Below are positions 1-64,000 of a stretch of DNA of 64,000 nt, one piece after another. The position numbers and the translations under genes were made by a program. Source of the DNA: Cycloclasticus sp. (lineage in GTDB: Bacteria > Pseudomonadota > Gammaproteobacteria > Methylococcales > Cycloclasticaceae); NCBI GenBank assembly GCA_040743155.1, contig JBFLJU010000001.1:930001-994000 (forward strand), read 5' to 3'. Positions within the stretch are counted from its first letter, which is position 1; each line of letters starts with the position of its first letter. Below the pieces are notes generated by a model. It saw only the letters and a list, made by a program, of their open reading frames with translations. It had not been told where the DNA came from and did not search any database.

Positions 1-1
1 G

Positions 2-178
2 CAAGATTGGGCTGCTCAAATGAGCCATTGGCGAGGTGTTATCAGCTCATTAGCGGATGAATTTGTAGCCGGTGACGCGCGCGTTAATCCAACTAAAAAA
101 GCCTGTGACTATTGCGACTTAACTAGTCTATGCCGTATTAATGAAAAACAGCCGATAGCGGTAGATTCACATGAATAA
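2..178 (+). CDS. AddB-like PD-(D/E)XK nuclease, C-terminal end (5' partial)
   Basis: The frame is open from the window edge to a TAA at 176-178, giving about 58 residues. The tail holds a Cys-x2-Cys-x5-Cys cluster (ACDYCDLTSLC). In AddB-type and related PD-(D/E)XK repair nucleases the last three cysteines of a 4Fe-4S cluster sit at the C-terminus in this way. The stop overlaps the start of the following helicase-nuclease gene by 8 bp, so the two are probably translated together as an AddAB-like double-strand-break resection pair. Only the tail is visible, so the family is inferred from the Cys motif and the neighbour. Confidence 0.7.
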   Translation, partial: QDWAAQMSHWRGVISSLADEFVAGDARVNPTKKACDYCDLTSLCRINEKQPIAVDSHE

Positions 179-3100
179 GCCACAAGATCATACGAAACGA
201 GAGCAGGTATTAGACGTCAGTCAATCCTTTATTGTGCAGGCACCCGCGGGTTCAGGTAAAACCACCTTACTGACACAGCGTTTTTTACGCTTATTAACCA
301 TTGTTAATAACCCAGAAGAAATTTTGGCGATTACCTTTACTAAAAAAGCCGCAGCGGAAATGCATCAGCGCATCATCGAGTCAGTCAAATTAGCGACCAA
401 GCCCCGACCCGATAACGAATTTGATGGCAAAACGTGGGAACTAGCGGCACAGGTGCTTCAACACGATTCAGACCGTGGCTGGAAGTTGTTACAAAACCCA
501 AACCGCTTGCGAGTACAAACCATTGATTCGCTTTGTGCCCACCTGACTAAGCAATTGCCGGTAACAGCGCGATTTGGCTCGCCACCGGCTGTACAGCTCG
601 ATCCTACGGCGTTGTACCTTGAGGCGGCGAGGTATTGCTTACAAGAGCTGGATGCTGATGACGAGGTAGGGCAAGCCATTCGAGTTTTATTAGCACACGT
701 TGATAACCAATTATCACGCGCTGAAAACTTGCTATCGGCGATGCTTGCTTCTCGTGATCAGTGGCTACGTCATGTGATGGGCCAACAGTCTGACGGCTCG
801 ATGCGTTATGCATTGGAGGCGGTGTTACAACGCACGATTGAGGTAGTGTTAAACGACGTTTCGCAAAACATCAATGCTGGTCAACAACAGCAACTATATA
901 GCCTGATACAGTTTGCTTCGGCAAATGTGACCGATAGTGGATCGACGACTCGTCATTTAGCTGAGCAACTAGACTTATCGAATACCAGCGTGGATTCATT
1001 GCCGATCTGGCTAATGCTTGGTGATTTCTTACTCACCAAATCCGGTGGTTGGCGAAAGCAGGCTGACGCCAAGTTGGGTTTCCCAGCACCGAGCAACTCG
1101 AAAAATAAAGAAGAAAAGGCGATCTATGCCGCTAAGAAAAAACAATTTAAAGAATTGCTGGCTGAACTACGGGATAACCAAGCTTTAACAGATGCAGTGA
1201 GTTGGCTGCGTAGCTTACCAACGGCAAGCTATAGTGAGCAGCAATGGGTCGTAATCCAAGCGCTATTGAAAGTCTTGCCAAGGGCGGTTGCTTATTTACG
1301 TTTAGTTTTCCAACAAGTTGGCCAAGTTGACTTTTGTGAGGTGTCTTTGTCGGCGAGTCAAGCCTTGCACGATAGTTCTGGCATGACCGACGTTGGCTTA
1401 ATTTTAGATTATCAATTACAACACATGTTGGTTGATGAGTTTCAAGATACCTCTGAAACACAATTTATGTTGTTAAAAGACTTGGTGGCAGGTTGGCAGG
1501 CAGATGATGGTCGAACATTATTTTTAGTGGGCGACCCGATGCAATCTATTTATCGGTTTCGACAGGCAGAAGTTGGCTTGTTCTTGAAGACACAACAAGA
1601 CGGTTTAGGTGAAGTAAGGGATATCAGTCCGGTTAATATTGAGGTTAACTTTCGTTCCCAACAATCGGTGGTTGATTGGGTAAACGAGGCGTTTAGTGAG
1701 GTAATGCCAGACAGCGATAATATTTTTAGTGGTGCCATTTCATATAAACCTTCCATCCCATTTAAATTAAATGAGCCTGAAGAGCAGGCGGTTCATTATT
1801 ACCCGCATAGTGATAGACAAGCAGAAGGTGAGTCATTATTGAAGTTGATCCAGAAGATTCAACTCGATAAACCTGACGAGACCATTGCTGTATTGGTGCG
1901 CACTAGAAGCAGCCTTGCTGAGCTTGTTATCGCATTAAATGAAGCGGGCGTACTTTACCAAGCAACCGACATCGATCCGCTGCATAAACGACAAACGGTC
2001 ATTGATTTAATGTCACTGACGCGCGCCTACCTGCAACCTGCCGATAGAGTCGCGTGGCTTTCTGTATTACGCGCCCCTTGGTGCGCCTTGAGCCTCGCTG
2101 ATATGCACAGTTTGCTGGATGGCTGTCCAGATGCAAATATTTACTCGCTACTGCAAGATAAGGGTCGACTATCAGCGTTAAGTCAATCCGGTCAAAGCAG
2201 TATTGCACACGTATTGACCCAGTTCGCGGTGGCATTTAGTCATAGAGAAAGAATGCCTAGCGCAGAAATCATCAAGGGCCTATGGAGTGAATTGTTGGGC
2301 CCTGAATGTTTGTCTACAACGGCTGAACTGTCTGACAATGTACGCTTTTTTGAATGCCTTGCGGAGTTGGAATCAGCAGGAAATTCAATTGATATAAAGG
2401 CATTAGAAGAACGCGTTGAAAAACTTTATGCCGCGGCTGATGTGAATGCGCCTAAAACACTTCAGGTAATGACTATTCATAAAGCGAAAGGTTTGGAATT
2501 TGATCACGTTATATTGCCGGGTTTAGACAGGCGAGGGCGTCACGATGATAAACAGTTGCTGACATGGCTGGAACGCCCCTCTGAACTACCCGGCGAAAGC
2601 GAATTATTGATCGCGCCGATAAAGGAAACAGGGTCCGAAGCAGACGATGCGATAGGCAATTATTTAAATAAAATTGAACAACAAAAATCAGCCCATGAAA
2701 GTCAGCGTTTATTGTATGTGGCGGCAACACGCGCGAAAAAATGCTTACACTTAAGTTTCTGTTTAACGCTTGATGAAAAAACCGGTGAAGCCAAAAAGCC
2801 GCCGAGTAATACGCTGTTAGGTCTGTTGTGGTCGACGATTAAAAAGGCTGTAAAAACCGATTTGTTAGGTGATAAATTAGATAATAAAGAAGCTGTAACT
2901 AAATGTTATTTAAAAAAATTAAATACACAAGAAATAAAAAAAGAAGACCTGTCGTGTTTAGATTATCAACAAGAAACGTCAGTAATCATTGCACCACAAA
3001 GCAACGTAATTGAGTTTGATTGGGCGAGTGATTTAGCGGCATCCATAGGCAGTGTTTGCCACCAATGTATGCAGATAATGGGTGAGAGTGGCGAGAAAAA

Positions 3101-3551
3101 TCCAGTTATCGATGATGAGTCGATACGCCATTTGCTGTTGGAAGCAGGTGTATTACCCCAGTATATTGAAGACGCCATTGCACGGAGCAAACAAATTTTA
3201 AAGTTATGCTTGCAAGATAATCGCGGGCAATGGGTTCTTAATAACCAGCATGAAGATAGCCAATTTGAGTTGGCTTTGTCAGGCGTTTTGGATGGAGCTG
3301 TTGTGCATTATCGACTAGATAGAACCTTTGTTGATGATGGCAAAAGATGGATCATTGATTATAAAACGAGCCGTCACGAAGACGAGAACAAAGAACAATT
3401 TCTGGATAATGAAGTGACACGTTATAAACCGCAATTAGAACAATATGCACACCTAATGAGTGCGATTGATTCACGTCCAATTATGCTTGGACTGTATTAT
3501 CCAGCGTTTTCTGGCTGGCGCAGCTGGGAGTTTGAGCGTGCTGCGAAATAA
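171..3551 (+). CDS. AddA-like UvrD/Rep-family helicase with C-terminal nuclease domain
   Basis: 1126 aa superfamily 1 DNA helicase-nuclease. Visible motifs: Walker A APAGSGKTT (residues 24-32), motif Ia FTKKAAAEM, Walker B VDEFQDTSE (about 421), GDPMQSIYRFR (about 454), motif IV VNFRSQQSV, motif V TIHKAKGLEFDHV (about 768) and motif VI LLYVAATRAKK. The C-terminus has LDRTF...IIDYKTSRHE (about 1050-1070), the Asp/Asp-x-Lys core of a RecB-type PD-(D/E)XK nuclease. The role is ATP-driven unwinding and resection of double-strand breaks with the upstream AddB-like protein, which it overlaps by 8 bp. Length and domain order fit AddA, but many gammaproteobacteria carry this pair under generic names, so no symbol is given. 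Confidence 0.9.
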   Translation: MNKPQDHTKREQVLDVSQSFIVQAPAGSGKTTLLTQRFLRLLTIVNNPEEILAITFTKKAAAEMHQRIIESVKLATKPRPDNEFDGKTWELAAQVLQHDSDRGWKLLQNPNRLRVQTIDSLCAHLTKQLPVTARFGSPPAVQLDPTALYLEAARYCLQELDADDEVGQAIRVLLAHVDNQLSRAENLLSAMLASRDQWLRHVMGQQSDGSMRYALEAVLQRTIEVVLNDVSQNINAGQQQQLYSLIQFASANVTDSGSTTRHLAEQLDLSNTSVDSLPIWLMLGDFLLTKSGGWRKQADAKLGFPAPSNSKNKEEKAIYAAKKKQFKELLAELRDNQALTDAVSWLRSLPTASYSEQQWVVIQALLKVLPRAVAYLRLVFQQVGQVDFCEVSLSASQALHDSSGMTDVGLILDYQLQHMLVDEFQDTSETQFMLLKDLVAGWQADDGRTLFLVGDPMQSIYRFRQAEVGLFLKTQQDGLGEVRDISPVNIEVNFRSQQSVVDWVNEAFSEVMPDSDNIFSGAISYKPSIPFKLNEPEEQAVHYYPHSDRQAEGESLLKLIQKIQLDKPDETIAVLVRTRSSLAELVIALNEAGVLYQATDIDPLHKRQTVIDLMSLTRAYLQPADRVAWLSVLRAPWCALSLADMHSLLDGCPDANIYSLLQDKGRLSALSQSGQSSIAHVLTQFAVAFSHRERMPSAEIIKGLWSELLGPECLSTTAELSDNVRFFECLAELESAGNSIDIKALEERVEKLYAAADVNAPKTLQVMTIHKAKGLEFDHVILPGLDRRGRHDDKQLLTWLERPSELPGESELLIAPIKETGSEADDAIGNYLNKIEQQKSAHESQRLLYVAATRAKKCLHLSFCLTLDEKTGEAKKPPSNTLLGLLWSTIKKAVKTDLLGDKLDNKEAVTKCYLKKLNTQEIKKEDLSCLDYQQETSVIIAPQSNVIEFDWASDLAASIGSVCHQCMQIMGESGEKNPVIDDESIRHLLLEAGVLPQYIEDAIARSKQILKLCLQDNRGQWVLNNQHEDSQFELALSGVLDGAVVHYRLDRTFVDDGKRWIIDYKTSRHEDENKEQFLDNEVTRYKPQLEQYAHLMSAIDSRPIMLGLYYPAFSGWRSWEFERAAK

Positions 3552-5679
3552 AAGGTTTCTACTGCTGGCACTGTTCGTGGCGCTAGTCGTAGCTTTTTAT
3601 GCATTGGGTTTTAATCAATACCTCAATTTAGATTATTTAAAAGAAAAAAGCGCAGGCTTTGCCGCTTATTACGATGATAACCCTTGGCAAACGTCATTGT
3701 GGTTTTTCCTTGTATATATGTTCTCTACTGCCCTATCAATACCAGGCGCAAGCACATTCACCCTAGTAGGAGGCGCAATTTTTGGCTTGTCTTGGGGTGT
3801 TGTTTTGGTATCTTTTGCATCGACTATTGGTGCCAGCCTTGCGTTCTTATTATCGCGCTACGTGTTTAAGGATGCTGTGCAAGCTAAATTTTCTAGCAAG
3901 CTCGCTGATATTAATACGGGCATTGAAAAAGAGGGTGCTTTTTATCTCTTTACGCTTAGATTGATCGTGGTTTTTCCGTTTTGGTTGATTAATTTATTGA
4001 TGGGCTTAACAGCGATCAAATTACGTACTTATTTTTGGGTCAGTCAGCTTGGTATGTTGCCGGCGACCATCGTATTTGTTAATGCCGGTACGCAATTGGC
4101 GAAAGTGGATCAGCTAAGTGATATTTTATCGCCTACTATTGCGGTTTCTTTTGCACTCTTAGGCCTGTTTCCATTAATGGCTAAATCAATACCGGGTATT
4201 GTTCATCGCTATCAGGCTTTAAAAGCCCATAAAAAACCCGATTCGTTCGACTATAACCTGGTTGTTATCGGCGCAGGTTCTGCCGGTTTAGTCAGCTCTT
4301 TCATCGCTGCGGCGGTTAAAGCAAAGGTGTTGTTAATTGAAAAAGATAAAATGGGTGGCGACTGTTTAAACACAGGCTGCGTCCCGTCAAAATCATTGAT
4401 TAAGTCATCACGATTTTTGGCCGATTTAAGCCGCAGTCAGCGCTATGGTATAAAAAGTGCGTCAGCAGAATTTGATTTCGCAGAGGTTATGGAGCGTGTG
4501 TCATCGGTAATTCAACAAATAGAACCGCACGACTCAATTGAGCGCTATACCGAATTAGGCGTTGAATGCCGTCAAGCTGAGGCGCGGATAGTATCACCTT
4601 GGGAAGTAGACATAGACGGCAAGAAAATTACCTCTCAACACATTATTATTGCAACAGGTGCGAAACCGCGCGTGCCGACTATCTCAGGTTTAGACAAGGT
4701 TCAATTTTATACATCAGAGACTATTTGGTCTTTACGTAAACGGCCAGAACGTCTACTGGTTGTGGGCGGTGGCCCGATTGGCTGCGAGTTGGGGCAAAGT
4801 TTTAGTCGATTAGGGAGCAAGGTAACAATACTGGATATCGCAGAGCGTATTATGTTGCCCGAGGATCGCGATGCTGGCGACTTATTGAAGGGAGAATTAG
4901 AATCGGAGGGTGTGGAGCTTAAGCTTAACGCTACTATTGAATCGGTTGATGTTGAAAATGGTCAACAATACTGCGTTATTAAAAACGCAGCGGCTGAGAC
5001 TGAAAAGCTTGAGTTTGATGCGCTTTTGTTTGCGATTGGACGGCAAGCCAATACAACTGGGCTCGGTATAGAAACGCTAGGTATTCAATTGACCAAAACT
5101 GGCACGATCGAGGTCGATAAGTACATGCGAACCAGTGTACCTACCATTTATGCTTGCGGCGATGTCGCTGGGCCGTATCAATTTACCCATACCGCAGCAC
5201 ATTATGCATGGTACAGCACGGTTAATAGCTTATTCGGTGATATTTGGCGTTTTAAGGCAGACCACCGAGTGATTCCACGAGTGACCTTTACAGAACCCGA
5301 AATCGCCAGCGTTGGGTACAACGAGGAGTCAGCTAAAGCGGCGGGCATCATGGTAGAAAAAACATGCTTCAAATTAGATCAGTTAGATAGGGCTATTGTG
5401 GACGGAAAAACAGACGGTTTTATCAAGGTATTAACCGTAGTCGGCAAAGATAAAATTTTGGGTGTAACCATCGTTGGTGAACACGCGGGGGAACTATTAG
5501 CTGAATTTGTTTTAGCCATGAAACACGGTTTAGGGTTAAATAAGATTTTGGGCACGATTCACGCGTACCCGACTTGGGCTGAAGCGAATAAATATACTGC
5601 GGGGGTTTGGAAGAAAAACCATAAACCCGATAAGTTGTTAACGTTTCTTGAAAGATACCATCGCGCCAAACGGCAGTAA
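3538..5679 (+). CDS. VTT/DedA (TVP38-like) membrane domain fused to a mercuric-reductase-like FAD/NAD(P) disulfide oxidoreductase
   Basis: 713 aa from the chosen GTG at 3538, which has GGGAG 7 bp upstream and overlaps the helicase stop by 14 bp. An in-frame ATG at 3460 would add 26 residues but lies deep in the helicase gene. Residues 1-230 hold several hydrophobic segments and a SNARE-associated/VTT-like core (IPGASTFTLVGGAIFGLSWG). From about 238 a pyridine-nucleotide-disulfide oxidoreductase follows: FAD motif VIGAGSAGL, redox pair GGDCLNTGCVPSK (Cys276, Cys281), NAD(P) motif VVGGGPIGCE, ACGDVAGP, and a dimerisation domain with HAYPTWAE. The C-terminal vicinal Cys pair typical of MerA was not seen. 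Just 8 bp before arsS, it probably serves the arsenic cluster; the substrate is unknown. Confidence 0.85.
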   Translation: MLRNKRFLLLALFVALVVAFYALGFNQYLNLDYLKEKSAGFAAYYDDNPWQTSLWFFLVYMFSTALSIPGASTFTLVGGAIFGLSWGVVLVSFASTIGASLAFLLSRYVFKDAVQAKFSSKLADINTGIEKEGAFYLFTLRLIVVFPFWLINLLMGLTAIKLRTYFWVSQLGMLPATIVFVNAGTQLAKVDQLSDILSPTIAVSFALLGLFPLMAKSIPGIVHRYQALKAHKKPDSFDYNLVVIGAGSAGLVSSFIAAAVKAKVLLIEKDKMGGDCLNTGCVPSKSLIKSSRFLADLSRSQRYGIKSASAEFDFAEVMERVSSVIQQIEPHDSIERYTELGVECRQAEARIVSPWEVDIDGKKITSQHIIIATGAKPRVPTISGLDKVQFYTSETIWSLRKRPERLLVVGGGPIGCELGQSFSRLGSKVTILDIAERIMLPEDRDAGDLLKGELESEGVELKLNATIESVDVENGQQYCVIKNAAAETEKLEFDALLFAIGRQANTTGLGIETLGIQLTKTGTIEVDKYMRTSVPTIYACGDVAGPYQFTHTAAHYAWYSTVNSLFGDIWRFKADHRVIPRVTFTEPEIASVGYNEESAKAAGIMVEKTCFKLDQLDRAIVDGKTDGFIKVLTVVGKDKILGVTIVGEHAGELLAEFVLAMKHGLGLNKILGTIHAYPTWAEANKYTAGVWKKNHKPDKLLTFLERYHRAKRQ

Positions 5680-5687
5680 TTACTGAT

Positions 5688-6638
5688 ATGCATCCAACCT
5701 TACCAAAACTAGCGGATACGGATTTTCCGTCAATAAGGCGAAATAAGCTTGAAACCTTACAGGTGAATTTGGGCTATTTATGTAATCAGTCCTGCTTGCA
5801 CTGCCATGTTAATGCAGGGCCTACGCGTAAAGAATTAATGGATAAAGCCACTGTAGATCAAGTGTTTGAGTTTATTGATCGGCAAGGCATTACTACGCTT
5901 GATTTAACTGGTGGTGCGCCAGAAATGAACCCTCATTTTCAATACGTGGTGGAGCAGGCGAGTCAACGTGGTTTGAGTGTTATAGACCGTTGCAATTTAA
6001 CGATTCTTGAGGAGCCAGGCTATGAGTATTTGTACGAATTTTTAGCCAGTAATAATGTGCAAATCGTTGCCTCCTTACCGTGTTACTCGAGTGAAAATGT
6101 GGATGCTCAACGAGGTAATGGGGTGTTTGATAAAAGCATAGCAGCACTGAAAAAGCTTAATGCACTGGGCTATGGTAAGGGATTGGATTTAAGCCTTGTG
6201 TACAACCCGCAGGGCACTCAGCTACCTCCGCAGCAAACAACCTTAGAGCTTGAGTACAAAGAGCATTTACTCGACCATTTCGGCATTGTTTTTAGCCGCT
6301 TACTGACGATCACTAATATGCCAATAAAACGCTTTGGTAGTACTCTGATTTCTAAAGGACAGTTTGATGATTATATGGACGTTCTTAAAGCTGCTTATCG
6401 GCCAGTAAACATCGATCAATTAATGTGCAAAGGCCTGTTGAGTGTCGATTGGCAAGGCTATGTATACGACTGTGATTTTAACCAAATGTTAGATTTGCCG
6501 GCTGGTATAAGCGACAAAAAGAAGCATATTTCAGATTGTTTGGAGATTGATTTCAAACAACAAGCAATAACCATTGCCGACCATTGCTATGGCTGTACCG
6601 CAGGTAGCGGTTCTAGTTGTGGCGGCGCACTAACCTAA
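5688..6638 (+). CDS. arsS: Arsenosugar biosynthesis radical SAM protein ArsS
   Basis: 316 aa. Cys32-x3-Cys36-x2-Cys39 (CNQSCLHCH) is the radical SAM 4Fe-4S motif, followed by DLTGGAPEMNP. The C-terminal part (about 190-316) carries further cysteines (MCKGLLS, YDCDFNQM, HCYGCTAGSGSSCGG) typical of the ArsS C-terminal domain. Known family role: transfer of a 5'-deoxyadenosyl group from SAM to dimethylated arsenic, the step that starts oxo-arsenosugar formation. It lies 10 bp upstream of arsM and 8 bp after the membrane flavoprotein gene, consistent with one operon. Confidence 0.88.
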   Translation: MHPTLPKLADTDFPSIRRNKLETLQVNLGYLCNQSCLHCHVNAGPTRKELMDKATVDQVFEFIDRQGITTLDLTGGAPEMNPHFQYVVEQASQRGLSVIDRCNLTILEEPGYEYLYEFLASNNVQIVASLPCYSSENVDAQRGNGVFDKSIAALKKLNALGYGKGLDLSLVYNPQGTQLPPQQTTLELEYKEHLLDHFGIVFSRLLTITNMPIKRFGSTLISKGQFDDYMDVLKAAYRPVNIDQLMCKGLLSVDWQGYVYDCDFNQMLDLPAGISDKKKHISDCLEIDFKQQAITIADHCYGCTAGSGSSCGGALT

Positions 6639-6648
6639 GGAACTTACG

Positions 6649-7692
6649 ATGGACATGAAAAATAGTGTGGTAGAACGATATACAAAGGGTGCAGAAGCTG
6701 TGCAGCCAGCATTGTGTTGTCCAGTTGACTACGACACAGCCCTGCTGGCGATGCTGCCACGAGAAGTGATTGAAAAAGACTACGGCTGTGGTGACCCCTC
6801 CCGTTATGTAGAAGAAGGGAATGTGGTGCTAGATTTAGGCTCGGGCTCGGGCAAAATTTGTTATATGGCGGCGCAGTTGGTTGGTGATTCAGGTCGTGTT
6901 ATTGGTGTTGATATGAACGACGAAATGCTGGCCCTCGCTAGAAAATATCAAACCGATATGGCCGAAAAGTTAGGTGCTGAAAAGGTCAGTTTTGTTAGAG
7001 GGCAAATTCAAAACTTAGCGGTTGATTTGGATAACCCTGATGCAAAAGAGCCAATGATCGCCGATAACTCAGTCGATTTGGTTTTGTCTAACTGTGTGTT
7101 GAATTTGGTGAATGACAGCGATAAGAAACAACTTGTTGAAGAAATTTTCCGCGTGGTAAAACCAGGTGGGAGGATTGCGATTTCAGACATTGTTGCGGAT
7201 GAGACGGTTCCTGAAAAGTTAAAATTAGACCCAGCATTGTGGTCGGGTTGTATTTCTGGTTCATTCCTTGAAGATGAATTCTTAGACAGCTTTAAACAAG
7301 CAGGTTTTTTGGCGGTTAAATGCGACAAGTGGGACGCTGAGCCTTGGCAGGTTGTAGAGGGTATTGAATTTCGTTCAGTAACGATTACTGCGGTTAAAGG
7401 CGCTGACGTTGCGTGTATAGATAAAGGCCACGCGGTGATCTACAAAGGCCCTTACGCTGAAACGACTGACGATGAAGGGCATGTGTTCTACCGTGGTAAA
7501 CGCATGGCGGTTTGTGAGCGCACCTACAAATTTTTGACCGATGGGCCGTATGCAGATGACTTTATCGGCATTGCTCCAGCGCAACAAAGTGAAGGGCAAC
7601 TTTGGTGCGCACCAGCCGGCACCTTAAGACCTGCAGCGGATAGTAAAGGTAGTTCGCACCGTAATGCTAAACAAGGGAGTTCTTGTTGCTGA
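6649..7692 (+). CDS. arsM: Arsenite S-adenosylmethionine methyltransferase (arsenosugar type)
   Basis: 347 aa. The SAM-binding motif VLDLGSGSGK is at 60-69, with VIGVDMNDEML as the acidic loop and VLSNCVLNL after it. Cysteines likely to bind As(III) include Cys23-Cys24 (ALCCPVDYD), Cys47 (YGCGDPSRY) and the Cys in LWSGCISG. A C-terminal domain (about 245-347) ends in a Cys-Cys pair (GSSCC), as in ArsM proteins encoded beside arsS. AAGGA precedes the ATG. ArsM methylates arsenite stepwise and so supplies dimethylarsenic to ArsS. It is located between arsS and a glycosyltransferase. Confidence 0.88.
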   Translation: MDMKNSVVERYTKGAEAVQPALCCPVDYDTALLAMLPREVIEKDYGCGDPSRYVEEGNVVLDLGSGSGKICYMAAQLVGDSGRVIGVDMNDEMLALARKYQTDMAEKLGAEKVSFVRGQIQNLAVDLDNPDAKEPMIADNSVDLVLSNCVLNLVNDSDKKQLVEEIFRVVKPGGRIAISDIVADETVPEKLKLDPALWSGCISGSFLEDEFLDSFKQAGFLAVKCDKWDAEPWQVVEGIEFRSVTITAVKGADVACIDKGHAVIYKGPYAETTDDEGHVFYRGKRMAVCERTYKFLTDGPYADDFIGIAPAQQSEGQLWCAPAGTLRPAADSKGSSHRNAKQGSSCC

Positions 7693-7717
7693 GACATAAT
7701 GGCTGTTTACGTTTGAT

Positions 7718-8407
7718 ATGACGACACTATCCATCATCATTCCTACCTTGAATGAAGCAAAGGTGCTTCCATTCACGCTGCAAAGTTTACAAGCACTTAG
7801 AAAGCACAATGTTGAGGTTATTATTGTTGACGGTGGCAGTGATGATGACACGCTCGCTATAGCAGAGCAGTTTGCTGATATCGTTATTAGCTCGAAAGTT
7901 GGCAGGGCGCGTCAATTGAATAAAGGTGCCAAGGCTGCGCGAAGTGATTTATTACTGTTTCTCCATGCGGATACGCAGTTGCCAATTAATGCGTTAGAAC
8001 TATTAAATAATTCAGCCAGGGGATTCAGTAGATGGGGTCGATTTAACGTTAAATTGGATGATTCGCGGTTAGCGTTTCGGCTCATTGAAAAGATGATGAA
8101 CTGGCGCTCTTGTTTGACGGGGATCGTGACGGGTGACCAAGCCATGTTTGTTTCTAACGCCTTGTTTGAAAAGGTGGGCGGCTACCCTGATATTGAATTG
8201 ATGGAAGATATTGCCATCAGTAAGACATTAAAAAAATATGCTATGCCGATCTGCCTTAATCAACCCGTTCTAATCTCAGCTCGCCGTTGGCAAGAGCAGG
8301 GTGTGTTGAGAACGGTGTTATTAATGTGGCAATTAAGGTGGGCGTATTTTTTCAAAAAATCTCCGCTAATATTGGCGGAGAAATATCAGAAAACTAGGCT
8401 TAAGTAG
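7718..8407 (+). CDS. Family 2 glycosyltransferase, arsenosugar-cluster type
   Basis: 229 aa GT-A fold enzyme. Motifs: SIIIPTLNEAKVLP (N-terminal), IIVDGGSDDDT, LLFLHADTQLP (the metal-binding Asp motif), TGDQAMFV and ELMEDIAIS. A short glycosyltransferase of this kind regularly sits beside arsS/arsM and is assigned to arsenosugar assembly, possibly adding the ribose aglycone; the exact sugar reaction is not shown by sequence. It starts 25 bp after arsM. Its last 8 bp overlap the end of glnD on the other strand, and its 3' coding region contains what looks like the glnD terminator. Confidence 0.8.
   Translation: MTTLSIIIPTLNEAKVLPFTLQSLQALRKHNVEVIIVDGGSDDDTLAIAEQFADIVISSKVGRARQLNKGAKAARSDLLLFLHADTQLPINALELLNNSARGFSRWGRFNVKLDDSRLAFRLIEKMMNWRSCLTGIVTGDQAMFVSNALFEKVGGYPDIELMEDIAISKTLKKYAMPICLNQPVLISARRWQEQGVLRTVLLMWQLRWAYFFKKSPLILAEKYQKTRLK
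8354..8380 (-). terminator. Probable intrinsic terminator of glnD, inside the glycosyltransferase gene
   Basis: Read on the minus strand, CTCCGC and GCGGAG (8361-8380) form a GC-rich 6-bp stem with an 8-base loop, followed by A and six T (8354-8359). The hairpin lies 20 bp beyond the glnD stop. It is embedded in the final codons of the convergent glycosyltransferase gene, so one sequence serves as both coding DNA and terminator. Confidence 0.6.
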
Positions 8408-11036
8408 CTTTATTTTCAGTAGAAGATAGCGCGTTTAGTAAGCTTTGTTCTAAATGTTCTAAGGCAGTTTGATCTTCTATCATTTTATTGTCCGTATCGG
8501 TAATGTAGAAAATGTCTTCGGCCGTTGTGCCCAATGTCGCAATTTTGGCATTTCGTACGTTAACTTTACAAGCACTAAAGCATTGGCCGATGAGTGATAA
8601 AACACCCGGCTGATCATGCGTATGAATTTCTAAGATGGTATATCTTTTTTGATGATCATCTTTAAAGGTAATGGTTGTTTTAGTTTCAAAATGTTGAGAT
8701 AGGCGGGTTTTATGCCTGTTCACGGAGAGGACTGCCTGATCAGGGTTCATTAAGTTACGACGTAAAATATTAGCGATGGTTTGTTCGCGAGATAAATCAG
8801 GAATGGGGTTGCCGTTGTCTTCTAAAATGTGAAAACTAATGAGCGCGAGGCCTTCGCGGGTGGTGATGATTCGCGCGTCTAAGATATTTAGCCCCAGCTG
8901 GTCAAGCGTGGCGGTACAGACGGCGAACATGCCTGAGCGGTCACGGGTGTAAATCAATATTTCTGCGCCACCACGATGCGTTTGAGGACGTAGTAATACG
9001 AGTGGTAAGTCTTCTTCTTGGCAAAATGAAATGGCTAAGGTATGCCAGATGCTATCTTCAACAGAAAACCTAGAAAAGTAATCTTTGTTGATGTTCTTCC
9101 AAACATTGTCTATTTTATCATCACTTAAGCCGCGTGAGTTTAAGCCCTGCCTAGCTTGGTACTGCATTTGCTTGATGTCATCGCCGTCTTCCTGATTGAC
9201 GGTTTGAAGGCCACGGCGTAGAAGTTTTTGAGTGTTATTGTAAAGCTCTCTTAATAAGGAACCTTTCCAGTCATTCCAAAGCGTTGGGTTTGTTGCTCTG
9301 ATGTCGGCAATGGTCAGCAAGTACAAATAATCGAGATATTCGAGGCTACCAACCCTTGAGGCAAATTTATGCACAATAACGGGGTCGTTAATATCCTTAC
9401 GCTGTGCGGTCATCGACATGATTAAGTGATTTTGAACCAGCCAGCCAACAAGGTTCTTATCGTAAGCGTTATAGCCATGCAGTTGACAAAATTCAGTGGC
9501 GTCGTGCATGCCTAATTCTGCGTGGTTGCCACCACGGCCTTTTGCAATATCATGAAATAAACCGGCTAAATAAAGCAGTTCTGGTTTCTGAATATTTTGA
9601 AAAACCTCGTAGCAATGGGGTAAGTCATCTTGGTGTTTTTCCAAGGCAAAACGGCGTAAATTCCTAACTATGTATAAGGTGTGTTGATCTACCGTATAGG
9701 CGTGAAACAAGTCGTATTGCATGCGCCCAATAATGTCGTTAAACGCTGGGATGTAAGCGGCTAATACACCATAGCGATTCATTCGCCGGAATTGGTGAGT
9801 GATGCCGTGAGGCTGACGAATAATATCTAGAAATAAGCGCTGAGCCTGTGGGCTTGCTCTAAATTCATCGGTAATTAAATGCAAAGATTCACGAATGAGA
9901 CGAATAGTCGCCGACCTAACGCCTTTAATATAATTGTGTTTTTGCAGCTGAAGAAAAATGTCCAGAAGAGCAGTGGGCTGGTTTTTAAAGGTGTCTGGAT
10001 GGGTGACTTCAATGTAACCATTAATCACCCTAAATGACTCATTAATAGGCGTTACATCCATGACATCCTTTTCTAATGCCTCATCGAATATTTGTAGCAC
10101 TAGCTCATTGATACGCTCTAAATCCATGACAGTACGGTAGTACAACTGCATAAACCCTTCGATGGCGAGGTTGTTATCACCATCTTGAAAACCAAACGCT
10201 AAGGCTAAGCTTTTTTGGTAATCGAACAGTAGACGGTTTTCAGGTCGGTTAGCTAACAAGTGTAATTCAAAGCGAACTTTCCAAAGAAAACGCTGGCCTT
10301 TCATTAACGCACGGTATTCGTTTTTGGTTAGGAAGGCATGATTCACTAACTCACCCAGCGAGTTGGAACCAAAGTATCGTTTTGTAATCCATTGAATGGT
10401 TTGAATGTCTCGGAGTCCACCCGGACCTTCTTTAATATCTGGTTCTAAGTTGTAAGCGGTGTCGCCAAATTTCAAATGCCTTTTATGTTGTTCGGCCATT
10501 TTTTCATGACAAAACTCGACGGGTGACCAGATTTTGTCAGCGCTAATGTGCTCTTGCATATCACTGAAGAGCCCATCGGAACCGGTTATCAGCCGCGCTT
10601 CAATTAAATTGGTAATGACGGTTATATCTTGTTTAGACTGCTCAATACAATCTGCGATGCTCCTGACACTTAGGCCAGGTTTTAGGCCGATATCCCAAAG
10701 AAAAGTAGCGAATGATTCAAGCTCTGACTTATAGTCTTCAAGCTGCGCTTCATCAAAAATAATTAGCAGGTCAATATCAGAAAAGGGGTGTAATTCTGCT
10801 CGCCCATAACCGCCGGTGGCGATGAGAGAGGGTTTTTCGCTGTGCGAGCCTAAAATATCACACCAGCAGTTTGTTAATAAATGATCAATAAAGTCACTGC
10901 GTTCTTCGAGTAACGCTTCAATCGTTACGTCAGATTTTGCGCGTTCTAGGATGCTCTCATTAAACGTTCTGATGAGAGCCTTAATGTCGGCGATACTCTG
11001 GGATGTCGTCATAGTTACTGTGTCAGTCTTGTTCAA
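8400..11036 (-). CDS. glnD: Bifunctional PII uridylyltransferase / uridylyl-removing enzyme GlnD
   Basis: 878 aa, the usual length for GlnD. Order of domains: nucleotidyltransferase with GGYGRAELHPFSDIDLLIIF (about 78-97; the DID aspartates bind metal), GlnE-like region with EGPGGLRDIQ, HD domain with LAGLFHDIAKGRGGNHAELG (about 490-510), then two ACT domains (IYTRDRSGMFAVC and IHTHDQPGVLSLI). It senses glutamine and adds or removes UMP on PII proteins, controlling nitrogen assimilation. Its start overlaps the map stop by 4 bp (ATGA), so map-glnD is one minus-strand transcription unit. Confidence 0.96.
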   Translation of the reverse strand: MNKTDTVTMTTSQSIADIKALIRTFNESILERAKSDVTIEALLEERSDFIDHLLTNCWCDILGSHSEKPSLIATGGYGRAELHPFSDIDLLIIFDEAQLEDYKSELESFATFLWDIGLKPGLSVRSIADCIEQSKQDITVITNLIEARLITGSDGLFSDMQEHISADKIWSPVEFCHEKMAEQHKRHLKFGDTAYNLEPDIKEGPGGLRDIQTIQWITKRYFGSNSLGELVNHAFLTKNEYRALMKGQRFLWKVRFELHLLANRPENRLLFDYQKSLALAFGFQDGDNNLAIEGFMQLYYRTVMDLERINELVLQIFDEALEKDVMDVTPINESFRVINGYIEVTHPDTFKNQPTALLDIFLQLQKHNYIKGVRSATIRLIRESLHLITDEFRASPQAQRLFLDIIRQPHGITHQFRRMNRYGVLAAYIPAFNDIIGRMQYDLFHAYTVDQHTLYIVRNLRRFALEKHQDDLPHCYEVFQNIQKPELLYLAGLFHDIAKGRGGNHAELGMHDATEFCQLHGYNAYDKNLVGWLVQNHLIMSMTAQRKDINDPVIVHKFASRVGSLEYLDYLYLLTIADIRATNPTLWNDWKGSLLRELYNNTQKLLRRGLQTVNQEDGDDIKQMQYQARQGLNSRGLSDDKIDNVWKNINKDYFSRFSVEDSIWHTLAISFCQEEDLPLVLLRPQTHRGGAEILIYTRDRSGMFAVCTATLDQLGLNILDARIITTREGLALISFHILEDNGNPIPDLSREQTIANILRRNLMNPDQAVLSVNRHKTRLSQHFETKTTITFKDDHQKRYTILEIHTHDQPGVLSLIGQCFSACKVNVRNAKIATLGTTAEDIFYITDTDNKMIEDQTALEHLEQSLLNALSSTENKAT

Positions 11037-11836
11037 GCCGTGAACAGGTCTGGCGATATAAAGGTCGGTTCGATATCTTCGTCAGCCCGCACAGTAAAGA
11101 TCTCAAACCCCGTATCTGTGACGGTTAAAGTATGTTCAAATTGTGCCGAAAGGCTGCGATCTTTAGTTACTACCGTCCAGTCATCGGGTAGAACTTTTAC
11201 ATTTCTTTTTCCAGCATTAATCATGGGCTCTATGGTAAAGGTCATGCCTTGCTCAAGTACGGTGCCTGTGTCGGGCTTGCCATAATGTAACACTTGAGGT
11301 TCTTCATGGAATACACGGCCAATGCCATGGCCGCAATACTCACGAACAATTGAATACCGTCTGCTTTCGGTAAATGTCTGTATGGCATGCCCGATATCGC
11401 CCAATTTCGCACCTGGCTTTACCATGCTGATGCCAAGGTATAAGGCTTTTTGGGTGGTTTCTATCAAGCGTTTAGCAAGGATGCTGGCCTCACCAACGAT
11501 AAACATTTGACTGGTATCACCATGAAATTCATCTTTAATTACGGTAATATCAATATTAATAATATCGCCCTTTTTTAATTTCTTATGGTTGGGTATTCCA
11601 TGGCAAACTTGATGATTAACAGAAGTGCAAATAGATTTTGGGAAACCATGGTAATCAAGAGGGGCGGGGATTGTTTTTTGAGTGTTGACCATAAAGTCAT
11701 GACAGCGTTGATCAAGTTCCTCGGTGGTGACGCCAGGAACAACGTATTCAGCAATCATCTCGAGCACCTCGGCAGCCAATCGGCCAGCAACGCGCATTTT
11801 TTCAATATCAGAGGGTGTTTTTAAAGTAATGCTCAT
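11033..11836 (-). CDS. map: Type I methionine aminopeptidase
   Basis: 267 aa. The family metal ligands are present: DITVIKDEFHGDTSQMF (two Asp), GHGIGRVFHEEPQV (His) and FTIEPMINAG (Glu), with a final Glu in SAQFEHTLTVT. It removes the initiator methionine from nascent proteins. The gene is divergent from rpsB, the classical gammaproteobacterial arrangement, and is coupled by ATGA overlap to glnD downstream. Confidence 0.96.
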   Translation of the reverse strand: MSITLKTPSDIEKMRVAGRLAAEVLEMIAEYVVPGVTTEELDQRCHDFMVNTQKTIPAPLDYHGFPKSICTSVNHQVCHGIPNHKKLKKGDIINIDITVIKDEFHGDTSQMFIVGEASILAKRLIETTQKALYLGISMVKPGAKLGDIGHAIQTFTESRRYSIVREYCGHGIGRVFHEEPQVLHYGKPDTGTVLEQGMTFTIEPMINAGKRNVKVLPDDWTVVTKDRSLSAQFEHTLTVTDTGFEIFTVRADEDIEPTFISPDLFTA

Positions 11837-11946
11837 AACTAAAAAGGTCGCTTATTATGTGGAATATAAGCAATGAATTATAACGGGTTAATGCCAAGTA
11901 AAGCGGTTTTTTAACCGCAATACAATTCAGGTTTTACGCGTATAAA

Positions 11947-11975
11947 TTGTCCTAGGAGCGTAAATATGGTATAAA
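11947..11975 (+). promoter_or_regulatory. Sigma-70-type promoter of rpsB-tsf
   Basis: TTGTCC (11947-11952) and TATAAA (11970-11975) are separated by exactly 17 bp. The pair lies in the map-rpsB divergent region and reads toward rpsB. It would give an untranslated leader of about 150 nt, matching the long regulated rpsB leaders of gammaproteobacteria. Confidence 0.6.
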
Positions 11976-12131
11976 GCGTCGCCACTTTTGGCAACAACGA
12001 TCACATGCATCAACACATCCGGTAGGGTGCTTGAGTTTAATCAGGTTACCGTTTGGGATGCGTGGTAGTTATCAACCCGAGTCAAGCCAGCATGGAGCTG
12101 GATGGCTATAACAATAGAAGGAAGCAAAAAA
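11976..12131 (+). promoter_or_regulatory. rpsB mRNA leader, probable S2 autoregulatory region
   Basis: About 150 bp of non-coding leader lies between the rpsB promoter and start. It contains potential short stems, for example CCAGC...GCTGG around 12088-12101. In gammaproteobacteria a conserved rpsB leader RNA binds S2 and represses the rpsB-tsf operon. The position and length fit; a covariance model was not run, so the RNA family is inferred from context. Confidence 0.4.
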
Positions 12132-12914
12132 ATGTCTAATATCACAATGCGTGAAATGCTCGAAGCAGGTGTTCATTTTGGTCACCAAACGAGATACTGG
12201 AATCCTAAAATGGCCCCTTACATCTTTGGTGAGCGCGGCAAGATTCATATCATTAACTTAGAAAAAACATTACCACTGTTTAATGATGCATTAAATTTCA
12301 TTAACAAATTAGCGGCAAAAAAAGGCACTATTATGTTTGTTGGCACAAAGAAAGCAGCGCGCAAAACCGTATCTGCGGAAGCTAAACGTTGCGGCATGCC
12401 TTATGTCGATCACCGTTGGTTAGGTGGCATGTTGACAAACTTTGGAACCATCAAAAAGTCTATCAACCGTTTAAAAGAACTTGAAGCGATGCGTGAAGAC
12501 GGAAGTTTGAACCGTTTTAGCAAAAAAGAAGGCTTGAAGTTTATGCGTCAACTTGAAAAGTTAGAACGCAGTGTTGGCGGTATCAAAGACCTTAAAGGCC
12601 CACCAGACGCGATCATCGTTATGGATGTAGGCTATGAAAAAATTGCAATTAAAGAAGCAGCTAAACTAGGTATTCCCGTCATTGGTGTTGTCGACACTAA
12701 CAACAAGCCAGTAGATGTTGACTATGTTATTCCTGGCAATGACGATTCTATTAGAGCATTAACATTATATTGCCAAAGTTTTGCAGCTGCGATTCTTGAA
12801 GGCAAAGCAAGTGTTATTAAAGAATTAGTTGAAAATAAAGAAGTGGCCAAAGCCATTTCTAAAAAGCCGGTTGCTAAAAAAGCAGCGACTAAAGAAGCAA
12901 GCAAAGAAGGTTAA
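12132..12914 (+). CDS. rpsB: 30S ribosomal protein S2
   Basis: 260 aa, starting [19 protein letters not shown], the hallmark S2 N-terminus. An in-frame ATG at 12102 would add ten residues not usual in S2; the chosen ATG at 12132 is preceded by AAGGAAG. Further family blocks are [15 protein letters not shown] and [18 protein letters not shown]. The C-terminus is Lys/Ala-rich and likely disordered. It heads the rpsB-tsf-pyrH-frr group. Confidence 0.97.
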
Positions 12915-12939
12915 CTGCTGCTTTTAAGAAGGCAATGAG

Positions 12940-12962
12940 CGCCTCCGATTGGGGGCGTTTTT
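12940..12962 (+). terminator. Attenuator-like terminator between rpsB and tsf
   Basis: CGCCTCC and GGGGGCG (12940-12957, one G-T pair) form a strong stem around GATT, followed by five T (12958-12962). A partial terminator between rpsB and tsf is known in E. coli. Here it would lower tsf transcription relative to rpsB. Confidence 0.7.
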
Positions 12963-12994
12963 ATAAATTAATGAATATATAGAGGTCATAGAAA

Positions 12995-13879
12995 ATGAGT
13001 GTAACAGCTGCAATGGTGAAAGAATTACGTGAGAGAACGGGTTCTGGCATGATGGAGTGCAAAAAAGCATTGGTAGAAACAGGTGGTGATTTAGAAGTTG
13101 CGATCGAAAACATGCGTAAATCTGGCATGGCTAAAGCAGACAAGAAAGCAGGCCGTATTGCTGCGGAAGGCATTTTAAAAGTAGCAACATCAGGCGATGG
13201 TTCAACAACGTCTATTGTTGAAATTAACAGTGAAACAGATTTTGTTTCAAAAGGTGATGACTTCATCGAGTTCGCAAAAGCAGTTGCTAATACCGCGGTT
13301 AATAACGATGTAACGGATGTTGATGCATTGAATAGCACAACAGTTGACGGTGAGTCGGTGACGGTTGATGAAAAGAGACGCGCGTTAATTGCTAAAGTTG
13401 GTGAAAACATCAATGTAAGACGTTTCAAAACAATTAAAACTGAAGGTGGTGTTGTTGGTTCGTACCTACACGGTATCCGTATTGGCGTACTCGTTGAACT
13501 TGAAGGTGGTTCAGTTGAGCTGGCTAAAGATATTGCCATGCATGTAGCTGCAACTAACCCATTATGTCTTTCTGAGGCAGAAGTGCCTGCTGAAAAAATT
13601 GAAAAAGAAAAAGAGATTTTTAAAGGTCAGGCTGCTGAAAGCGGTAAGCCACCAGAAATCGTTGAAAAAATGATTGTTGGTAAAATCAAAAAATTCTTAA
13701 AAGAAGTAACGTTATTAGGCCAACCCTTCGTTAAAGATGGTGATGTAACAATTGAGCAATTGTTGAAATCTAACAATGCTAAAGTACGTTCATTTGTACG
13801 TTTTGAAGTAGGTGAGGGTATTGAGAAGAAAGAAGAGGACTTCGCATCTGAAGTGATGGCTCAAGTACGAGGCGATTAG
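12995..13879 (+). CDS. tsf: Translation elongation factor Ts
   Basis: 294 aa. The N-terminal UBA-like segment [18 protein letters not shown] and [20 protein letters not shown] are EF-Ts signatures; the core includes [17 protein letters not shown]-Ts exchanges GDP for GTP on EF-Tu. AGAGG lies upstream of the ATG, and pyrH starts 3 bp after the stop. Confidence 0.97.
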
Positions 13880-13882
13880 TTG

Positions 13883-14596
13883 ATGGGTGAGTTGGCATAT
13901 ACGCGGATATTGTTAAAGCTTAGCGGGGAAGCCTTAATGGGTGACTCCGCTGGCGGTATCGATGGTGCTACGGTTTTAAGACTGGCAGAAGAAGTTAAAG
14001 AACTGTGCGATATCGGTGTCCAAGTAGGATTGGTTATTGGCGGCGGTAATATCTTACGTGGGTCTGAGGCGGCGTCGGATGTTTTAAACCGCGTAACAAG
14101 TGATCATATGGGTATGTTAGCGACGGTGATTAATGCATTAGCTATGCAGGACTCACTTGAATCACTCGGGCAGCCCGTTCGCGTTATGTCAGCGCTTCAA
14201 ATCAACCAAGTATGCGAAAGCTTTAAACGCCGTAGAGCTATTAGGCATTTTGAAAAAGGCCGTGTGGTCATTTTTGCTGCTGGCACGGGTAACCCGTTCT
14301 TTACAACGGATTCTGCTGCTAGTTTAAGGGGTGTTGAAGTAGACGCTCAGGTCTTAATAAAAGCAACAAAGGTAGATGGCATTTACTCTGATGACCCTCT
14401 TAAGAACCCTGACGCAGAATTTTATTCGCGAATTAGTTTTGACGAAGCCATCGATAAGCGTTTGAATGTAATGGATGCAACGGCATTGGTTCTTTGCCGA
14501 GATCATAAACTGCCCTTAAGGGTAGTCAATATTTTTGATAAAGGTGCTGTTAAGCGACTTGTCATGGGTGAAGATGTCGGCACGTTAGTGCAATAA
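13883..14596 (+). CDS. pyrH: UMP kinase
   Basis: 237 aa amino-acid-kinase fold enzyme with [38 protein letters not shown] and LKNPDA. The ATG at 13883 is chosen over the adjoining TTG at 13880; both give essentially the same protein. It phosphorylates UMP to UDP, feeding the CTP and UDP-sugar needs of the envelope genes downstream. It sits between tsf and frr, the standard order. Confidence 0.96.
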
Positions 14597-14610
14597 CAGT
14601 AGAGGTAATT

Positions 14611-15168
14611 ATGATTGAAGATATTGTTAAAGATGGGAATCTGAGAATGGGGAAGTCTGTTGAGTCTTTCCAAAAAGCGTTAACTAAAATTCGTACAGGG
14701 CGCGCGCACCCGAGTTTACTAGAGGATATTGTGGTTTCTTACTACGATGTAGATACACCGTTGAACCAGGTGGCAACGGTTAATATTGAAGATGCTAGAA
14801 CGTTATCGATTATGCCCTGGGAAGCGACAATGATCGGTCCCGTTGAAAAAGCCATAATGAAAGCTGACTTAGGTCTTAATCCTGTAACAGCCGGTAATGT
14901 TATTCGAGTTCCTATGCCTCCGTTGACTGAAGAAAGACGCCGTGACCTTGTTAAAGTGGTTCGTAACGAAGCAGAAGGCGCAAAGATTGCCATTAGAAAC
15001 ATTCGTCGTGATGCTAACTCTGAATTTAAAGAAGCATTAAAAGAAAAAATGATCACCGAAGACGAGCTACGCTCAGGTGAAGAAAAAATCCAAAAAATAA
15101 CTGATCAACACGTTAAAGGTGTTGATAAACATCTTGAGGTTAAAGAAACTGATTTAATGTCAATGTAA
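14611..15168 (+). CDS. frr: Ribosome recycling factor
   Basis: 185 aa, the family's exact usual size. Recognised blocks: [49 protein letters not shown] and [20 protein letters not shown]. With EF-G it splits post-termination ribosomes. AGAGG precedes the ATG 14 bp after pyrH. Confidence 0.97.
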
Positions 15169-15261
15169 TGTTTTACATGACAAGTTGGTTTTTAATGACC
15201 GACCTAATCTCTCAATATTTAAGTTTGCACACTGTTGCCGAAAGGAATAAATGGAATTCTT

Positions 15262-16005
15262 GTGTACGATAACTTAAACGCGCAACATCAACACTCTCTA
15301 CCTAAGCACATTGCCATCATTATGGATGGCAATGGCCGCTGGGCTACACAGCAAAACAAACCCCGCACATTCGGCCATAAAGCGGGTGTAGATGCCTTAA
15401 AAGCGACTATTGAAGCCTGCGCATCGTACGGCATCGAAGTCTTAACCGTTTTTGCCTTCAGCAGTGAAAATTGGCAACGACCCGCTAAAGAAGTAAGTGT
15501 GTTGATGGACTTGTTTATGTTGACACTTAAAAGCCAAGCGAAACGTCTACACAAGAACAATATACGGTTGAAAATCATTGGTGATAAGACAAGATTCTCA
15601 GCTTCATTGCAGAGTAAGATAAATGACGTAGAGTCGTTAACAAGAGATAACACCGGTTTAACACTTGTTATTGCTGCAAATTACGGTGGTCAGTGGGATA
15701 TTCAGCAGGCTACACTTCGAATGCTGGAACATGCGCTAAATGAAGATCTTTTAGTGTCTGATTTAGAATTAGAGGATTACCTCTCGACATCGGGTATTCC
15801 TGACCCTGACTTATTTATACGAACCGGTGGTGAGAAGAGAATTAGTAATTTTCTACTGTGGCAAATAGCTTATAGTGAGCTTTACTTTACCGATACCCTT
15901 TGGCCTGATTTTGGCAAGGATGCGCTTGATTTGGCCATCAAGTATTTTTCTTCTCGTCAGCGTAGATTTGGTCAAACAGGCGAACAAATTAATGAAGGTG
16001 GTTAA
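15262..16005 (+). CDS. uppS: Di-trans,poly-cis-undecaprenyl diphosphate synthase
   Basis: 247 aa from a GTG at 15262. The frame is open back to a TTG at 15235, which has no Shine-Dalgarno; AAAGGA at 15241-15246 favours the later start, though the spacing is long, so the start is uncertain by nine residues. The signature IAIIMDGNGRWA is intact, with TVFAFSSENWQRP, NYGGQWDI and DLFIRTGGEKRISNFLLWQ. It extends FPP to C55-PP, the carrier for peptidoglycan and LPS. cdsA follows after 3 bp. Confidence 0.93.
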   Translation: MYDNLNAQHQHSLPKHIAIIMDGNGRWATQQNKPRTFGHKAGVDALKATIEACASYGIEVLTVFAFSSENWQRPAKEVSVLMDLFMLTLKSQAKRLHKNNIRLKIIGDKTRFSASLQSKINDVESLTRDNTGLTLVIAANYGGQWDIQQATLRMLEHALNEDLLVSDLELEDYLSTSGIPDPDLFIRTGGEKRISNFLLWQIAYSELYFTDTLWPDFGKDALDLAIKYFSSRQRRFGQTGEQINEGG

Positions 16006-16008
16006 TCT

Positions 16009-16830
16009 ATGAGCAGCCTTGTACAACGGTTATTAACTGCTGCGGTACTTATTCCTGTGGTCGTTTGGTTAGTTATGTTTTCGCCCGATATGGCCTTTAT
16101 CTCCATCCTAAGCATTATCATTATTATTGCTGCTTATGAATGGGGGGCTTTAAGTGGCTTAAAGAGCAATTTTAAAAAATACGTTTTAGCTGGTGTTGTT
16201 GTATTGTTATCACATGGCCTGACTGTATTAAGTGTAGATGTGACCCATTACCTTATGTATACGAGTCTGTTTTTCTGGTCACTCGTTATTGTGCTTATCA
16301 TCGTAAAACCGCAGTTCTTATTAGACGTTAAGATTAACCAGCCGTTGATGCTTTTATTGGGCATTATAGTGGTCAGTTTAACGTTTATTTCCTTGTGCCA
16401 AATTAGATTTGGTTTTGTGTATGGCCCCGACCTATTAATGTATTTGTTATTACTAATTTGGATAGCTGACAGCGGCGCTTTTTTTGCGGGCCGGGCGTTT
16501 GGAAAACACAAGTTATCCCCGATTATAAGTCCTGGGAAATCTATAGAAGGTGTCGTAGGCGGTCTATTAGCTTGTCTGCTGTTTGCCTTTTTAGGTGCGA
16601 ATCATTTCGCCGTTGAAAGCGCTGCTAGCTTTATTCTGATATCCGTCTATATTGCATTTGTATCCGTGTTCGGTGACTTGTTTGAAAGCTTAATGAAACG
16701 ACGCGCTAATGTTAAAGATAGCGGGGCGATTTTACCCGGTCATGGTGGCATTTTAGACCGTATTGATAGCCTTATCGCTGCGGCCCCTGTTTTTGTTGCC
16801 TGTGTTTTATTAACAAAAATGTTTTCATGA
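16009..16830 (+). CDS. cdsA: Phosphatidate cytidylyltransferase
   Basis: 273 aa with about eight hydrophobic segments. The C-terminal signature is present (SPGKSIEGVVGGL; GDLFESLMKRRANVKDSG; LPGHGGILDRIDSL). It makes CDP-diacylglycerol from phosphatidate and CTP at the inner membrane, the branch point of phospholipid synthesis. Its stop overlaps dxr by 4 bp. Confidence 0.95.
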   Translation: MSSLVQRLLTAAVLIPVVVWLVMFSPDMAFISILSIIIIIAAYEWGALSGLKSNFKKYVLAGVVVLLSHGLTVLSVDVTHYLMYTSLFFWSLVIVLIIVKPQFLLDVKINQPLMLLLGIIVVSLTFISLCQIRFGFVYGPDLLMYLLLLIWIADSGAFFAGRAFGKHKLSPIISPGKSIEGVVGGLLACLLFAFLGANHFAVESAASFILISVYIAFVSVFGDLFESLMKRRANVKDSGAILPGHGGILDRIDSLIAAAPVFVACVLLTKMFS

Positions 16831-18005
16831 AAAGTATTTGCTTACTAGGCTCCACAGGATCAATTGGTTTGAGCACACTGGATGTTCTGAGGCTTAATCA
16901 GGATAGGTATTCAGTTGTTGCGCTGACTGCAAATAAAAATATAGAGCGTTTATTAGAGCAATGCATAGAGTTTAAACCGGCCTATGCGGTCGTGGTTGAT
17001 CAGGACCTTGCGGAAGTTTTTAATAAAAAAATTGAGCAATCTGAAGCCGCTGACACAACAGTTTTATCGGGTATCGAGGCATTAGAATTTGTCGCTCAAT
17101 TACCTGAGGTAGATATCGTTGTGGCCGCTATTGTTGGTGCGGCTGGGTTATTATCAACACTAACGGCGGCTAAAGCCGGTAAAAGACTGTTGCTAGCAAA
17201 TAAAGAGTCGTTAGTGGTTTCGGGTGATTTACTGATGTCTGCTGTCAAAGAGGGCGGGGGCACATTATTGCCGTTGGATAGTGAGCATAATGCATTGTTT
17301 CAATGTATGCCGGATGGGTATCAAACAGGGCGGCGTGCTAAGGGAGTTAGAAAACTGATCTTAACGGCTTCAGGTGGTCCTTTTTTGGACTTGGGACTGG
17401 CTGAGCTTGAGAGTGTCACGGTTGAACAGGCTTGCGCCCACCCAAATTGGTCGATGGGTCGAAAAATATCGGTTGATTCAGCAACAATGATGAATAAGGG
17501 GCTAGAGGTTATTGAAGCAAGTTATTTGTTCGATATGCCGGCAGATTTAATTGATGTGCTAGTGCACCCTCAAAGCATCATTCATTCAATGATTGATTAT
17601 GTTGATGGCTCAGTATTAGCGCAATTAGGAAACCCAGATATGAGAACACCTATTGCACATGCGTTAGCGTGGCCGCAAAGACATGAGAGTGGCGTGTCTC
17701 CCTTAGACTTTATGCTTAACAAGCAATTGTCGTTTGAACAGCCATCGTTTGATAAATTCCCTTGTTTAAGGCTGGCATTTGAAGCGCTTAATATGAAGGG
17801 GACGGCACCAGCCGTACTAAATGCCGCTAACGAAGTAGCGGTAGAGGCATTTTTGAACAAAAAAATACGCTTTATCGATATTTCAAAATTGATCGAAAAG
17901 GTAATTAATAACTCGACCATAAAGTCTGCTGATTCAATAGATAGCGTACTACAGGCCGATAAAGAAACAAGAATGCTTAGCAATCAATATTTGGAGTCTT
18001 TTTAG
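16827..18005 (+). CDS. dxr: 1-deoxy-D-xylulose 5-phosphate reductoisomerase
   Basis: 392 aa. The NADPH-binding start SICLLGSTGSIGLSTLDVL, the LLLANKESLV motif, LPLDSEHNALFQC (metal-binding Asp/Glu) and the HPNWSMGRKISVDSATMMNKGLE block are all intact. It commits carbon to the MEP isoprenoid pathway, whose ispD and ispF genes lie further along this strand. It is tightly coupled to cdsA and rseP (1-bp overlap). Confidence 0.96.
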   Translation: MKSICLLGSTGSIGLSTLDVLRLNQDRYSVVALTANKNIERLLEQCIEFKPAYAVVVDQDLAEVFNKKIEQSEAADTTVLSGIEALEFVAQLPEVDIVVAAIVGAAGLLSTLTAAKAGKRLLLANKESLVVSGDLLMSAVKEGGGTLLPLDSEHNALFQCMPDGYQTGRRAKGVRKLILTASGGPFLDLGLAELESVTVEQACAHPNWSMGRKISVDSATMMNKGLEVIEASYLFDMPADLIDVLVHPQSIIHSMIDYVDGSVLAQLGNPDMRTPIAHALAWPQRHESGVSPLDFMLNKQLSFEQPSFDKFPCLRLAFEALNMKGTAPAVLNAANEVAVEAFLNKKIRFIDISKLIEKVINNSTIKSADSIDSVLQADKETRMLSNQYLESF

Positions 18006-19363
18006 TGACGCTCGTTATTTCAATAGTTTCTTTTCTCTTAGTGCTCGGTATTCTTGTCACCGTGCATGAATTTGGCCATTTTTGGGTAGCTAGAAAGTGT
18101 GGTGTCAAAGTTCTACGCTTTTCAATTGGCTTTGGTAAACCGTTATTCAGCTTTCGAAGAAAAGATGACCCAACAGAATATGTCATTGCTGGTATTCCGC
18201 TAGGTGGTTACGTAAAAATGCTAGATGAAAGCGAGGGGACCGTTGAGGAAAACGAGAAGGGTCTGGCGTTTAATAATAAGCCTCTTTTTAGTAAATTTCT
18301 CATCGTTCTAGCAGGCCCAGTTTTTAACCTTGTTTTTGCCTTCTTGATATTTTGGGTCATTCTTACAGTCGGCGAAGAAGGCTTAAAACCTGTTGTCGGA
18401 AAACTCGATACCACTGGGGTTGCAATCCATTCGGGCTTAGAAGTTGGTGATGAAATTGTAGCTGTTAATGACCGCCCAGTAGCCATTTGGAGAGTAGCTG
18501 TTGGCTTGATGGCCAGTGAAATGTTAGACAGTGGGTCTGTCGATCTCACCGTTGCTAGAGCGGGAGGGCAGCGCAAAAATGTACAACTCAGCTTTGATCA
18601 AGAAGATCTGCCTGAACCCAGTGATGTGGTTACACGAATTGGCATTGCACCGCTCCTGCCTACCTTAAAACCCATCGTAGGCGAGGTGATTCGTGGTGAA
18701 CGCGGCGACATAGCAGGCTTGCAGCGAGGGGATTTGATTCTATCGGCTAATAACCAAGTTATTGAGGATTGGCGTGCTTGGGTTGAGTTAACACGTTCAA
18801 GCGCAAACGTTAGCATGTTCATTGTCGTGTTAAGAAATAATCAAAAAATTGAGTTAACGGTAACCCCCAAAGAAATAATAGAAAATGATGTTTCTATTGG
18901 CAGAATTGGCATATCACCGTTAATAGACAAGGACCTATCGAAAAACTTTTATGCAGTATATTCCTTAAGTGGTTTTGCCGCGGTGACAGAGGCGGCAACT
19001 CAAACGGTGAGCTATTCATTGTTGACAGTTAAATTAATTGGAAGAATGCTGATAGGTGAAGCATCTGTTCAAAACTTAAGTGGCCCCATTAGTTTGGCTC
19101 AATATGCGGGCAAAACAGCAAGCATTGGTTTAATACCCTTTTTAAAATTTTTGGCTTTTGTCAGTGTGAGTTTAGGTGTAATGAATCTACTTCCCATTCC
19201 TATGCTTGATGGCGGACATTTATTTTTCTATTTAATCGAAGCGGTCAAAGGCAAACCAGTTTCAGAGAGGGCTCAAGGGCTATTTATGCGGGTTGGAATG
19301 TTTATCCTGTTATGCGTGATGGTGCTAGCTGTTTTTATTGATATCGACCGGATAATTGGCTAA
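18005..19363 (+). CDS. rseP: Site-2 intramembrane zinc protease RseP
   Basis: 452 aa, GTG start. The metalloprotease motif VHEFGHFWVARKCG is in the first membrane segment, two PDZ domains lie at about 115-300, and the second metal-ligand motif is PIPMLDGGHLFFYLIEA. RseP cleaves the anti-sigma factor RseA in the sigma-E envelope stress pathway and clears signal peptides. It precedes bamA, whose product's folding load that pathway monitors. Confidence 0.95.
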   Translation: MTLVISIVSFLLVLGILVTVHEFGHFWVARKCGVKVLRFSIGFGKPLFSFRRKDDPTEYVIAGIPLGGYVKMLDESEGTVEENEKGLAFNNKPLFSKFLIVLAGPVFNLVFAFLIFWVILTVGEEGLKPVVGKLDTTGVAIHSGLEVGDEIVAVNDRPVAIWRVAVGLMASEMLDSGSVDLTVARAGGQRKNVQLSFDQEDLPEPSDVVTRIGIAPLLPTLKPIVGEVIRGERGDIAGLQRGDLILSANNQVIEDWRAWVELTRSSANVSMFIVVLRNNQKIELTVTPKEIIENDVSIGRIGISPLIDKDLSKNFYAVYSLSGFAAVTEAATQTVSYSLLTVKLIGRMLIGEASVQNLSGPISLAQYAGKTASIGLIPFLKFLAFVSVSLGVMNLLPIPMLDGGHLFFYLIEAVKGKPVSERAQGLFMRVGMFILLCVMVLAVFIDIDRIIG

Positions 19364-19446
19364 TTAAAAATACGTATTGAGTCGGTTGGCTGTTTTATCT
19401 ATACTTGCTCGAATTATAAAAAATGAACAAATAAAAAACCACAATT

Positions 19447-21741
19447 GTGATAAAAAAAATCAGAACAATATTCATTAGCGCGTGCTTACTCTTTGTCCTT
19501 TTAGGTTCCAGTGCTTTATTTGCTGCGGAGCCTTTTATTATTAAAGATATTCGAGTTAATGGTTTGCAGCGAATCACAGCAGGTGCCGTGTTCAATGCGT
19601 TAACTGTTAAAGTAGGTGATGGCTTTGATGATGACCTCTCTGGTGATGTTATTCGAGAATTATTTCAAATGGGTTTTTTCAGTGATGTTAGCGTAGAGCA
19701 AAGTGAAGAAACGCTCATTATTAATGTCAAAGAACGCCCAGCGATCACAAGCATTGAACTAGAAGGCAATGAGGACATTGAAACAGATAAGCTGTTAGAA
19801 GCGTTCGGTGATGTTGGTATGACCGTAGGCCGTGTGTTTAATCCATTAGTGCTCGATAAAGTCAAAAATGAGCTGTTACAGCAATACTATAACAATGGTA
19901 AATATTCAGCTGAAGTAGATAGCAAAATAACAACACTAGAACGTAACCGTGTGGCTATTTTGATTAGTGTTGTTGAAGGCTCTGCCGCGAGCATTAAAAA
20001 AATTAATATCGTTGGTAATAAATCATTTTCAGATGAAGAGATACTTAAAGAATTCGAGCTAACAGGGCCTACTTTAATTACTTTTTATACCAACAGCGAC
20101 CAATACTCAAAACAAAAACTGTCGGCGGATCTTGAACGTGTTAATTCATTTTATCAAGATCGTGGCTACATCAACTTCAAAGTAGAGTCGACGCAGGTTT
20201 CAATTAGTCCAGATAAAAACGGTATATTCATTACAATCAACGTGAATGAAGGTAAAGTTCATACCGTTAGTGAAGTTAAATTAGCGGGCGAGTTAATTGT
20301 TAGCCCGGATAAATTGATTCCGTATGTCATTGTGCAACCAAGCGATGTATTTTCAAGAAAAAAAGCAACTCAAACGTCTGAATACATTACGACTGTGTTG
20401 GGCCACGCCGGTTACTCTTTTGCCAATGTCAATATGATTCCAGAAATTGACAAAGAAACCTCGACAGTAAAGGTGACTTTCTTTGTTGATCCTGGGAAGC
20501 GTGTTTATGTTCGCCGTGTGATCATGGAAGGTAACACTAAGACCCGTGACGAAGTGTTGAGAAGAGAAATTAGACAAATGGAAGCAGCGTCTATTTCAAC
20601 GAATGCGGTAGAGCATTCAAAGTCCCGTTTATCTCGCTTAGGACATTTTGATGAAGTTGATGTCGAAACATTACCCGTTTCGGGAACGAGTGACCAAGTA
20701 GACGTTAAATATACTGTTAAAGAAAAGTCTTCAGGCAATATTTTAGCTGGGGCTGGGTTTTCTCAGTCACAAGGGCTTGTGCTAAACGCGAGCATTAGTC
20801 AGAACAACTTTCTTGGAACCGGCAAAAGGATGAGTGCCAGTTTTAATAATAGTGCTGTCAATACCATTTATAGCTTGGGTTACACAAATCCTTATTACAC
20901 CATTGATGGTGTAAGCCGTGGCTATAACATCAGTTATAGAACGACCGATGCTGATGAGGCAAATACCTCAAGCTATACAACAGAATCATTCAATATGGGC
21001 GTAAACTTTGGCTTACCCTTAAATGAAAGCGATAAAGTCGGTTTAGGTATGGATTTGGAATTCACAAGTCTTGATATAGATGAGAATTTGTTTTTTGGTG
21101 AAATAAATAACTTTATTGCTGAAAATGGCAGCTCATACACGAACCTTAAGGCAACGGCTGTATGGGGTACAGATACTAGAAACCGTGCAATTTTCGCAAC
21201 ACGTGGAGGATCTAAAAGATTGTCAGGTGTTATTACCGTGCCAGGGTCTGACCTTGAGTTTTATAAAATCTCATATAATCAAAAACAATACTTCCCTATT
21301 AGTAGCCATACAACACTTTATTTGAATGGTGATTTTGGCTATGGAGATTCGTATGGAGATGCTGAAAGTCTTCCATTTTTTGAAAATTACTACGCTGGCG
21401 GAAAGGGCTCTGTTAGAGGTTTTAATGATAATACATTGGGTCCAAGAGATGTTTTTGACGACCCTATCGGTGGTAGTGTTAAATTAGTGGGTAATGCTGA
21501 GTTCATATTCCCAGTTCCATTTATGCCAGAAAGTAAAACGGTTAGGTTGAGCACATTTGTTGATGCTGGTAATGTTTATGATGATGAGATAGACCTTGGT
21601 GAATTGCGCTACTCGGTTGGACTATCTGCAAAATGGCTATCACCGTTCGGTGCATTATCATTTAGTTTAGCGATGCCGATAAACGATGGTGATGATGATG
21701 AAGTTCAAACATTCCAATTCTCTTTTGGCTCTGGAATTTAA
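19447..21741 (+). CDS. bamA: Outer membrane protein assembly factor BamA
   Basis: 764 aa, GTG start. A signal peptide (about 1-26, ending SALFAAEP) is followed by five POTRA repeats (about 27-420) and a 16-strand Omp85 barrel. The conserved VRGF motif of loop 6 is present (GGKGSVRGFNDNTLGP). The protein ends in a beta-strand rich in aromatic residues (FQFSFGSGI). It inserts beta-barrel proteins into the outer membrane. An 83-bp gap after rseP may hold a separate promoter. Confidence 0.96.
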   Translation: MIKKIRTIFISACLLFVLLGSSALFAAEPFIIKDIRVNGLQRITAGAVFNALTVKVGDGFDDDLSGDVIRELFQMGFFSDVSVEQSEETLIINVKERPAITSIELEGNEDIETDKLLEAFGDVGMTVGRVFNPLVLDKVKNELLQQYYNNGKYSAEVDSKITTLERNRVAILISVVEGSAASIKKINIVGNKSFSDEEILKEFELTGPTLITFYTNSDQYSKQKLSADLERVNSFYQDRGYINFKVESTQVSISPDKNGIFITINVNEGKVHTVSEVKLAGELIVSPDKLIPYVIVQPSDVFSRKKATQTSEYITTVLGHAGYSFANVNMIPEIDKETSTVKVTFFVDPGKRVYVRRVIMEGNTKTRDEVLRREIRQMEAASISTNAVEHSKSRLSRLGHFDEVDVETLPVSGTSDQVDVKYTVKEKSSGNILAGAGFSQSQGLVLNASISQNNFLGTGKRMSASFNNSAVNTIYSLGYTNPYYTIDGVSRGYNISYRTTDADEANTSSYTTESFNMGVNFGLPLNESDKVGLGMDLEFTSLDIDENLFFGEINNFIAENGSSYTNLKATAVWGTDTRNRAIFATRGGSKRLSGVITVPGSDLEFYKISYNQKQYFPISSHTTLYLNGDFGYGDSYGDAESLPFFENYYAGGKGSVRGFNDNTLGPRDVFDDPIGGSVKLVGNAEFIFPVPFMPESKTVRLSTFVDAGNVYDDEIDLGELRYSVGLSAKWLSPFGALSFSLAMPINDGDDDEVQTFQFSFGSGI

Positions 21742-21775
21742 ATACAATATAAACGTAAAATCGTAGGAGATAACA

Positions 21776-22285
21776 TTGAAATTTTTAAACCAAACCCTAA
21801 TAGCTTGCATATTAACGGTTGTATTATTAGGTACCGCACAGGCTGCAGATATTAAAGTAGGTTTTGTAAACGTCGCTAGAATCTTAGAGAAAGCACCGCA
21901 AGCTGAAGAAGCTAAGGTCGCTTTGGAAAAAGAATTTTCTCCAAGAAACAAACGCTTATTAGCGAGTCAAAAAGAAATTAAGAAACTAGACGAAAAGTTA
22001 GCTCGTGACGCGAAACTAATGAGTGAAGCAGAAGCCCGCCGCTTACAACGTGATGTGCTTGAAAAGAAACGTGCACTTAAACGTGACCAAGAAGAGTTTA
22101 GAGAAGACTTCAATTTAAGACGTAACGAGGAATTAGCAAAGTTACAACGATTGGTTTTTGAAGCTATCAAAGGGCTTTCTGAAGCTGAAAAGTACGACTT
22201 AGTTCTTCATGATGGTGTCGTCTATACCAGTAGTGCTGTTGACATAACGAATAAGGTTCAAAGTCGCTTATCGGCTACTAAATAA
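21776..22285 (+). CDS. skp: Periplasmic chaperone Skp (OmpH family)
   Basis: 169 aa. The TTG start follows TAGGAGATAACA. There is a signal peptide to about residue 24 (GTAQAADIKVG), then IKVGFVNVARILEKAPQA and a long charged coiled-coil (about 45-125) forming the Skp tentacles. It carries unfolded outer membrane proteins across the periplasm to BamA, encoded 34 bp upstream. Confidence 0.92.
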   Translation: MKFLNQTLIACILTVVLLGTAQAADIKVGFVNVARILEKAPQAEEAKVALEKEFSPRNKRLLASQKEIKKLDEKLARDAKLMSEAEARRLQRDVLEKKRALKRDQEEFREDFNLRRNEELAKLQRLVFEAIKGLSEAEKYDLVLHDGVVYTSSAVDITNKVQSRLSATK

Positions 22286-22308
22286 AAAATTAAGGGCGCT
22301 ATTGTTTT

Positions 22309-23331
22309 ATGATTTCTTTAAAAGAGTTAGCAATAGCTATTGATGCAGATTTAAAAGGTGACCCAGCACACGAAGTGAGCAGTTGTGCCACGCTCGGATT
22401 AGCTAAATCTAACCAGCTTTCTTTTATATACAATAAAAAATACAACTCCGCTCTGAATGATACCAAAGCAGGAGTTGTTATTTTATCTGAGGAGTTTCTG
22501 GGTGATTACACGGGTAATGCGCTAGTCGTTAAAAACCCTTATTTATCTTATGCCAAAGCAGCAACCTTAATTTATCAAGAACCTATTAAAGCTGGGAATA
22601 TTCATTCTTCTGTTGTTATTGGTAAAGAGGTATCAATAGCGGATGACTGTGTCTTGGCTGCTAATGTTGTTATTGGTGATAACGTAACTATAGGCGATGC
22701 ATGTCATATCGGACCGGGCTGTGTTATTGCAAGCAATGTTGTTATCGGTAAAAACCTTAACTTAGTTGCCAATGTGACATTAAGTGACAGCACCAAAGTT
22801 GGAGACAATGTCACGATACACCCTAGTACGGTTATTGGTTGTGATGGTTTTGGTTATGCACCTTATGGTCATCAACAAGGTTGGTGTAAAATTCCTCAAC
22901 TAGGGCATGTTGTTATCGGGAATGATGTTGAAATTGGTTCCAATACGACAATTGACTGTGGTGCTTTAGATAATACTGTCATTGGTAATGGGGTTAAAAT
23001 CGATAATCAAGTTCAAATTGCGCACAACGTAGAAATTGGTGATCATACGGCTATAGCTGCTTGCACAGGTATAGCGGGTAGTACAAAAATTGGTAAGCAC
23101 TGCACGTTTGCTGGCGGCGTTGGTTTAGTCGGTCATATTTCCATTACCGATGGTGTTCATATCACCGGTATGACAATGGTTACTCACTCGATTAAAACAG
23201 CGGGTGTTTATTCATCGGGCACACCGTTCCAAACAAATAGCGATTGGCTAAAGAACGCAGTTCGCTTTAAGCAGCTTGATAAGTTAGCAAAAAAAATCAA
23301 CAGATTATTAAAATTACAAAAGGAAAATTAA
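22309..23331 (+). CDS. lpxD: UDP-3-O-(3-hydroxyacyl)glucosamine N-acyltransferase
   Basis: 340 aa. A uridine-binding N-terminal domain is followed by left-handed beta-helix hexapeptide repeats (about 100-300, many V-I-G-x-x-V units) and a C-terminal helix. The active-site region QVQIAHNVEIGDHTAIAACTG is visible. It adds the second acyl chain in lipid A synthesis. Its stop codon overlaps the fabZ start by one base. Confidence 0.95.
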   Translation: MISLKELAIAIDADLKGDPAHEVSSCATLGLAKSNQLSFIYNKKYNSALNDTKAGVVILSEEFLGDYTGNALVVKNPYLSYAKAATLIYQEPIKAGNIHSSVVIGKEVSIADDCVLAANVVIGDNVTIGDACHIGPGCVIASNVVIGKNLNLVANVTLSDSTKVGDNVTIHPSTVIGCDGFGYAPYGHQQGWCKIPQLGHVVIGNDVEIGSNTTIDCGALDNTVIGNGVKIDNQVQIAHNVEIGDHTAIAACTGIAGSTKIGKHCTFAGGVGLVGHISITDGVHITGMTMVTHSIKTAGVYSSGTPFQTNSDWLKNAVRFKQLDKLAKKINRLLKLQKEN

Positions 23332-23780
23332 TGTCGCATGATGATGTAAGAAAAGTTATGGAGTTCTTGCCACACCGATACCCTTTTTTAATGATAGATA
23401 AGGTGGTTGAATATGAAGCTGGGGAAAGGTTGCTAGCGGTAAAAAATGTGTCTTACAATGAGCCTCATTTTACGGGGCATTTTCCGCACAACCCTATTAT
23501 GCCCGGTGTGCTAATTATTGAAGCCTTGGCGCAAGCGACAGGGCTTTTGTCTATGAAAACATTGACTGACCGAGGTGAAGATTTCGGCGAGTATTATTTG
23601 GTCCGTATCGATAATGCTAGATTTAAACAATCAGTTGTTCCTGGTGATCAATTGATGCTTGAAGCTATATATAAAAAAAATAGACGGAATATTTGGTCTT
23701 TTTCAACGACTGCGTCAGTCGATGGGAAGGTTGTAGTATCAGCCGATATCATGTGTGCTTCAAAGGAATCGACTAAGTGA
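23331..23780 (+). CDS. fabZ: 3-hydroxyacyl-[acyl-carrier-protein] dehydratase FabZ
   Basis: 149 aa hot-dog fold enzyme. FLPHRYPFLMIDKV, the catalytic His in HFTGHFPHNPIMPGV and the Glu in LIIEALAQATG are intact. It dehydrates 3-hydroxyacyl-ACP. Lying between lpxD and lpxA, it competes for the same substrate pool, the conserved lipid A/fatty acid balance arrangement. Confidence 0.96.
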   Translation: MSHDDVRKVMEFLPHRYPFLMIDKVVEYEAGERLLAVKNVSYNEPHFTGHFPHNPIMPGVLIIEALAQATGLLSMKTLTDRGEDFGEYYLVRIDNARFKQSVVPGDQLMLEAIYKKNRRNIWSFSTTASVDGKVVVSADIMCASKESTK

Positions 23781-24547
23781 TTCATCAAACAGTTATTATT
23801 GCCCCTTCATCACAGGTTGATGAAAATGTTGAGATTGGCCCTTATACGGTCATTGGAGCTAACGTTTCTATCGGTTCAGGAAGTATTATTGGCCCCCACG
23901 TCACAATTAATGGCACGACAACGATTGGCAAGAACAATCGTATTTATCAATTTTCATCGATTGGTGAAGACCCACAAGATAAAAAATATGCTGGTGAAAA
24001 GTCATTTTTAGAAATCGGTGACAACAATGAAATACGTGAATTCACAACGATTCATAGAGGAACGACGCAAGATAAAAATATAACTATTATCGGTAGCAAT
24101 AACCTTTTGATGGCTTATAGCCACGTTGCGCATGACTGCATAATTAAGAATGATGTCATTCTTGCAAATGCGGCTTCACTGGGCGGTCATGTACACATTG
24201 GTAATAATGTTATTTTAGGCGGGTTTTCAATTGTTCATCAGTTTTGCCACTTAGGCGACCATTGCTTCTCAGCGATGGGTAGCGCGATCACTAAAGATGT
24301 TCCTCCATTTGTCATGGTTGGCGGCCGCCCCACTAAACCCCATGGCATTAACTCAGTAGGTCTCGACAGACGAGGCTTCTCTCAAGATGAGATCTTACAA
24401 ATTAAACGTGCTTATAAAGTGCTTTATAAATCAGGGCTAAAATTATCTGAGGCTATAAGCAAGCTAGCTGAAGTCGCTAAAGAACAACCAGAACTAAAAG
24501 CGATGGTTGATTTCCTAGAAAACTCAAGCCGTAGTATTTTGCGATAA
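23777..24547 (+). CDS. lpxA: UDP-N-acetylglucosamine acyltransferase
   Basis: 256 aa, GTG start overlapping the fabZ stop by 4 bp. Hexapeptide beta-helix repeats cover about 1-185. The catalytic His region NNLLMAYSHVAHDC and the substrate-binding stretch ILGGFSIVHQFCHLGDH are intact, followed by a C-terminal helical domain. It performs the first acylation of lipid A. Confidence 0.96.
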   Translation: MIHQTVIIAPSSQVDENVEIGPYTVIGANVSIGSGSIIGPHVTINGTTTIGKNNRIYQFSSIGEDPQDKKYAGEKSFLEIGDNNEIREFTTIHRGTTQDKNITIIGSNNLLMAYSHVAHDCIIKNDVILANAASLGGHVHIGNNVILGGFSIVHQFCHLGDHCFSAMGSAITKDVPPFVMVGGRPTKPHGINSVGLDRRGFSQDEILQIKRAYKVLYKSGLKLSEAISKLAEVAKEQPELKAMVDFLENSSRSILR

Positions 24548-24614
24548 ACCGCGTTACAAACGTTTTAGTGCGTTTGTGTGAGTCGTTACACCCATATCCG
24601 ATAGTATTTAAATT

Positions 24615-25790
24615 ATGCCTACTGTAAGTGAGAAGCCGTTGAAAATTATGATGGTTGCTGGTGAGCATTCTGGCGACATACTCGGTGCCGGTTTAATTAA
24701 ACGCCTAAAAGATTATTACCCGAATGCGGTATTTCTAGGCATTGGCGGTCAACGTATGCTCGCGGAAGGCTTTCAATCTTACTACCCGATGTCAAAATTA
24801 TCTGTTTTTGGCTTGTTTGAAGTGATTAAACATTTGCCTGAACTCTTGGGTATAAGGAAAAAACTACGTAAAACAATTTTGCAGGAACAACCAGATGTGT
24901 TTATTGGTATTGATGCACCAGACTTTAATTTAAAGCTTGAACGTGATCTGTATCAACATGGTATTAAAACAGTTCACTATGTCAGTCCAACTGTCTGGGC
25001 TTGGAGGCCTAAAAGAATCAAGAAATTAATTGGTTCGTTGAACGCCTTGTTGTGTATCTTTCCATTTGAAGAAGATTATTTTGAAAAGACCGCTGTTCCG
25101 GCATATTTTATCGGGCACCCGTTAGCGGATGAGTACGCAGAACAATTAGAAATATTGCCCGCCAGAAAAGAATTGGACGTTGACAGTGGATGCGTGGTTT
25201 TAACTATTATGCCGGGTAGCCGTGTTGGCGAGCTTGAACGGCATAGTCTGATATTTCTCGAAGCAGCAAAGAGATGCTCAGATACTATTGTTGGGTTGAA
25301 AATCTTAGTGCCATTGCCAGACCAAGTAGCTGTAAATTTATTCAAAAATATTTATGAGCAGTCTGGTTTACAGCTGGATTTGCAGATTCAAGTTGACGCA
25401 ACTAAACAGATGATAGCCGCTTCTAATTTAGTGTTAGTGGCGTCTGGAACGGCGACACTTGAAGTCATGCTATTAGAAAAACCGATGGTAGTCGCATATA
25501 AACCATCTGCATTAACATCCTGGGTGTTTAAGAAATTCAATTTACTCAAAGCTCCTTTTATCTCAATGCCAAACTTAATTGCAGGTAAGCTCTTAGTGAA
25601 AGAATTTCTTCATGAAGAGGTAACAGCAGAATTGTTAGCAGAAGAGTTATTACGGATTTATCAGGGTAAAGACGTCGCACAATTAATGGTCAATGATTTT
25701 AATAAAATGAAGGAAAAGTTGACTTGCGATGCTGATGCGCAAGCCGCCAATATTGTTTCACGCGTTATCAGTGGTGAGATTTCATCTTGA
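24615..25790 (+). CDS. lpxB: Lipid-A-disaccharide synthase
   Basis: 391 aa GT-B glycosyltransferase (family 19). Motifs: MMVAGEHSGDILGAGLI, GIGGQRMLAEGF, IDAPDFNL, YVSPTVWAWRPKRI, LTIMPGSRVGELERH and LVASGTATLEVML. It joins UDP-diacylglucosamine and lipid X. A 67-bp gap separates it from lpxA; the rnhB TTG start overlaps its stop by 4 bp. Confidence 0.95.
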   Translation: MPTVSEKPLKIMMVAGEHSGDILGAGLIKRLKDYYPNAVFLGIGGQRMLAEGFQSYYPMSKLSVFGLFEVIKHLPELLGIRKKLRKTILQEQPDVFIGIDAPDFNLKLERDLYQHGIKTVHYVSPTVWAWRPKRIKKLIGSLNALLCIFPFEEDYFEKTAVPAYFIGHPLADEYAEQLEILPARKELDVDSGCVVLTIMPGSRVGELERHSLIFLEAAKRCSDTIVGLKILVPLPDQVAVNLFKNIYEQSGLQLDLQIQVDATKQMIAASNLVLVASGTATLEVMLLEKPMVVAYKPSALTSWVFKKFNLLKAPFISMPNLIAGKLLVKEFLHEEVTAELLAEELLRIYQGKDVAQLMVNDFNKMKEKLTCDADAQAANIVSRVISGEISS

Positions 25791-26353
25791 GTAAAATAGT
25801 TGTTGGATTGGATGAGGTTGGGCGTGGTTGTATTGCAGGCCCCGTGGTCGCTGCTGCAGTAATATTGGACAATAGTCGCCCGATTAGGGGCTTAATGGAC
25901 TCCAAAAAACTAACGAAAAAAAGGCGGGATGAACTCGCCATAAAAATTTTCGAAGGCGCTAAAGACTGGTCAATAGGTCGTGCAGAAGTATCCGAAATTG
26001 ATGATATAAATATTCTGCAGGCGAGTTTATTGGCGATGAAACGCGCGTTTGATGGGCTCGACGTAGCGGCTGATTTTGCCCAAGTAGACGGCACATTTTA
26101 CCCTGACATTAATTTACCTGGTGAGTGTATAAAAGGAGGGGATAATCTAATTGCCGAGATTTCTGCCGCGTCTATTATCGCTAAGGTTTATCGAGATGCG
26201 CATATGGCAGTTCTGGACGTTCTTAATCCAGGTTATGGCTTGATTAAGCACATGGGGTATCCGACTCCGGCACATAAAGAACAACTTGCAGATAAAGGTG
26301 TTCGACCCATTTATCGCCGCTCGTTTTCTCCAGTTAGGCGTTTATTACCATGA
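25787..26353 (+). CDS. rnhB: Ribonuclease HII
   Basis: 188 aa. VGLDEVGRGCIAGPVVAAAV contains the catalytic Asp-Glu pair, AQVDGTF the third Asp and AEISAASIIAKVYRD the remaining acidic region. It nicks RNA in RNA-DNA hybrids and at single ribonucleotides. A TTG start is inferred from the coupling with lpxB; it overlaps dnaE by 4 bp. Confidence 0.95.
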   Translation: MSKIVVGLDEVGRGCIAGPVVAAAVILDNSRPIRGLMDSKKLTKKRRDELAIKIFEGAKDWSIGRAEVSEIDDINILQASLLAMKRAFDGLDVAADFAQVDGTFYPDINLPGECIKGGDNLIAEISAASIIAKVYRDAHMAVLDVLNPGYGLIKHMGYPTPAHKEQLADKGVRPIYRRSFSPVRRLLP

Positions 26354-29300
26354 GTGAAGCAGTGCAGTTTATCCACCTACGTAACCACACTGAGTATTCG
26401 TTAGTCGATGGCATTATGCGTGTTAAGCCACTCATTAAACGCGCTACTGAGCTTTCAATGCCGGCTATCGCTGTTACTGATCAATCCAATTTATTTGCAG
26501 CCGTTAAATTTTATCGTGCGGCCATCAGTTCAGGTGTTAAACCGATCATCGGTGCCGATGTGTTGATTAGGGATACTGCGAGTCAAAAGAAGCCCTATAT
26601 CGTCACGTTGCTAGCACTAAATAAGCAAGGCTATTTGGGCTTGTGTGAATTAATTTCAGAGAGTTATCTTAGTGGGCAAGATAAGGGGGTTCCCTACCTA
26701 ACGAGCCAAAAAGTTCAGGATAAAAATGAAGGGCTGATTGCATTATCGGGTTGTTTAGATGGGCTTTTTTCCACCCAGCTTGAGTCAAACGATATGGAGT
26801 CGGTTGACAAGAGTGTTAGTGCTTGGATGCGGGCGTTTGCTGATCGTTTTTATGTCGAACTTCAACGGCTTGGGCGAGTAGGTGAAGAACGTTTAAACAC
26901 TCAATTACTTGAATTAGCTACTCGGCATCAAGCACCTATTGTCGCAACCAATGGTTCATGTTTTTTAAAACAAGAAGAATTTGACGCACATGAAGCGCGT
27001 GTTTGTATCAATCAAGGACGTGTTCTATCGGATACGCGGCGAGTTAAGACGCATACTGAACAACAGTATTTGAAGAGTCAGGAAGAAATGCTAGAGCTGT
27101 TTTCTGATTTGCCCGAAGCCATCGAAAATACTGTTGAAATAGCAAAACGATGCAATGTGGAACTGGTTTTAGGAAAGAGTTTCTTACCTAATTTTCCCAT
27201 TACCGAAGGCATGACAATCGATGAGTATTTTGCTGATTTGTCGCAAAAAGGTTTGGATAAGCGGATAGAAGAAACGTCTCATCGGATAAGCTTTGATGAC
27301 CAAAAACGTGCCGAATATCAAGCAAGGCTGAAGCGTGAGCTGGATGTGATTTGCCAAATGGGTTTTCCGGGCTACTTTCTAATTGTTGCCGATTTTATCC
27401 AATGGGCAAAAGACAATGGCGTTCCCGTTGGCCCTGGTCGTGGTTCGGGTGCGGGGTCAATTGTCGCTTATGCGTTAAGAATTACCGATTTAGACCCGTT
27501 AGAGTTTGACCTGTTATTTGAACGTTTTCTTAACCCAGAACGTGTGTCGATGCCTGATTTTGATGTCGATTTTTGTATGGATGGTCGAGATAGGGTCATA
27601 GATTATGTTGGCGAAAAATATGGCCGAGATAAAGTATCACAAATTATTACCTATGGCAGTATGGCGGCGAAGGCGGTTATTCGTGATGTAGGGCGTGTGT
27701 TGGGTCACCCGTATGGTTTTGTTGATAGGTTGGCCAAGGCTATTCCATTTGAAATTGGTATGACATTGAGTAAGGCGCTTGATGAGAGCCCCGATCTATT
27801 GGCTGCCTACCAAGAAGAGGACGAGGTTAGGGAGTTAATTGACTTAGCTTTAATGCTAGAAGGTATTGCTAGAAACGCCGGTAAGCACGCCGGTGGTGTG
27901 GTGATATCGCCTAGTAAACTCACTGACTTTTCAGCACTCTATTGTGAAGAAGGTGGGGCAAACCTTGTAACGCAATTTGATAAAGACGATATTGAAGCAG
28001 TTGGTCTGGTTAAGTTCGATTTTTTAGGTCTTAGAACGTTAACCATTATAGATTGGGCGCTACAAAATATTAATAAAAGGCTAGAAGCGAAGGGTGAGCA
28101 GGCGGTCAATATCGACCTGTTACCGCGTGATGATGAGAAGACCTACGAACTGTTAAAGAACTATGCAACGACGGCGGTTTTCCAACTTGAATCTAGAGGG
28201 ATGAAGGACTTGATTCGTCGTTTAAGACCCGATTCATTTGAAGATATCATTGCCTTAGTTGCACTGTTTAGACCGGGCCCACTGCAATCGGGCATGGTGG
28301 ATGATTACATTAACGTAAAACATGGTCGGAAAAAAGCAGAGTACGCGCATCCCACACTAATCCCCATATTAGAACCTACCAACGGCGTTATTTTATACCA
28401 AGAACAAGTGATGCAAATCGCACAAGACCTTGCTGGTTATAGCCTTGGTACCGCCGACTTATTGCGCCGAGCAATGGGTAAGAAAAAGCCAGAAGAAATG
28501 GCGAAGCAACGAGAAATGTTTACCACGGGTGCGATTGCAAACAAGGTCGAAGAAAGTGTTGCGACATATATCTTTGATTTAATGGAAAAGTTTGCCGGTT
28601 ATGGCTTTAATAAATCGCATTCGGCTGCGTACGCCCTAATTGCCTATCAAACGGCGTGGTTAAAAGCCCATTACCCTTCCGAATTTATGGCGGCTGTTTT
28701 ATCTTCGGATATGGATAACACCGATAAAGTCGTTCTGTTTATTGATGAGTGTCGAGATATGGGGTTGGAGATTCTTCCGCCAGATGTTAATCAATCGGCT
28801 TATCGTTTTACAACAAATGATGAAGGTCAAATTATTTATGGCTTAGGTGCTATTAAAGGGGTTGGCGAGGCGGCCATTGAATCTATTATCGAGCAACGGG
28901 ATTCGGCTGGGGAGTACTCAAGCCATGAGGACCTTGCTAGGCGTATCGATTTAAGAAAAGCTAATCGGCGTGTTCAAGAAGCACTAATCAAGTCAGGCGC
29001 TGCTGATTGTTTTGATGCTAATCGTGCAAAGTTAATGCATGAATTGCCGAATGTTTTGAAAGTCGCAGAGCAACACGATAAGAGCGTTATAGCAGGTCAA
29101 GACGACCTGTTTGGTTTGAGTTTGGTTGAAGCCTCTCAGCAACATAATGAAATAACGATTGAGCCATGGACAGAGCATCAACGTCTAAAAGAAGAAAAAT
29201 TGATTCTGGGGCTGTACTTAACAGGTCACCCTTTTGACTCAGTTCGTGAAGAAATGCTATCGATTGTATCTGGCAAGTTATCAATACTGCACGATATGGA

Positions 29301-29859
29301 GCTTAATTCTCCCGGTGCCGGTGGCGGGCAGTATCGAAGAGCGAAAGGTAAGCCGGTGACAGTGGCGGGTTTAGTGCTTGATGTCAGAACGCGTCCAACA
29401 AAAAGTGGCGCTAAAATAGCGACAGTTATTTTAGATGATGGCAGTGCGCGAATGGAGGCGGTTGCCTATACCGAGGTGTTTGAACAGCACTCAGAGCAGT
29501 TGATAACCGAGCAAATAGTGATCATAGTTGGGTCAATTTCATTTGATGATTTTGCAGGGCAAAATAGGATTAGTATTGAATCCGTTATGACAGTCGAGCA
29601 AGCTCGCGAACGGTTTTTAAAAGACCTGTTAATTGAATTGGGTGGCGATACGTTAACGCAAGAAAATCAAATTAATCAACTACATACATTGTTGGGAGCT
29701 TATCGAGGCGGTGACTGCCCAGTAAAAATAAAATTAAAATTATCGGGCGTTTCGTTGGCATTAAATCTGCCTGATAATTGGCGTGTTTCGCCTAAAGACG
29801 AACTTTTGCAAGGCTTAAAGGGCCTTTTACCTGAACAGCAGCGCTTTATTCGCTATTGA
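26350..29859 (+). CDS. dnaE: DNA polymerase III alpha subunit
   Basis: 1169 aa, within the normal DnaE1 range. An N-terminal PHP domain (FIHLRNHTEYSLVDG) is followed by the polymerase core with GPGRGSGAGSIVAY and the catalytic aspartates in MPDFDVDFCMDGRD. Then come the finger region (ALFRPGPLQSGMVDDYI, YQEQVMQIAQ, FNKSHSAAYALIAYQTAW), a tandem HhH region and an OB fold (VTVAGLVLDVRTRPTKSGAK). It is the replicative polymerase. Coupled to rnhB by ATGA. Confidence 0.97.
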   Translation: MSEAVQFIHLRNHTEYSLVDGIMRVKPLIKRATELSMPAIAVTDQSNLFAAVKFYRAAISSGVKPIIGADVLIRDTASQKKPYIVTLLALNKQGYLGLCELISESYLSGQDKGVPYLTSQKVQDKNEGLIALSGCLDGLFSTQLESNDMESVDKSVSAWMRAFADRFYVELQRLGRVGEERLNTQLLELATRHQAPIVATNGSCFLKQEEFDAHEARVCINQGRVLSDTRRVKTHTEQQYLKSQEEMLELFSDLPEAIENTVEIAKRCNVELVLGKSFLPNFPITEGMTIDEYFADLSQKGLDKRIEETSHRISFDDQKRAEYQARLKRELDVICQMGFPGYFLIVADFIQWAKDNGVPVGPGRGSGAGSIVAYALRITDLDPLEFDLLFERFLNPERVSMPDFDVDFCMDGRDRVIDYVGEKYGRDKVSQIITYGSMAAKAVIRDVGRVLGHPYGFVDRLAKAIPFEIGMTLSKALDESPDLLAAYQEEDEVRELIDLALMLEGIARNAGKHAGGVVISPSKLTDFSALYCEEGGANLVTQFDKDDIEAVGLVKFDFLGLRTLTIIDWALQNINKRLEAKGEQAVNIDLLPRDDEKTYELLKNYATTAVFQLESRGMKDLIRRLRPDSFEDIIALVALFRPGPLQSGMVDDYINVKHGRKKAEYAHPTLIPILEPTNGVILYQEQVMQIAQDLAGYSLGTADLLRRAMGKKKPEEMAKQREMFTTGAIANKVEESVATYIFDLMEKFAGYGFNKSHSAAYALIAYQTAWLKAHYPSEFMAAVLSSDMDNTDKVVLFIDECRDMGLEILPPDVNQSAYRFTTNDEGQIIYGLGAIKGVGEAAIESIIEQRDSAGEYSSHEDLARRIDLRKANRRVQEALIKSGAADCFDANRAKLMHELPNVLKVAEQHDKSVIAGQDDLFGLSLVEASQQHNEITIEPWTEHQRLKEEKLILGLYLTGHPFDSVREEMLSIVSGKLSILHDMELNSPGAGGGQYRRAKGKPVTVAGLVLDVRTRPTKSGAKIATVILDDGSARMEAVAYTEVFEQHSEQLITEQIVIIVGSISFDDFAGQNRISIESVMTVEQARERFLKDLLIELGGDTLTQENQINQLHTLLGAYRGGDCPVKIKLKLSGVSLALNLPDNWRVSPKDELLQGLKGLLPEQQRFIRY

Positions 29860-29901
29860 ATACTGCTGGCTGATTTGCTCGACTCAAGATAAAATAGACC
29901 C

Positions 29902-30861
29902 ATGAACTTAGATTATTTAGATTTTGAACAACCGATTGTTGAACTCGAGGAAAAGCTGGAAGAGCTTCGCCGTGTTGGAACAGATAACGAAATTGATATT
30001 AAAAAAGAGATCGACCGCTTACAGGAAAAAAGCCTTTCTCTAACAGAATCTATCTTTGCAAAATTGAGTGATTGGCAAATTTCCAAATTGTCCCGTCACC
30101 CCAAACGCCCTTACTCACTGGATTATATCGATGGTGTTGTTGATGGCTTTATTGAGCTACATGGTGACAGGCACTATGCCGATGATTCTGCTATTGTTGG
30201 CGGAATGGCCAGACTTGATGGCCTCCCTGTGATGGTTATTGGTCATCAGAAGGGGCGTGATACAAAGGAAAAGCTGAAACGGAACTTTGGTATGCCAAGA
30301 CCAGAGGGTTATAGAAAAGCTCTGCGCTTGATGCACATGGCAGAACGTTTTAACTTGCCTATTATTACATTCATCGATACACCAGGTGCATACCCAGGTG
30401 TTGGTGCAGAAGAGCGAGGGCAAAGCGAGGCAATTGCCAAAAATCTTTTCGAGATGTCCAAACTTAAAACACCTATCATCAGCATCGTCATTGGTGAAGG
30501 CGGCTCTGGAGGTGCGCTTGCTTTAGGCGTGTGTGACAAATTGTTTTTATTAAAGTACAGCACATACTCAGTCATCTCACCGGAAGGTTGTGCGTCCATT
30601 TTATGGAAGAGTGCAGAGAAAGCATCTCAAGCAGCAGAAGCGATGGCGATTACCTCAAGTAAATTACTGGCTAACGGTTTGATTGATGGCGTTATTGAAG
30701 AACCATTAGGTGGTGCGCATAGAGATTTGGCTTTCATGAAAAGCCAGATCAAAAGTCTCTTACTGAAAGAAGTGGATGAGCTTAATATGAAGTCAATCGA
30801 TGAGCTGTTATCAGAGCGTTATCAGCGCTTGATGAGTTACGGAAAATTCACAGAATCTTAA
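29902..30861 (+). CDS. accA: Acetyl-CoA carboxylase carboxyltransferase subunit alpha
   Basis: 319 aa, family-typical length. Blocks: [84 protein letters not shown] and [11 protein letters not shown]. It transfers carboxyl from carboxybiotin to acetyl-CoA, starting fatty acid synthesis. The dnaE-accA-tilS order is conserved in gammaproteobacteria. Confidence 0.97.
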
Positions 30862-30921
30862 TCGTTTCATCACCGGCTTCCTCTGGGTGACAGTCGTTGG
30901 TTTATCAACAGGGCGTAGAGA

Positions 30922-32250
30922 TTGAACGATTTAATTAACTGTGTTGAGCAACGTATAGCCTCAATTACAGATATTAAGCGGATTGTTATCGCATATAGTG
31001 GTGGTGTTGACTCTCATGTTTTGCTCCATGTCTGTGCTCAGTTACAGAAAAATCTAAACCACCTCGCATTCAAAGCCGTGTACATTGATCATGGCTTACA
31101 TGAAGATTCTTCGCGTTGGTCTGAACACTGTGAAAAAGTAGCGATTGACCTAGGTGTTGATTTCACTTCGCAGCAGGTTGATGCAAGAAATAATAACGGG
31201 GAGGGTCCTGAGCAAGCCGCTCGACGCGCAAGATATGCCGCGCTTTCAACCTTGGTTGATGAAAATACCGTGCTACTAACAGCTCAGCATCAAGATGATC
31301 AGGCTGAAACACTGATGCTTCAATTGCTCAGGGGTTCAGGGGTTAATGGTTTGGCGAGTATGCCGACACTGGCTCGGTTTGATGCAGGGTTTATCTCTAG
31401 GCCATTATTGGAGTTTTCTAAAAAAGATATTCTAGAATACGCAGATGAAAAGGGTTTGAGTTGGGTTGAGGATTCAAGTAATCAGAATGAGTCCTACGAT
31501 AGAAATTTTTTGCGGCAACAAGTTATTCCACTAATAAGAAAAAGGTGGCCAGCTTTTTCTAAAACAACATCAAGAACTGCGTCTCACTGTGCAGAGGCGT
31601 CTTCAATCTTAGCTGATGTTGGCTCCTCTTTTTTATTAGAAACAGGTGATGGCGAACTCTATATTAAGCCGATATTGGATCAAAAAGAAGAAATTCAGAG
31701 ACTCGTTATACGTCAATGGCTTAGAGCACGAGGCGTACTTTTTCCTTCAGAAAAAGTCTTGTTACAAATTCTAATGATGCTAAGCGCTAAGGTCGATAAA
31801 ACCCCCCTTGTTGAGTGGTCAGGTCAACAGGTTAGGTTGTTTGATGGGCGTCTGTTTTTTACCCATCAACAGGGTGAATCAACATTTTCACCTATTGAAT
31901 GGCGCTCTGAGAGAATTAAATTACCTAATACTTTGGGCGAGATCTGTTTAATACCCATTGTTGGAGAGGGGATAGCCCAAAAGCTATGGAATTCATCTGA
32001 GGTATCAATACGGTGTCGTCAGGGCGGGGAAACTATAAAATTAGCGGCAAGATTGGGCAGTAAGAAATTAAAAAAACTCCTTAATGAAGAAAAAATCCTG
32101 CCATGGGTTAGGCATTCAATTCCATTGATCTATCTTAATAATGAGCTAGCTGCCGTGGCTGATCTTTGGCTAGATGAAAGATTTTTAGCGAGTGAGAATG
32201 AACTCGGCTATGTGCTTGATTGGCAACACCCGAAATTACAGCTTAGGTAA
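30922..32250 (+). CDS. tilS: tRNA(Ile)-lysidine synthase
   Basis: 442 aa, TTG start. The PP-loop IVIAYSGGVDSHVLLHV and YIDHGLHEDS, TAQHQDDQAETLMLQLLRG and the Asn/Arg block SNQNESYDRNFLRQQVIPL mark TilS; the C-terminal domain ends near GSKKLKKLLNEEKILPW. It converts the wobble C of tRNA-Ile (CAU) to lysidine. A terminator-like hairpin straddles its stop codon. Confidence 0.93.
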   Translation: MNDLINCVEQRIASITDIKRIVIAYSGGVDSHVLLHVCAQLQKNLNHLAFKAVYIDHGLHEDSSRWSEHCEKVAIDLGVDFTSQQVDARNNNGEGPEQAARRARYAALSTLVDENTVLLTAQHQDDQAETLMLQLLRGSGVNGLASMPTLARFDAGFISRPLLEFSKKDILEYADEKGLSWVEDSSNQNESYDRNFLRQQVIPLIRKRWPAFSKTTSRTASHCAEASSILADVGSSFLLETGDGELYIKPILDQKEEIQRLVIRQWLRARGVLFPSEKVLLQILMMLSAKVDKTPLVEWSGQQVRLFDGRLFFTHQQGESTFSPIEWRSERIKLPNTLGEICLIPIVGEGIAQKLWNSSEVSIRCRQGGETIKLAARLGSKKLKKLLNEEKILPWVRHSIPLIYLNNELAAVADLWLDERFLASENELGYVLDWQHPKLQLR

Positions 32251-32262
32251 CTCCTAAGTTTT
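32242..32262 (+). terminator. Weak terminator-like hairpin across the tilS stop
   Basis: CTTAGG (32242-32247) and CCTAAG (32253-32258) pair around a loop containing the tilS TAA, followed by TTTT and, after AAG, TTTT. The stem is short and AT-containing, so termination would be partial. Confidence 0.4.
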
Positions 32263-32305
32263 AAGTTTTATGCTGGGCGGGGGCTTTCTTATTATCTGAT
32301 TCGCG

Positions 32306-32311
32306 TATAAT
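32306..32311 (+). promoter_or_regulatory. Consensus -10 box upstream of pyrG
   Basis: A perfect TATAAT lies 35 bp before the pyrG start, just after the tilS hairpin. No good -35 hexamer is seen at 16-18 bp, so the promoter is tentative. It would let pyrG-kdsA-eno be transcribed independently of the upstream run. Confidence 0.4.
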
Positions 32312-32339
32312 GTGCAACATTCATATTTTTGACTCATAG

Positions 32340-33986
<1,647 letters not shown>

Positions 33987-33988
33987 AC

Positions 33989-34822
33989 ATGCATTTATGT
34001 GGATTTGAAGTAGGAATAGATCAACCCTTTTTTTTAATTGCGGGTACCTGTGTCGTTGAAAGTGAACAAATGACAATTGATACGGCGGGCACTTTAAAAG
34101 AAATAACAGATGAACTAGGTATTCCTTTTATTTATAAATCGTCTTTTGATAAGGCGAATCGCTCTTCCATTGATGGCTTTAGAGGGCCGGGTATTGAGGA
34201 AGGCTTACGGGTGCTACAAGCTGTAAAAGATCAATTGGGGCTGCCGGTTATTACGGATGTTCATGAGGATACACCAATGGATGAAGTTGCATCCGTTGTT
34301 GATGTATTGCAAACGCCGGCTTTTTTGTGCCGTCAAACAAATTATATTACGCGCGTTGCGGCAACTGGCTTACCGATCAATATCAAAAAAGGGCAATTTC
34401 TAGCTCCTTGGGATATGAAACACGTGGTCGATAAAGCGCGATCGACTGGTAACCAAAACATTATGGTTTGTGAAAGAGGGGCGTCTTTTGGCTACAATAA
34501 TTTAGTCTCTGATATGCGTTCATTGGCGGTTATGCGTGAAACAAATGCACCGGTAGTGTTCGACGCAACGCATTCTGTTCAACTGCCGGGCGGTCAAGGT
34601 AGTTCGTCGGGAGGTCAACGTGAGTTTGTGCCAACGTTAGCGCGAGCAGCAATGGCAGCGGGTGTTTCTGGTGTGTTTATGGAAACTCACCCTGACCCCG
34701 AGAAGGCATTGAGTGATGGGCCTAATTCAGTACCTTTAGACAAAATGAAAGAACTTCTCAGCATCATGAAAACAATTGACGACGCAGTTAAACAAACTGG
34801 GTTTATCGAAAATACATTTTAA
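33989..34822 (+). CDS. kdsA: 3-deoxy-8-phosphooctulonate (Kdo-8-P) synthase
   Basis: 277 aa TIM-barrel aldolase. Blocks: [80 protein letters not shown] and [12 protein letters not shown]. It condenses PEP with arabinose-5-phosphate to make Kdo-8-P for the LPS core. It sits between pyrG and eno, which makes its PEP substrate. Confidence 0.96.
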
Positions 34823-36124
<1,302 letters not shown>

Positions 36125-36125
36125 T

Positions 36126-36410
36126 TTGAAAGTTCTACTGGCCATACTTATTGTTCTCTTCGGTTATCTACAGTACAAACTTTGGATTGCCGAAGGGAAA
36201 ATTCAAGATTCGTGGCAATTAGAACAAAGAATAATATCACTTAGGGCTGAAAATAAAACACTAACTCAGCGCAATAATGCCTTACAAGCCGAAGTAGTCA
36301 ACCTGAAAAGTGGGCACGATGTTATTGAAGAAAAGGCACGTAGTGAGTTAGGGCTTATTGGCAAGGACGAGACCTTTTTTCAATATATCGAGCCCGATAA
36401 TGCAAAGTAA
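36126..36410 (+). CDS. ftsB: Cell division protein FtsB
   Basis: 94 aa, TTG start one base after eno. One N-terminal membrane helix (VLLAILIVLFGYLQYKLWI) is followed by a coiled coil (about 30-70) and the C-terminal motif EEKARSELGLIGKDETFFQ. It is part of the FtsQLB divisome complex. Its end overlaps the ispD start by 11 bp. Confidence 0.92.
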   Translation: MKVLLAILIVLFGYLQYKLWIAEGKIQDSWQLEQRIISLRAENKTLTQRNNALQAEVVNLKSGHDVIEEKARSELGLIGKDETFFQYIEPDNAK

Positions 36411-37116
36411 TGGTGAGAAAATTTGGTGCGTAGTGCCTGCTGCAGGAATTGGCACTAGGATGCAAAGCAGTGTTCCTAAACAGTACTTGAAACTAGGGCG
36501 CGCCACCATTTTGGATACCACACTTGAGCGGCTTTTATCATGTGAGGCAATCGAGAATATTGTTGTGTGTGTTCAACACGGTGATCCGTATTGGAAAGAA
36601 AGCATGTTCGCTACACATTCTCAAATCACCGTGGTAATCGGTGGCGAAGAGAGGTCGGATACTGTTTTGAATGGCATACAAGCCATTAAACAACAAGCGA
36701 GTTCAAATGATTGGGTGTTGGTTCACGATGCCGCTAGACCTTGTGTAAGGCGTAGTGATATCGATTTACTGACCAGCGCAGCACTGGCTAATCAATTAGG
36801 CGCGATTCTAGCGTCGCCGATTCATGACACCATCAAGAAAGTTTCTAATAGCTTATCTGAAGAAACGCTTGACCGATCAACGCTTTGGCGTGCGTTGACA
36901 CCACAGCTGTTCAAACTCAATGAGCTTGAGCAGGCGCTAATATCAGCCAAGCAAGAAAATAAAGTGGTGACGGATGAGGCTAGTGCTATTGAGCAATTCA
37001 ACAAGCCGGTTCAAATTATTAAAGGTCACTCAGATAATATAAAAGTAACCTCACCAGCTGATTTAAATTTAGCTATGTATTACTTAGAACAACAGGATAA
37101 AGAGCAATGCGTATAG
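36400..37116 (+). CDS. ispD: 2-C-methyl-D-erythritol 4-phosphate cytidylyltransferase
   Basis: 238 aa from the ATG at 36400; the frame is open back to 36358, but that extension lies inside ftsB and has no family similarity. The CTP-binding motif [45 protein letters not shown] and VTDEASAIE are intact. It makes CDP-methylerythritol in the MEP pathway, using CTP from pyrG. It overlaps ispF by 10 bp. Confidence 0.95.
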
Positions 37117-37589
37117 GTCATGGTTATGATGCACATCAGTTTGAAGCGGGAAAGCCGCTTGTTTTAGCTGGGGTTAAAATACCATACGAATTTGGTTTGT
37201 TGGCACATTCAGATGGGGATGTTGCACTTCACGCTTTGTGTGATGCGCTACTAGGCGCGATAGCTAAAGGTGATATTGGACAACACTTTCCTGATACCAA
37301 AGATGATTATGCCAATATAGACAGTCGTATTTTATTGCGGCATGTGTATGGTTTAGTTGAAAGCGAGGGCTTTCAAGTGGGTAATATAGATCTAACCATC
37401 ATTGCGCAAGCACCTAAACTAGCTCAATACCTAAATAAAATGGCCGGATGTATTGCTGATGATTTGAAAGCGGATCCATCGCAAATAAATATTAAGGCGA
37501 CAACCACCGAAGGCATGGGCTTTGCTGGTCGAAAAGAAGGCATAGAAACACATGCTGTTGTTTTGCTGATTTCTAGGAAGTCAATTTAG
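37107..37589 (+). CDS. ispF: 2-C-methyl-D-erythritol 2,4-cyclodiphosphate synthase
   Basis: 160 aa. The zinc ligands and substrate motifs [67 protein letters not shown] are present. Together with dxr and ispD this gives three MEP-pathway enzymes in one strand run. It abuts truD with no gap. Confidence 0.96.
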
Positions 37590-38636
37590 ATGGGTTTTGA
37601 AACGCACGTTGATGACTTACCGTATGCGCACGGTGGTCCAATCGGTACCGGTTTACTAAGAGAACAAAATGAATACTTTAAGGTTAATGAATCATTAACC
37701 TTTGAACCTTCTGGCGATGGCGAGCACGTATTTTTATACATACAAAAAACGGCTCTAAATACTGAAGACATTGTAAAAAGGCTCGCGATACACGCAGAGC
37801 TGCCAAGGCGTTCGGTTTCTTATGCTGGAATGAAAGATAGACATGGAGTTACTAAACAATGGTTTAGTGTGCACCTGCCCGGCAAGGAGGGCCCCGATTG
37901 GTACTTGTTAGAAGACGAGTCATTAAAAATAGAGCATGTGACGCGCCATTTAAAAAAGTTAAAACGGGGTACGATAAAATTCAATCAGTTCAATATTGTC
38001 GTTTCACAACTGAATGCCGATAAAGAACAACTGGCTGATCGATCAGAGCAAATTAAGACATTCGGGGTGCCAAACTATTTTATGGATCAGCGGTTTGGGT
38101 ATTTATGCCAAAACATAGACCGAGTTTATAATTTGTTTTCCAAAGGTGAAGCGATTAAGAACAAGAAAATGAAAAGTTTACTCTTATCATCTGCGAGGTC
38201 TTTTTTGTTTAATAAAGTGCTTGCTGAGCGTGCTGCTGATAAAAACTGGGACTTAGCAGTGGAGGGTGATGCTTTTATGCTTAATGGAACGCGTCAATTT
38301 TTTAAGGAAGATAATATCTCAAACGAGATAAATAAACGCTTATCAGCACATGATATTCACCCTACTGGGCCACTATTTGGACAGGGGGAGGGTGCCGTTG
38401 CAAGCGCGGTTTACGAGCTTGAAAATAATGTTTTTAAAGAGAATTCAATATTTTGCGATGGGTTGATCAAGGAACGTGTGGACTTTTCTCGTCGCTCTTT
38501 AAGGGTCGTGCCCGATGATTTTAAATTAGACTGGCTAGCAAGTGATAAACTCCAGCTGTCATTTAAATTGCGGAGTGGTAGCTATGCAACGGCGGTTGTA
38601 CGTGAATTACTAACGATAAAAAACCGCTTTAATTAG
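37590..38636 (+). CDS. truD: tRNA pseudouridine(13) synthase
   Basis: 348 aa. The catalytic Asp lies in SYAGMKDRHGVTKQWFSVHL. PNYFMDQRFGYLCQNIDR and the late block SFKLRSGSYATAVVRELL are TruD signatures. It modifies U13 of tRNA-Glu. The ispD-ispF-truD-surE-pcm-nlpD-rpoS order is conserved in gammaproteobacteria; here uppP and an Smr gene are inserted after truD. Confidence 0.95.
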   Translation: MGFETHVDDLPYAHGGPIGTGLLREQNEYFKVNESLTFEPSGDGEHVFLYIQKTALNTEDIVKRLAIHAELPRRSVSYAGMKDRHGVTKQWFSVHLPGKEGPDWYLLEDESLKIEHVTRHLKKLKRGTIKFNQFNIVVSQLNADKEQLADRSEQIKTFGVPNYFMDQRFGYLCQNIDRVYNLFSKGEAIKNKKMKSLLLSSARSFLFNKVLAERAADKNWDLAVEGDAFMLNGTRQFFKEDNISNEINKRLSAHDIHPTGPLFGQGEGAVASAVYELENNVFKENSIFCDGLIKERVDFSRRSLRVVPDDFKLDWLASDKLQLSFKLRSGSYATAVVRELLTIKNRFN

Positions 38637-38645
38637 GGAAAGTTA

Positions 38646-39446
38646 ATGGATTTAGAGCAGATCGTAGGCCTTGGCCTATTACAAGGATTGACTGAGTTTC
38701 TACCTATTTCAAGCTCTGCGCATTTAATATTACTGCCGCTCCTTTTAGGCTGGGAAGATCAAGGGCTGGCTTTCGACATTGCGGTGCATGTCGGGACTTT
38801 AATCGCGGTGGTTAGCTACTTTCGAAAAGACCTGCGCAAATTAATTGTTGGCTGGTTTGCCTCTATTGTTAGCCAACAACAGACACAGGATAGTCGTTTA
38901 GCGTGGATGGTTATCATCGGCACAATTCCCGTTGGTTTGGTCGGGCTGTTTGCGGGAGATTTAATAGAGATTTATTTAAGGTCTCCGATCATTATTGCGG
39001 TATCAACTCTCGTATTTGCCTTATTGCTTTGGTGGTCTGATGTGAAAGGGCCACGTTCTAAAGATGAATATGCAATCACTATTAGGGCTGCGGTTATTAT
39101 TGGCTTGTATCAGGTTTTAGCCCTTATTCCAGGCACCTCTCGCTCAGGTATAACGATGACAGCAGGTCTTATTTTGGGCTTAACACGCGAAGCAGCGGCA
39201 AGGTTTTCATTTCTTCTGTCGGTACCGCTAATTTTCTTGGCTGGAAGTTTAAAGTCGTTGGAATTAATGAATAGCTCTATCGCGATTGATTGGTTTTCTA
39301 TATGTGCGGGTGTGGTTATTTCAGCCTTAAGTGCTTTTGCCTGTATTTCACTTTTTTTACGCATGCTTGAGAAAATTGGGATGCTACCTTTCGTGATATA
39401 TCGCTTATTTTTAGGGGCTTTTTTACTGTATTTATACGCTGTTTAA
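38646..39446 (+). CDS. uppP: Undecaprenyl-diphosphatase UppP (BacA)
   Basis: 266 aa, about eight membrane helices. Signatures: LGLLQGLTEFLPISSSAHLI (Glu/Ser-rich motif 1) and LALIPGTSRSGITMTAGLIL (motif 2 with the catalytic Arg). It recycles C55-PP made by uppS to C55-P for cell wall synthesis. It converges on the Smr gene with a 4-bp overlap. Confidence 0.95.
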   Translation: MDLEQIVGLGLLQGLTEFLPISSSAHLILLPLLLGWEDQGLAFDIAVHVGTLIAVVSYFRKDLRKLIVGWFASIVSQQQTQDSRLAWMVIIGTIPVGLVGLFAGDLIEIYLRSPIIIAVSTLVFALLLWWSDVKGPRSKDEYAITIRAAVIIGLYQVLALIPGTSRSGITMTAGLILGLTREAAARFSFLLSVPLIFLAGSLKSLELMNSSIAIDWFSICAGVVISALSAFACISLFLRMLEKIGMLPFVIYRLFLGAFLLYLYAV

Positions 39447-39991
39447 AGGTTCTTTCTTAACAAGACGTACAGTGCGCCGGTTCCTCCGTCACGTGCTTGA
39501 GCAGATGAAAAAGCAAGCACCGAAGGCTCGTTCTTCAAGAGGTTGAAAACTAAGTTTTTCAGAACGGGGCGACTATTTAAAGAGCCCATGCCTTTACCAT
39601 GAACGATAAGGAGGCAGCGGTGCTGTTGAGAAACTTGTTCGGTTAAGAACTCGTACAGAAGCTCTTGAGCTTCTTGTTTATTTAAACCATGTAAGTCAAT
39701 TTTCTCATCAATTCCAAAAGCGCCGCGTTTTAATCTTTTTATCGTTTTATGTTGAACGCCATCTCGTGAAAAGAATAGACTGTCATCTGCTTGGATGTTG
39801 TCAATCTCTTGAAAAAAAGCCTCATGTTGCGTTTCCTTTAAATGAAAAACCTTTTTTATGGGCTTAGGCTTTGGTTTATTTTCGAAAGAATATTGCTTAT
39901 CGCTTGTAAGAGGTTTTGTATCGCCCACAAACTCCCGAAATAATTGAGAATCTTGATCTGAACCTAGGTGTTTGTTTTTATCTTCAGGCAT
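39443..39991 (-). CDS. Smr-domain protein (SmrA/YdaL-like)
   Basis: 182 aa. A charged N-terminal half is followed by an Smr domain (about 97-180) with IDLHGLNKQEAQELLYEF, LLIVHGKGMGS and the C-terminal GGTGALYVLLRK. The Smr fold cuts nucleic acid; E. coli SmrB cleaves mRNA at collided ribosomes. The HGKG and GGxGAxYVxLRK motifs look closer to SmrA than SmrB, so no symbol is assigned. Divergent from surE over 62 bp. Confidence 0.85.
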   Translation of the reverse strand: MPEDKNKHLGSDQDSQLFREFVGDTKPLTSDKQYSFENKPKPKPIKKVFHLKETQHEAFFQEIDNIQADDSLFFSRDGVQHKTIKRLKRGAFGIDEKIDLHGLNKQEAQELLYEFLTEQVSQQHRCLLIVHGKGMGSLNSRPVLKNLVFNLLKNEPSVLAFSSAQARDGGTGALYVLLRKNL

Positions 39992-40053
39992 AATAAGAGT
40001 TTAGCAAATTTGAATCATTAGTATTTATTAACGGTCGTATCTAAATAATTTTA

Positions 40054-40806
40054 ATGCATATTTTACTCAGTAATGACGATGGATACCTTGCTCCGGGTTT
40101 GTCGGTTTTAGCCACTAAACTATCAGAGCTGGCTCGTGTAACGGTTGTTGCACCAGACAGAAATAGAAGTGCCTCCAGTAACTCTTTGACCCTTGACATG
40201 CCGCTGAGGGTGCAACAAATGGACAATGGTTTTTTTAGCGTAGATGGCACCCCAACTGATTGTGTTCATTTGGCGATGACGGGTTTGCTAAAGGAAGATC
40301 CAAGTATTGTTTTTTCGGGTATAAATAATGGCGAAAATATGGGTGACGACGTTCTTTATTCAGGCACCGTCGCGGCGGCCACAGAAGGGCGTTTTCTTGG
40401 TTTTCCATCAGTCGCCATTTCTATCAATGCAAGTCAGCCACAATATTTTGAAACAGCAGCGGTTATAGCGGCGCAATTACTTAAGCAATTATTAGTGAAT
40501 GAGCTACCACAGGACACCATATTGAATGTTAATGTTCCAGATTTGCCGCTGGATCAGATAAAGGGGCTAAAAGCGACAAGGCTGGGTCAGCGCCATCGCT
40601 CAGAACCAGTTATTGAGGCTCGTGATCCTAGAAACAAAAAAATATACTGGGTCGGACCGCCTGGGGGGCAGCAAGATGCGGGCGAAGGGACTGATTTTCA
40701 TGCCGTTGAACATGGCTACGTTTCTATTACACCCTTAAAGATTGACTTAACCAATTATCAGCGTTTAGACGAATTAGATCATTGGCTAGAAAAGGTGGAT
40801 TTATGA
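40054..40806 (+). CDS. surE: 5'/3'-nucleotidase SurE
   Basis: 250 aa. The N-terminal metal site [32 protein letters not shown] and [24 protein letters not shown] are family hallmarks. It dephosphorylates nucleoside monophosphates in stationary phase. It overlaps pcm by 4 bp (ATGA), the classical stationary-phase survival pair. Confidence 0.96.
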
Positions 40807-41459
40807 AAACTCACGCAGGCATTGGAATGACCTCGCAGCGCACTCGTGATCGACTCATTCTTCGATTGCAAGAACAGGGTATTAAAGATGAACGTGTTCT
40901 TGATGTCATGAGAAAAGTTCCACGCCACTTATTTATGGCCGAGGCATTGTCGAGTCGCGCTTATGAAAATACCGCGTTACCGATTGGGCACGGTCAAACT
41001 ATTTCTCAGCCTTATATAGTGGCGCGTATGACTGAGTTACTGATAGAGGACGGTTTGCCTGAAAATGTTTTAGAAGTGGGGACCGGTTCAGGTTATCAGT
41101 CGGCAATATTAGCGAGTTTAATCCCCAGGGTGTTTTCAGTTGAACGTATCCGACCATTACAAGATCAAGCCAAAATTGTATTGACGGACATTGGCTTTAG
41201 AAATATAAGTTTTAAACACTCAGATGGCGGTTGGGGTTGGAAAGCGTGTGCGCCATTTCAAGGTATTTTGGCCGCAGCCGCTCCAACGGAGATCCCTGTC
41301 AATTTATTAGAACAATTGTCCATAGGTGCCAAATTAGTCATTCCTATCGGCGAGGAAGGGCATCAGGTTCTTCAGCGTGTCACTCGTACTGAATCGGCAT
41401 ATGAGGTGGAAACAATTGAACCGGTTAGTTTTGTGCCTTTTCTTAAAGGCCGTGCATAG
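40803..41459 (+). CDS. pcm: Protein-L-isoaspartate O-methyltransferase
   Basis: 218 aa from the ATG at 40803 coupled to the surE stop; an upstream in-frame ATG at 40782 lies within surE and is not favoured. Motifs: [28 protein letters not shown], the SAM site [15 protein letters not shown] and [12 protein letters not shown]. It repairs isoaspartyl residues in damaged proteins using SAM. Confidence 0.95.
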
Positions 41460-41470
41460 GAGAAGTCACG

Positions 41471-42046
41471 TTGTTTAAGCGTTTATACCACCAAGTTTTA
41501 TGTTGGGCGGAGCACCCAAAAGCGACTAGATTTCTATTAGGGTTAAGTTTCGCAGAATCCTCTTTTTTCCCAATACCGCCGGATGTGATGTTAGCGCCGA
41601 TGTGTTTGGCTAAGCCCAAAAAAAGTTTTTATTTCGCTTTTTTGACGACATTAGGCTCGGTTATTGGGGGAGTCTTCGGCTACTTAATCGGCATGTTTTC
41701 GTTCGAATTAATAGAGCCTATGATTGAAGCGCTTAAGTATGGTTCAAAATTTGAGCACGTTAAAGTGTGGTTTGCTGATTGGGGTTTTTGGGCTATTTTA
41801 ATTGCAGGTTTTTCACCCATCCCATACAAACTTTTTACCATTGCCGCTGGTATGCTTAACATGATGTTCATCCCTTTTGTGTTGGCGTCTATTGTTGGTC
41901 GCGGAGCACGGTTCTTTTTAGTCGCTTTTTTGGTATCACTCGGTGGCGATAACTTGCGAAATAAGCTAAATGACTATATTGAAAGGATTGGCTGGGCTGT
42001 CAGCGCAGTTATTGTTGTGGGGCTACTAATTTATAAACTCTCCTAA
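41471..42046 (+). CDS. YqaA-family VTT/DedA-like inner membrane protein
   Basis: 191 aa, TTG start. Four to five hydrophobic segments; the SFFPIPPDVMLAPMCLAKPK and AGFSPIPYKLFTIAAGMLNM motifs with conserved prolines are those of YqaA/DedA-related proteins. DedA proteins act in lipid carrier flipping or proton-dependent transport, but the role of the YqaA branch is not established. It sits between pcm and nlpD, its common place in this group of bacteria. Confidence 0.85.
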   Translation: MFKRLYHQVLCWAEHPKATRFLLGLSFAESSFFPIPPDVMLAPMCLAKPKKSFYFAFLTTLGSVIGGVFGYLIGMFSFELIEPMIEALKYGSKFEHVKVWFADWGFWAILIAGFSPIPYKLFTIAAGMLNMMFIPFVLASIVGRGARFFLVAFLVSLGGDNLRNKLNDYIERIGWAVSAVIVVGLLIYKLS

Positions 42047-42055
42047 AAACGTAGT

Positions 42056-42790
42056 TTGCGACATTCACGAGACATTTATGCGTTGACAGTATTTATATTG
42101 CTGAGCTTTATACTTGTTTCTTGTAGCTCCAATCAAATACATGCACCTGTTCATCGTTACTCTAACCCTGCTAAAACGAGTTCCGCTAAATCACATCTAG
42201 TTCGTACAGGTGATACCCTCTATTCAATCGCATGGCAAAATGGTCGAGATTACAAGTCATTAGCAAAGTGGAACGGAATCTCATGGCCTTATACGATTTA
42301 TAAAGGGCAGAAGCTAACATTAGTAGCGCGCAAAGTAACCATTAATAAAAAGCAAACGACACCTCTAGCAAGAAAGAAAACATATAAAAAGCATAAGGTT
42401 GCAAATCAATATAAAAATAAGCTAAAGTTGGTCTGGCAGTGGCCGATAAAGGTGAGGAAGCTGGAGAAAGGTTTCGTTAAATCAGGTGTCGTATTGGTTG
42501 GCAAATCTGGTGAGTTGGTTAGGAGTAGTGAGGGAGGGAAAGTAGTTTACGCAGGCAATGGACTAAAAGGTTATGGCAACCTGTTAATCATTATGCATAA
42601 CAATGAGTATTTAACCGCGTATGGATATAATGAACGGTTATTAGTAAAAGAAGGCAGTATTGTCGCAAAGGGCCAAGCTATCGCCGAAATAGGCATAGAT
42701 AATAAAAAACGCAGGGTTCTTTTTTTTGAAATTAGACGACACGGTAAAGCTGTTCCGGTAACTAAATACTTGCCTAAATTAAGGGGATAA
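42056..42790 (+). CDS. nlpD: NlpD-like lipoprotein, LysM plus degenerate M23 domain
   Basis: 244 aa, TTG start. A signal peptide ends in a lipobox (FILVSCSS; Cys about 23). A LysM domain follows ([20 protein letters not shown]...YKGQKLTLV, about 49-93), then a Lys-rich linker and an M23/LytM domain (about 135-240) where the zinc His residues are not conserved, as in NlpD activators of amidases. The gene lies one base before rpoS; in relatives the main rpoS promoter is inside nlpD. Confidence 0.88.
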
Positions 42791-42791
42791 A

Positions 42792-43711
42792 ATGCAAGGA
42801 AACACTAAAATAAAACCGTCTGATAAAGAGCCGGTTTTAGCTAGCAAAAAGACAGCCAGGAAGGCGAAAAAAACATCAAGTAGTGATTCTACACAACTAT
42901 ATCTAAATGATTTAACAGGGTCGGAATTATTGACTGCTGAAGAAGAAGTTTATTATGGTCGTCTTGTCCAACAAGGTGATCAACCAGCAAGGCAGCGTAT
43001 GATTGAGAGTAATTTGCGCCTTGTTGTAAAATTTCAAGACGTTATATGAATCGTGGCCTTCCTATGCTGGATCTGATTGAAGAAGGGAATTTGGGGTTAA
43101 TTCGTGCAGTTGAAAAATTTGATCCTGAAAAAGGTTTTCGTTTTTCAACCTATGCTACTTGGTGGATTCGCCAAACCATTGAGCGAGCAATTATGAACCA
43201 AACCAGAACGATTCGTTTGCCGATTCATATTATTAAAGAGATGAATATTTATCTCAAAAAAGCACGAGAACTGAGTCAAGAATTTGAGCGTGAAGCGAGT
43301 GCCGAAGAAGTGGCAGAGGTAACGGGAAAGCCTGTTGAGGTGATTGAGAAAATGTTTCGTATGCACGCCGAAAACGTTTCGTCACTTGATGTATCTGTTT
43401 CTAAAGATAGCGATCAGCAAGTATTGGATACCGTCGTTGATCAAGACGCACAAGAACCAACAGATATTCTACAGTCAGAAGAAGTTCGTGAAAATTTATC
43501 AGAATGGCTTGAGTTACTTAATGATAAGCAAAGAGAAGTTATTTCACGTCGGTTTGGTGTGCGAGGTTATCATGCCTCAACACTAGAGCAAGTCGCCAAT
43601 GAAATGGGTGTTACTCGAGAACGAGTGAGGCAAATTCAGATGAATGCGCTCAAGTCATTAAGGTCAATTCTTGAAAATGAAGGAATGTCTGCCTCTGTTT
43701 TGTTGCACTAA
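42792..43711 (+). pseudogene. rpoS: RNA polymerase sigma factor RpoS, interrupted by a -1 frameshift
   Basis: The frame opened at 42792 encodes region 1.2 and early 2.1 ([32 protein letters not shown]) and then runs into a TGA at 43047-43049. The rest of RpoS is in the -1 frame: reading ATT from 43031 after AAA (43029-43031) restores [20 protein letters not shown]. One base appears to be missing from the A-run at 43028-43031. Joined, the product would be about 306 aa. All else is intact, so the lesion is recent, a sequencing error, or a real recoding site. The out-of-frame TGA overlaps an in-frame ATG (ATGA, 43046-43049). Confidence 0.85.
43046..43711 (+). CDS. C-terminal 221-residue part of RpoS (sigma regions 2-4)
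   Basis: This open frame begins at an ATG within region 2.1 and encodes [24 protein letters not shown], the -10 recognition block [20 protein letters not shown] (region 2.3-2.4), region 3 ([12 protein letters not shown]) and region 4 with [19 protein letters not shown]. No Shine-Dalgarno precedes the ATG; expression alone would need re-initiation after the upstream TGA. If made, it would lack region 1 and half of 2.1, so normal core binding is doubtful. Confidence 0.75.
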
Positions 43712-43750
43712 AAACAGAGCGTTGGAAGGCGCCTTATTGCTACATTTACA

Positions 43751-43779
43751 TTGACAGTTAAAAGTCAGATGCGTACTGT
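43751..43779 (+). promoter_or_regulatory. Possible sigma-70 promoter for alaC
   Basis: TTGACA (43751-43756, perfect -35) and TACTGT (43774-43779) have a 17-bp spacer and point toward alaC. The start site would be about 33 bp before the ATG. The -10 match is only moderate and overlaps a hairpin. Confidence 0.4.
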
Positions 43780-43800
43780 AGCGCGCTTGTATCTGACTTT
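43761..43800 (+). terminator. Hairpin after rpoS, possible terminator
   Basis: AAAGTCAGAT (43761-43770) and ATCTGACTTT (43791-43800) are perfect 10-bp inverted repeats with a 20-base loop. It is a fair transcription end for the nlpD-rpoS unit, though the T tract is short and lies mostly in the stem. It overlaps the proposed alaC promoter. Confidence 0.45.
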
Positions 43801-43818
43801 GTTAACACCTTAAATATC

Positions 43819-45003
43819 ATGCATGATTTCGCAAGAATAAAACGCCTTCCACCTTACGTCTTTAATATTGTTAATGACCTAAAGGCTCAGGCGCGTGCGG
43901 CTGGCGAAGACATTATTGATTTTGGCATGGGTAACCCAGACCAGCCTACGCCACAGCATATCGTTGATAAGATGACTGAGGCTGCACAACGCGGTGATAC
44001 CCATCGCTATTCTGTCTCACGTGGTATACCAAGGTTACGCCAAGCTATTTGCGGTTGGTATAAATCAAAATACAACGTTGACTTGGATTTTGATTCAGAA
44101 GCGATCGTTACCATTGGTTCAAAGGAAGGTTTGGCTCACTTAGCTTTAGCTACGCTAGGCCCTGGTGATGCTGTTCTAGTACCTAACCCGGCTTACCCAA
44201 TTCACCCATATGGTTTTGTAATAGCCGGCGCAGATATTCGACATGTGCCGATTAACCCTGAGGTAGACTTTTTTAGTGAATTAGAAAAAGCGATAAAAAC
44301 GTCGTACCCTAAGCCAAAAATGCTGGTCCTCAACTTTCCCGGTAATCCAACAACTCAATGCGTTGATTTGGAGTTTTTTGAGAAAGTAGTGGCAATGGCC
44401 AAAGAACATGATATTTGGGTTGTACACGATAATGCTTACGCAGAAATTGTTTTTGACGGCTACAAAGCGCCATCGATCCTTGAGGTGCCGGGTGCCAAAG
44501 ACATTGCTGTTGAGTTTTATTCATTATCGAAAACATACAATATGCCGGGGTGGCGTGTTGGCTTTATGTGCGGCAATAAAGAACTGGTTGGTGCCTTGGC
44601 ACGCATAAAATCTTACCTTGATTACGGTATGTTTACACCTATTCAAGTTGCTGCAATAGCTGCGTTAGAGGGGCCTCAAGATTGTGTTGATGATATCAGG
44701 GCGCTGTATAAAGAACGAAGAGATGTGTTATGTGAGGGTCTTAATGGCATTGGCTGGGAGGTTGAGAAACCGAAAGCAACAATGTTTGTTTGGGCAAAAA
44801 TCCCTGAGAAATATCGTAAAATGGGTTCGTTAGAGTTTTCTAAAAAGCTGTTAAAAGAAGCCAAGGTAGCTGTTTCACCGGGCATTGGTTTTGGTGATTT
44901 TGGTGACGAACATGTTCGTTTTGGCTTAATTGAAAACAACCACAGAACACGCCAAGCAGTACGTGGCATAAAGCAAATGTTCAAAAACGATAGTTTAGGA
45001 TAA
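43819..45003 (+). CDS. alaC: Alanine-forming aminotransferase AlaC
   Basis: 394 aa fold-type I PLP enzyme. It opens [19 protein letters not shown], like E. coli AlaC, with [34 protein letters not shown], the PLP Lys in [17 protein letters not shown] and [20 protein letters not shown]. It makes alanine from pyruvate and glutamate. Often found just upstream of hom-thrC in this kind of genome. Confidence 0.9.
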
Positions 45004-45067
45004 GTGTTTTTTGGCAGGTGCTAATTCCTGTATAATCTCGCCCTTAAATTGAACTAAGGGGAATCTT

Positions 45068-46378
45068 TTGAACGTTGTAAAAATTGGGCTGTTAGGCCTT
45101 GGAACAGTTGGCGGTGGCACGGTGAATGTGTTAGCCAAAAACGGCCAAGAAATTTTGCGCCGTACTGGTTGCCAAGTGCTCGTGGCATCTGCAAGTGCTA
45201 GAGATATCACCCGTCCACGTATTTGTGAAACCGACGATATTCAACTGACGACTAACCCTCACGATATTATCAACGATCCCGAAATTCAAATAGTTGTTGA
45301 GTTAATGGGTGGTGAAGAACCAGCAAAATCCTTAATTCTTGAAGCACTGGCAAAGGGAAAACACGTCGTAACGGCCAATAAAGCCCTTATCGCTAATCAT
45401 GGTAATGAATTGTTTGCTGTGGCGAGCGCTAATAACGTAACGTTGGCCTACGAGGCAGCTATTGCGGGTGGTATTCCTATTGTGAAAGCAATGCGTGAAG
45501 GACTGAGCGCTAATGGCATCGAGTGGTTGGCGGGCATTATTAACGGTACCGGCAACTTTATTCTGACCGAAATGCGCGACAAAGGAAGTGCTTTCGCTGA
45601 TGTCTTGAAAGAAGCGCAAGAGTTAGGTTATGCCGAAGCAGACCCAGAATATGATGTTGAAGGTATCGATGCAGCACATAAACTCTGTATTCTTGCTTCA
45701 CTGGCTTTTGGCATGCCACTTAACTTTGAACGTGTGTATACGGAAGGTATTTCCAAAATAACGCCGCTTGATGTCACTTATGCTGAAGAACTGGGTTATC
45801 GGATTAAGCACCTAGGTGTAGCAAGAAGAACAACCGCCGGTGTGGAGATGCGTGTACACCCAACACTAATTCCTGATAAAAGGCTTATTGCTAATGTCGA
45901 TGGTGTTATGAATGCGGTTCTCGTTAAAGGTAACGCTGTTGGTCCAACGTTATATTACGGACCAGGAGCAGGGGCAGATGCAACTGCATCGGCTGTTATC
46001 GCAGATATCATTGATATTTGTCGGCACCTGGATACGCCTAAAGGGAATGCTGTTCCTGCACTGGGTTTTGCAGCTAGTGAGTTACAAGAATTACCGGTTC
46101 TTTCTATTGAAGAGGTTACAACGGCCTTTTACTTACGCTTGTCTGTTGAAGATAAGCCGGGAGCTATGGCAGCCATTACAAAGATATTGGCTGATCATGG
46201 TATTAGCATTGAGGCGGTTCAACAAAAAGAACCCGAACAGCATGGTGCAAATGCGCAAGTGATTTTACTAACGGATAGTATTGTGGAAAAATCATTACTC
46301 ACGGCGTTAGATAAAATTGAATCGCTTGATTCAATAAATCAACCAGCGGTTCGCATCCGTGTGGAATCTTTACAATAG
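45068..46378 (+). CDS. hom: Homoserine dehydrogenase
   Basis: 436 aa, TTG start after AAGGGG. NAD(P) motif [29 protein letters not shown], the catalytic region [16 protein letters not shown] and a C-terminal ACT domain (about 355-430, [19 protein letters not shown]) suited to threonine feedback. It is the monofunctional type without aspartokinase. thrC follows after 8 bp; no thrB lies in the window. Confidence 0.95.
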
Positions 46379-46386
46379 GAATTATT

Positions 46387-47529
46387 ATGCCAGCAGGAAA
46401 TCGTTACATTGGTCTTATCGACAAATATAAAGCCGTTTTACCGGTGTCTGATAGCACGCGTTTGATTAGCTTAGGCGAGGGCAATACGCCGCTTATCCAA
46501 TTACAAAACATTCCTAAACTCATCGGAAAAAACGTTAATATCTACGTTAAATACGAGGGCTTAAACCCAACAGGCTCTTTTAAAGACCGTGGTATGACCA
46601 TGGCGGTGACTAAAGCAGTGGAAGAGGGCAGCAAGGCTATTATTTGTGCTTCTACGGGAAATACCTCTGCTTCTGCAGCCGCGTATGCTGCTCGAGCCGG
46701 AATTAAAGCATTTGTTTTGATTCCTGAAGGTAAAATTGCTCTCGGTAAATTAGCGCAGGCAATGATGCACGGCGCAGAAATCATTCAAATAAAAGGTAAC
46801 TTCGACCACGGTATGCAGTTGGTTAAAGAGGTAGCCGAACATGCGCCCGTAACGATTGTTAATTCAATCAACCCATATAGATTGCAAGGTCAAAAAACAG
46901 CCGCGTACGAAATTGTAGAGGCACTCGGTAAAGCACCAGACTATCATTGCTTACCTGTCGGCAATGCTGGGAACATAACTGCACATTGGATTGGTTATAG
47001 CGAAATGGCGCAGCCTGCGGGTGAGCACGTCACAGATTCTTGTGCATTTTGCGATGGTGACTGTCAGTACGACCGCTCTCCTTTTACCGCCGATAAGCGA
47101 CCTATTATGGTCGGCTATCAAGCAGCGGGAGCAGCACCTTTCCTAAAAGGTGAAATGATTGATGACCCAGAAACGGTCGCAACAGCCATTCGTATTGGTC
47201 GTCCTCAATCATGGAACCAAGCTTGGGCGGCACAAAAAGAGTCAGGTGGTTGGTTTGACTTGCTAGCAGACGAAGAGATTTTAGCTACACAAAAATTACT
47301 AACCGAAAAAGAAGGTATTTTCTGTGAACCCGCATCAGCAGCATCCGTTGGTGGCGCTATTCGTGATATTAAAAATGGCAAAATTCCAGAAGGCAGTACA
47401 ATCGTATGTACCTTAACAGGGCATGGTCTAAAAGATCCAGATACTGCCATTTCTCAGTGTGCTGTTAATTCAAAAGCTATTGATGCATCGCTAGATGCTG
47501 TAAAAGCCGCGATTTTAGATAAGCTCTGA
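46387..47529 (+). CDS. thrC: Threonine synthase (with a Cys-rich insert)
   Basis: 380 aa fold-type II PLP enzyme. PLP Lys66 is in [29 protein letters not shown] and [16 protein letters not shown] bind phosphate. An insert of about 25 residues (about 210-238) carries Cys219-x2-Cys222-x3-Cys226, just before the usual [10 protein letters not shown] block. Most short-form ThrC proteins have a much shorter loop without cysteines there. It converts O-phosphohomoserine to threonine; cotranscribed with hom. Confidence 0.93.
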
Positions 47530-47539
47530 TCGGTCATAG

Positions 47540-49288
47540 GTGAGCGAGTTGGATACAGGTGACTCAGCCATACAGATAAAGCACCGAGAAGCGGTCAGCC
47601 ATGATGCGAAAGACTTAGCTGGGCTTCACCCTGTTTTACGGCAGGTTTATTTAAACAGGGGTATTACGCAGCAAGAGCAACTTGATCGTACACTGAGAGA
47701 TTTACCCAATTACCAAAGTCTGACGGGTATTGACACTGCAGTCAGCATTATTAAAGCCGCGATTTATTCCGATAAGAAAATATTGATCGTAGCCGATTTT
47801 GATGCCGATGGCGCGACTTCGTGTGCGGTGGCTATTCGAGGATTGCGCTTATTGGGCGCGAAAAATGTAGGCTTTGTAGTACCTGACCGCTTTAAGTTCG
47901 GATATGGCTTAACACCAGAAATTGTAGCGGTAGCTCTGGCCTCAAAGCCAGACTTGATTATTACCGTTGATAATGGCATTTCCAGTGTTGAAGGTGTCGC
48001 TTATGCTATAGAGCAGGGCTGTCAGGTTGTGGTAACTGATCATCACTTGCCGCCGAAGCTACTGCCGATAGCCGATGCCATTGTTAACCCGCAATTAATA
48101 AATGATAAGTTCCCTAGCAAGGCGTTGGCCGGTGTTGGGGTTATCTTCTACGTTTTACTTGCCTTGCGAGCCTCGCTAACCAAAGACGGTTTATTCAGCA
48201 ATGTTCCTGCACCAAACTTAGCTGCTCTACTTGATATTGTTGCATTAGGTACAGTTGCTGATGTGGTGCCACTAGACGAAACTAACCGTAAACTGGTTCA
48301 TCAAGGGCTCCTTAGGATTCAAGCCAATCAGTGTGTTCCCGGTATTAGTGCGTTACTAAAAATTGCAAAACGAGAACGTGAGCGAGTTGTTTCCACTGAC
48401 TTAGGCTTTGCCATTGGCCCAAGGCTAAATGCAGCAGGGCGCTTAGAGGATATGTCACTTGGCATTCAGTGTTTGCTCACAGATGATGAGCAAGAAGCAC
48501 AGAATATTGCAGAACAGCTTGATATGCTAAATATTGAACGCCGTTCAATAGAAGAAGATATGAAGCAAGATGCATATGCGATTCTTGCATCGCTGAATTT
48601 AAAAAAGAAAGAAGAAGAACAATGGGGCGTTTGTTTATTTGATGAGCACTGGCATCAAGGTGTTATCGGCATACTCGCGTCGCGTATTAAAGAAAAATTA
48701 AACAGGCCGGTGATTGCGTTTGCTAAGGCTAATAATGGTGATGTGAAAGGCTCCGCACGATCAATACCTGGCTTGCATATACGAGATACTTTGGATGACA
48801 TTGCCAGTCAACATCCAAAATTATTAAAAAAGTTCGGTGGTCATGCAATGGCCGCAGGAATGAGTTTTGCTGAGAAAGACTTGGCAACATTTAAAGAGGC
48901 GTTTAATCAAGCGGTAAAGAAACGTCTCAATAGCCAAGTGCCAGAGAATGTATTTCTTGTAGATGGTGAAATACCGGATAGCGACATTAATTTAGATTTA
49001 GCGGAAACACTACGTGGCGCAGGGCCTTGGGGGCAAAATTTTCCAGAACCACTTTTTGTTGGTACGTTTAAAGTAAAAAACGCGCGAATTTTAGGTCAGA
49101 AACACGTTAAGTTGGAGTTGGAAACTCAAACTAATAACAGAAAAATAGACGCCATTTATTTCAATGTTGATGGCCCTGAAAACATTATAGGGTTGGCGCA
49201 AGTCAGGTTGGTTTATCAGTTAGATGTGAATACATATATGGGCCGTTCCACTGCGCAGCTGATAGTTAGGCACTTAGAGCATACTTAA
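47540..49288 (+). CDS. recJ: Single-stranded-DNA-specific exonuclease RecJ
   Basis: 582 aa, GTG start. DHH phosphoesterase motifs: ILIVADFDADGATSCAVA, IITVDNGIS, VVVTDHHLPPKLLP and LGTVADVVPL; the DHHA1 part contains GSARSIPGLHIRD and KKFGGHAMAAGMSF, then an OB fold. It degrades 5'-tailed ssDNA in repair and recombination. It sits 10 bp after thrC. Confidence 0.95.
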   Translation: MSELDTGDSAIQIKHREAVSHDAKDLAGLHPVLRQVYLNRGITQQEQLDRTLRDLPNYQSLTGIDTAVSIIKAAIYSDKKILIVADFDADGATSCAVAIRGLRLLGAKNVGFVVPDRFKFGYGLTPEIVAVALASKPDLIITVDNGISSVEGVAYAIEQGCQVVVTDHHLPPKLLPIADAIVNPQLINDKFPSKALAGVGVIFYVLLALRASLTKDGLFSNVPAPNLAALLDIVALGTVADVVPLDETNRKLVHQGLLRIQANQCVPGISALLKIAKRERERVVSTDLGFAIGPRLNAAGRLEDMSLGIQCLLTDDEQEAQNIAEQLDMLNIERRSIEEDMKQDAYAILASLNLKKKEEEQWGVCLFDEHWHQGVIGILASRIKEKLNRPVIAFAKANNGDVKGSARSIPGLHIRDTLDDIASQHPKLLKKFGGHAMAAGMSFAEKDLATFKEAFNQAVKKRLNSQVPENVFLVDGEIPDSDINLDLAETLRGAGPWGQNFPEPLFVGTFKVKNARILGQKHVKLELETQTNNRKIDAIYFNVDGPENIIGLAQVRLVYQLDVNTYMGRSTAQLIVRHLEHT

Positions 49289-49400
49289 AAAGGCTGAGTT
49301 TTTGATTGACAGTGCACTGTTAGAAAACAGTCCATGAGACGCGTTGAGATATATATTTGTTTTGTTTTAAAACCAAGATAATGAGCTATCAAATATAAGG

Positions 49401-49556
49401 TTTTTATAATTTAAGGAAACACTAGGACTTTTCTAATGCTTTTAGTATACTTTGAACACGGATAGGTTAAATAAGTCAAAAAAAATTAATATTATTTACT
49501 TTAAAAGTAATCTTTAACCATCTGATTTTTATATTTATTTATAACGAGGAAGAGAG
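49401..49556 (+). promoter_or_regulatory. AT-rich promoter/leader region of the cold-shock gene
   Basis: The 268 bp between recJ and the cold-shock gene has no ORF. It contains TATAAT at 49405-49410 and TATACT at 49446-49451, each without a convincing -35, and would give a leader of roughly 100-140 nt. Long leaders are usual in temperature-controlled csp mRNAs. AACGAGGAAGAGAG just before the ATG is a strong ribosome site. Confidence 0.35.
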
Positions 49557-49772
49557 ATGTCAGAGAGAGTTCGCGGTATTGTTAAATGGTTTAATAATTC
49601 AAAAGGTTTTGGCTTTATTCAACCCGATGCAGGTGGTGAAGATGTATTTGTACATTTCAGGGCTATTCAAGGTGATGGTTTCCGTACCCTGAAAGAAAAC
49701 CAAGCTGTTGAGTTTACTATTACTAAAGGTGATAAAGGGCTTCAAGCTGAAGAAGTAACAGGCTTAGAGTAA
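49557..49772 (+). CDS. Cold-shock domain protein (CspA family)
   Basis: 71 aa, one cold-shock OB fold. RNP1 is KGFGFIQ and RNP2 is VFVHF, with the opening [14 protein letters not shown]. It binds single-stranded RNA/DNA as an RNA chaperone. The residue [15 protein letters not shown] follows the CspA plan. It stands alone between recJ and the accessory island; which csp paralogue it is cannot be told. Confidence 0.95.
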
Positions 49773-49778
49773 CTTAGT

Positions 49779-49816
49779 AATTAACAGTTTCTTACTATTA
49801 AAAGAAACTGTTAATT
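49779..49816 (+). terminator. Perfect 15-bp inverted repeat after the cold-shock gene
   Basis: AATTAACAGTTTCTT (49779-49793) and AAGAAACTGTTAATT (49802-49816) pair perfectly around an 8-base loop, 6 bp after the csp stop. With T and A tracts in the stem it may act as a terminator in either direction. Confidence 0.6.
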
Positions 49817-50428
49817 AAAACTAATTACTTGCTTGTCACCCATTCTTAATGGGTAGGAAATAGGAGCCTCTCCTAGGGGAGGCGACTCTCTTTGCTTTTT
49901 AGAAACTAAATTTCATCCTGTTTTGATGTTGTAGGCATATTGCCTAGTGGTTTTTAGTGCGCGTTTTTAAATCCAAAGAGCCAGATATAATCTAACAAAC
50001 AATTCATAAGTTCTGTGTTTATCGAGACGTAAATTAAATTGTGCAAGCGTTTATCATTAACCCTAAACCTTGGATGACAGGAAAGGTGGACTGAAAAGGA
50101 ATAGACGTTTTTGCTCGAAAAGCAGCTAAATAGTTTAAACAGATCAGGCTAGATGATGTGGCTCAGATTGAACTATATTTAGTTACGAGATAGCGTTGAT
50201 GCTCCACTAATGCTAATTCACAAGCCTCCGCGCCCTGGTAAGCCTTATATGGAGGCTCTTTAAATTGAGCGGTCGTTATTCTAAACAACACAACTAAATG
50301 TGGTGCCTCAGCGCTAGATTGAGCTTTAAAAAAGCAAAATGGCGTTAGTCTTGAAATGATATTACGATTGTTAATCATCATTAGGTCGCAGCCCTGGGAA
50401 CCAACTTTACTATGCAACAAAATAATTA
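49817..50428. other. About 600 bp without a supported gene: small hairpins and decayed sequence
   Basis: Two short hairpins follow the csp terminator: ACCCATT/AATGGGT (49838-49854) and GCCTCTCC/GGGGAGGC (49866-49883). The remainder to about 50428 has frequent stops in all frames apart from an 85-codon minus-strand frame (50163-50420) with no ribosome site or recognised motif. It looks like mobile-element debris ahead of the transposase. Confidence 0.4.
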
Positions 50429-50467
50429 GGGTCAGAGTAATATAAATAATTAGGGTCTAAATAACTA

Positions 50468-51244
50468 GGGTCAGAGTAAAATAAATCTTGTTATGATTAA
50501 GCTCCCCCGAAATAATAATTGATTATAAGAAATGGCAAGATTAACTAGAGTCAATCCAGTTGGCGTTCCTCAACATATTGTTCAAAGAGGCAATAACCGT
50601 CAAATATGCTTCGGTGGTGAGGAAGATATGAAGGCTTATTTGAATTGGTTGGAAGAGTATTCAATAAAGCATGGTGTTGAGATTCATGCGTGGGTTTTAA
50701 TGACAAACTATGTTCATCTGCTTTGTACACCGCTGTCAGAAGAAGCCATTAGTAAGATGATGCAATCTATTGGTCGTATGTATGTCCGATATTACAATTA
50801 TACCTACCAGCGAAGCGGTACACTGTGGGAAGGTCGATTCAAAGCCAGCTTAATTGATAGTGAGCGTTATTTGCTTGAATTGCATCGTTACATCGAATTA
50901 AATCCAGTAAGAGCAGGCATGGTTGAAGAACCGAGCGAATATAGTTGGTCAAGTTATGGCTGCAATGGGCTAGGCATGGAAAGTAAATTACAAACCCCAC
51001 ATAAACTTTACCTTGCTTTAGGTAAGACAAAGCAAGAGCAGTTATCAAGTTATAGGGAACTATTTAAAGTACATGTTGGAGTGGAGTTATTGACAGAAAT
51101 AAGAGATAGTTTAAACAAAGGGCTGGCTTTAGGTAGTGAGCGATTTACCACCCAAATTGAGGCATTAACCAATAGGCGAATTACGCCAAGAAAAGCGGGA
51201 AGACCTAAGATAGTTGACAATGAAGGTTAATTTTACTCTGACCC
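50468..51244 (+). mobile_element. RAYT-type (IS200/IS605-related) element bounded by 15-bp inverted repeats
   Basis: GGGTCAGAGTAAAAT (50468-50482) and ATTTTACTCTGACCC (51230-51244) are perfect inverted repeats enclosing one Y1 transposase gene. Two further left-side partial copies occur, GGGTCAGAGTAA (50429-50440) and GGGTCTAA (50453-50460). This short motif on both sides is typical of REP-associated transposase loci. No target duplication is evident, as expected for this class. Confidence 0.7.
50532..51230 (+). CDS. REP-associated tyrosine transposase (Y1_Tnp), HUH motif altered
   Basis: 232 aa. The N-terminus RVNPVGVPQHIVQRGNNRQICF and the C-terminal RYIELNPVRAGMV (Tyr120, presumed catalytic) are RAYT signatures. 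The HUH motif, normally NHVHLL after HAWVLMT, reads N59-Y60-V61-H62: the first metal-binding His is Tyr (codon TAT, one step from CAT). The enzyme may therefore be inactive although its frame is intact. The tail ITPRKAGRPK is common in the family. Its stop lies in the right inverted repeat. Confidence 0.88.
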   Translation: MARLTRVNPVGVPQHIVQRGNNRQICFGGEEDMKAYLNWLEEYSIKHGVEIHAWVLMTNYVHLLCTPLSEEAISKMMQSIGRMYVRYYNYTYQRSGTLWEGRFKASLIDSERYLLELHRYIELNPVRAGMVEEPSEYSWSSYGCNGLGMESKLQTPHKLYLALGKTKQEQLSSYRELFKVHVGVELLTEIRDSLNKGLALGSERFTTQIEALTNRRITPRKAGRPKIVDNEG

Positions 51245-51274
51245 CAATTGTTTGTTGCTTTAAGCTAATAGCAA

Positions 51275-51653
51275 TTAGGTTCCGTGTTGCTATAGAGGTG
51301 TTGCTTTTTAGTATTTCGCTGCCGCGAGGGAGTTCATTTCTTTTGCGTGTCTTTATGCCCGCGGGTGCAAAAGTACCTGAGGCATAAATCTCATGAATGC
51401 GGATAAAGACCCATCCGCAATTCGATTAAAAACAGAACCAAAGAAAAGGACGCCCTATCGCAAGAATCTCTCTTTTATCGGGCGTGCGCGAACCCGCTAC
51501 GCTCTTCACACGGAGTATAAGTTTCATTGATAATAAATTATCAATTCAGCTTTAAAACAACGCACACACTATTCCGAAAAAAGAGAGAACTTTAAGCGCG
51601 ATAAAGGGATTTTTGGGGCTTCTGGTCAATCAATGGGTACCGGCCCCTTAAAC
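51275..51653 (+). repeat. Island repeat, copy A (with two internal insertions)
   Basis: Matches copy B (51830-52086) from TTAGGTTCCG to GGTACCGGCCCCTTAAAC. Shared blocks include TTTCGCTGCCGCGAGGG, TTCATTTCTTTTGCGTG, CAGAACCAAAGAAAAGG, TCTCTTTTATCGGGCGTGCG and CAACGCACACACTATTCCG. Relative to B it carries about 80 extra bases (about 51348-51428) and about 55 (about 51506-51560). No coding function is supported. Confidence 0.75.
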
Positions 51654-51829
51654 CTAGGGCTTTTTTAACTGAGTTTGTATCAAGAGACCTCTGACGTGAT
51701 CAACTAAACTCAGACACCCCAGTTAAGCGGATTTTTCCAATTTAATTTACAGTCTCAGAAAGAATATTGCATTGTAAAATATACGTGACCCCCTTATCTT
51801 TATTCCATCGGTTCGCTAGTCTTTATAAG
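51654..51829. other. Spacer between repeat copies A and B
   Basis: 176 bp with no open frame of note. The stretch with ACTAAACTCAGACACC and AGTTAAGCG (about 51701-51729) recalls ends of IS3-family elements, but no transposase remains and the match is too weak to name. Confidence 0.25.
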
Positions 51830-52086
51830 TTAGGTTCCGCGTTGCTATAGAGATGTTGCCTTTTAGTATTTCGCTGCCGCGAGGGCGTTCATTTCTTTTG
51901 CGTGCCCAAAAGAAACAGAACCAAAGAAAAGGGCACCCTATCGCAAGAACCTCTCTTTTATCGGGCGTGCGCGAACTCGCTACGCTCAAACAACGCACAC
52001 ACTATTCCGAAAAAAGAGAGAACCTTAAGCACGAGAAAGGGATTATTGGGGCATCTGGCCAATCAATGGGTACCGGCCCCTTAAAC
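51830..52086 (+). repeat. Island repeat, copy B (direct to A, inverted to C)
   Basis: A 257-bp uninterrupted copy beginning TTAGGTTCCGCG and ending GGTACCGGCCCCTTAAAC. Short frames inside it read like FLLRAQKKQNQRKGHP; such peptides are often called as hypothetical proteins but here come from a non-coding repeat. It ends 30 bp from the ATPase gene stop. Confidence 0.75.
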
Positions 52087-52115
52087 GTCCCCTTAAACCG
52101 TGTAAACCGAGAAAT

Positions 52116-53525
52116 TTATGAATAAGATTTTTGCATCGAATTAAAGGCACTATTGAGTACTTTTAGAAGCTCTGCTTGGGACATCTTTTGCCTGTAAGAG
52201 CTGTGTTCAAAGAGACTTCTTGCAAAAACCATTAGAAACGGTGTCGTATACCTATATAGATGAGACGATGCATCATAGGTAACTATCCCCCCACCTTCAT
52301 CTGCCATCAACTCTCTCAAAGTAAGTTCCAAGGTGGATTCGTCATTGTCGAAGCCCATGCCATTTAGAATATCAATGATTTCTTGTATACATTCACCTTC
52401 CTCACCACCTTCTGACAAAGCTTCAAGCACTAGTGGAGCGGATATAACTCTAAAAGCTGAATCAAATGAACTTTTAATAGTGTCTGAAGCATCATCGAGA
52501 TATTCACTAACAGCAAAAGTTAAGTCATTAAATCCCACCGACGCATTTTTTGAGTAACACTTGTTTTCTATTTCATTAGCAACTTGGCTTAAATTTACGT
52601 CTAACACGGATTTTGTTTCAGTACGCTCATCTTCAATTTCTCTTGGATCTTGAATGATTATATTTTTATCTCTGGTTGCCGAGACAGTTTGATATAGAGC
52701 GATTGACTCACACATAAGAGAACACAACTTATGGCAAATAGCGGCTAAACCATTTGTATAGTGATATATATCGGAAAACAAAGATGGATCACTGACCTTT
52801 ACATTAAGTAGTGAAAATCCATTTTCTACGATTTTCTTAATTTCAATGTTACTCATCAAAGGAACTTTTATTTCAGAGACTCTATTTCTCATTTCTACAT
52901 CGTACTGGACTACCTGCCTTGCAGAATTAACAGCACCAACACATATAATTTTCAAGTCAGGATAATCGTTTGACATATCCATAAAAACCTTCATAAGTTG
53001 AGATAGCTTACTCTTGTCTCTTTCCTGAACTTTATGAAAATCATCCAATATCCAACAGTATCCTGCTCCTCCCATAAACCTTGCTAAACTCTGAGCCGTC
53101 AGCTGGGGTGGCAGTGCACGCTGGTGTTTTTCTTGACTTGAACTGCTAGAAGTCGCCTTTATTTGTGAATCTATTACTTTAAAGCTTGCCTTCAAGCTTA
53201 CATCTATGGAGTCGCTATCTGTTGAACTTTTTTCACTAAGGTAAAATGGAGAAAGCTGATCGAATGCATCAAGAATCACAGATTCAAAATTCATTCCCTT
53301 CATGCAGCTTGTCTTTATATGGCGCTCGTATACTTGATACAACTTATTTTCAAGTAAAGTTGTTTTGCCAGATCCAGACTGGCCATAAACAATGATCTGC
53401 ATCCCGGGGGTGTTTAATGCTCTAACAACTCTCCTATTTATGTCTTCTCTCTCTACAAAGTTTATTTTCGCCGGAGAAGCAGGAGTAAACACTTGAGAAA
53501 CTTTGTATATCTCTTTAGTCATCAT
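52116..53525 (-). CDS. AAA/STAND-like P-loop ATPase, uncharacterised
   Basis: 469 aa. Walker A GQSGSGKTT (48-56), Walker B WILDDFH (158-164), a sensor-like strand KIICVGAVNSA (192-202) and two Arg (213, 215, EMRNRVSEI) where arginine fingers are found. The arrangement fits Orc1/Cdc6- or STAND-type ATPases, with a helical/winged-helix C-terminal half ending near residue 469. A Ser run (125-130) forms a linker. AAAGGAAG precedes the first of two ATGs. It follows an attC-like site and the nuclease-like gene on the same strand, 116 bp apart, so it may couple ATP-dependent sensing to that nuclease. No named family is claimed. Confidence 0.75.
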   Translation of the reverse strand: MMTKEIYKVSQVFTPASPAKINFVEREDINRRVVRALNTPGMQIIVYGQSGSGKTTLLENKLYQVYERHIKTSCMKGMNFESVILDAFDQLSPFYLSEKSSTDSDSIDVSLKASFKVIDSQIKATSSSSSQEKHQRALPPQLTAQSLARFMGGAGYCWILDDFHKVQERDKSKLSQLMKVFMDMSNDYPDLKIICVGAVNSARQVVQYDVEMRNRVSEIKVPLMSNIEIKKIVENGFSLLNVKVSDPSLFSDIYHYTNGLAAICHKLCSLMCESIALYQTVSATRDKNIIIQDPREIEDERTETKSVLDVNLSQVANEIENKCYSKNASVGFNDLTFAVSEYLDDASDTIKSSFDSAFRVISAPLVLEALSEGGEEGECIQEIIDILNGMGFDNDESTLELTLRELMADEGGGIVTYDASSHLYRYTTPFLMVFARSLFEHSSYRQKMSQAELLKVLNSAFNSMQKSYS

Positions 53526-53538
53526 CTTCCTTTCGATT

Positions 53539-53636
53539 TATAACGCCCAATTAACAGGCAAAAAATAGTTGGTTAAAATAAGCGACGAAGGAGCAAAAAC
53601 CAACTATTTTTTGTCCTTGTTTAATTTCTTGTTATG
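53539..53636 (-). other. attC-like integron recombination site
   Basis: On the minus strand the site runs from ATAACAAG (R'' side, 53628-53635) to GGGCGTTATA (R' side, 53539-53548). Internal arms AAATTAAACAAGGAC and GCCTGTTAATTGGGC pair imperfectly with an unpaired spacer and an extra unpaired A. A perfect 16-bp stem CAAAAAATAGTTGGTT/AACCAACTATTTTTTG (53598-53613, 53559-53574) with a 23-base loop closes it. Outer boxes, bulged base, central spacer and about 98-bp size all match attC architecture; the ends resemble Vibrio repeats (TAACAA...GGGCGTTATA). It begins about 7 bp after the nuclease-like gene stop, as in gene cassettes. Confidence 0.72.
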
Positions 53637-53641
53637 TTATG

Positions 53642-55060
53642 TTATGTTTTGTTTGTGACAGCTTTCTTTGTAGCCTTTTCCTTTGGAACTTCGGGGAAGT
53701 TAACTCTTCCGATGCTGCTTAATATAGCTTTTCTACATTTTGTAGCGAACCTTAAATCTTTGTTATCTGAAAGGTACTTTGCCACCATAAACAAATCAGG
53801 TGTAAACACTAAAGCTGTAGAATTTGTCTTAGATGCGGTATGACATTTAGTAGTAAAAGGATCTTCCCTTTCACTTAGTTCTTGAAGCCTGTAAGCATTA
53901 CCAAATAAAACAGGCTTAGCGGGGGACTCAACTTCTTCTCTTTCTAGGTCTTCATGAATATTTAGTGCTAACTGCCTAAGCTTATCTATATTAAGTGGTT
54001 TATTATCCTTTCCTTCAGCTTCACCAATAAGGCGGCCTTCTTTAGACTCAAAGACAGCATCAAATTCAGATTCACCATTTTCAAACTGTGAAACAGAGAA
54101 GCCTAACTGTTTCAATGCGTCTAAAATTGAAAACTCTAAAGGTTTACCCTTTTCAAATAATAGGTTTCTTAATCTCCCACTATCTTCCAATTTGTTGATA
54201 ATAGATTCTTTCTTAAGTTGAATTTGCTCTAGCTCTGACTCGATCTTAAGTAATTCTGTATCTAATTTGTCTTCTGATTTAAGTTTGTAATCTGTTGATT
54301 TACACCATTCAGGTTCAGCAGTAACTTCACCTGTATTTTTAATAGCTTTATCTATAGTTACAATTGATTTGGTGAGTCTTGAAGCAAATTTCACCGACTC
54401 ATTTGTCCAATCCCCTTCTTCATCAAAAAAATCATCAGGGTAAAAATCTATATAAGGAAGGAGTATAAGAGCTCCGTTTGAGTTTTTAGACCTTAGAATA
54501 GAACCGACTGTTTTATCACCGTTCTTTGTAAGTAAACACGGAGGTACTTTATCTCCAATAGTTACTTTATAACTAGATTCACCCGAAAACTCTTTCCAAT
54601 ATGATGCAATTAATTCTGAGTTTTTTGGAGCAAGTTTTATTTCTTGCCCTTGAGTTTTAACAACATTTAATTCGGCAGGAATTATTTTATAATTATCATA
54701 AGATCCAACATGCCTTGTTGTTTGTCGATTTCTTCCTGTCCCTGAAAATGATTTATCGCCAGTAGCTATGAATACTTGTGTTAGTTTGGAAAGGAAAACA
54801 ACTACTGTTTTTCCACAGTCTACAGACTCAAGAATCTCTCTTCTCCAATGCTGAATCCTGTCTTTCAATTGAAAAGATATATGATCACTTAAAGATGGTT
54901 TGCCCTCAAACATATCATTGTGCGAAACAAACTCATCAATATCTGGTTTGAATAAAATGATGTCAAAATCTAATAATGAGGAATCGCTATTGAATTCGCA
55001 ATAATTGACATTATCGTTGTTTAATTTAAAGCCAACCGTAACAATATTTTTTTGTGCCAT
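53642..55060 (-). CDS. Uncharacterised protein with C-terminal PD-(D/E)XK-like nuclease domain
   Basis: 472 aa. An N-terminal alpha/beta domain (1-about 240) has LLDFDIILFKPDIDEF, SFQLKDRIQHWRREIL and VVVFLSK. A coiled coil follows (about 258-300), then a domain with LLFEKGKPLEFSILDALKQLGF and SEFDAVFESKEGRLIGEAEGK. Asp334, Glu349 and Lys351 fit the D-x(n)-E-x-K nuclease core, and Gln363 lies in the next helix. The C-terminus ends in a Lys-rich tail. GAGGG precedes the ATG. The attC-like site directly after the stop suggests an integron cassette. Function unknown; a DNA-cutting effector is inferred. Confidence 0.75.
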   Translation of the reverse strand: MAQKNIVTVGFKLNNDNVNYCEFNSDSSLLDFDIILFKPDIDEFVSHNDMFEGKPSLSDHISFQLKDRIQHWRREILESVDCGKTVVVFLSKLTQVFIATGDKSFSGTGRNRQTTRHVGSYDNYKIIPAELNVVKTQGQEIKLAPKNSELIASYWKEFSGESSYKVTIGDKVPPCLLTKNGDKTVGSILRSKNSNGALILLPYIDFYPDDFFDEEGDWTNESVKFASRLTKSIVTIDKAIKNTGEVTAEPEWCKSTDYKLKSEDKLDTELLKIESELEQIQLKKESIINKLEDSGRLRNLLFEKGKPLEFSILDALKQLGFSVSQFENGESEFDAVFESKEGRLIGEAEGKDNKPLNIDKLRQLALNIHEDLEREEVESPAKPVLFGNAYRLQELSEREDPFTTKCHTASKTNSTALVFTPDLFMVAKYLSDNKDLRFATKCRKAILSSIGRVNFPEVPKEKATKKAVTNKT

Positions 55061-55412
55061 TTATCGATATACCCTCGGAAAAACATAACAATGCATTAAC
55101 GGGAATTAATTTTCCCTGTAATGAGACAATGAAGCAAGAACAAGGTACTTTCATCTCTTTCTGCATAAAGCCAGAATTAAACAAAACGCTACCCTTTAAT
55201 CTATTACTGCTTGCTTAGATAATTGATGTTGGCGACAAGAAACGCCTGATAAGAAGAGTCCTTTTAAAACCACTTGATCTGTATCCATACAAATTACCGC
55301 TTTTATTCGCTGCGTAGTTTATAGCTAAAGTGCCCGATTGAATACTCATTATTGTCTAGCCATTGGGCCAGCAACACCTAAGGCGGCGCCTACTTGAATT
55401 AAATGAGACGCT
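55061..55412. other. Upstream region of the nuclease-like gene, no other gene seen
   Basis: About 350 bp, AT-rich. An imperfect inverted repeat CATTAACGGGAA/TTCCCTGTAATG (55094-55105, 55112-55123) lies 34 bp from the nuclease-gene start; it could be an operator or a decayed recombination site. No clear promoter pair was identified. Confidence 0.35.
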
Positions 55413-55631
55413 ACCCTTTGATTGAATACGAGCCCAAAAATTCCCTTTATCGCGCTTAAGAATATTTTTATATTCGGATGAGTGTGTACGTTGTCTGAGC
55501 GTAGCGAGTTCGGACACGCCCGAAAATAAAGGTATTCTTGCGGTAGGGTGTCCTTTTCTTTGGTTCTGTTTCTTTTGGACAAGCAAAAGAAATGAACGCC
55601 CTCGCGGCAGCGAAATACTATAAGGCTAATA
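55413..55631 (-). repeat. Island repeat, copy C (inverted)
   Basis: Reverse complement of the A/B repeat over about 220 bp: read on the minus strand it gives AGTATTTCGCTGCCGCGAGG, TTCATTTCTTTTGC, CCAAAAGAAACAGAACC, AAGAAAAGGACACCCTA, CTCGCTACGCTCAGACAACG and GCGCGATAAAGGGA. Boundaries are approximate because the end nearest the nuclease gene diverges. With copy B it brackets the two-gene module. Confidence 0.72.
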
Positions 55632-55713
55632 ATAATTAGCAAGCCAGAGAAAGGCAGGTCAGATCTGTCTTTTTAGCTTACGCATGTATTAAGATAACCC
55701 CGCCGCCGACATT

Positions 55714-55719
55714 TATAAT
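55714..55719 (+). promoter_or_regulatory. -10 box abutting speD, possible leaderless start
   Basis: A perfect TATAAT ends 7 bp before the speD ATG, so transcription would begin at or next to the start codon. No Shine-Dalgarno is visible between them. No good -35 was found. Confidence 0.4.
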
Positions 55720-55726
55720 AAATAGC

Positions 55727-56140
55727 ATGAATAAACCAACCTTGTTAAACACCTCTCCCAGCGCCGATTATTTTTTAATCAAAGATGGAGTGGAATACTC
55801 TGGTACGCACTTATTAATTGATTTGTGGGGGGCTTCGCATTTGGATGAGCAAGCCTATATAGAAGAGGTGTTAAAACGCTGTGTTACGGCTTGTCAGGCA
55901 ACCTTATTGCACTGTCATGTACATCAGTTTTCTAGCACAGGCGGTATTTCTGGGGTGGCGGTGCTGGCCGAATCGCACATCAGTGTGCATACCTGGCCGG
56001 AGCGCAGCTATGCTGCGTTTGATGTGTTTATGTGTGGCGCGGCTAAACCTGCCAATGCGATTGCTATTTTGCAAGAAGCCTTTAGCCCGAGCGAGCTGAA
56101 GGTAAAAGAAATATTGCGCGGGCACAAAGATAATGAATAA
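55727..56140 (+). CDS. speD: S-adenosylmethionine decarboxylase proenzyme
   Basis: 137 aa, the short prokaryotic (class 1B) type. The self-cleavage site is Glu82-Ser83-His84 (LAESHISVHTWPE): Ser83 becomes the pyruvoyl group. GTHLLIDLWGAS and AFDVFMCG are further signatures. It makes decarboxylated SAM, the aminopropyl donor for the spermidine synthase encoded 12 bp downstream. It opens the polyamine/stress cluster. Confidence 0.94.
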   Translation: MNKPTLLNTSPSADYFLIKDGVEYSGTHLLIDLWGASHLDEQAYIEEVLKRCVTACQATLLHCHVHQFSSTGGISGVAVLAESHISVHTWPERSYAAFDVFMCGAAKPANAIAILQEAFSPSELKVKEILRGHKDNE

Positions 56141-56152
56141 AACAGCCAAGCA

Positions 56153-57868
56153 ATGAGCCAGTTTTCATCAAAACTCACCTTGCGCCAGCACGATTTTCTA
56201 CTGTTTGCGATTATGGGTATTTTGGCCGGTTGCGGGCTGATTTATGAATACCTGTTGTCGCATTATGCGGGGCGTATTTTAGGCGCGGTGGAACACGTTA
56301 TTTTCGCGATGATTGGCGTTATGATAGTGTCCATGGGCTTGGGCGCATTTGCTGCGCGTGTTTTTAAATCGTACTTTAATACCTTTGTTTGGTTAGAAGT
56401 AAGCATTGCTTTAATTGGTGCGACCTCGGTTTTGCTGTTAGCGGCCACCACTGCGCTGGCGAATATTTTGCCGCAAATACTGATGGAAACGTTTTCGTTG
56501 CCAGCGGACTTATTACCGCGTGGCGGGATGATTACTTGGGCGCATAGCATTGCCTCTACCATGCCGTATATTAGCGGTTTTGTATTGGGCTTTTTAATTG
56601 GTATGGAAATCCCCTTAATCGCCAGTATTCGTGAGCAAATTTATGGCGAGCATATCAAGAATAATACCGGTTCTGTTTATGGCGCGGATTATATAGGCGC
56701 AGGCATCGGCGCGGGTCTTTGGGTGTTCTTCATGTTGAGCATGCCGCCGACCATGGCGGCGGCGATTACTGCCAGTGTTAACCTGGTGGTGGGGTTGGTG
56801 TTTTATGCTGTGTACCGGCGACGTATTTCTTTTGGCGGCTGGGTGGTTAGTGCTCATTTATTGGTGGGGCTTATTATTGCGCTGGTGGCGGTTAATGGCA
56901 CCGACTGGGATAACGCGATGGAGGATTTGCTTTATAAGGATAAGGTGATCTTTAGTTATAACACCCAGTACCAGCACGTGACGATTACTGAGCGCATTAT
57001 GGATCCGACCAAGCCTAAAATTATTTCGATGTTTATTAATGGTCGTTCTCAATTTGCCAGTAATGATGAGGCGATTTATCACGCGATGTTGGTGGCTCCG
57101 GTGATGCATTCGGCGGCGCGGCATGAAAAGGTGTTAATTATTGGCGGTGGTGATGGCCTAGCCTTGCGTGATGTGTTGCGTTGGCAGCCACAGTCGGTTG
57201 ATCTTATTGATATTGACGCAGCGATTGTTGATTTTTTTACCCGCCCTTATCATGAGAAAGGGCGCGTTATTAACCAGCCTTTATTAGCATTAAACGAGCA
57301 TGCCTTTAGTGATAAGCGAGTGCAGACTCATTTTGGTGATGCGTTTATTAAGGTGGATGAGCTGATTCAACAGAAACGTTTATATGACGTTATTATTGTT
57401 GATTTACCCGACCCGAGTCACCCTGATTTGAACAAATTATATTCTGCGCGTTTTTATGCCAAGCTGAAAACATTACTGACTGGAGATGGTGCGATGGCGG
57501 TGCAATCCACCTCACCGTATCACGCGAAAAACACCTTCTTATCGATTGGTAAAACGATTCACTACGCGGGCTTTAAGCACGTGGAGCAGTATCATCATAA
57601 TGTGCCCAGTTTTGGCGAATGGGGCTGGACGATTGCCACTAAAAACGGCGTATCGGCAAAGGCTAGGTTAATGCTAAAAGAGACTTTGGCGGTGGATGAT
57701 GGTTGGTCGACCAAGGGTGTTTTACTGGCCGCGTTTGAGTTTAATAAACACTTTTTTGACCGTCTTGATACTATAAAAGTTAATAGAATCAATAACCAAG
57801 CAGCTTATCAGTATCATAAAGAGGGTTGGGAAAAGCAGCAGGGAATATATATTACCGAAAATAATTGA
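56153..57868 (+). CDS. speE: Membrane-fused polyamine aminopropyltransferase (spermidine synthase)
   Basis: 571 aa, about twice the size of soluble SpeE. Residues about 12-250 form seven or so membrane helices (start HDFLLFAIMGILAGCGLIYEY; IGMEIPLI; GSVYGADYIGAGIGAGL). The C-terminal enzyme domain (about 270-550) has YQHVTITER, LIIGGGDGLALRDVLRW (SAM-type motif), VDLIDIDAAIVDFF and the catalytic Asp in IIVDLPDPSHPDLNKLYS. It likely transfers aminopropyl from decarboxylated SAM to putrescine at the inner membrane. Its stop overlaps the -35 box of the next promoter. Confidence 0.92.
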   Translation: MSQFSSKLTLRQHDFLLFAIMGILAGCGLIYEYLLSHYAGRILGAVEHVIFAMIGVMIVSMGLGAFAARVFKSYFNTFVWLEVSIALIGATSVLLLAATTALANILPQILMETFSLPADLLPRGGMITWAHSIASTMPYISGFVLGFLIGMEIPLIASIREQIYGEHIKNNTGSVYGADYIGAGIGAGLWVFFMLSMPPTMAAAITASVNLVVGLVFYAVYRRRISFGGWVVSAHLLVGLIIALVAVNGTDWDNAMEDLLYKDKVIFSYNTQYQHVTITERIMDPTKPKIISMFINGRSQFASNDEAIYHAMLVAPVMHSAARHEKVLIIGGGDGLALRDVLRWQPQSVDLIDIDAAIVDFFTRPYHEKGRVINQPLLALNEHAFSDKRVQTHFGDAFIKVDELIQQKRLYDVIIVDLPDPSHPDLNKLYSARFYAKLKTLLTGDGAMAVQSTSPYHAKNTFLSIGKTIHYAGFKHVEQYHHNVPSFGEWGWTIATKNGVSAKARLMLKETLAVDDGWSTKGVLLAAFEFNKHFFDRLDTIKVNRINNQAAYQYHKEGWEKQQGIYITENN

Positions 57869-57894
57869 CATATTATGTCTTAGCGACCTATTAT
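57865..57894 (+). promoter_or_regulatory. Strong sigma-70-type promoter of the yjfI-pspA group
   Basis: TTGACA (57865-57870, perfect) and TATTAT (57889-57894, 5 of 6) are spaced 18 bp and read toward yjfI, starting about 20 bp before its ATG. The -35 box overlaps the speE stop codon. TATTATGTCTTA occurs twice in tandem here (57871 and 57889), the second containing the -10. Confidence 0.6.
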
Positions 57895-57921
57895 GTCTTA
57901 ACGTTGATGACCGGAGGAAAT

Positions 57922-58347
57922 ATGAGCAACGAGAATTTACAGCAATTAATTAAGGATTTAGCAGGTAAACAATTAGCAGACGGCACTCAGCTTTCAATTG
58001 AGATGTTTGATGGCGAAAATACCGTGGCCTGCATCAAGGTTGAAGACCGGGAAGAGTTCCCTATTTACATGACCGTCGATGAGGGGCAGATACTGTGTAT
58101 TACTTACCTGTTTGGCGATGATCAAGTTGACCCCAATAAGCGTGCAGCACTGGCTGAAGACATGCTTATTATGAACGTTTCAATTCCGTTATCGGCGTTT
58201 TCTAAAATTGGTGATCAATACATTATGTTTGGTGCTCTCTCACCGAAAGCGAGTATTGATGAGTTAGTACATGAAATTGAGCTACTCAGTGACAATGTGC
58301 TGGAAGCGATTGAAGCGGTAGCGGATTATTTAAAGGAGGCAGCGTAG
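57922..58347 (+). CDS. YjfI-like DUF2170 protein
   Basis: 141 aa from the ATG at 57922, which has GGAGGAAA 4 bp upstream; the open frame reaches back to 57865 but that part lies over the promoter. Acidic, soluble, no membrane segment. Blocks IKVEDREEFPIYMTVDEGQILC and FSKIGDQYIMFGALSP match the DUF2170 family, which accompanies PspA/YjfJ in the E. coli yjfIJKL order. Function unknown; the pspA gene starts 2 bp later. Confidence 0.8.
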   Translation: MSNENLQQLIKDLAGKQLADGTQLSIEMFDGENTVACIKVEDREEFPIYMTVDEGQILCITYLFGDDQVDPNKRAALAEDMLIMNVSIPLSAFSKIGDQYIMFGALSPKASIDELVHEIELLSDNVLEAIEAVADYLKEAA

Positions 58348-58349
58348 CC

Positions 58350-59045
58350 ATGAGTATATTTAGAAAATTATTAACAGCGGTACGAGGTGGTGCAACGGAC
58401 GTAGGTGAGGCCATTGTCGATTCTCAGGCGATCCGTATTTTAGAGCAAGAATTACGTGATTCTAAAAAAGCGCTGAGTGATGCTAAAACGGGCCTAACGT
58501 CGATTATGGCGGAAAAGATGGGGGTCGAGCGTAAAGTGAAAGAGCTGAGCGCAAAAATCACCGAGCACGAAAGCTATGCAATGTCTGCGATGGATAAAGG
58601 CGATGAAAGTCTGGCCTTGGATGTGGCGAATAAGATTGCCGAATTTGAGCACGACTTAACTATTCAACAAGGGATTCAAGAGGGTTATGAATCTAAAGTG
58701 GTCAGCTTGAAAAAAATGATTCGTCAAACCGAACGTAATATTCAAGCAATGGACCGAGAAGTGTCGGTGGTGAAAACAACGGCGAAGGTACAAAAAGCCA
58801 ATGAGTTAGCATCGGCAAAGTTTTCCGGCTCAAACTCATCATTACGCAGTGCGACGGATTCCTTAGAGCGGATTAAAGCGCGCCAGCAAAAGAAAGAAGA
58901 CCAAGCCACGGCGGCGATGGATTTTGCCGCTGAAGATGACGGGGATGATTTACAGGCTCGCTTGAAAAGTGCCGGGATTGTTAATTCTGCCAGCTCTGGT
59001 TCTTCGATTTTAGATCGCTTAAAGAAGCAACAAGGCAATAAATAA
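58350..59045 (+). CDS. PspA/IM30 (YjfJ-like) envelope stress protein
   Basis: 231 aa, almost wholly helical. The N-terminal amphipathic helix MSIFRKLLTAVRGGATDVGE is followed by long coiled-coil helices (about 25-160) of the PspA/Vipp1 fold, then a Gly/Ser/acidic tail (about 165-231). These proteins assemble on damaged membranes (ESCRT-III-like) and stabilise them. It lies between DUF2170 and DUF2491 genes like E. coli yjfJ, not next to pspBC, and no sigma-54 site was seen. Confidence 0.88.
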   Translation: MSIFRKLLTAVRGGATDVGEAIVDSQAIRILEQELRDSKKALSDAKTGLTSIMAEKMGVERKVKELSAKITEHESYAMSAMDKGDESLALDVANKIAEFEHDLTIQQGIQEGYESKVVSLKKMIRQTERNIQAMDREVSVVKTTAKVQKANELASAKFSGSNSSLRSATDSLERIKARQQKKEDQATAAMDFAAEDDGDDLQARLKSAGIVNSASSGSSILDRLKKQQGNK

Positions 59046-59047
59046 GC

Positions 59048-59692
59048 ATGCGCTTGCTTAAATCACTGTTTGGTGGTGGCGATAAGTCACCACCGACAGC
59101 GCCAATAGAATCACCAAAAGATTTACATATTGGCGATATGCTGAAAATGGAGTTTGCCGAGCAAGCCTTGATTTCTGCGCAAACCTTAAAAGTGTCCGAA
59201 CAGCTGTTTTATGACGTAAGCCAGGTTGAGAATGGTAAAGTCGTTTCCATCATGAGCGGCGCCGAGCAGCGGGTTTTGCTTTCCACCAGTAGCGTCAACC
59301 CTAATAGGCCGTTGGAAGTGGCGGTTGCGATATTACCGGACAAGGTTTTTGAGCTGTTTAATCGACAACAGTTCGTGGCTATTTTTGATGAACCTGACAA
59401 TACCAATCATCGTCTAAAACGCAAAGCCAAGACTGGTGAACTGAATGAGCTGGAAGGTTTTATTGCTAGCTCTTATTATCAAGAGCGTACTAATGAGGCT
59501 TATCGCAGTCAGAAAGATTGCCGTAACAAAACCTTAGATGAATCTGATTGGCTTGGCTTTGATTATAAGTTGATGGTGAGCGATGACCGTCAACACGCCA
59601 TTCGTATTGAAATTTATGATGGTGGTCGTACCGATGTTTATTTAATTGCTTACTTGGCGTTAAGCAAAGTCGAAGAATACTTTCTAGCTTAA
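59048..59692 (+). CDS. YjfK-like DUF2491 protein
   Basis: 214 aa, soluble, no signal peptide. MRLLKSLFGGGDKSPP is a short basic/Gly start; later blocks include YDVSQVENGKVVSIMSGAEQ and RQHAIRIEIYDGGRTDVYL. Family and order match yjfK of E. coli. Function unknown; position 2 bp after pspA suggests a partner in the same membrane-stress process. Confidence 0.8.
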   Translation: MRLLKSLFGGGDKSPPTAPIESPKDLHIGDMLKMEFAEQALISAQTLKVSEQLFYDVSQVENGKVVSIMSGAEQRVLLSTSSVNPNRPLEVAVAILPDKVFELFNRQQFVAIFDEPDNTNHRLKRKAKTGELNELEGFIASSYYQERTNEAYRSQKDCRNKTLDESDWLGFDYKLMVSDDRQHAIRIEIYDGGRTDVYLIAYLALSKVEEYFLA

Positions 59693-59696
59693 TGAT

Positions 59697-60017
59697 ATGA
59701 CTGTTAAACCACCTCGTTCGGCCAGTTGGTCAAAATCAGACAAGAGCATACGCGCGGTTCAGGTGATATTTGAATTAGGTTTAGAGCCGTCGCGAATCTT
59801 ACGTATTCAAGCAATTGAGCAAGATTTAAGCCCCTCTGATTATATCCGCGAGATTATTGGTTTACCGCGTAAAAAACCGATACGGCCTCGACTTAGCATT
59901 AGTTTGTCGGCTGAAGATTATCAAATACTGGGCAAGCGTTATCAGTTAATGGCTGATGAGAAAGAACTAATCCGCGGCAAAATAAAGCAAGAACTCCTTA
60001 AAATCACAAAAAAATGA
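59697..60017 (+). CDS. Small basic protein, possible ribbon-helix-helix-like
   Basis: 106 aa, not recognised. Central EQDLSPSDYIREIIGLPRKK and PRLSISLSAEDYQILGKRY suggest two helix-strand units of the kind seen in RHH DNA-binding proteins, and it is rich in Lys/Arg. It has no strong ribosome site and starts 4 bp after the DUF2491 gene, so it is probably coupled. A regulator role is only inference. Confidence 0.6.
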   Translation: MTVKPPRSASWSKSDKSIRAVQVIFELGLEPSRILRIQAIEQDLSPSDYIREIIGLPRKKPIRPRLSISLSAEDYQILGKRYQLMADEKELIRGKIKQELLKITKK

Positions 60018-60060
60018 GTCATCGGCTATGGCATTAAAAACGTATCTGTTAGGCTGATTT

Positions 60061-61155
60061 ATGGGTTTTATATTTAGCTATTTTGCAAAAAGACGGCGCC
60101 GAGTAGGGCTCCGCATTCAGTATAATTTAGTTCATTCGATTATTAATTCATCACTGTTGTTAAGCGTTGTTTTTGCCCTGCACATAAGCTTGATGATGAT
60201 GTTTGAAGGCTTAAGCTTGGGTGATGCGACTTGGCTCACGCTTACCACCGCCTCGACGGTGGGTTATGGTGATATGTCGGCGAATACCACCGAGGGGCGC
60301 TTTGCCACGGTTTTTCTTATTTATCTGGGCGGTATTTTTATTTTAGCCAAAGTGGTCGGTGATTATTTTGATTATCGGTTAACTGTTCGTGATAAAAAAA
60401 CTAAAGGTCATTGGAGTTGGAGTATGCATAACCATATTGTTATCCTTAATAGCCCCACACACTCTGGGGAGCGTTATTTACAACGGCTGATAAAACAATT
60501 TAGAGCGTCGGCCGATTATAATGACACGGTTGTTTATTTATTGACCCGCCAATTTCCGCAGGGTTTGCCTGAATTTATTACTCAACTCGATGATGTTGTG
60601 CATTACTCAGGCGATCCGAGTAATCCAGAAGATTTGGCCGCTGTATGTGTTGCCGAAGCCAGTGATATTATTGTGCTGGCCAAAGATGAGCATGATGAAA
60701 GCTCGGACGGGCGTACCTTTGATATCTTGCATCGCTTAAAAGATTTAAAAGTGCAGGCCACGGTGCTGGCAGAATGTGTCGATGATACTAATCGACAGCG
60801 CTTAGCCGATGCGGGGGCTAATATTGTCATCCGGCCGATTCGCGCTTACCCTGAAATGATCGTTCGCGCCTTTGATGCGCCAGGTTCGGAGCGCATCATT
60901 GAAAATATGTTTAACAGTGATGACGATGAATACCGCCGCTATGATGTTGATATCACAGGTATGAGCTGGTGTGATATTGTTACGCGTTTAATTAGCCAAG
61001 ACGTTGGTATTGCCGTCGCTTATATTGATCGCGATAGCAGTGAGATGGTCTATAACCCACCGGCTCATAGCAAACCGAATATACAAGCACTCCTCACTAT
61101 TAGTAAGGAGTGTAATATGCACAGTAATGACGACGTGAAAGCACTGGTTTCATAG
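60061..61155 (+). CDS. Two-TM potassium channel with TrkA-N (RCK) domain
   Basis: 364 aa. TM1 about 28-48, pore loop with selectivity filter TVGYGD (66-71), TM2 about 83-100. Then an RCK/TrkA-N Rossmann domain begins near NHIVILNSPTHSGERYLQRLI (about 122), followed by DASDIIVLAKDEHDE-type and VLAECVDDTNRQRLADAGAN blocks. The nucleotide-binding glycine motif is atypical (NSPTHSGE for GxGxxG), so ligand control may differ. It may adjust K+ or membrane potential in envelope stress. Confidence 0.88.
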   Translation: MGFIFSYFAKRRRRVGLRIQYNLVHSIINSSLLLSVVFALHISLMMMFEGLSLGDATWLTLTTASTVGYGDMSANTTEGRFATVFLIYLGGIFILAKVVGDYFDYRLTVRDKKTKGHWSWSMHNHIVILNSPTHSGERYLQRLIKQFRASADYNDTVVYLLTRQFPQGLPEFITQLDDVVHYSGDPSNPEDLAAVCVAEASDIIVLAKDEHDESSDGRTFDILHRLKDLKVQATVLAECVDDTNRQRLADAGANIVIRPIRAYPEMIVRAFDAPGSERIIENMFNSDDDEYRRYDVDITGMSWCDIVTRLISQDVGIAVAYIDRDSSEMVYNPPAHSKPNIQALLTISKECNMHSNDDVKALVS

Positions 61156-61164
61156 GAGAAAACA

Positions 61165-62082
61165 TTGAAACAATATAATGTAAGGATATGGGGATACTTA
61201 ATTGTTCTGTTGCTCGTTGGCAGTGTGTTATCCGCTTGTAGTAACCGTTTCGAAGAACAATTACGCGACAATCATCAGCTCGTCTCTTCAGGCCTAAGTA
61301 ATTTGCAAGAGCAGTTGGACACCAAGCAATTAATCAATGGTTTATTAATTAATAAGTACGCCCGTGCATTAGAGCAACAAAAACCCGATTACGCGGATAT
61401 TGCCTCATTACTTAAGCTAGAAGCAAGCTCGCAAGGTAAAGCCTATACCGCACTCACAAAACGTCTTGCCGCAGTGAATCTGGTTCCCAGCAGCCAAGAA
61501 GAGGCTGCCGGTAGCCTACAAGAATTAAAGCTCATTTATGCGGCGGCGGACCCGTATGAATTTAATAACAGCCTGTCTGATGTTGTTAATACGCTTGCAG
61601 CCTTATCCGATGGCCAGTTAGCGGTGGTTAATGTTTCGGCTTCGCAACGCGCGAGCGCTCAACAAACCAACGCCTTGGTGGGTAACCCAGCTTATGGGAG
61701 CTGGAGCCAGAACAGTAGTGGGCAATCTCTTTGGGCGTGGTATGGCATGTATTCTATGTTCAGCAATGTCGTTGGCATGAATCGTTATTCTTATGGTGGC
61801 TGGGCATCACGGCCGCATTACAGCTATTACGGCAATTATGGGCGTAACCGCTGGGGTTCAAGTCAGGACGTTAATCGAAATTATAATTTGAGTCAGCGTA
61901 ACCCTACTCGTTATAACAAGCCCAGCGCAGCAACAAGAACGCGTTATGCAACAAGCTCCTCACGTTCGTCAAGTTATGGCGGTTCGTCATCAAAAACATC
62001 TTCTTCACGTAATAGCTCGTATGGCTCTAGTAGTCGAAGCTCATCCTATTCAAGTTCACGTAGCTTTCGCTCAGGCAAATAA
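61165..62082 (+). CDS. Uncharacterised lipoprotein with Ser/Tyr/Arg-rich C-terminus
   Basis: 305 aa, TTG start after AGGAG. Signal peptide with lipobox LSAC (Cys25). Residues 26-160 are helical (possible coiled coil); about 175-230 is Gly/Tyr/Trp-rich (YGMYSMFSNVVGMNRYSYGG); about 250-305 is low complexity, mostly Ser with Arg, Tyr and Gly. Asn follows the +1 Ser, giving no clear inner-membrane (Asp+2) signal, so outer membrane is likely. Family not recognised. Confidence 0.75.
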   Translation: MKQYNVRIWGYLIVLLLVGSVLSACSNRFEEQLRDNHQLVSSGLSNLQEQLDTKQLINGLLINKYARALEQQKPDYADIASLLKLEASSQGKAYTALTKRLAAVNLVPSSQEEAAGSLQELKLIYAAADPYEFNNSLSDVVNTLAALSDGQLAVVNVSASQRASAQQTNALVGNPAYGSWSQNSSGQSLWAWYGMYSMFSNVVGMNRYSYGGWASRPHYSYYGNYGRNRWGSSQDVNRNYNLSQRNPTRYNKPSAATRTRYATSSSRSSSYGGSSSKTSSSRNSSYGSSSRSSSYSSSRSFRSGK

Positions 62083-62094
62083 GGAGACAAAAAA

Positions 62095-62994
62095 ATGTTA
62101 ACCGATTTTATCAATGTAGACGTGAATCTGGCGCTGTATTACCTAGTGGATTTTTTAATTGCAGTGGCGTTATTAACGGCAATACGTTTTCTTGCCGGCT
62201 TAGTCAGTAATGTCTCCGCCACAAATGAAATTTCAGATAACGATAATAAAGCGTTTGGGGTCTCCCTGGCCGGTGCAATGATTGCCGTCAGTATTATGCT
62301 GATGGGGGTTGTTTCCGGTGATGCCGGTTACAATTTAGCCGACGAAGCGGTGAGCGTGGTTTTATTTGGCACTCTTGGTATCAGCTTAATGTGGGTAACC
62401 CGGATGGCTTTTGACCGCATTTCATTCCCAGGTCTCTCTATTCATGAGCAAATCATGAAGGGCAATATGGCGGCGAGCATTATTGATGCCTGTAACATGA
62501 TAGCCACGGCGATCATTATAAAGGGTGCAATGATCTGGGTAGATGGCGATATGCAGGCTGCACTGTTGGCGGTGGCGGTTAGTTTTTTTGCTTCACAAAT
62601 CATCATGGCGCTGGCCACATTATACCGAGTCAAAGTATATGAAAAGCGTCACGCAGGTGGTCAGCTACACACCGCGATTGAAAACAATAATATTGCCTTA
62701 GCGTTGCGCTTTAGTGCTTATCGCATAGGGCTAGCGATAGCCGTTAGCGCCGCTTTCAGCGTAGTTGAGTATGATGCCGATGCTTTCATATTTGTCTTCA
62801 GCTTGTGGTTTGCTGCAGCATTGCTGTTATTCGTTTTACTCACCTTAATTGCAATTGTGATGCGCTACGGTGTATTGCATAAGGTCAATGTGGGTGAAGA
62901 GGTGGGCCAACAAGGCAATATAGCGGTGGGTGCTATTGAAGGCAGTATTTATATTGTGGTGGGCCTGTTACTGGCTGGACTGATTGGCGCATAA
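62095..62994 (+). CDS. DUF350 (YjfL-like) membrane protein, duplicated domain
   Basis: 299 aa with about eight membrane helices. Two DUF350-type halves are seen: NVDVNLALYYLVDFLIAVALL to about 130, and a second from about 135 (IIDACNMIATAIIIKGAMIW) to the end (GSIYIVVGLLLAGLIGA). E. coli YjfL is a single-domain version beside yjfJ. GGAGA lies upstream of the ATG. Function unknown; DUF350 genes often accompany PspA and polyamine-linked ATP-grasp genes. Confidence 0.82.
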   Translation: MLTDFINVDVNLALYYLVDFLIAVALLTAIRFLAGLVSNVSATNEISDNDNKAFGVSLAGAMIAVSIMLMGVVSGDAGYNLADEAVSVVLFGTLGISLMWVTRMAFDRISFPGLSIHEQIMKGNMAASIIDACNMIATAIIIKGAMIWVDGDMQAALLAVAVSFFASQIIMALATLYRVKVYEKRHAGGQLHTAIENNNIALALRFSAYRIGLAIAVSAAFSVVEYDADAFIFVFSLWFAAALLLFVLLTLIAIVMRYGVLHKVNVGEEVGQQGNIAVGAIEGSIYIVVGLLLAGLIGA

Positions 62995-63173
62995 AAAGCA
63001 GCCCATGGCAGGCGACGTTAGCAAACAGGTAAGCTGAACGAAGCAATTTTAATAACGGCTATGTACACCTGTCAGATGACAGCTCCGTACTGCAGCAAAG
63101 CATTTTTAACTCTAACTCGCGATACCTCACCTTATAGTGAGAAATTTCACCGTTTAAATATGATTCAATCTTC
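62995..63173. other. Intergenic region between DUF350 and M50-like genes
   Basis: 179 bp without an ORF. CTGTCAGATGACAG (63069-63082) is a short palindrome and CTCACCTTATAGTGAG (63126-63141) another; either could be an operator or part of a terminator, but no T tract follows. Confidence 0.3.
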
Positions 63174-63836
63174 ATGCGCCTAACACCACGACAACGACTG
63201 CTGCTTTTTATTATCGCCGCTTTTATTGTTGATTATTTACCCTTCATCAATTTGCCATTTTTATGGAGTGAAACTTTTTTTCATGAAATCAGCCATGGCC
63301 TTGCCGCACTCTTCACAGGCGGCTCGATTGATAGTATTACGTTAAACTTTAATGGCTCTGGTCTTTGTACCACCCGTGGCGGGTCAGCTTTTATTATTAG
63401 TTTTTCAGGGTATGCCGGCAGTGCGCTGTGGGGGTTGCTGATTTATAGCGTTGCAGCAACACTATCTAAGCCGAGTGCAAAGGTGATGGTCGGCACCATG
63501 GTAGTCATGCTTGCGGTAACCTTATTATTATGGGCGCGTGACGTGTCGACTATTATTATATTGTTGGTATTATTATTGATGTACGCATTACCCTTGTATA
63601 AATCGCTTTGGTTTAGCGTCACGTTTTTTATTCAGCTGGTCGGTATTTTTGTATTACTGGACGCTATTCGCAGCCCACTGTATTTACTCGATGGACGTGA
63701 TCTTGGCGATGGCGCAAACTTAGCAAGCTATACTTGGTTACCGGAATTTTTTTGGGTCGCCTTATGGTTTACTATTGCGGCTAGTGGTTTAATTGTATTG
63801 TGGAAAAATGGAGTACCTAGACAATATTCAAATTGA
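63174..63836 (+). CDS. M50-like membrane metalloprotease
   Basis: 220 aa with five to six hydrophobic segments. HEISH (37-41, in ETFFHEISHGLAALFTGG) is the zinc-protease motif in a membrane setting, followed by FSGYAGSALWGLLIY as in small M50-family proteins. A late LLDGRDLGDG could supply the third ligand Asp. It stands 179 bp after the DUF350 gene on the same strand, so membership in the stress cluster is likely but not certain. Substrate unknown. Confidence 0.78.
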   Translation: MRLTPRQRLLLFIIAAFIVDYLPFINLPFLWSETFFHEISHGLAALFTGGSIDSITLNFNGSGLCTTRGGSAFIISFSGYAGSALWGLLIYSVAATLSKPSAKVMVGTMVVMLAVTLLLWARDVSTIIILLVLLLMYALPLYKSLWFSVTFFIQLVGIFVLLDAIRSPLYLLDGRDLGDGANLASYTWLPEFFWVALWFTIAASGLIVLWKNGVPRQYSN

Positions 63837-64000
63837 GCTGCCTCTTCTAGCTTGATAGATTCAAATTAGCTCGATGATAAGTAATTATTTGTGCTATTCG
63901 GACGATCATGCTTTTTATGACCAATAAACTTACTGGTTGCCCAGCGGCTCTTTCTGGCTAAATGACGTCAGTTTTTAATGTCTTAAAAAGCTTTTTATTA

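Follow-up and report, generated by a model that had tools for sequence, protein, structure and literature searches.

Two gene cassettes at a diverged, integrase-less attI in Cycloclasticus sp.: probable use of dispersed attI copies by one integron integrase in trans

Integrons are described as one platform consisting of an integrase, a single adjoining attI site and a single array of gene cassettes, and integrase-less cassette clusters are usually taken for decayed integrons or off-target insertions. A cluster of attC sites lacking an integron integrase is termed CALIN, and IntegronFinder 2 reports CALINs by default only from two attC sites onwards (PMC9024848). Xanthomonas CALINs occupy conserved loci away from ilvD and are said to be mobilisable in trans (PMC12444791). 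In the 64-kb stretch of Cycloclasticus DNA analysed here (the window), a nuclease cassette and an ATPase cassette probably start at a diverged attI without an integrase of its own, one of several dispersed attIs that would be served in trans by the single complete IntI of the host.

The attC site and its relatives

The first-pass annotation had recognized a full attC plan on the minus strand at 53539-53636. The plan was confirmed, with the site extending from 53538 to 53637. On the minus strand R'' (53637-53631) reads ACATAAC and R' (53544-53538) GTTATAA, L'' (about 53626-53619) reads AATT(A)AAC with a bulged A and L' (53555-53549) GTTAATT. R'' pairs with R' and L'' with L', spacers separate the R and L boxes, and extrahelical bases stand at 53622, 53618 and 53614. 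The inner part comprises three bulged bases, GGAC, a perfect 15-bp stem (53612-53598 with 53574-53560) and a 23-nt loop. The putative bottom strand folded as single-stranded DNA with -17.7 kcal/mol, whereas dinucleotide shuffles averaged -7.7 (z -4.45), and both strands were far more stable than their shuffles.

A search of the window in Rfam yielded no matching family, thus an own attC covariance model, R1, was built from 35 attCs of other integrons, none of them from the window. It replaced a strict heuristic attC scan, which was dropped for its noise and for missing known attCs, and recovered 144 attCs in 20 array loci adjoining intI, many of them outside the training set. In an unfiltered search the site was the top match of R1 in the 64 kb, covered at full length with 24.1 bits (E 0.002); the runner-up reached 14.9 bits. 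A second clear attC was absent from the window in this search, as the first-pass annotation had stated. Infernal with default filters missed the site, hence a default or routine pipeline may skip it.

BLAST located relatives of the window attC in 20 plasmid or second-replicon records, mostly of Pseudoalteromonas, with up to 90.7 % identity. The ends had been likened to Vibrio integron repeats, and the site is indeed an attC of the Vibrio/Pseudoalteromonas type, with 88-91 % identity to attCs of Pseudoalteromonas and Aliivibrio. In Pseudoalteromonas sp. HL-AS1 a copy of 87.6 % identity comes after the first gene next to an annotated integron integrase. Wherever annotation exists, the homologues sit between differing, unrelated genes. 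A 91 % identical attC of Pseudoalteromonas sp. HL-AS2 (L133) lies directly 3' of an AbiV-family abortive infection gene; the stretch fetched there carries no integrase annotation. Among 16 homologous attCs, 17 pairs were altered on both sides (10.3 in shuffles) with 56 compensatory cells (18.5 in shuffles), and the signal was destroyed when the pairing partners were slid, so the structure has been kept by covariation. On these sequence features the hairpin is judged a genuine attC and not a terminator, and its recombination by IntI is predicted.

Two cassettes, their genes and their surroundings

The attC terminates a first gene cassette of 1545 bp on the minus strand (53544-55088), which starts with TTATGT next to the crossover G (55089), extends as far as the crossover G of its attC (53544) and carries a nuclease-like gene for 472 amino acids (53642-55060, minus strand). 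The attC had been thought to start just after the stop of this gene, which needs a small correction: the stop codon TAA (53644-53642) does not precede the site but lies inside the first copy of a threefold ATAAC repeat (53631-53647, minus strand) that consists of R'' as the last copy and two extra copies. Tandem R boxes were also observed as three copies of GACGTTAG after an attC of the host intI array (L009, about 18910-18925), and candidate causes at both places are slippage or repeated crossover. The cassette begins with G|TTATGT, the G at 55089, and this R' (GTTATGT) complements its own R'' (ACATAAC) perfectly. The present R', GTTATAA, pairs with R'' except for two mismatches and is part of the following unit, in keeping with cassette joining. 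DNA homology to the array cassette with a relative of the nuclease gene at L018 covered 53629-55089, from the crossover point to R'', and ended at the matching point of the preceding attC in that array. The unit is therefore discrete, starting after a crossover GTT and ending in its own attC.

Relatives of the nuclease were found 29 times, in many phyla. An attC adjoins the gene in six of them, from unrelated phyla: directly 3' of the stop in five (L018, L019, L028, L035, L039) and ending about 25 nt before the start in three (L018, L019, L020), with L018 representing a real multi-cassette array. The presence of this gene in integron arrays, which the first-pass annotation had proposed to check, was thus confirmed, and the nuclease-like gene is a recurrent integron cassette gene. 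Enterobacter plasmid relatives with an adjoining tyrosine recombinase and transposases were searched for attC sites, and none was found. D334 and the pattern E347-x-E349-G-K351, typical of PD-(D/E)xK nucleases, were invariant in 24 relatives, and the structure model was confident (pLDDT 87.5). The protein is likely a PD-(D/E)xK nuclease with an additional N-terminal domain. Searches in Pfam, NCBIfam and PADLOC assigned no family above cut-off, Foldseek against the PDB gave zero matches at E 0.001 or better, and weak C-terminal Foldseek matches to Hjc and EndoMS are at most consistent with a PD-(D/E)xK fold. Judged solely from the kind of cargo, a defence role of the cassette would be plausible.

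The second cassette (52116-53543, minus strand) has its 5' end TTATAA at 53543. Its gene (52116-53525, minus strand) codes for a P-loop ATPase of 469 amino acids of the ATPase_2/AAA_16 type, a weak PADLOC candidate (PDC-S59), and starts 12 nt after the R' of the attC. An attC of its own is missing, and repeated intergenic sequence lies downstream of the gene. The sole ATPase relative found in 369 genomes of the class is located directly downstream of a 42.8-bit attC. A two-gene defence operon of nuclease and ATPase was considered and rejected, for in none of the 29 relatives did the flanks fetched around the nuclease contain the ATPase. The relative behind an attC, together with this absence near the nuclease elsewhere, identifies the locus as two cassettes, the second of which no longer has an attC.

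On either side, the cassette locus is bordered by intergenic repeats that resemble each other and point in opposite directions (51850-52100 and 55450-55640), and the window contains a gene for a transposase of the REP-associated Y1 type (50532-51230). Synteny of the locus with genomes of the genus yielded nothing: the nuclease and ATPase genes are both absent from the other genomes, and the csp-to-speD neighbourhood differs in them.

attI heads in the host genome and across the genus

By sequence comparison, the first cassette has at its left junction a diverged attI whose register fits the crossover. Its core (55089-55123, minus strand) ends at the crossover G 55089, no attC is located upstream of this position, and most of the outer part of the site, which should reach to about 55183, is degraded. 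When 200 nt were aligned to attI with gaps, the comparison with shuffles was mixed, and the junction was then assessed by fixed-register and profile tests. Ungapped and in register with the crossover, 36 of 60 positions were identical to the host attI; among 7,189 GTT positions in sampled host sequence only attI itself surpassed the junction, the next best position scoring 30. A profile built from 24 attI copies detected the junction with E 1.9e-4, and with E 1.4e-4 when all copies of the host genome were left out, a weak but significant homology. Identity to an orphan attI of another genome (G005) was 84 % over 38 nt, and the recognisable attI is confined to about this length. Due to this degradation, uptake of cassettes at attI may have ceased in this array; its attC could still be excised. 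The window attI is adjoined by a 130-bp sequence (55251-55380) with an 83 % identical copy (L012:4144-4273) about 2.2 kb from an intI fragment. The cassette locus lies a few kb downstream of recJ, in the opposite orientation; an orphan attI of another genome (L113:2766-2864, G007) is also found downstream of recJ, at about 470 nt.

The 64-kb window contained no IntI match, in agreement with the first-pass annotation; intI does not stand beside the array, and the locus is a CALIN in the sense of an attC without neighbouring intI, with one attC present. The proposed search for intI elsewhere in the genome was successful. A complete IntI (C1:2462100-2463044, 427 bits) is encoded 1.48 Mb from the window locus in a complete integron of attI, intI and a small array (2458374-2463065). 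A scan of the genome with R1 revealed further attC clusters near 0.546, 1.131, 1.66, 1.80, 2.06 and 2.52 Mb, and the loci fetched around them were without IntI match, so that the host has seven integrase-less attC clusters, the window locus included. All eight cassette loci, the intI locus and the seven integrase-less ones, are headed by an attI-family sequence; three heads of the integrase-less clusters scored 75-86 bits and four were diverged (16-24 bits). Otherwise the profile gave in 273 kb of host sequence only weak opposite-strand echoes of these palindromic sites and a match at E 0.46-0.48, and in 702 kb of control sequence nothing significant (best E 0.77). The near-intact attIs at C1:2062115 (L135), 546622 (L139) and 2521876 (L136) are 82-91 % identical to the intI-linked attI and head integrase-less arrays, among whose cargo HigBA-like, GNAT, methyltransferase and SIR2-like genes were seen by eye. 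The attCs of the intI array and of three orphan arrays are close relatives with up to 97 % identity. The attCs of the host's own arrays were expected to resemble the window attC but are unlike it; sites of the Pseudoalteromonas type match instead. A C-terminal fragment of about 78 residues of a second integron integrase is present at C1:1166440-1166673 (L012/L105), closer to another IntI, of genome G017, than to the host's own.

Across the genus, an attI element of about 98 nt was found in 14 of 18 genomes, mostly without intI: only four copies adjoin intI, the presence of which was established in four genomes. Fetched flanks of the larger orphan attI loci (up to about 10 kb) contained neither a full-length nor a related IntI. 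The conserved block has a sharp start at about -94, at the place expected for the beginning of the intI start region, and on the other side it breaks off at the crossover. A ACTATGTTA-like motif precedes the conserved block by about 30-45 nt in about half of the orphan copies and was not seen upstream of the intI-linked copies; perhaps it is a promoter or part of a dispersed element. Matches to attC at the attI loci of the genus were without exception on the cassette side and in the same orientation (29 of 29). Several orphan attI positions are common to different species. At three such loci, in five comparisons, the homology, reaching up to 2.5 kb upstream, stopped +3 to +7 past the crossover, and the sequences differed from there on. 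In two pairs of degenerate copies the homology did not end at the crossover, and one pair was uninformative due to contig ends. One orphan attI is empty in L183 (G017) and filled in L197 (G013) by a two-gene cassette with attC, by eye a BrnT/BrnA-like toxin-antitoxin pair. The filled site also carries about 0.5 kb with one extra gene, thus the right end of this pair is not clean.

Origin of the integrase-less loci and comparison with known integrons

On balance we lean towards a distributed integron, in which the attI of about 98 nt is an independent element present at many loci, each with its own small array, and served in trans by one IntI. The integrase would recombine the folded bottom strand of an attC with attI, and cassettes would enter the dispersed attI copies by means of integrase supplied from the single complete locus. 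The use of orphan attIs in trans is indicated circumstantially by the differing cassettes at the same orphan attI and by the homology ending at the crossover. This turnover could, however, go back to a period in which a local intI still existed.

The main rival derives every integrase-less cluster, as a relic, from a complete integron, duplicated or acquired, whose intI was lost and whose attI remained as a leftover. In its favour, the common view takes CALINs for degraded integrons (PMC9024848), the attI of the window locus has itself decayed, an intI fragment persists elsewhere in the host genome (at 1166440) and orphan positions inherited between species must be old. These points make the loss of intI quite possible, if the more doubtful account. 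Relics of this kind sit poorly with flanks free of IntI matches, with the sharp 5' start of the conserved attI block, with a ACTATGTTA motif upstream of several orphan copies that intI-linked copies lack, and with differing cassettes at shared orphan sites. The notion of an array remnant, offered in the first-pass annotation, comes nearer to the observations than its alternative of a lone cassette at a secondary site, yet the host has seven attI-headed integrase-less clusters, and related species carry differing cassettes at the same orphan attIs.

The lone cassette would have been placed by IntI into a non-canonical genomic site, attG. Such insertions are within the abilities of IntI (Loot et al. 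2024, cited in PMC11023631; PMC12444791), and the host possesses the enzyme. We consider this origin very unlikely for the window locus, as 38 nt of the junction agree with attI in the register of the crossover, a second cassette begins after the nuclease attC, and attI-family sequences head all seven integrase-less clusters. A mere intrinsic terminator or chance hairpin after the nuclease gene has next to no chance and is refuted as sole explanation, since the covariation across homologous attCs, the complete set of R and L boxes, spacers and extrahelical bases, the homologous sites between unrelated genes and the nuclease gene in integron arrays elsewhere oppose it, although the AT-rich 15-bp stem with its T-runs might additionally terminate transcription.

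If the dispersed attIs are indeed used in trans, many integrase-less clusters would be working outposts of one integron and several chromosomal positions would be open to cassette placement at once. Standard software, which seeks intI and attC, would be blind to such an arrangement. We found no description of dispersed orphan attIs heading arrays in the open-access literature, an absence that is weak evidence.

The window locus shares with CALINs the attC cassettes without neighbouring intI, and even one attC on its own may represent a genuine CALIN (PMC9024848); it differs in that the host clusters are headed by attI-family sequences, several of them in one genome together with a single complete integron. 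The Xanthomonas CALINs are alike as integrase-less attC clusters at conserved chromosomal loci, but attI copies at those loci are not reported in the available part of PMC12444791. A delta-attI cassette of mobile integrons also places an attI, usable by the integrase, in an unusual position; there a cassette within an array ends in a truncated attI, whereas here near-complete attIs head separate chromosomal arrays (PMC12901181). The attC has its counterpart in the Pseudoalteromonas/Aliivibrio/Vibrio family, with the same loop, the same boxes and 88-91 % nucleotide identity, while the host's own arrays carry another attC type. A complete sedentary chromosomal integron, with attI, divergent intI and a small array, is represented in the same genome by the locus at 2458374-2463065, from which the window locus differs by the lack of intI and by its degraded attI.
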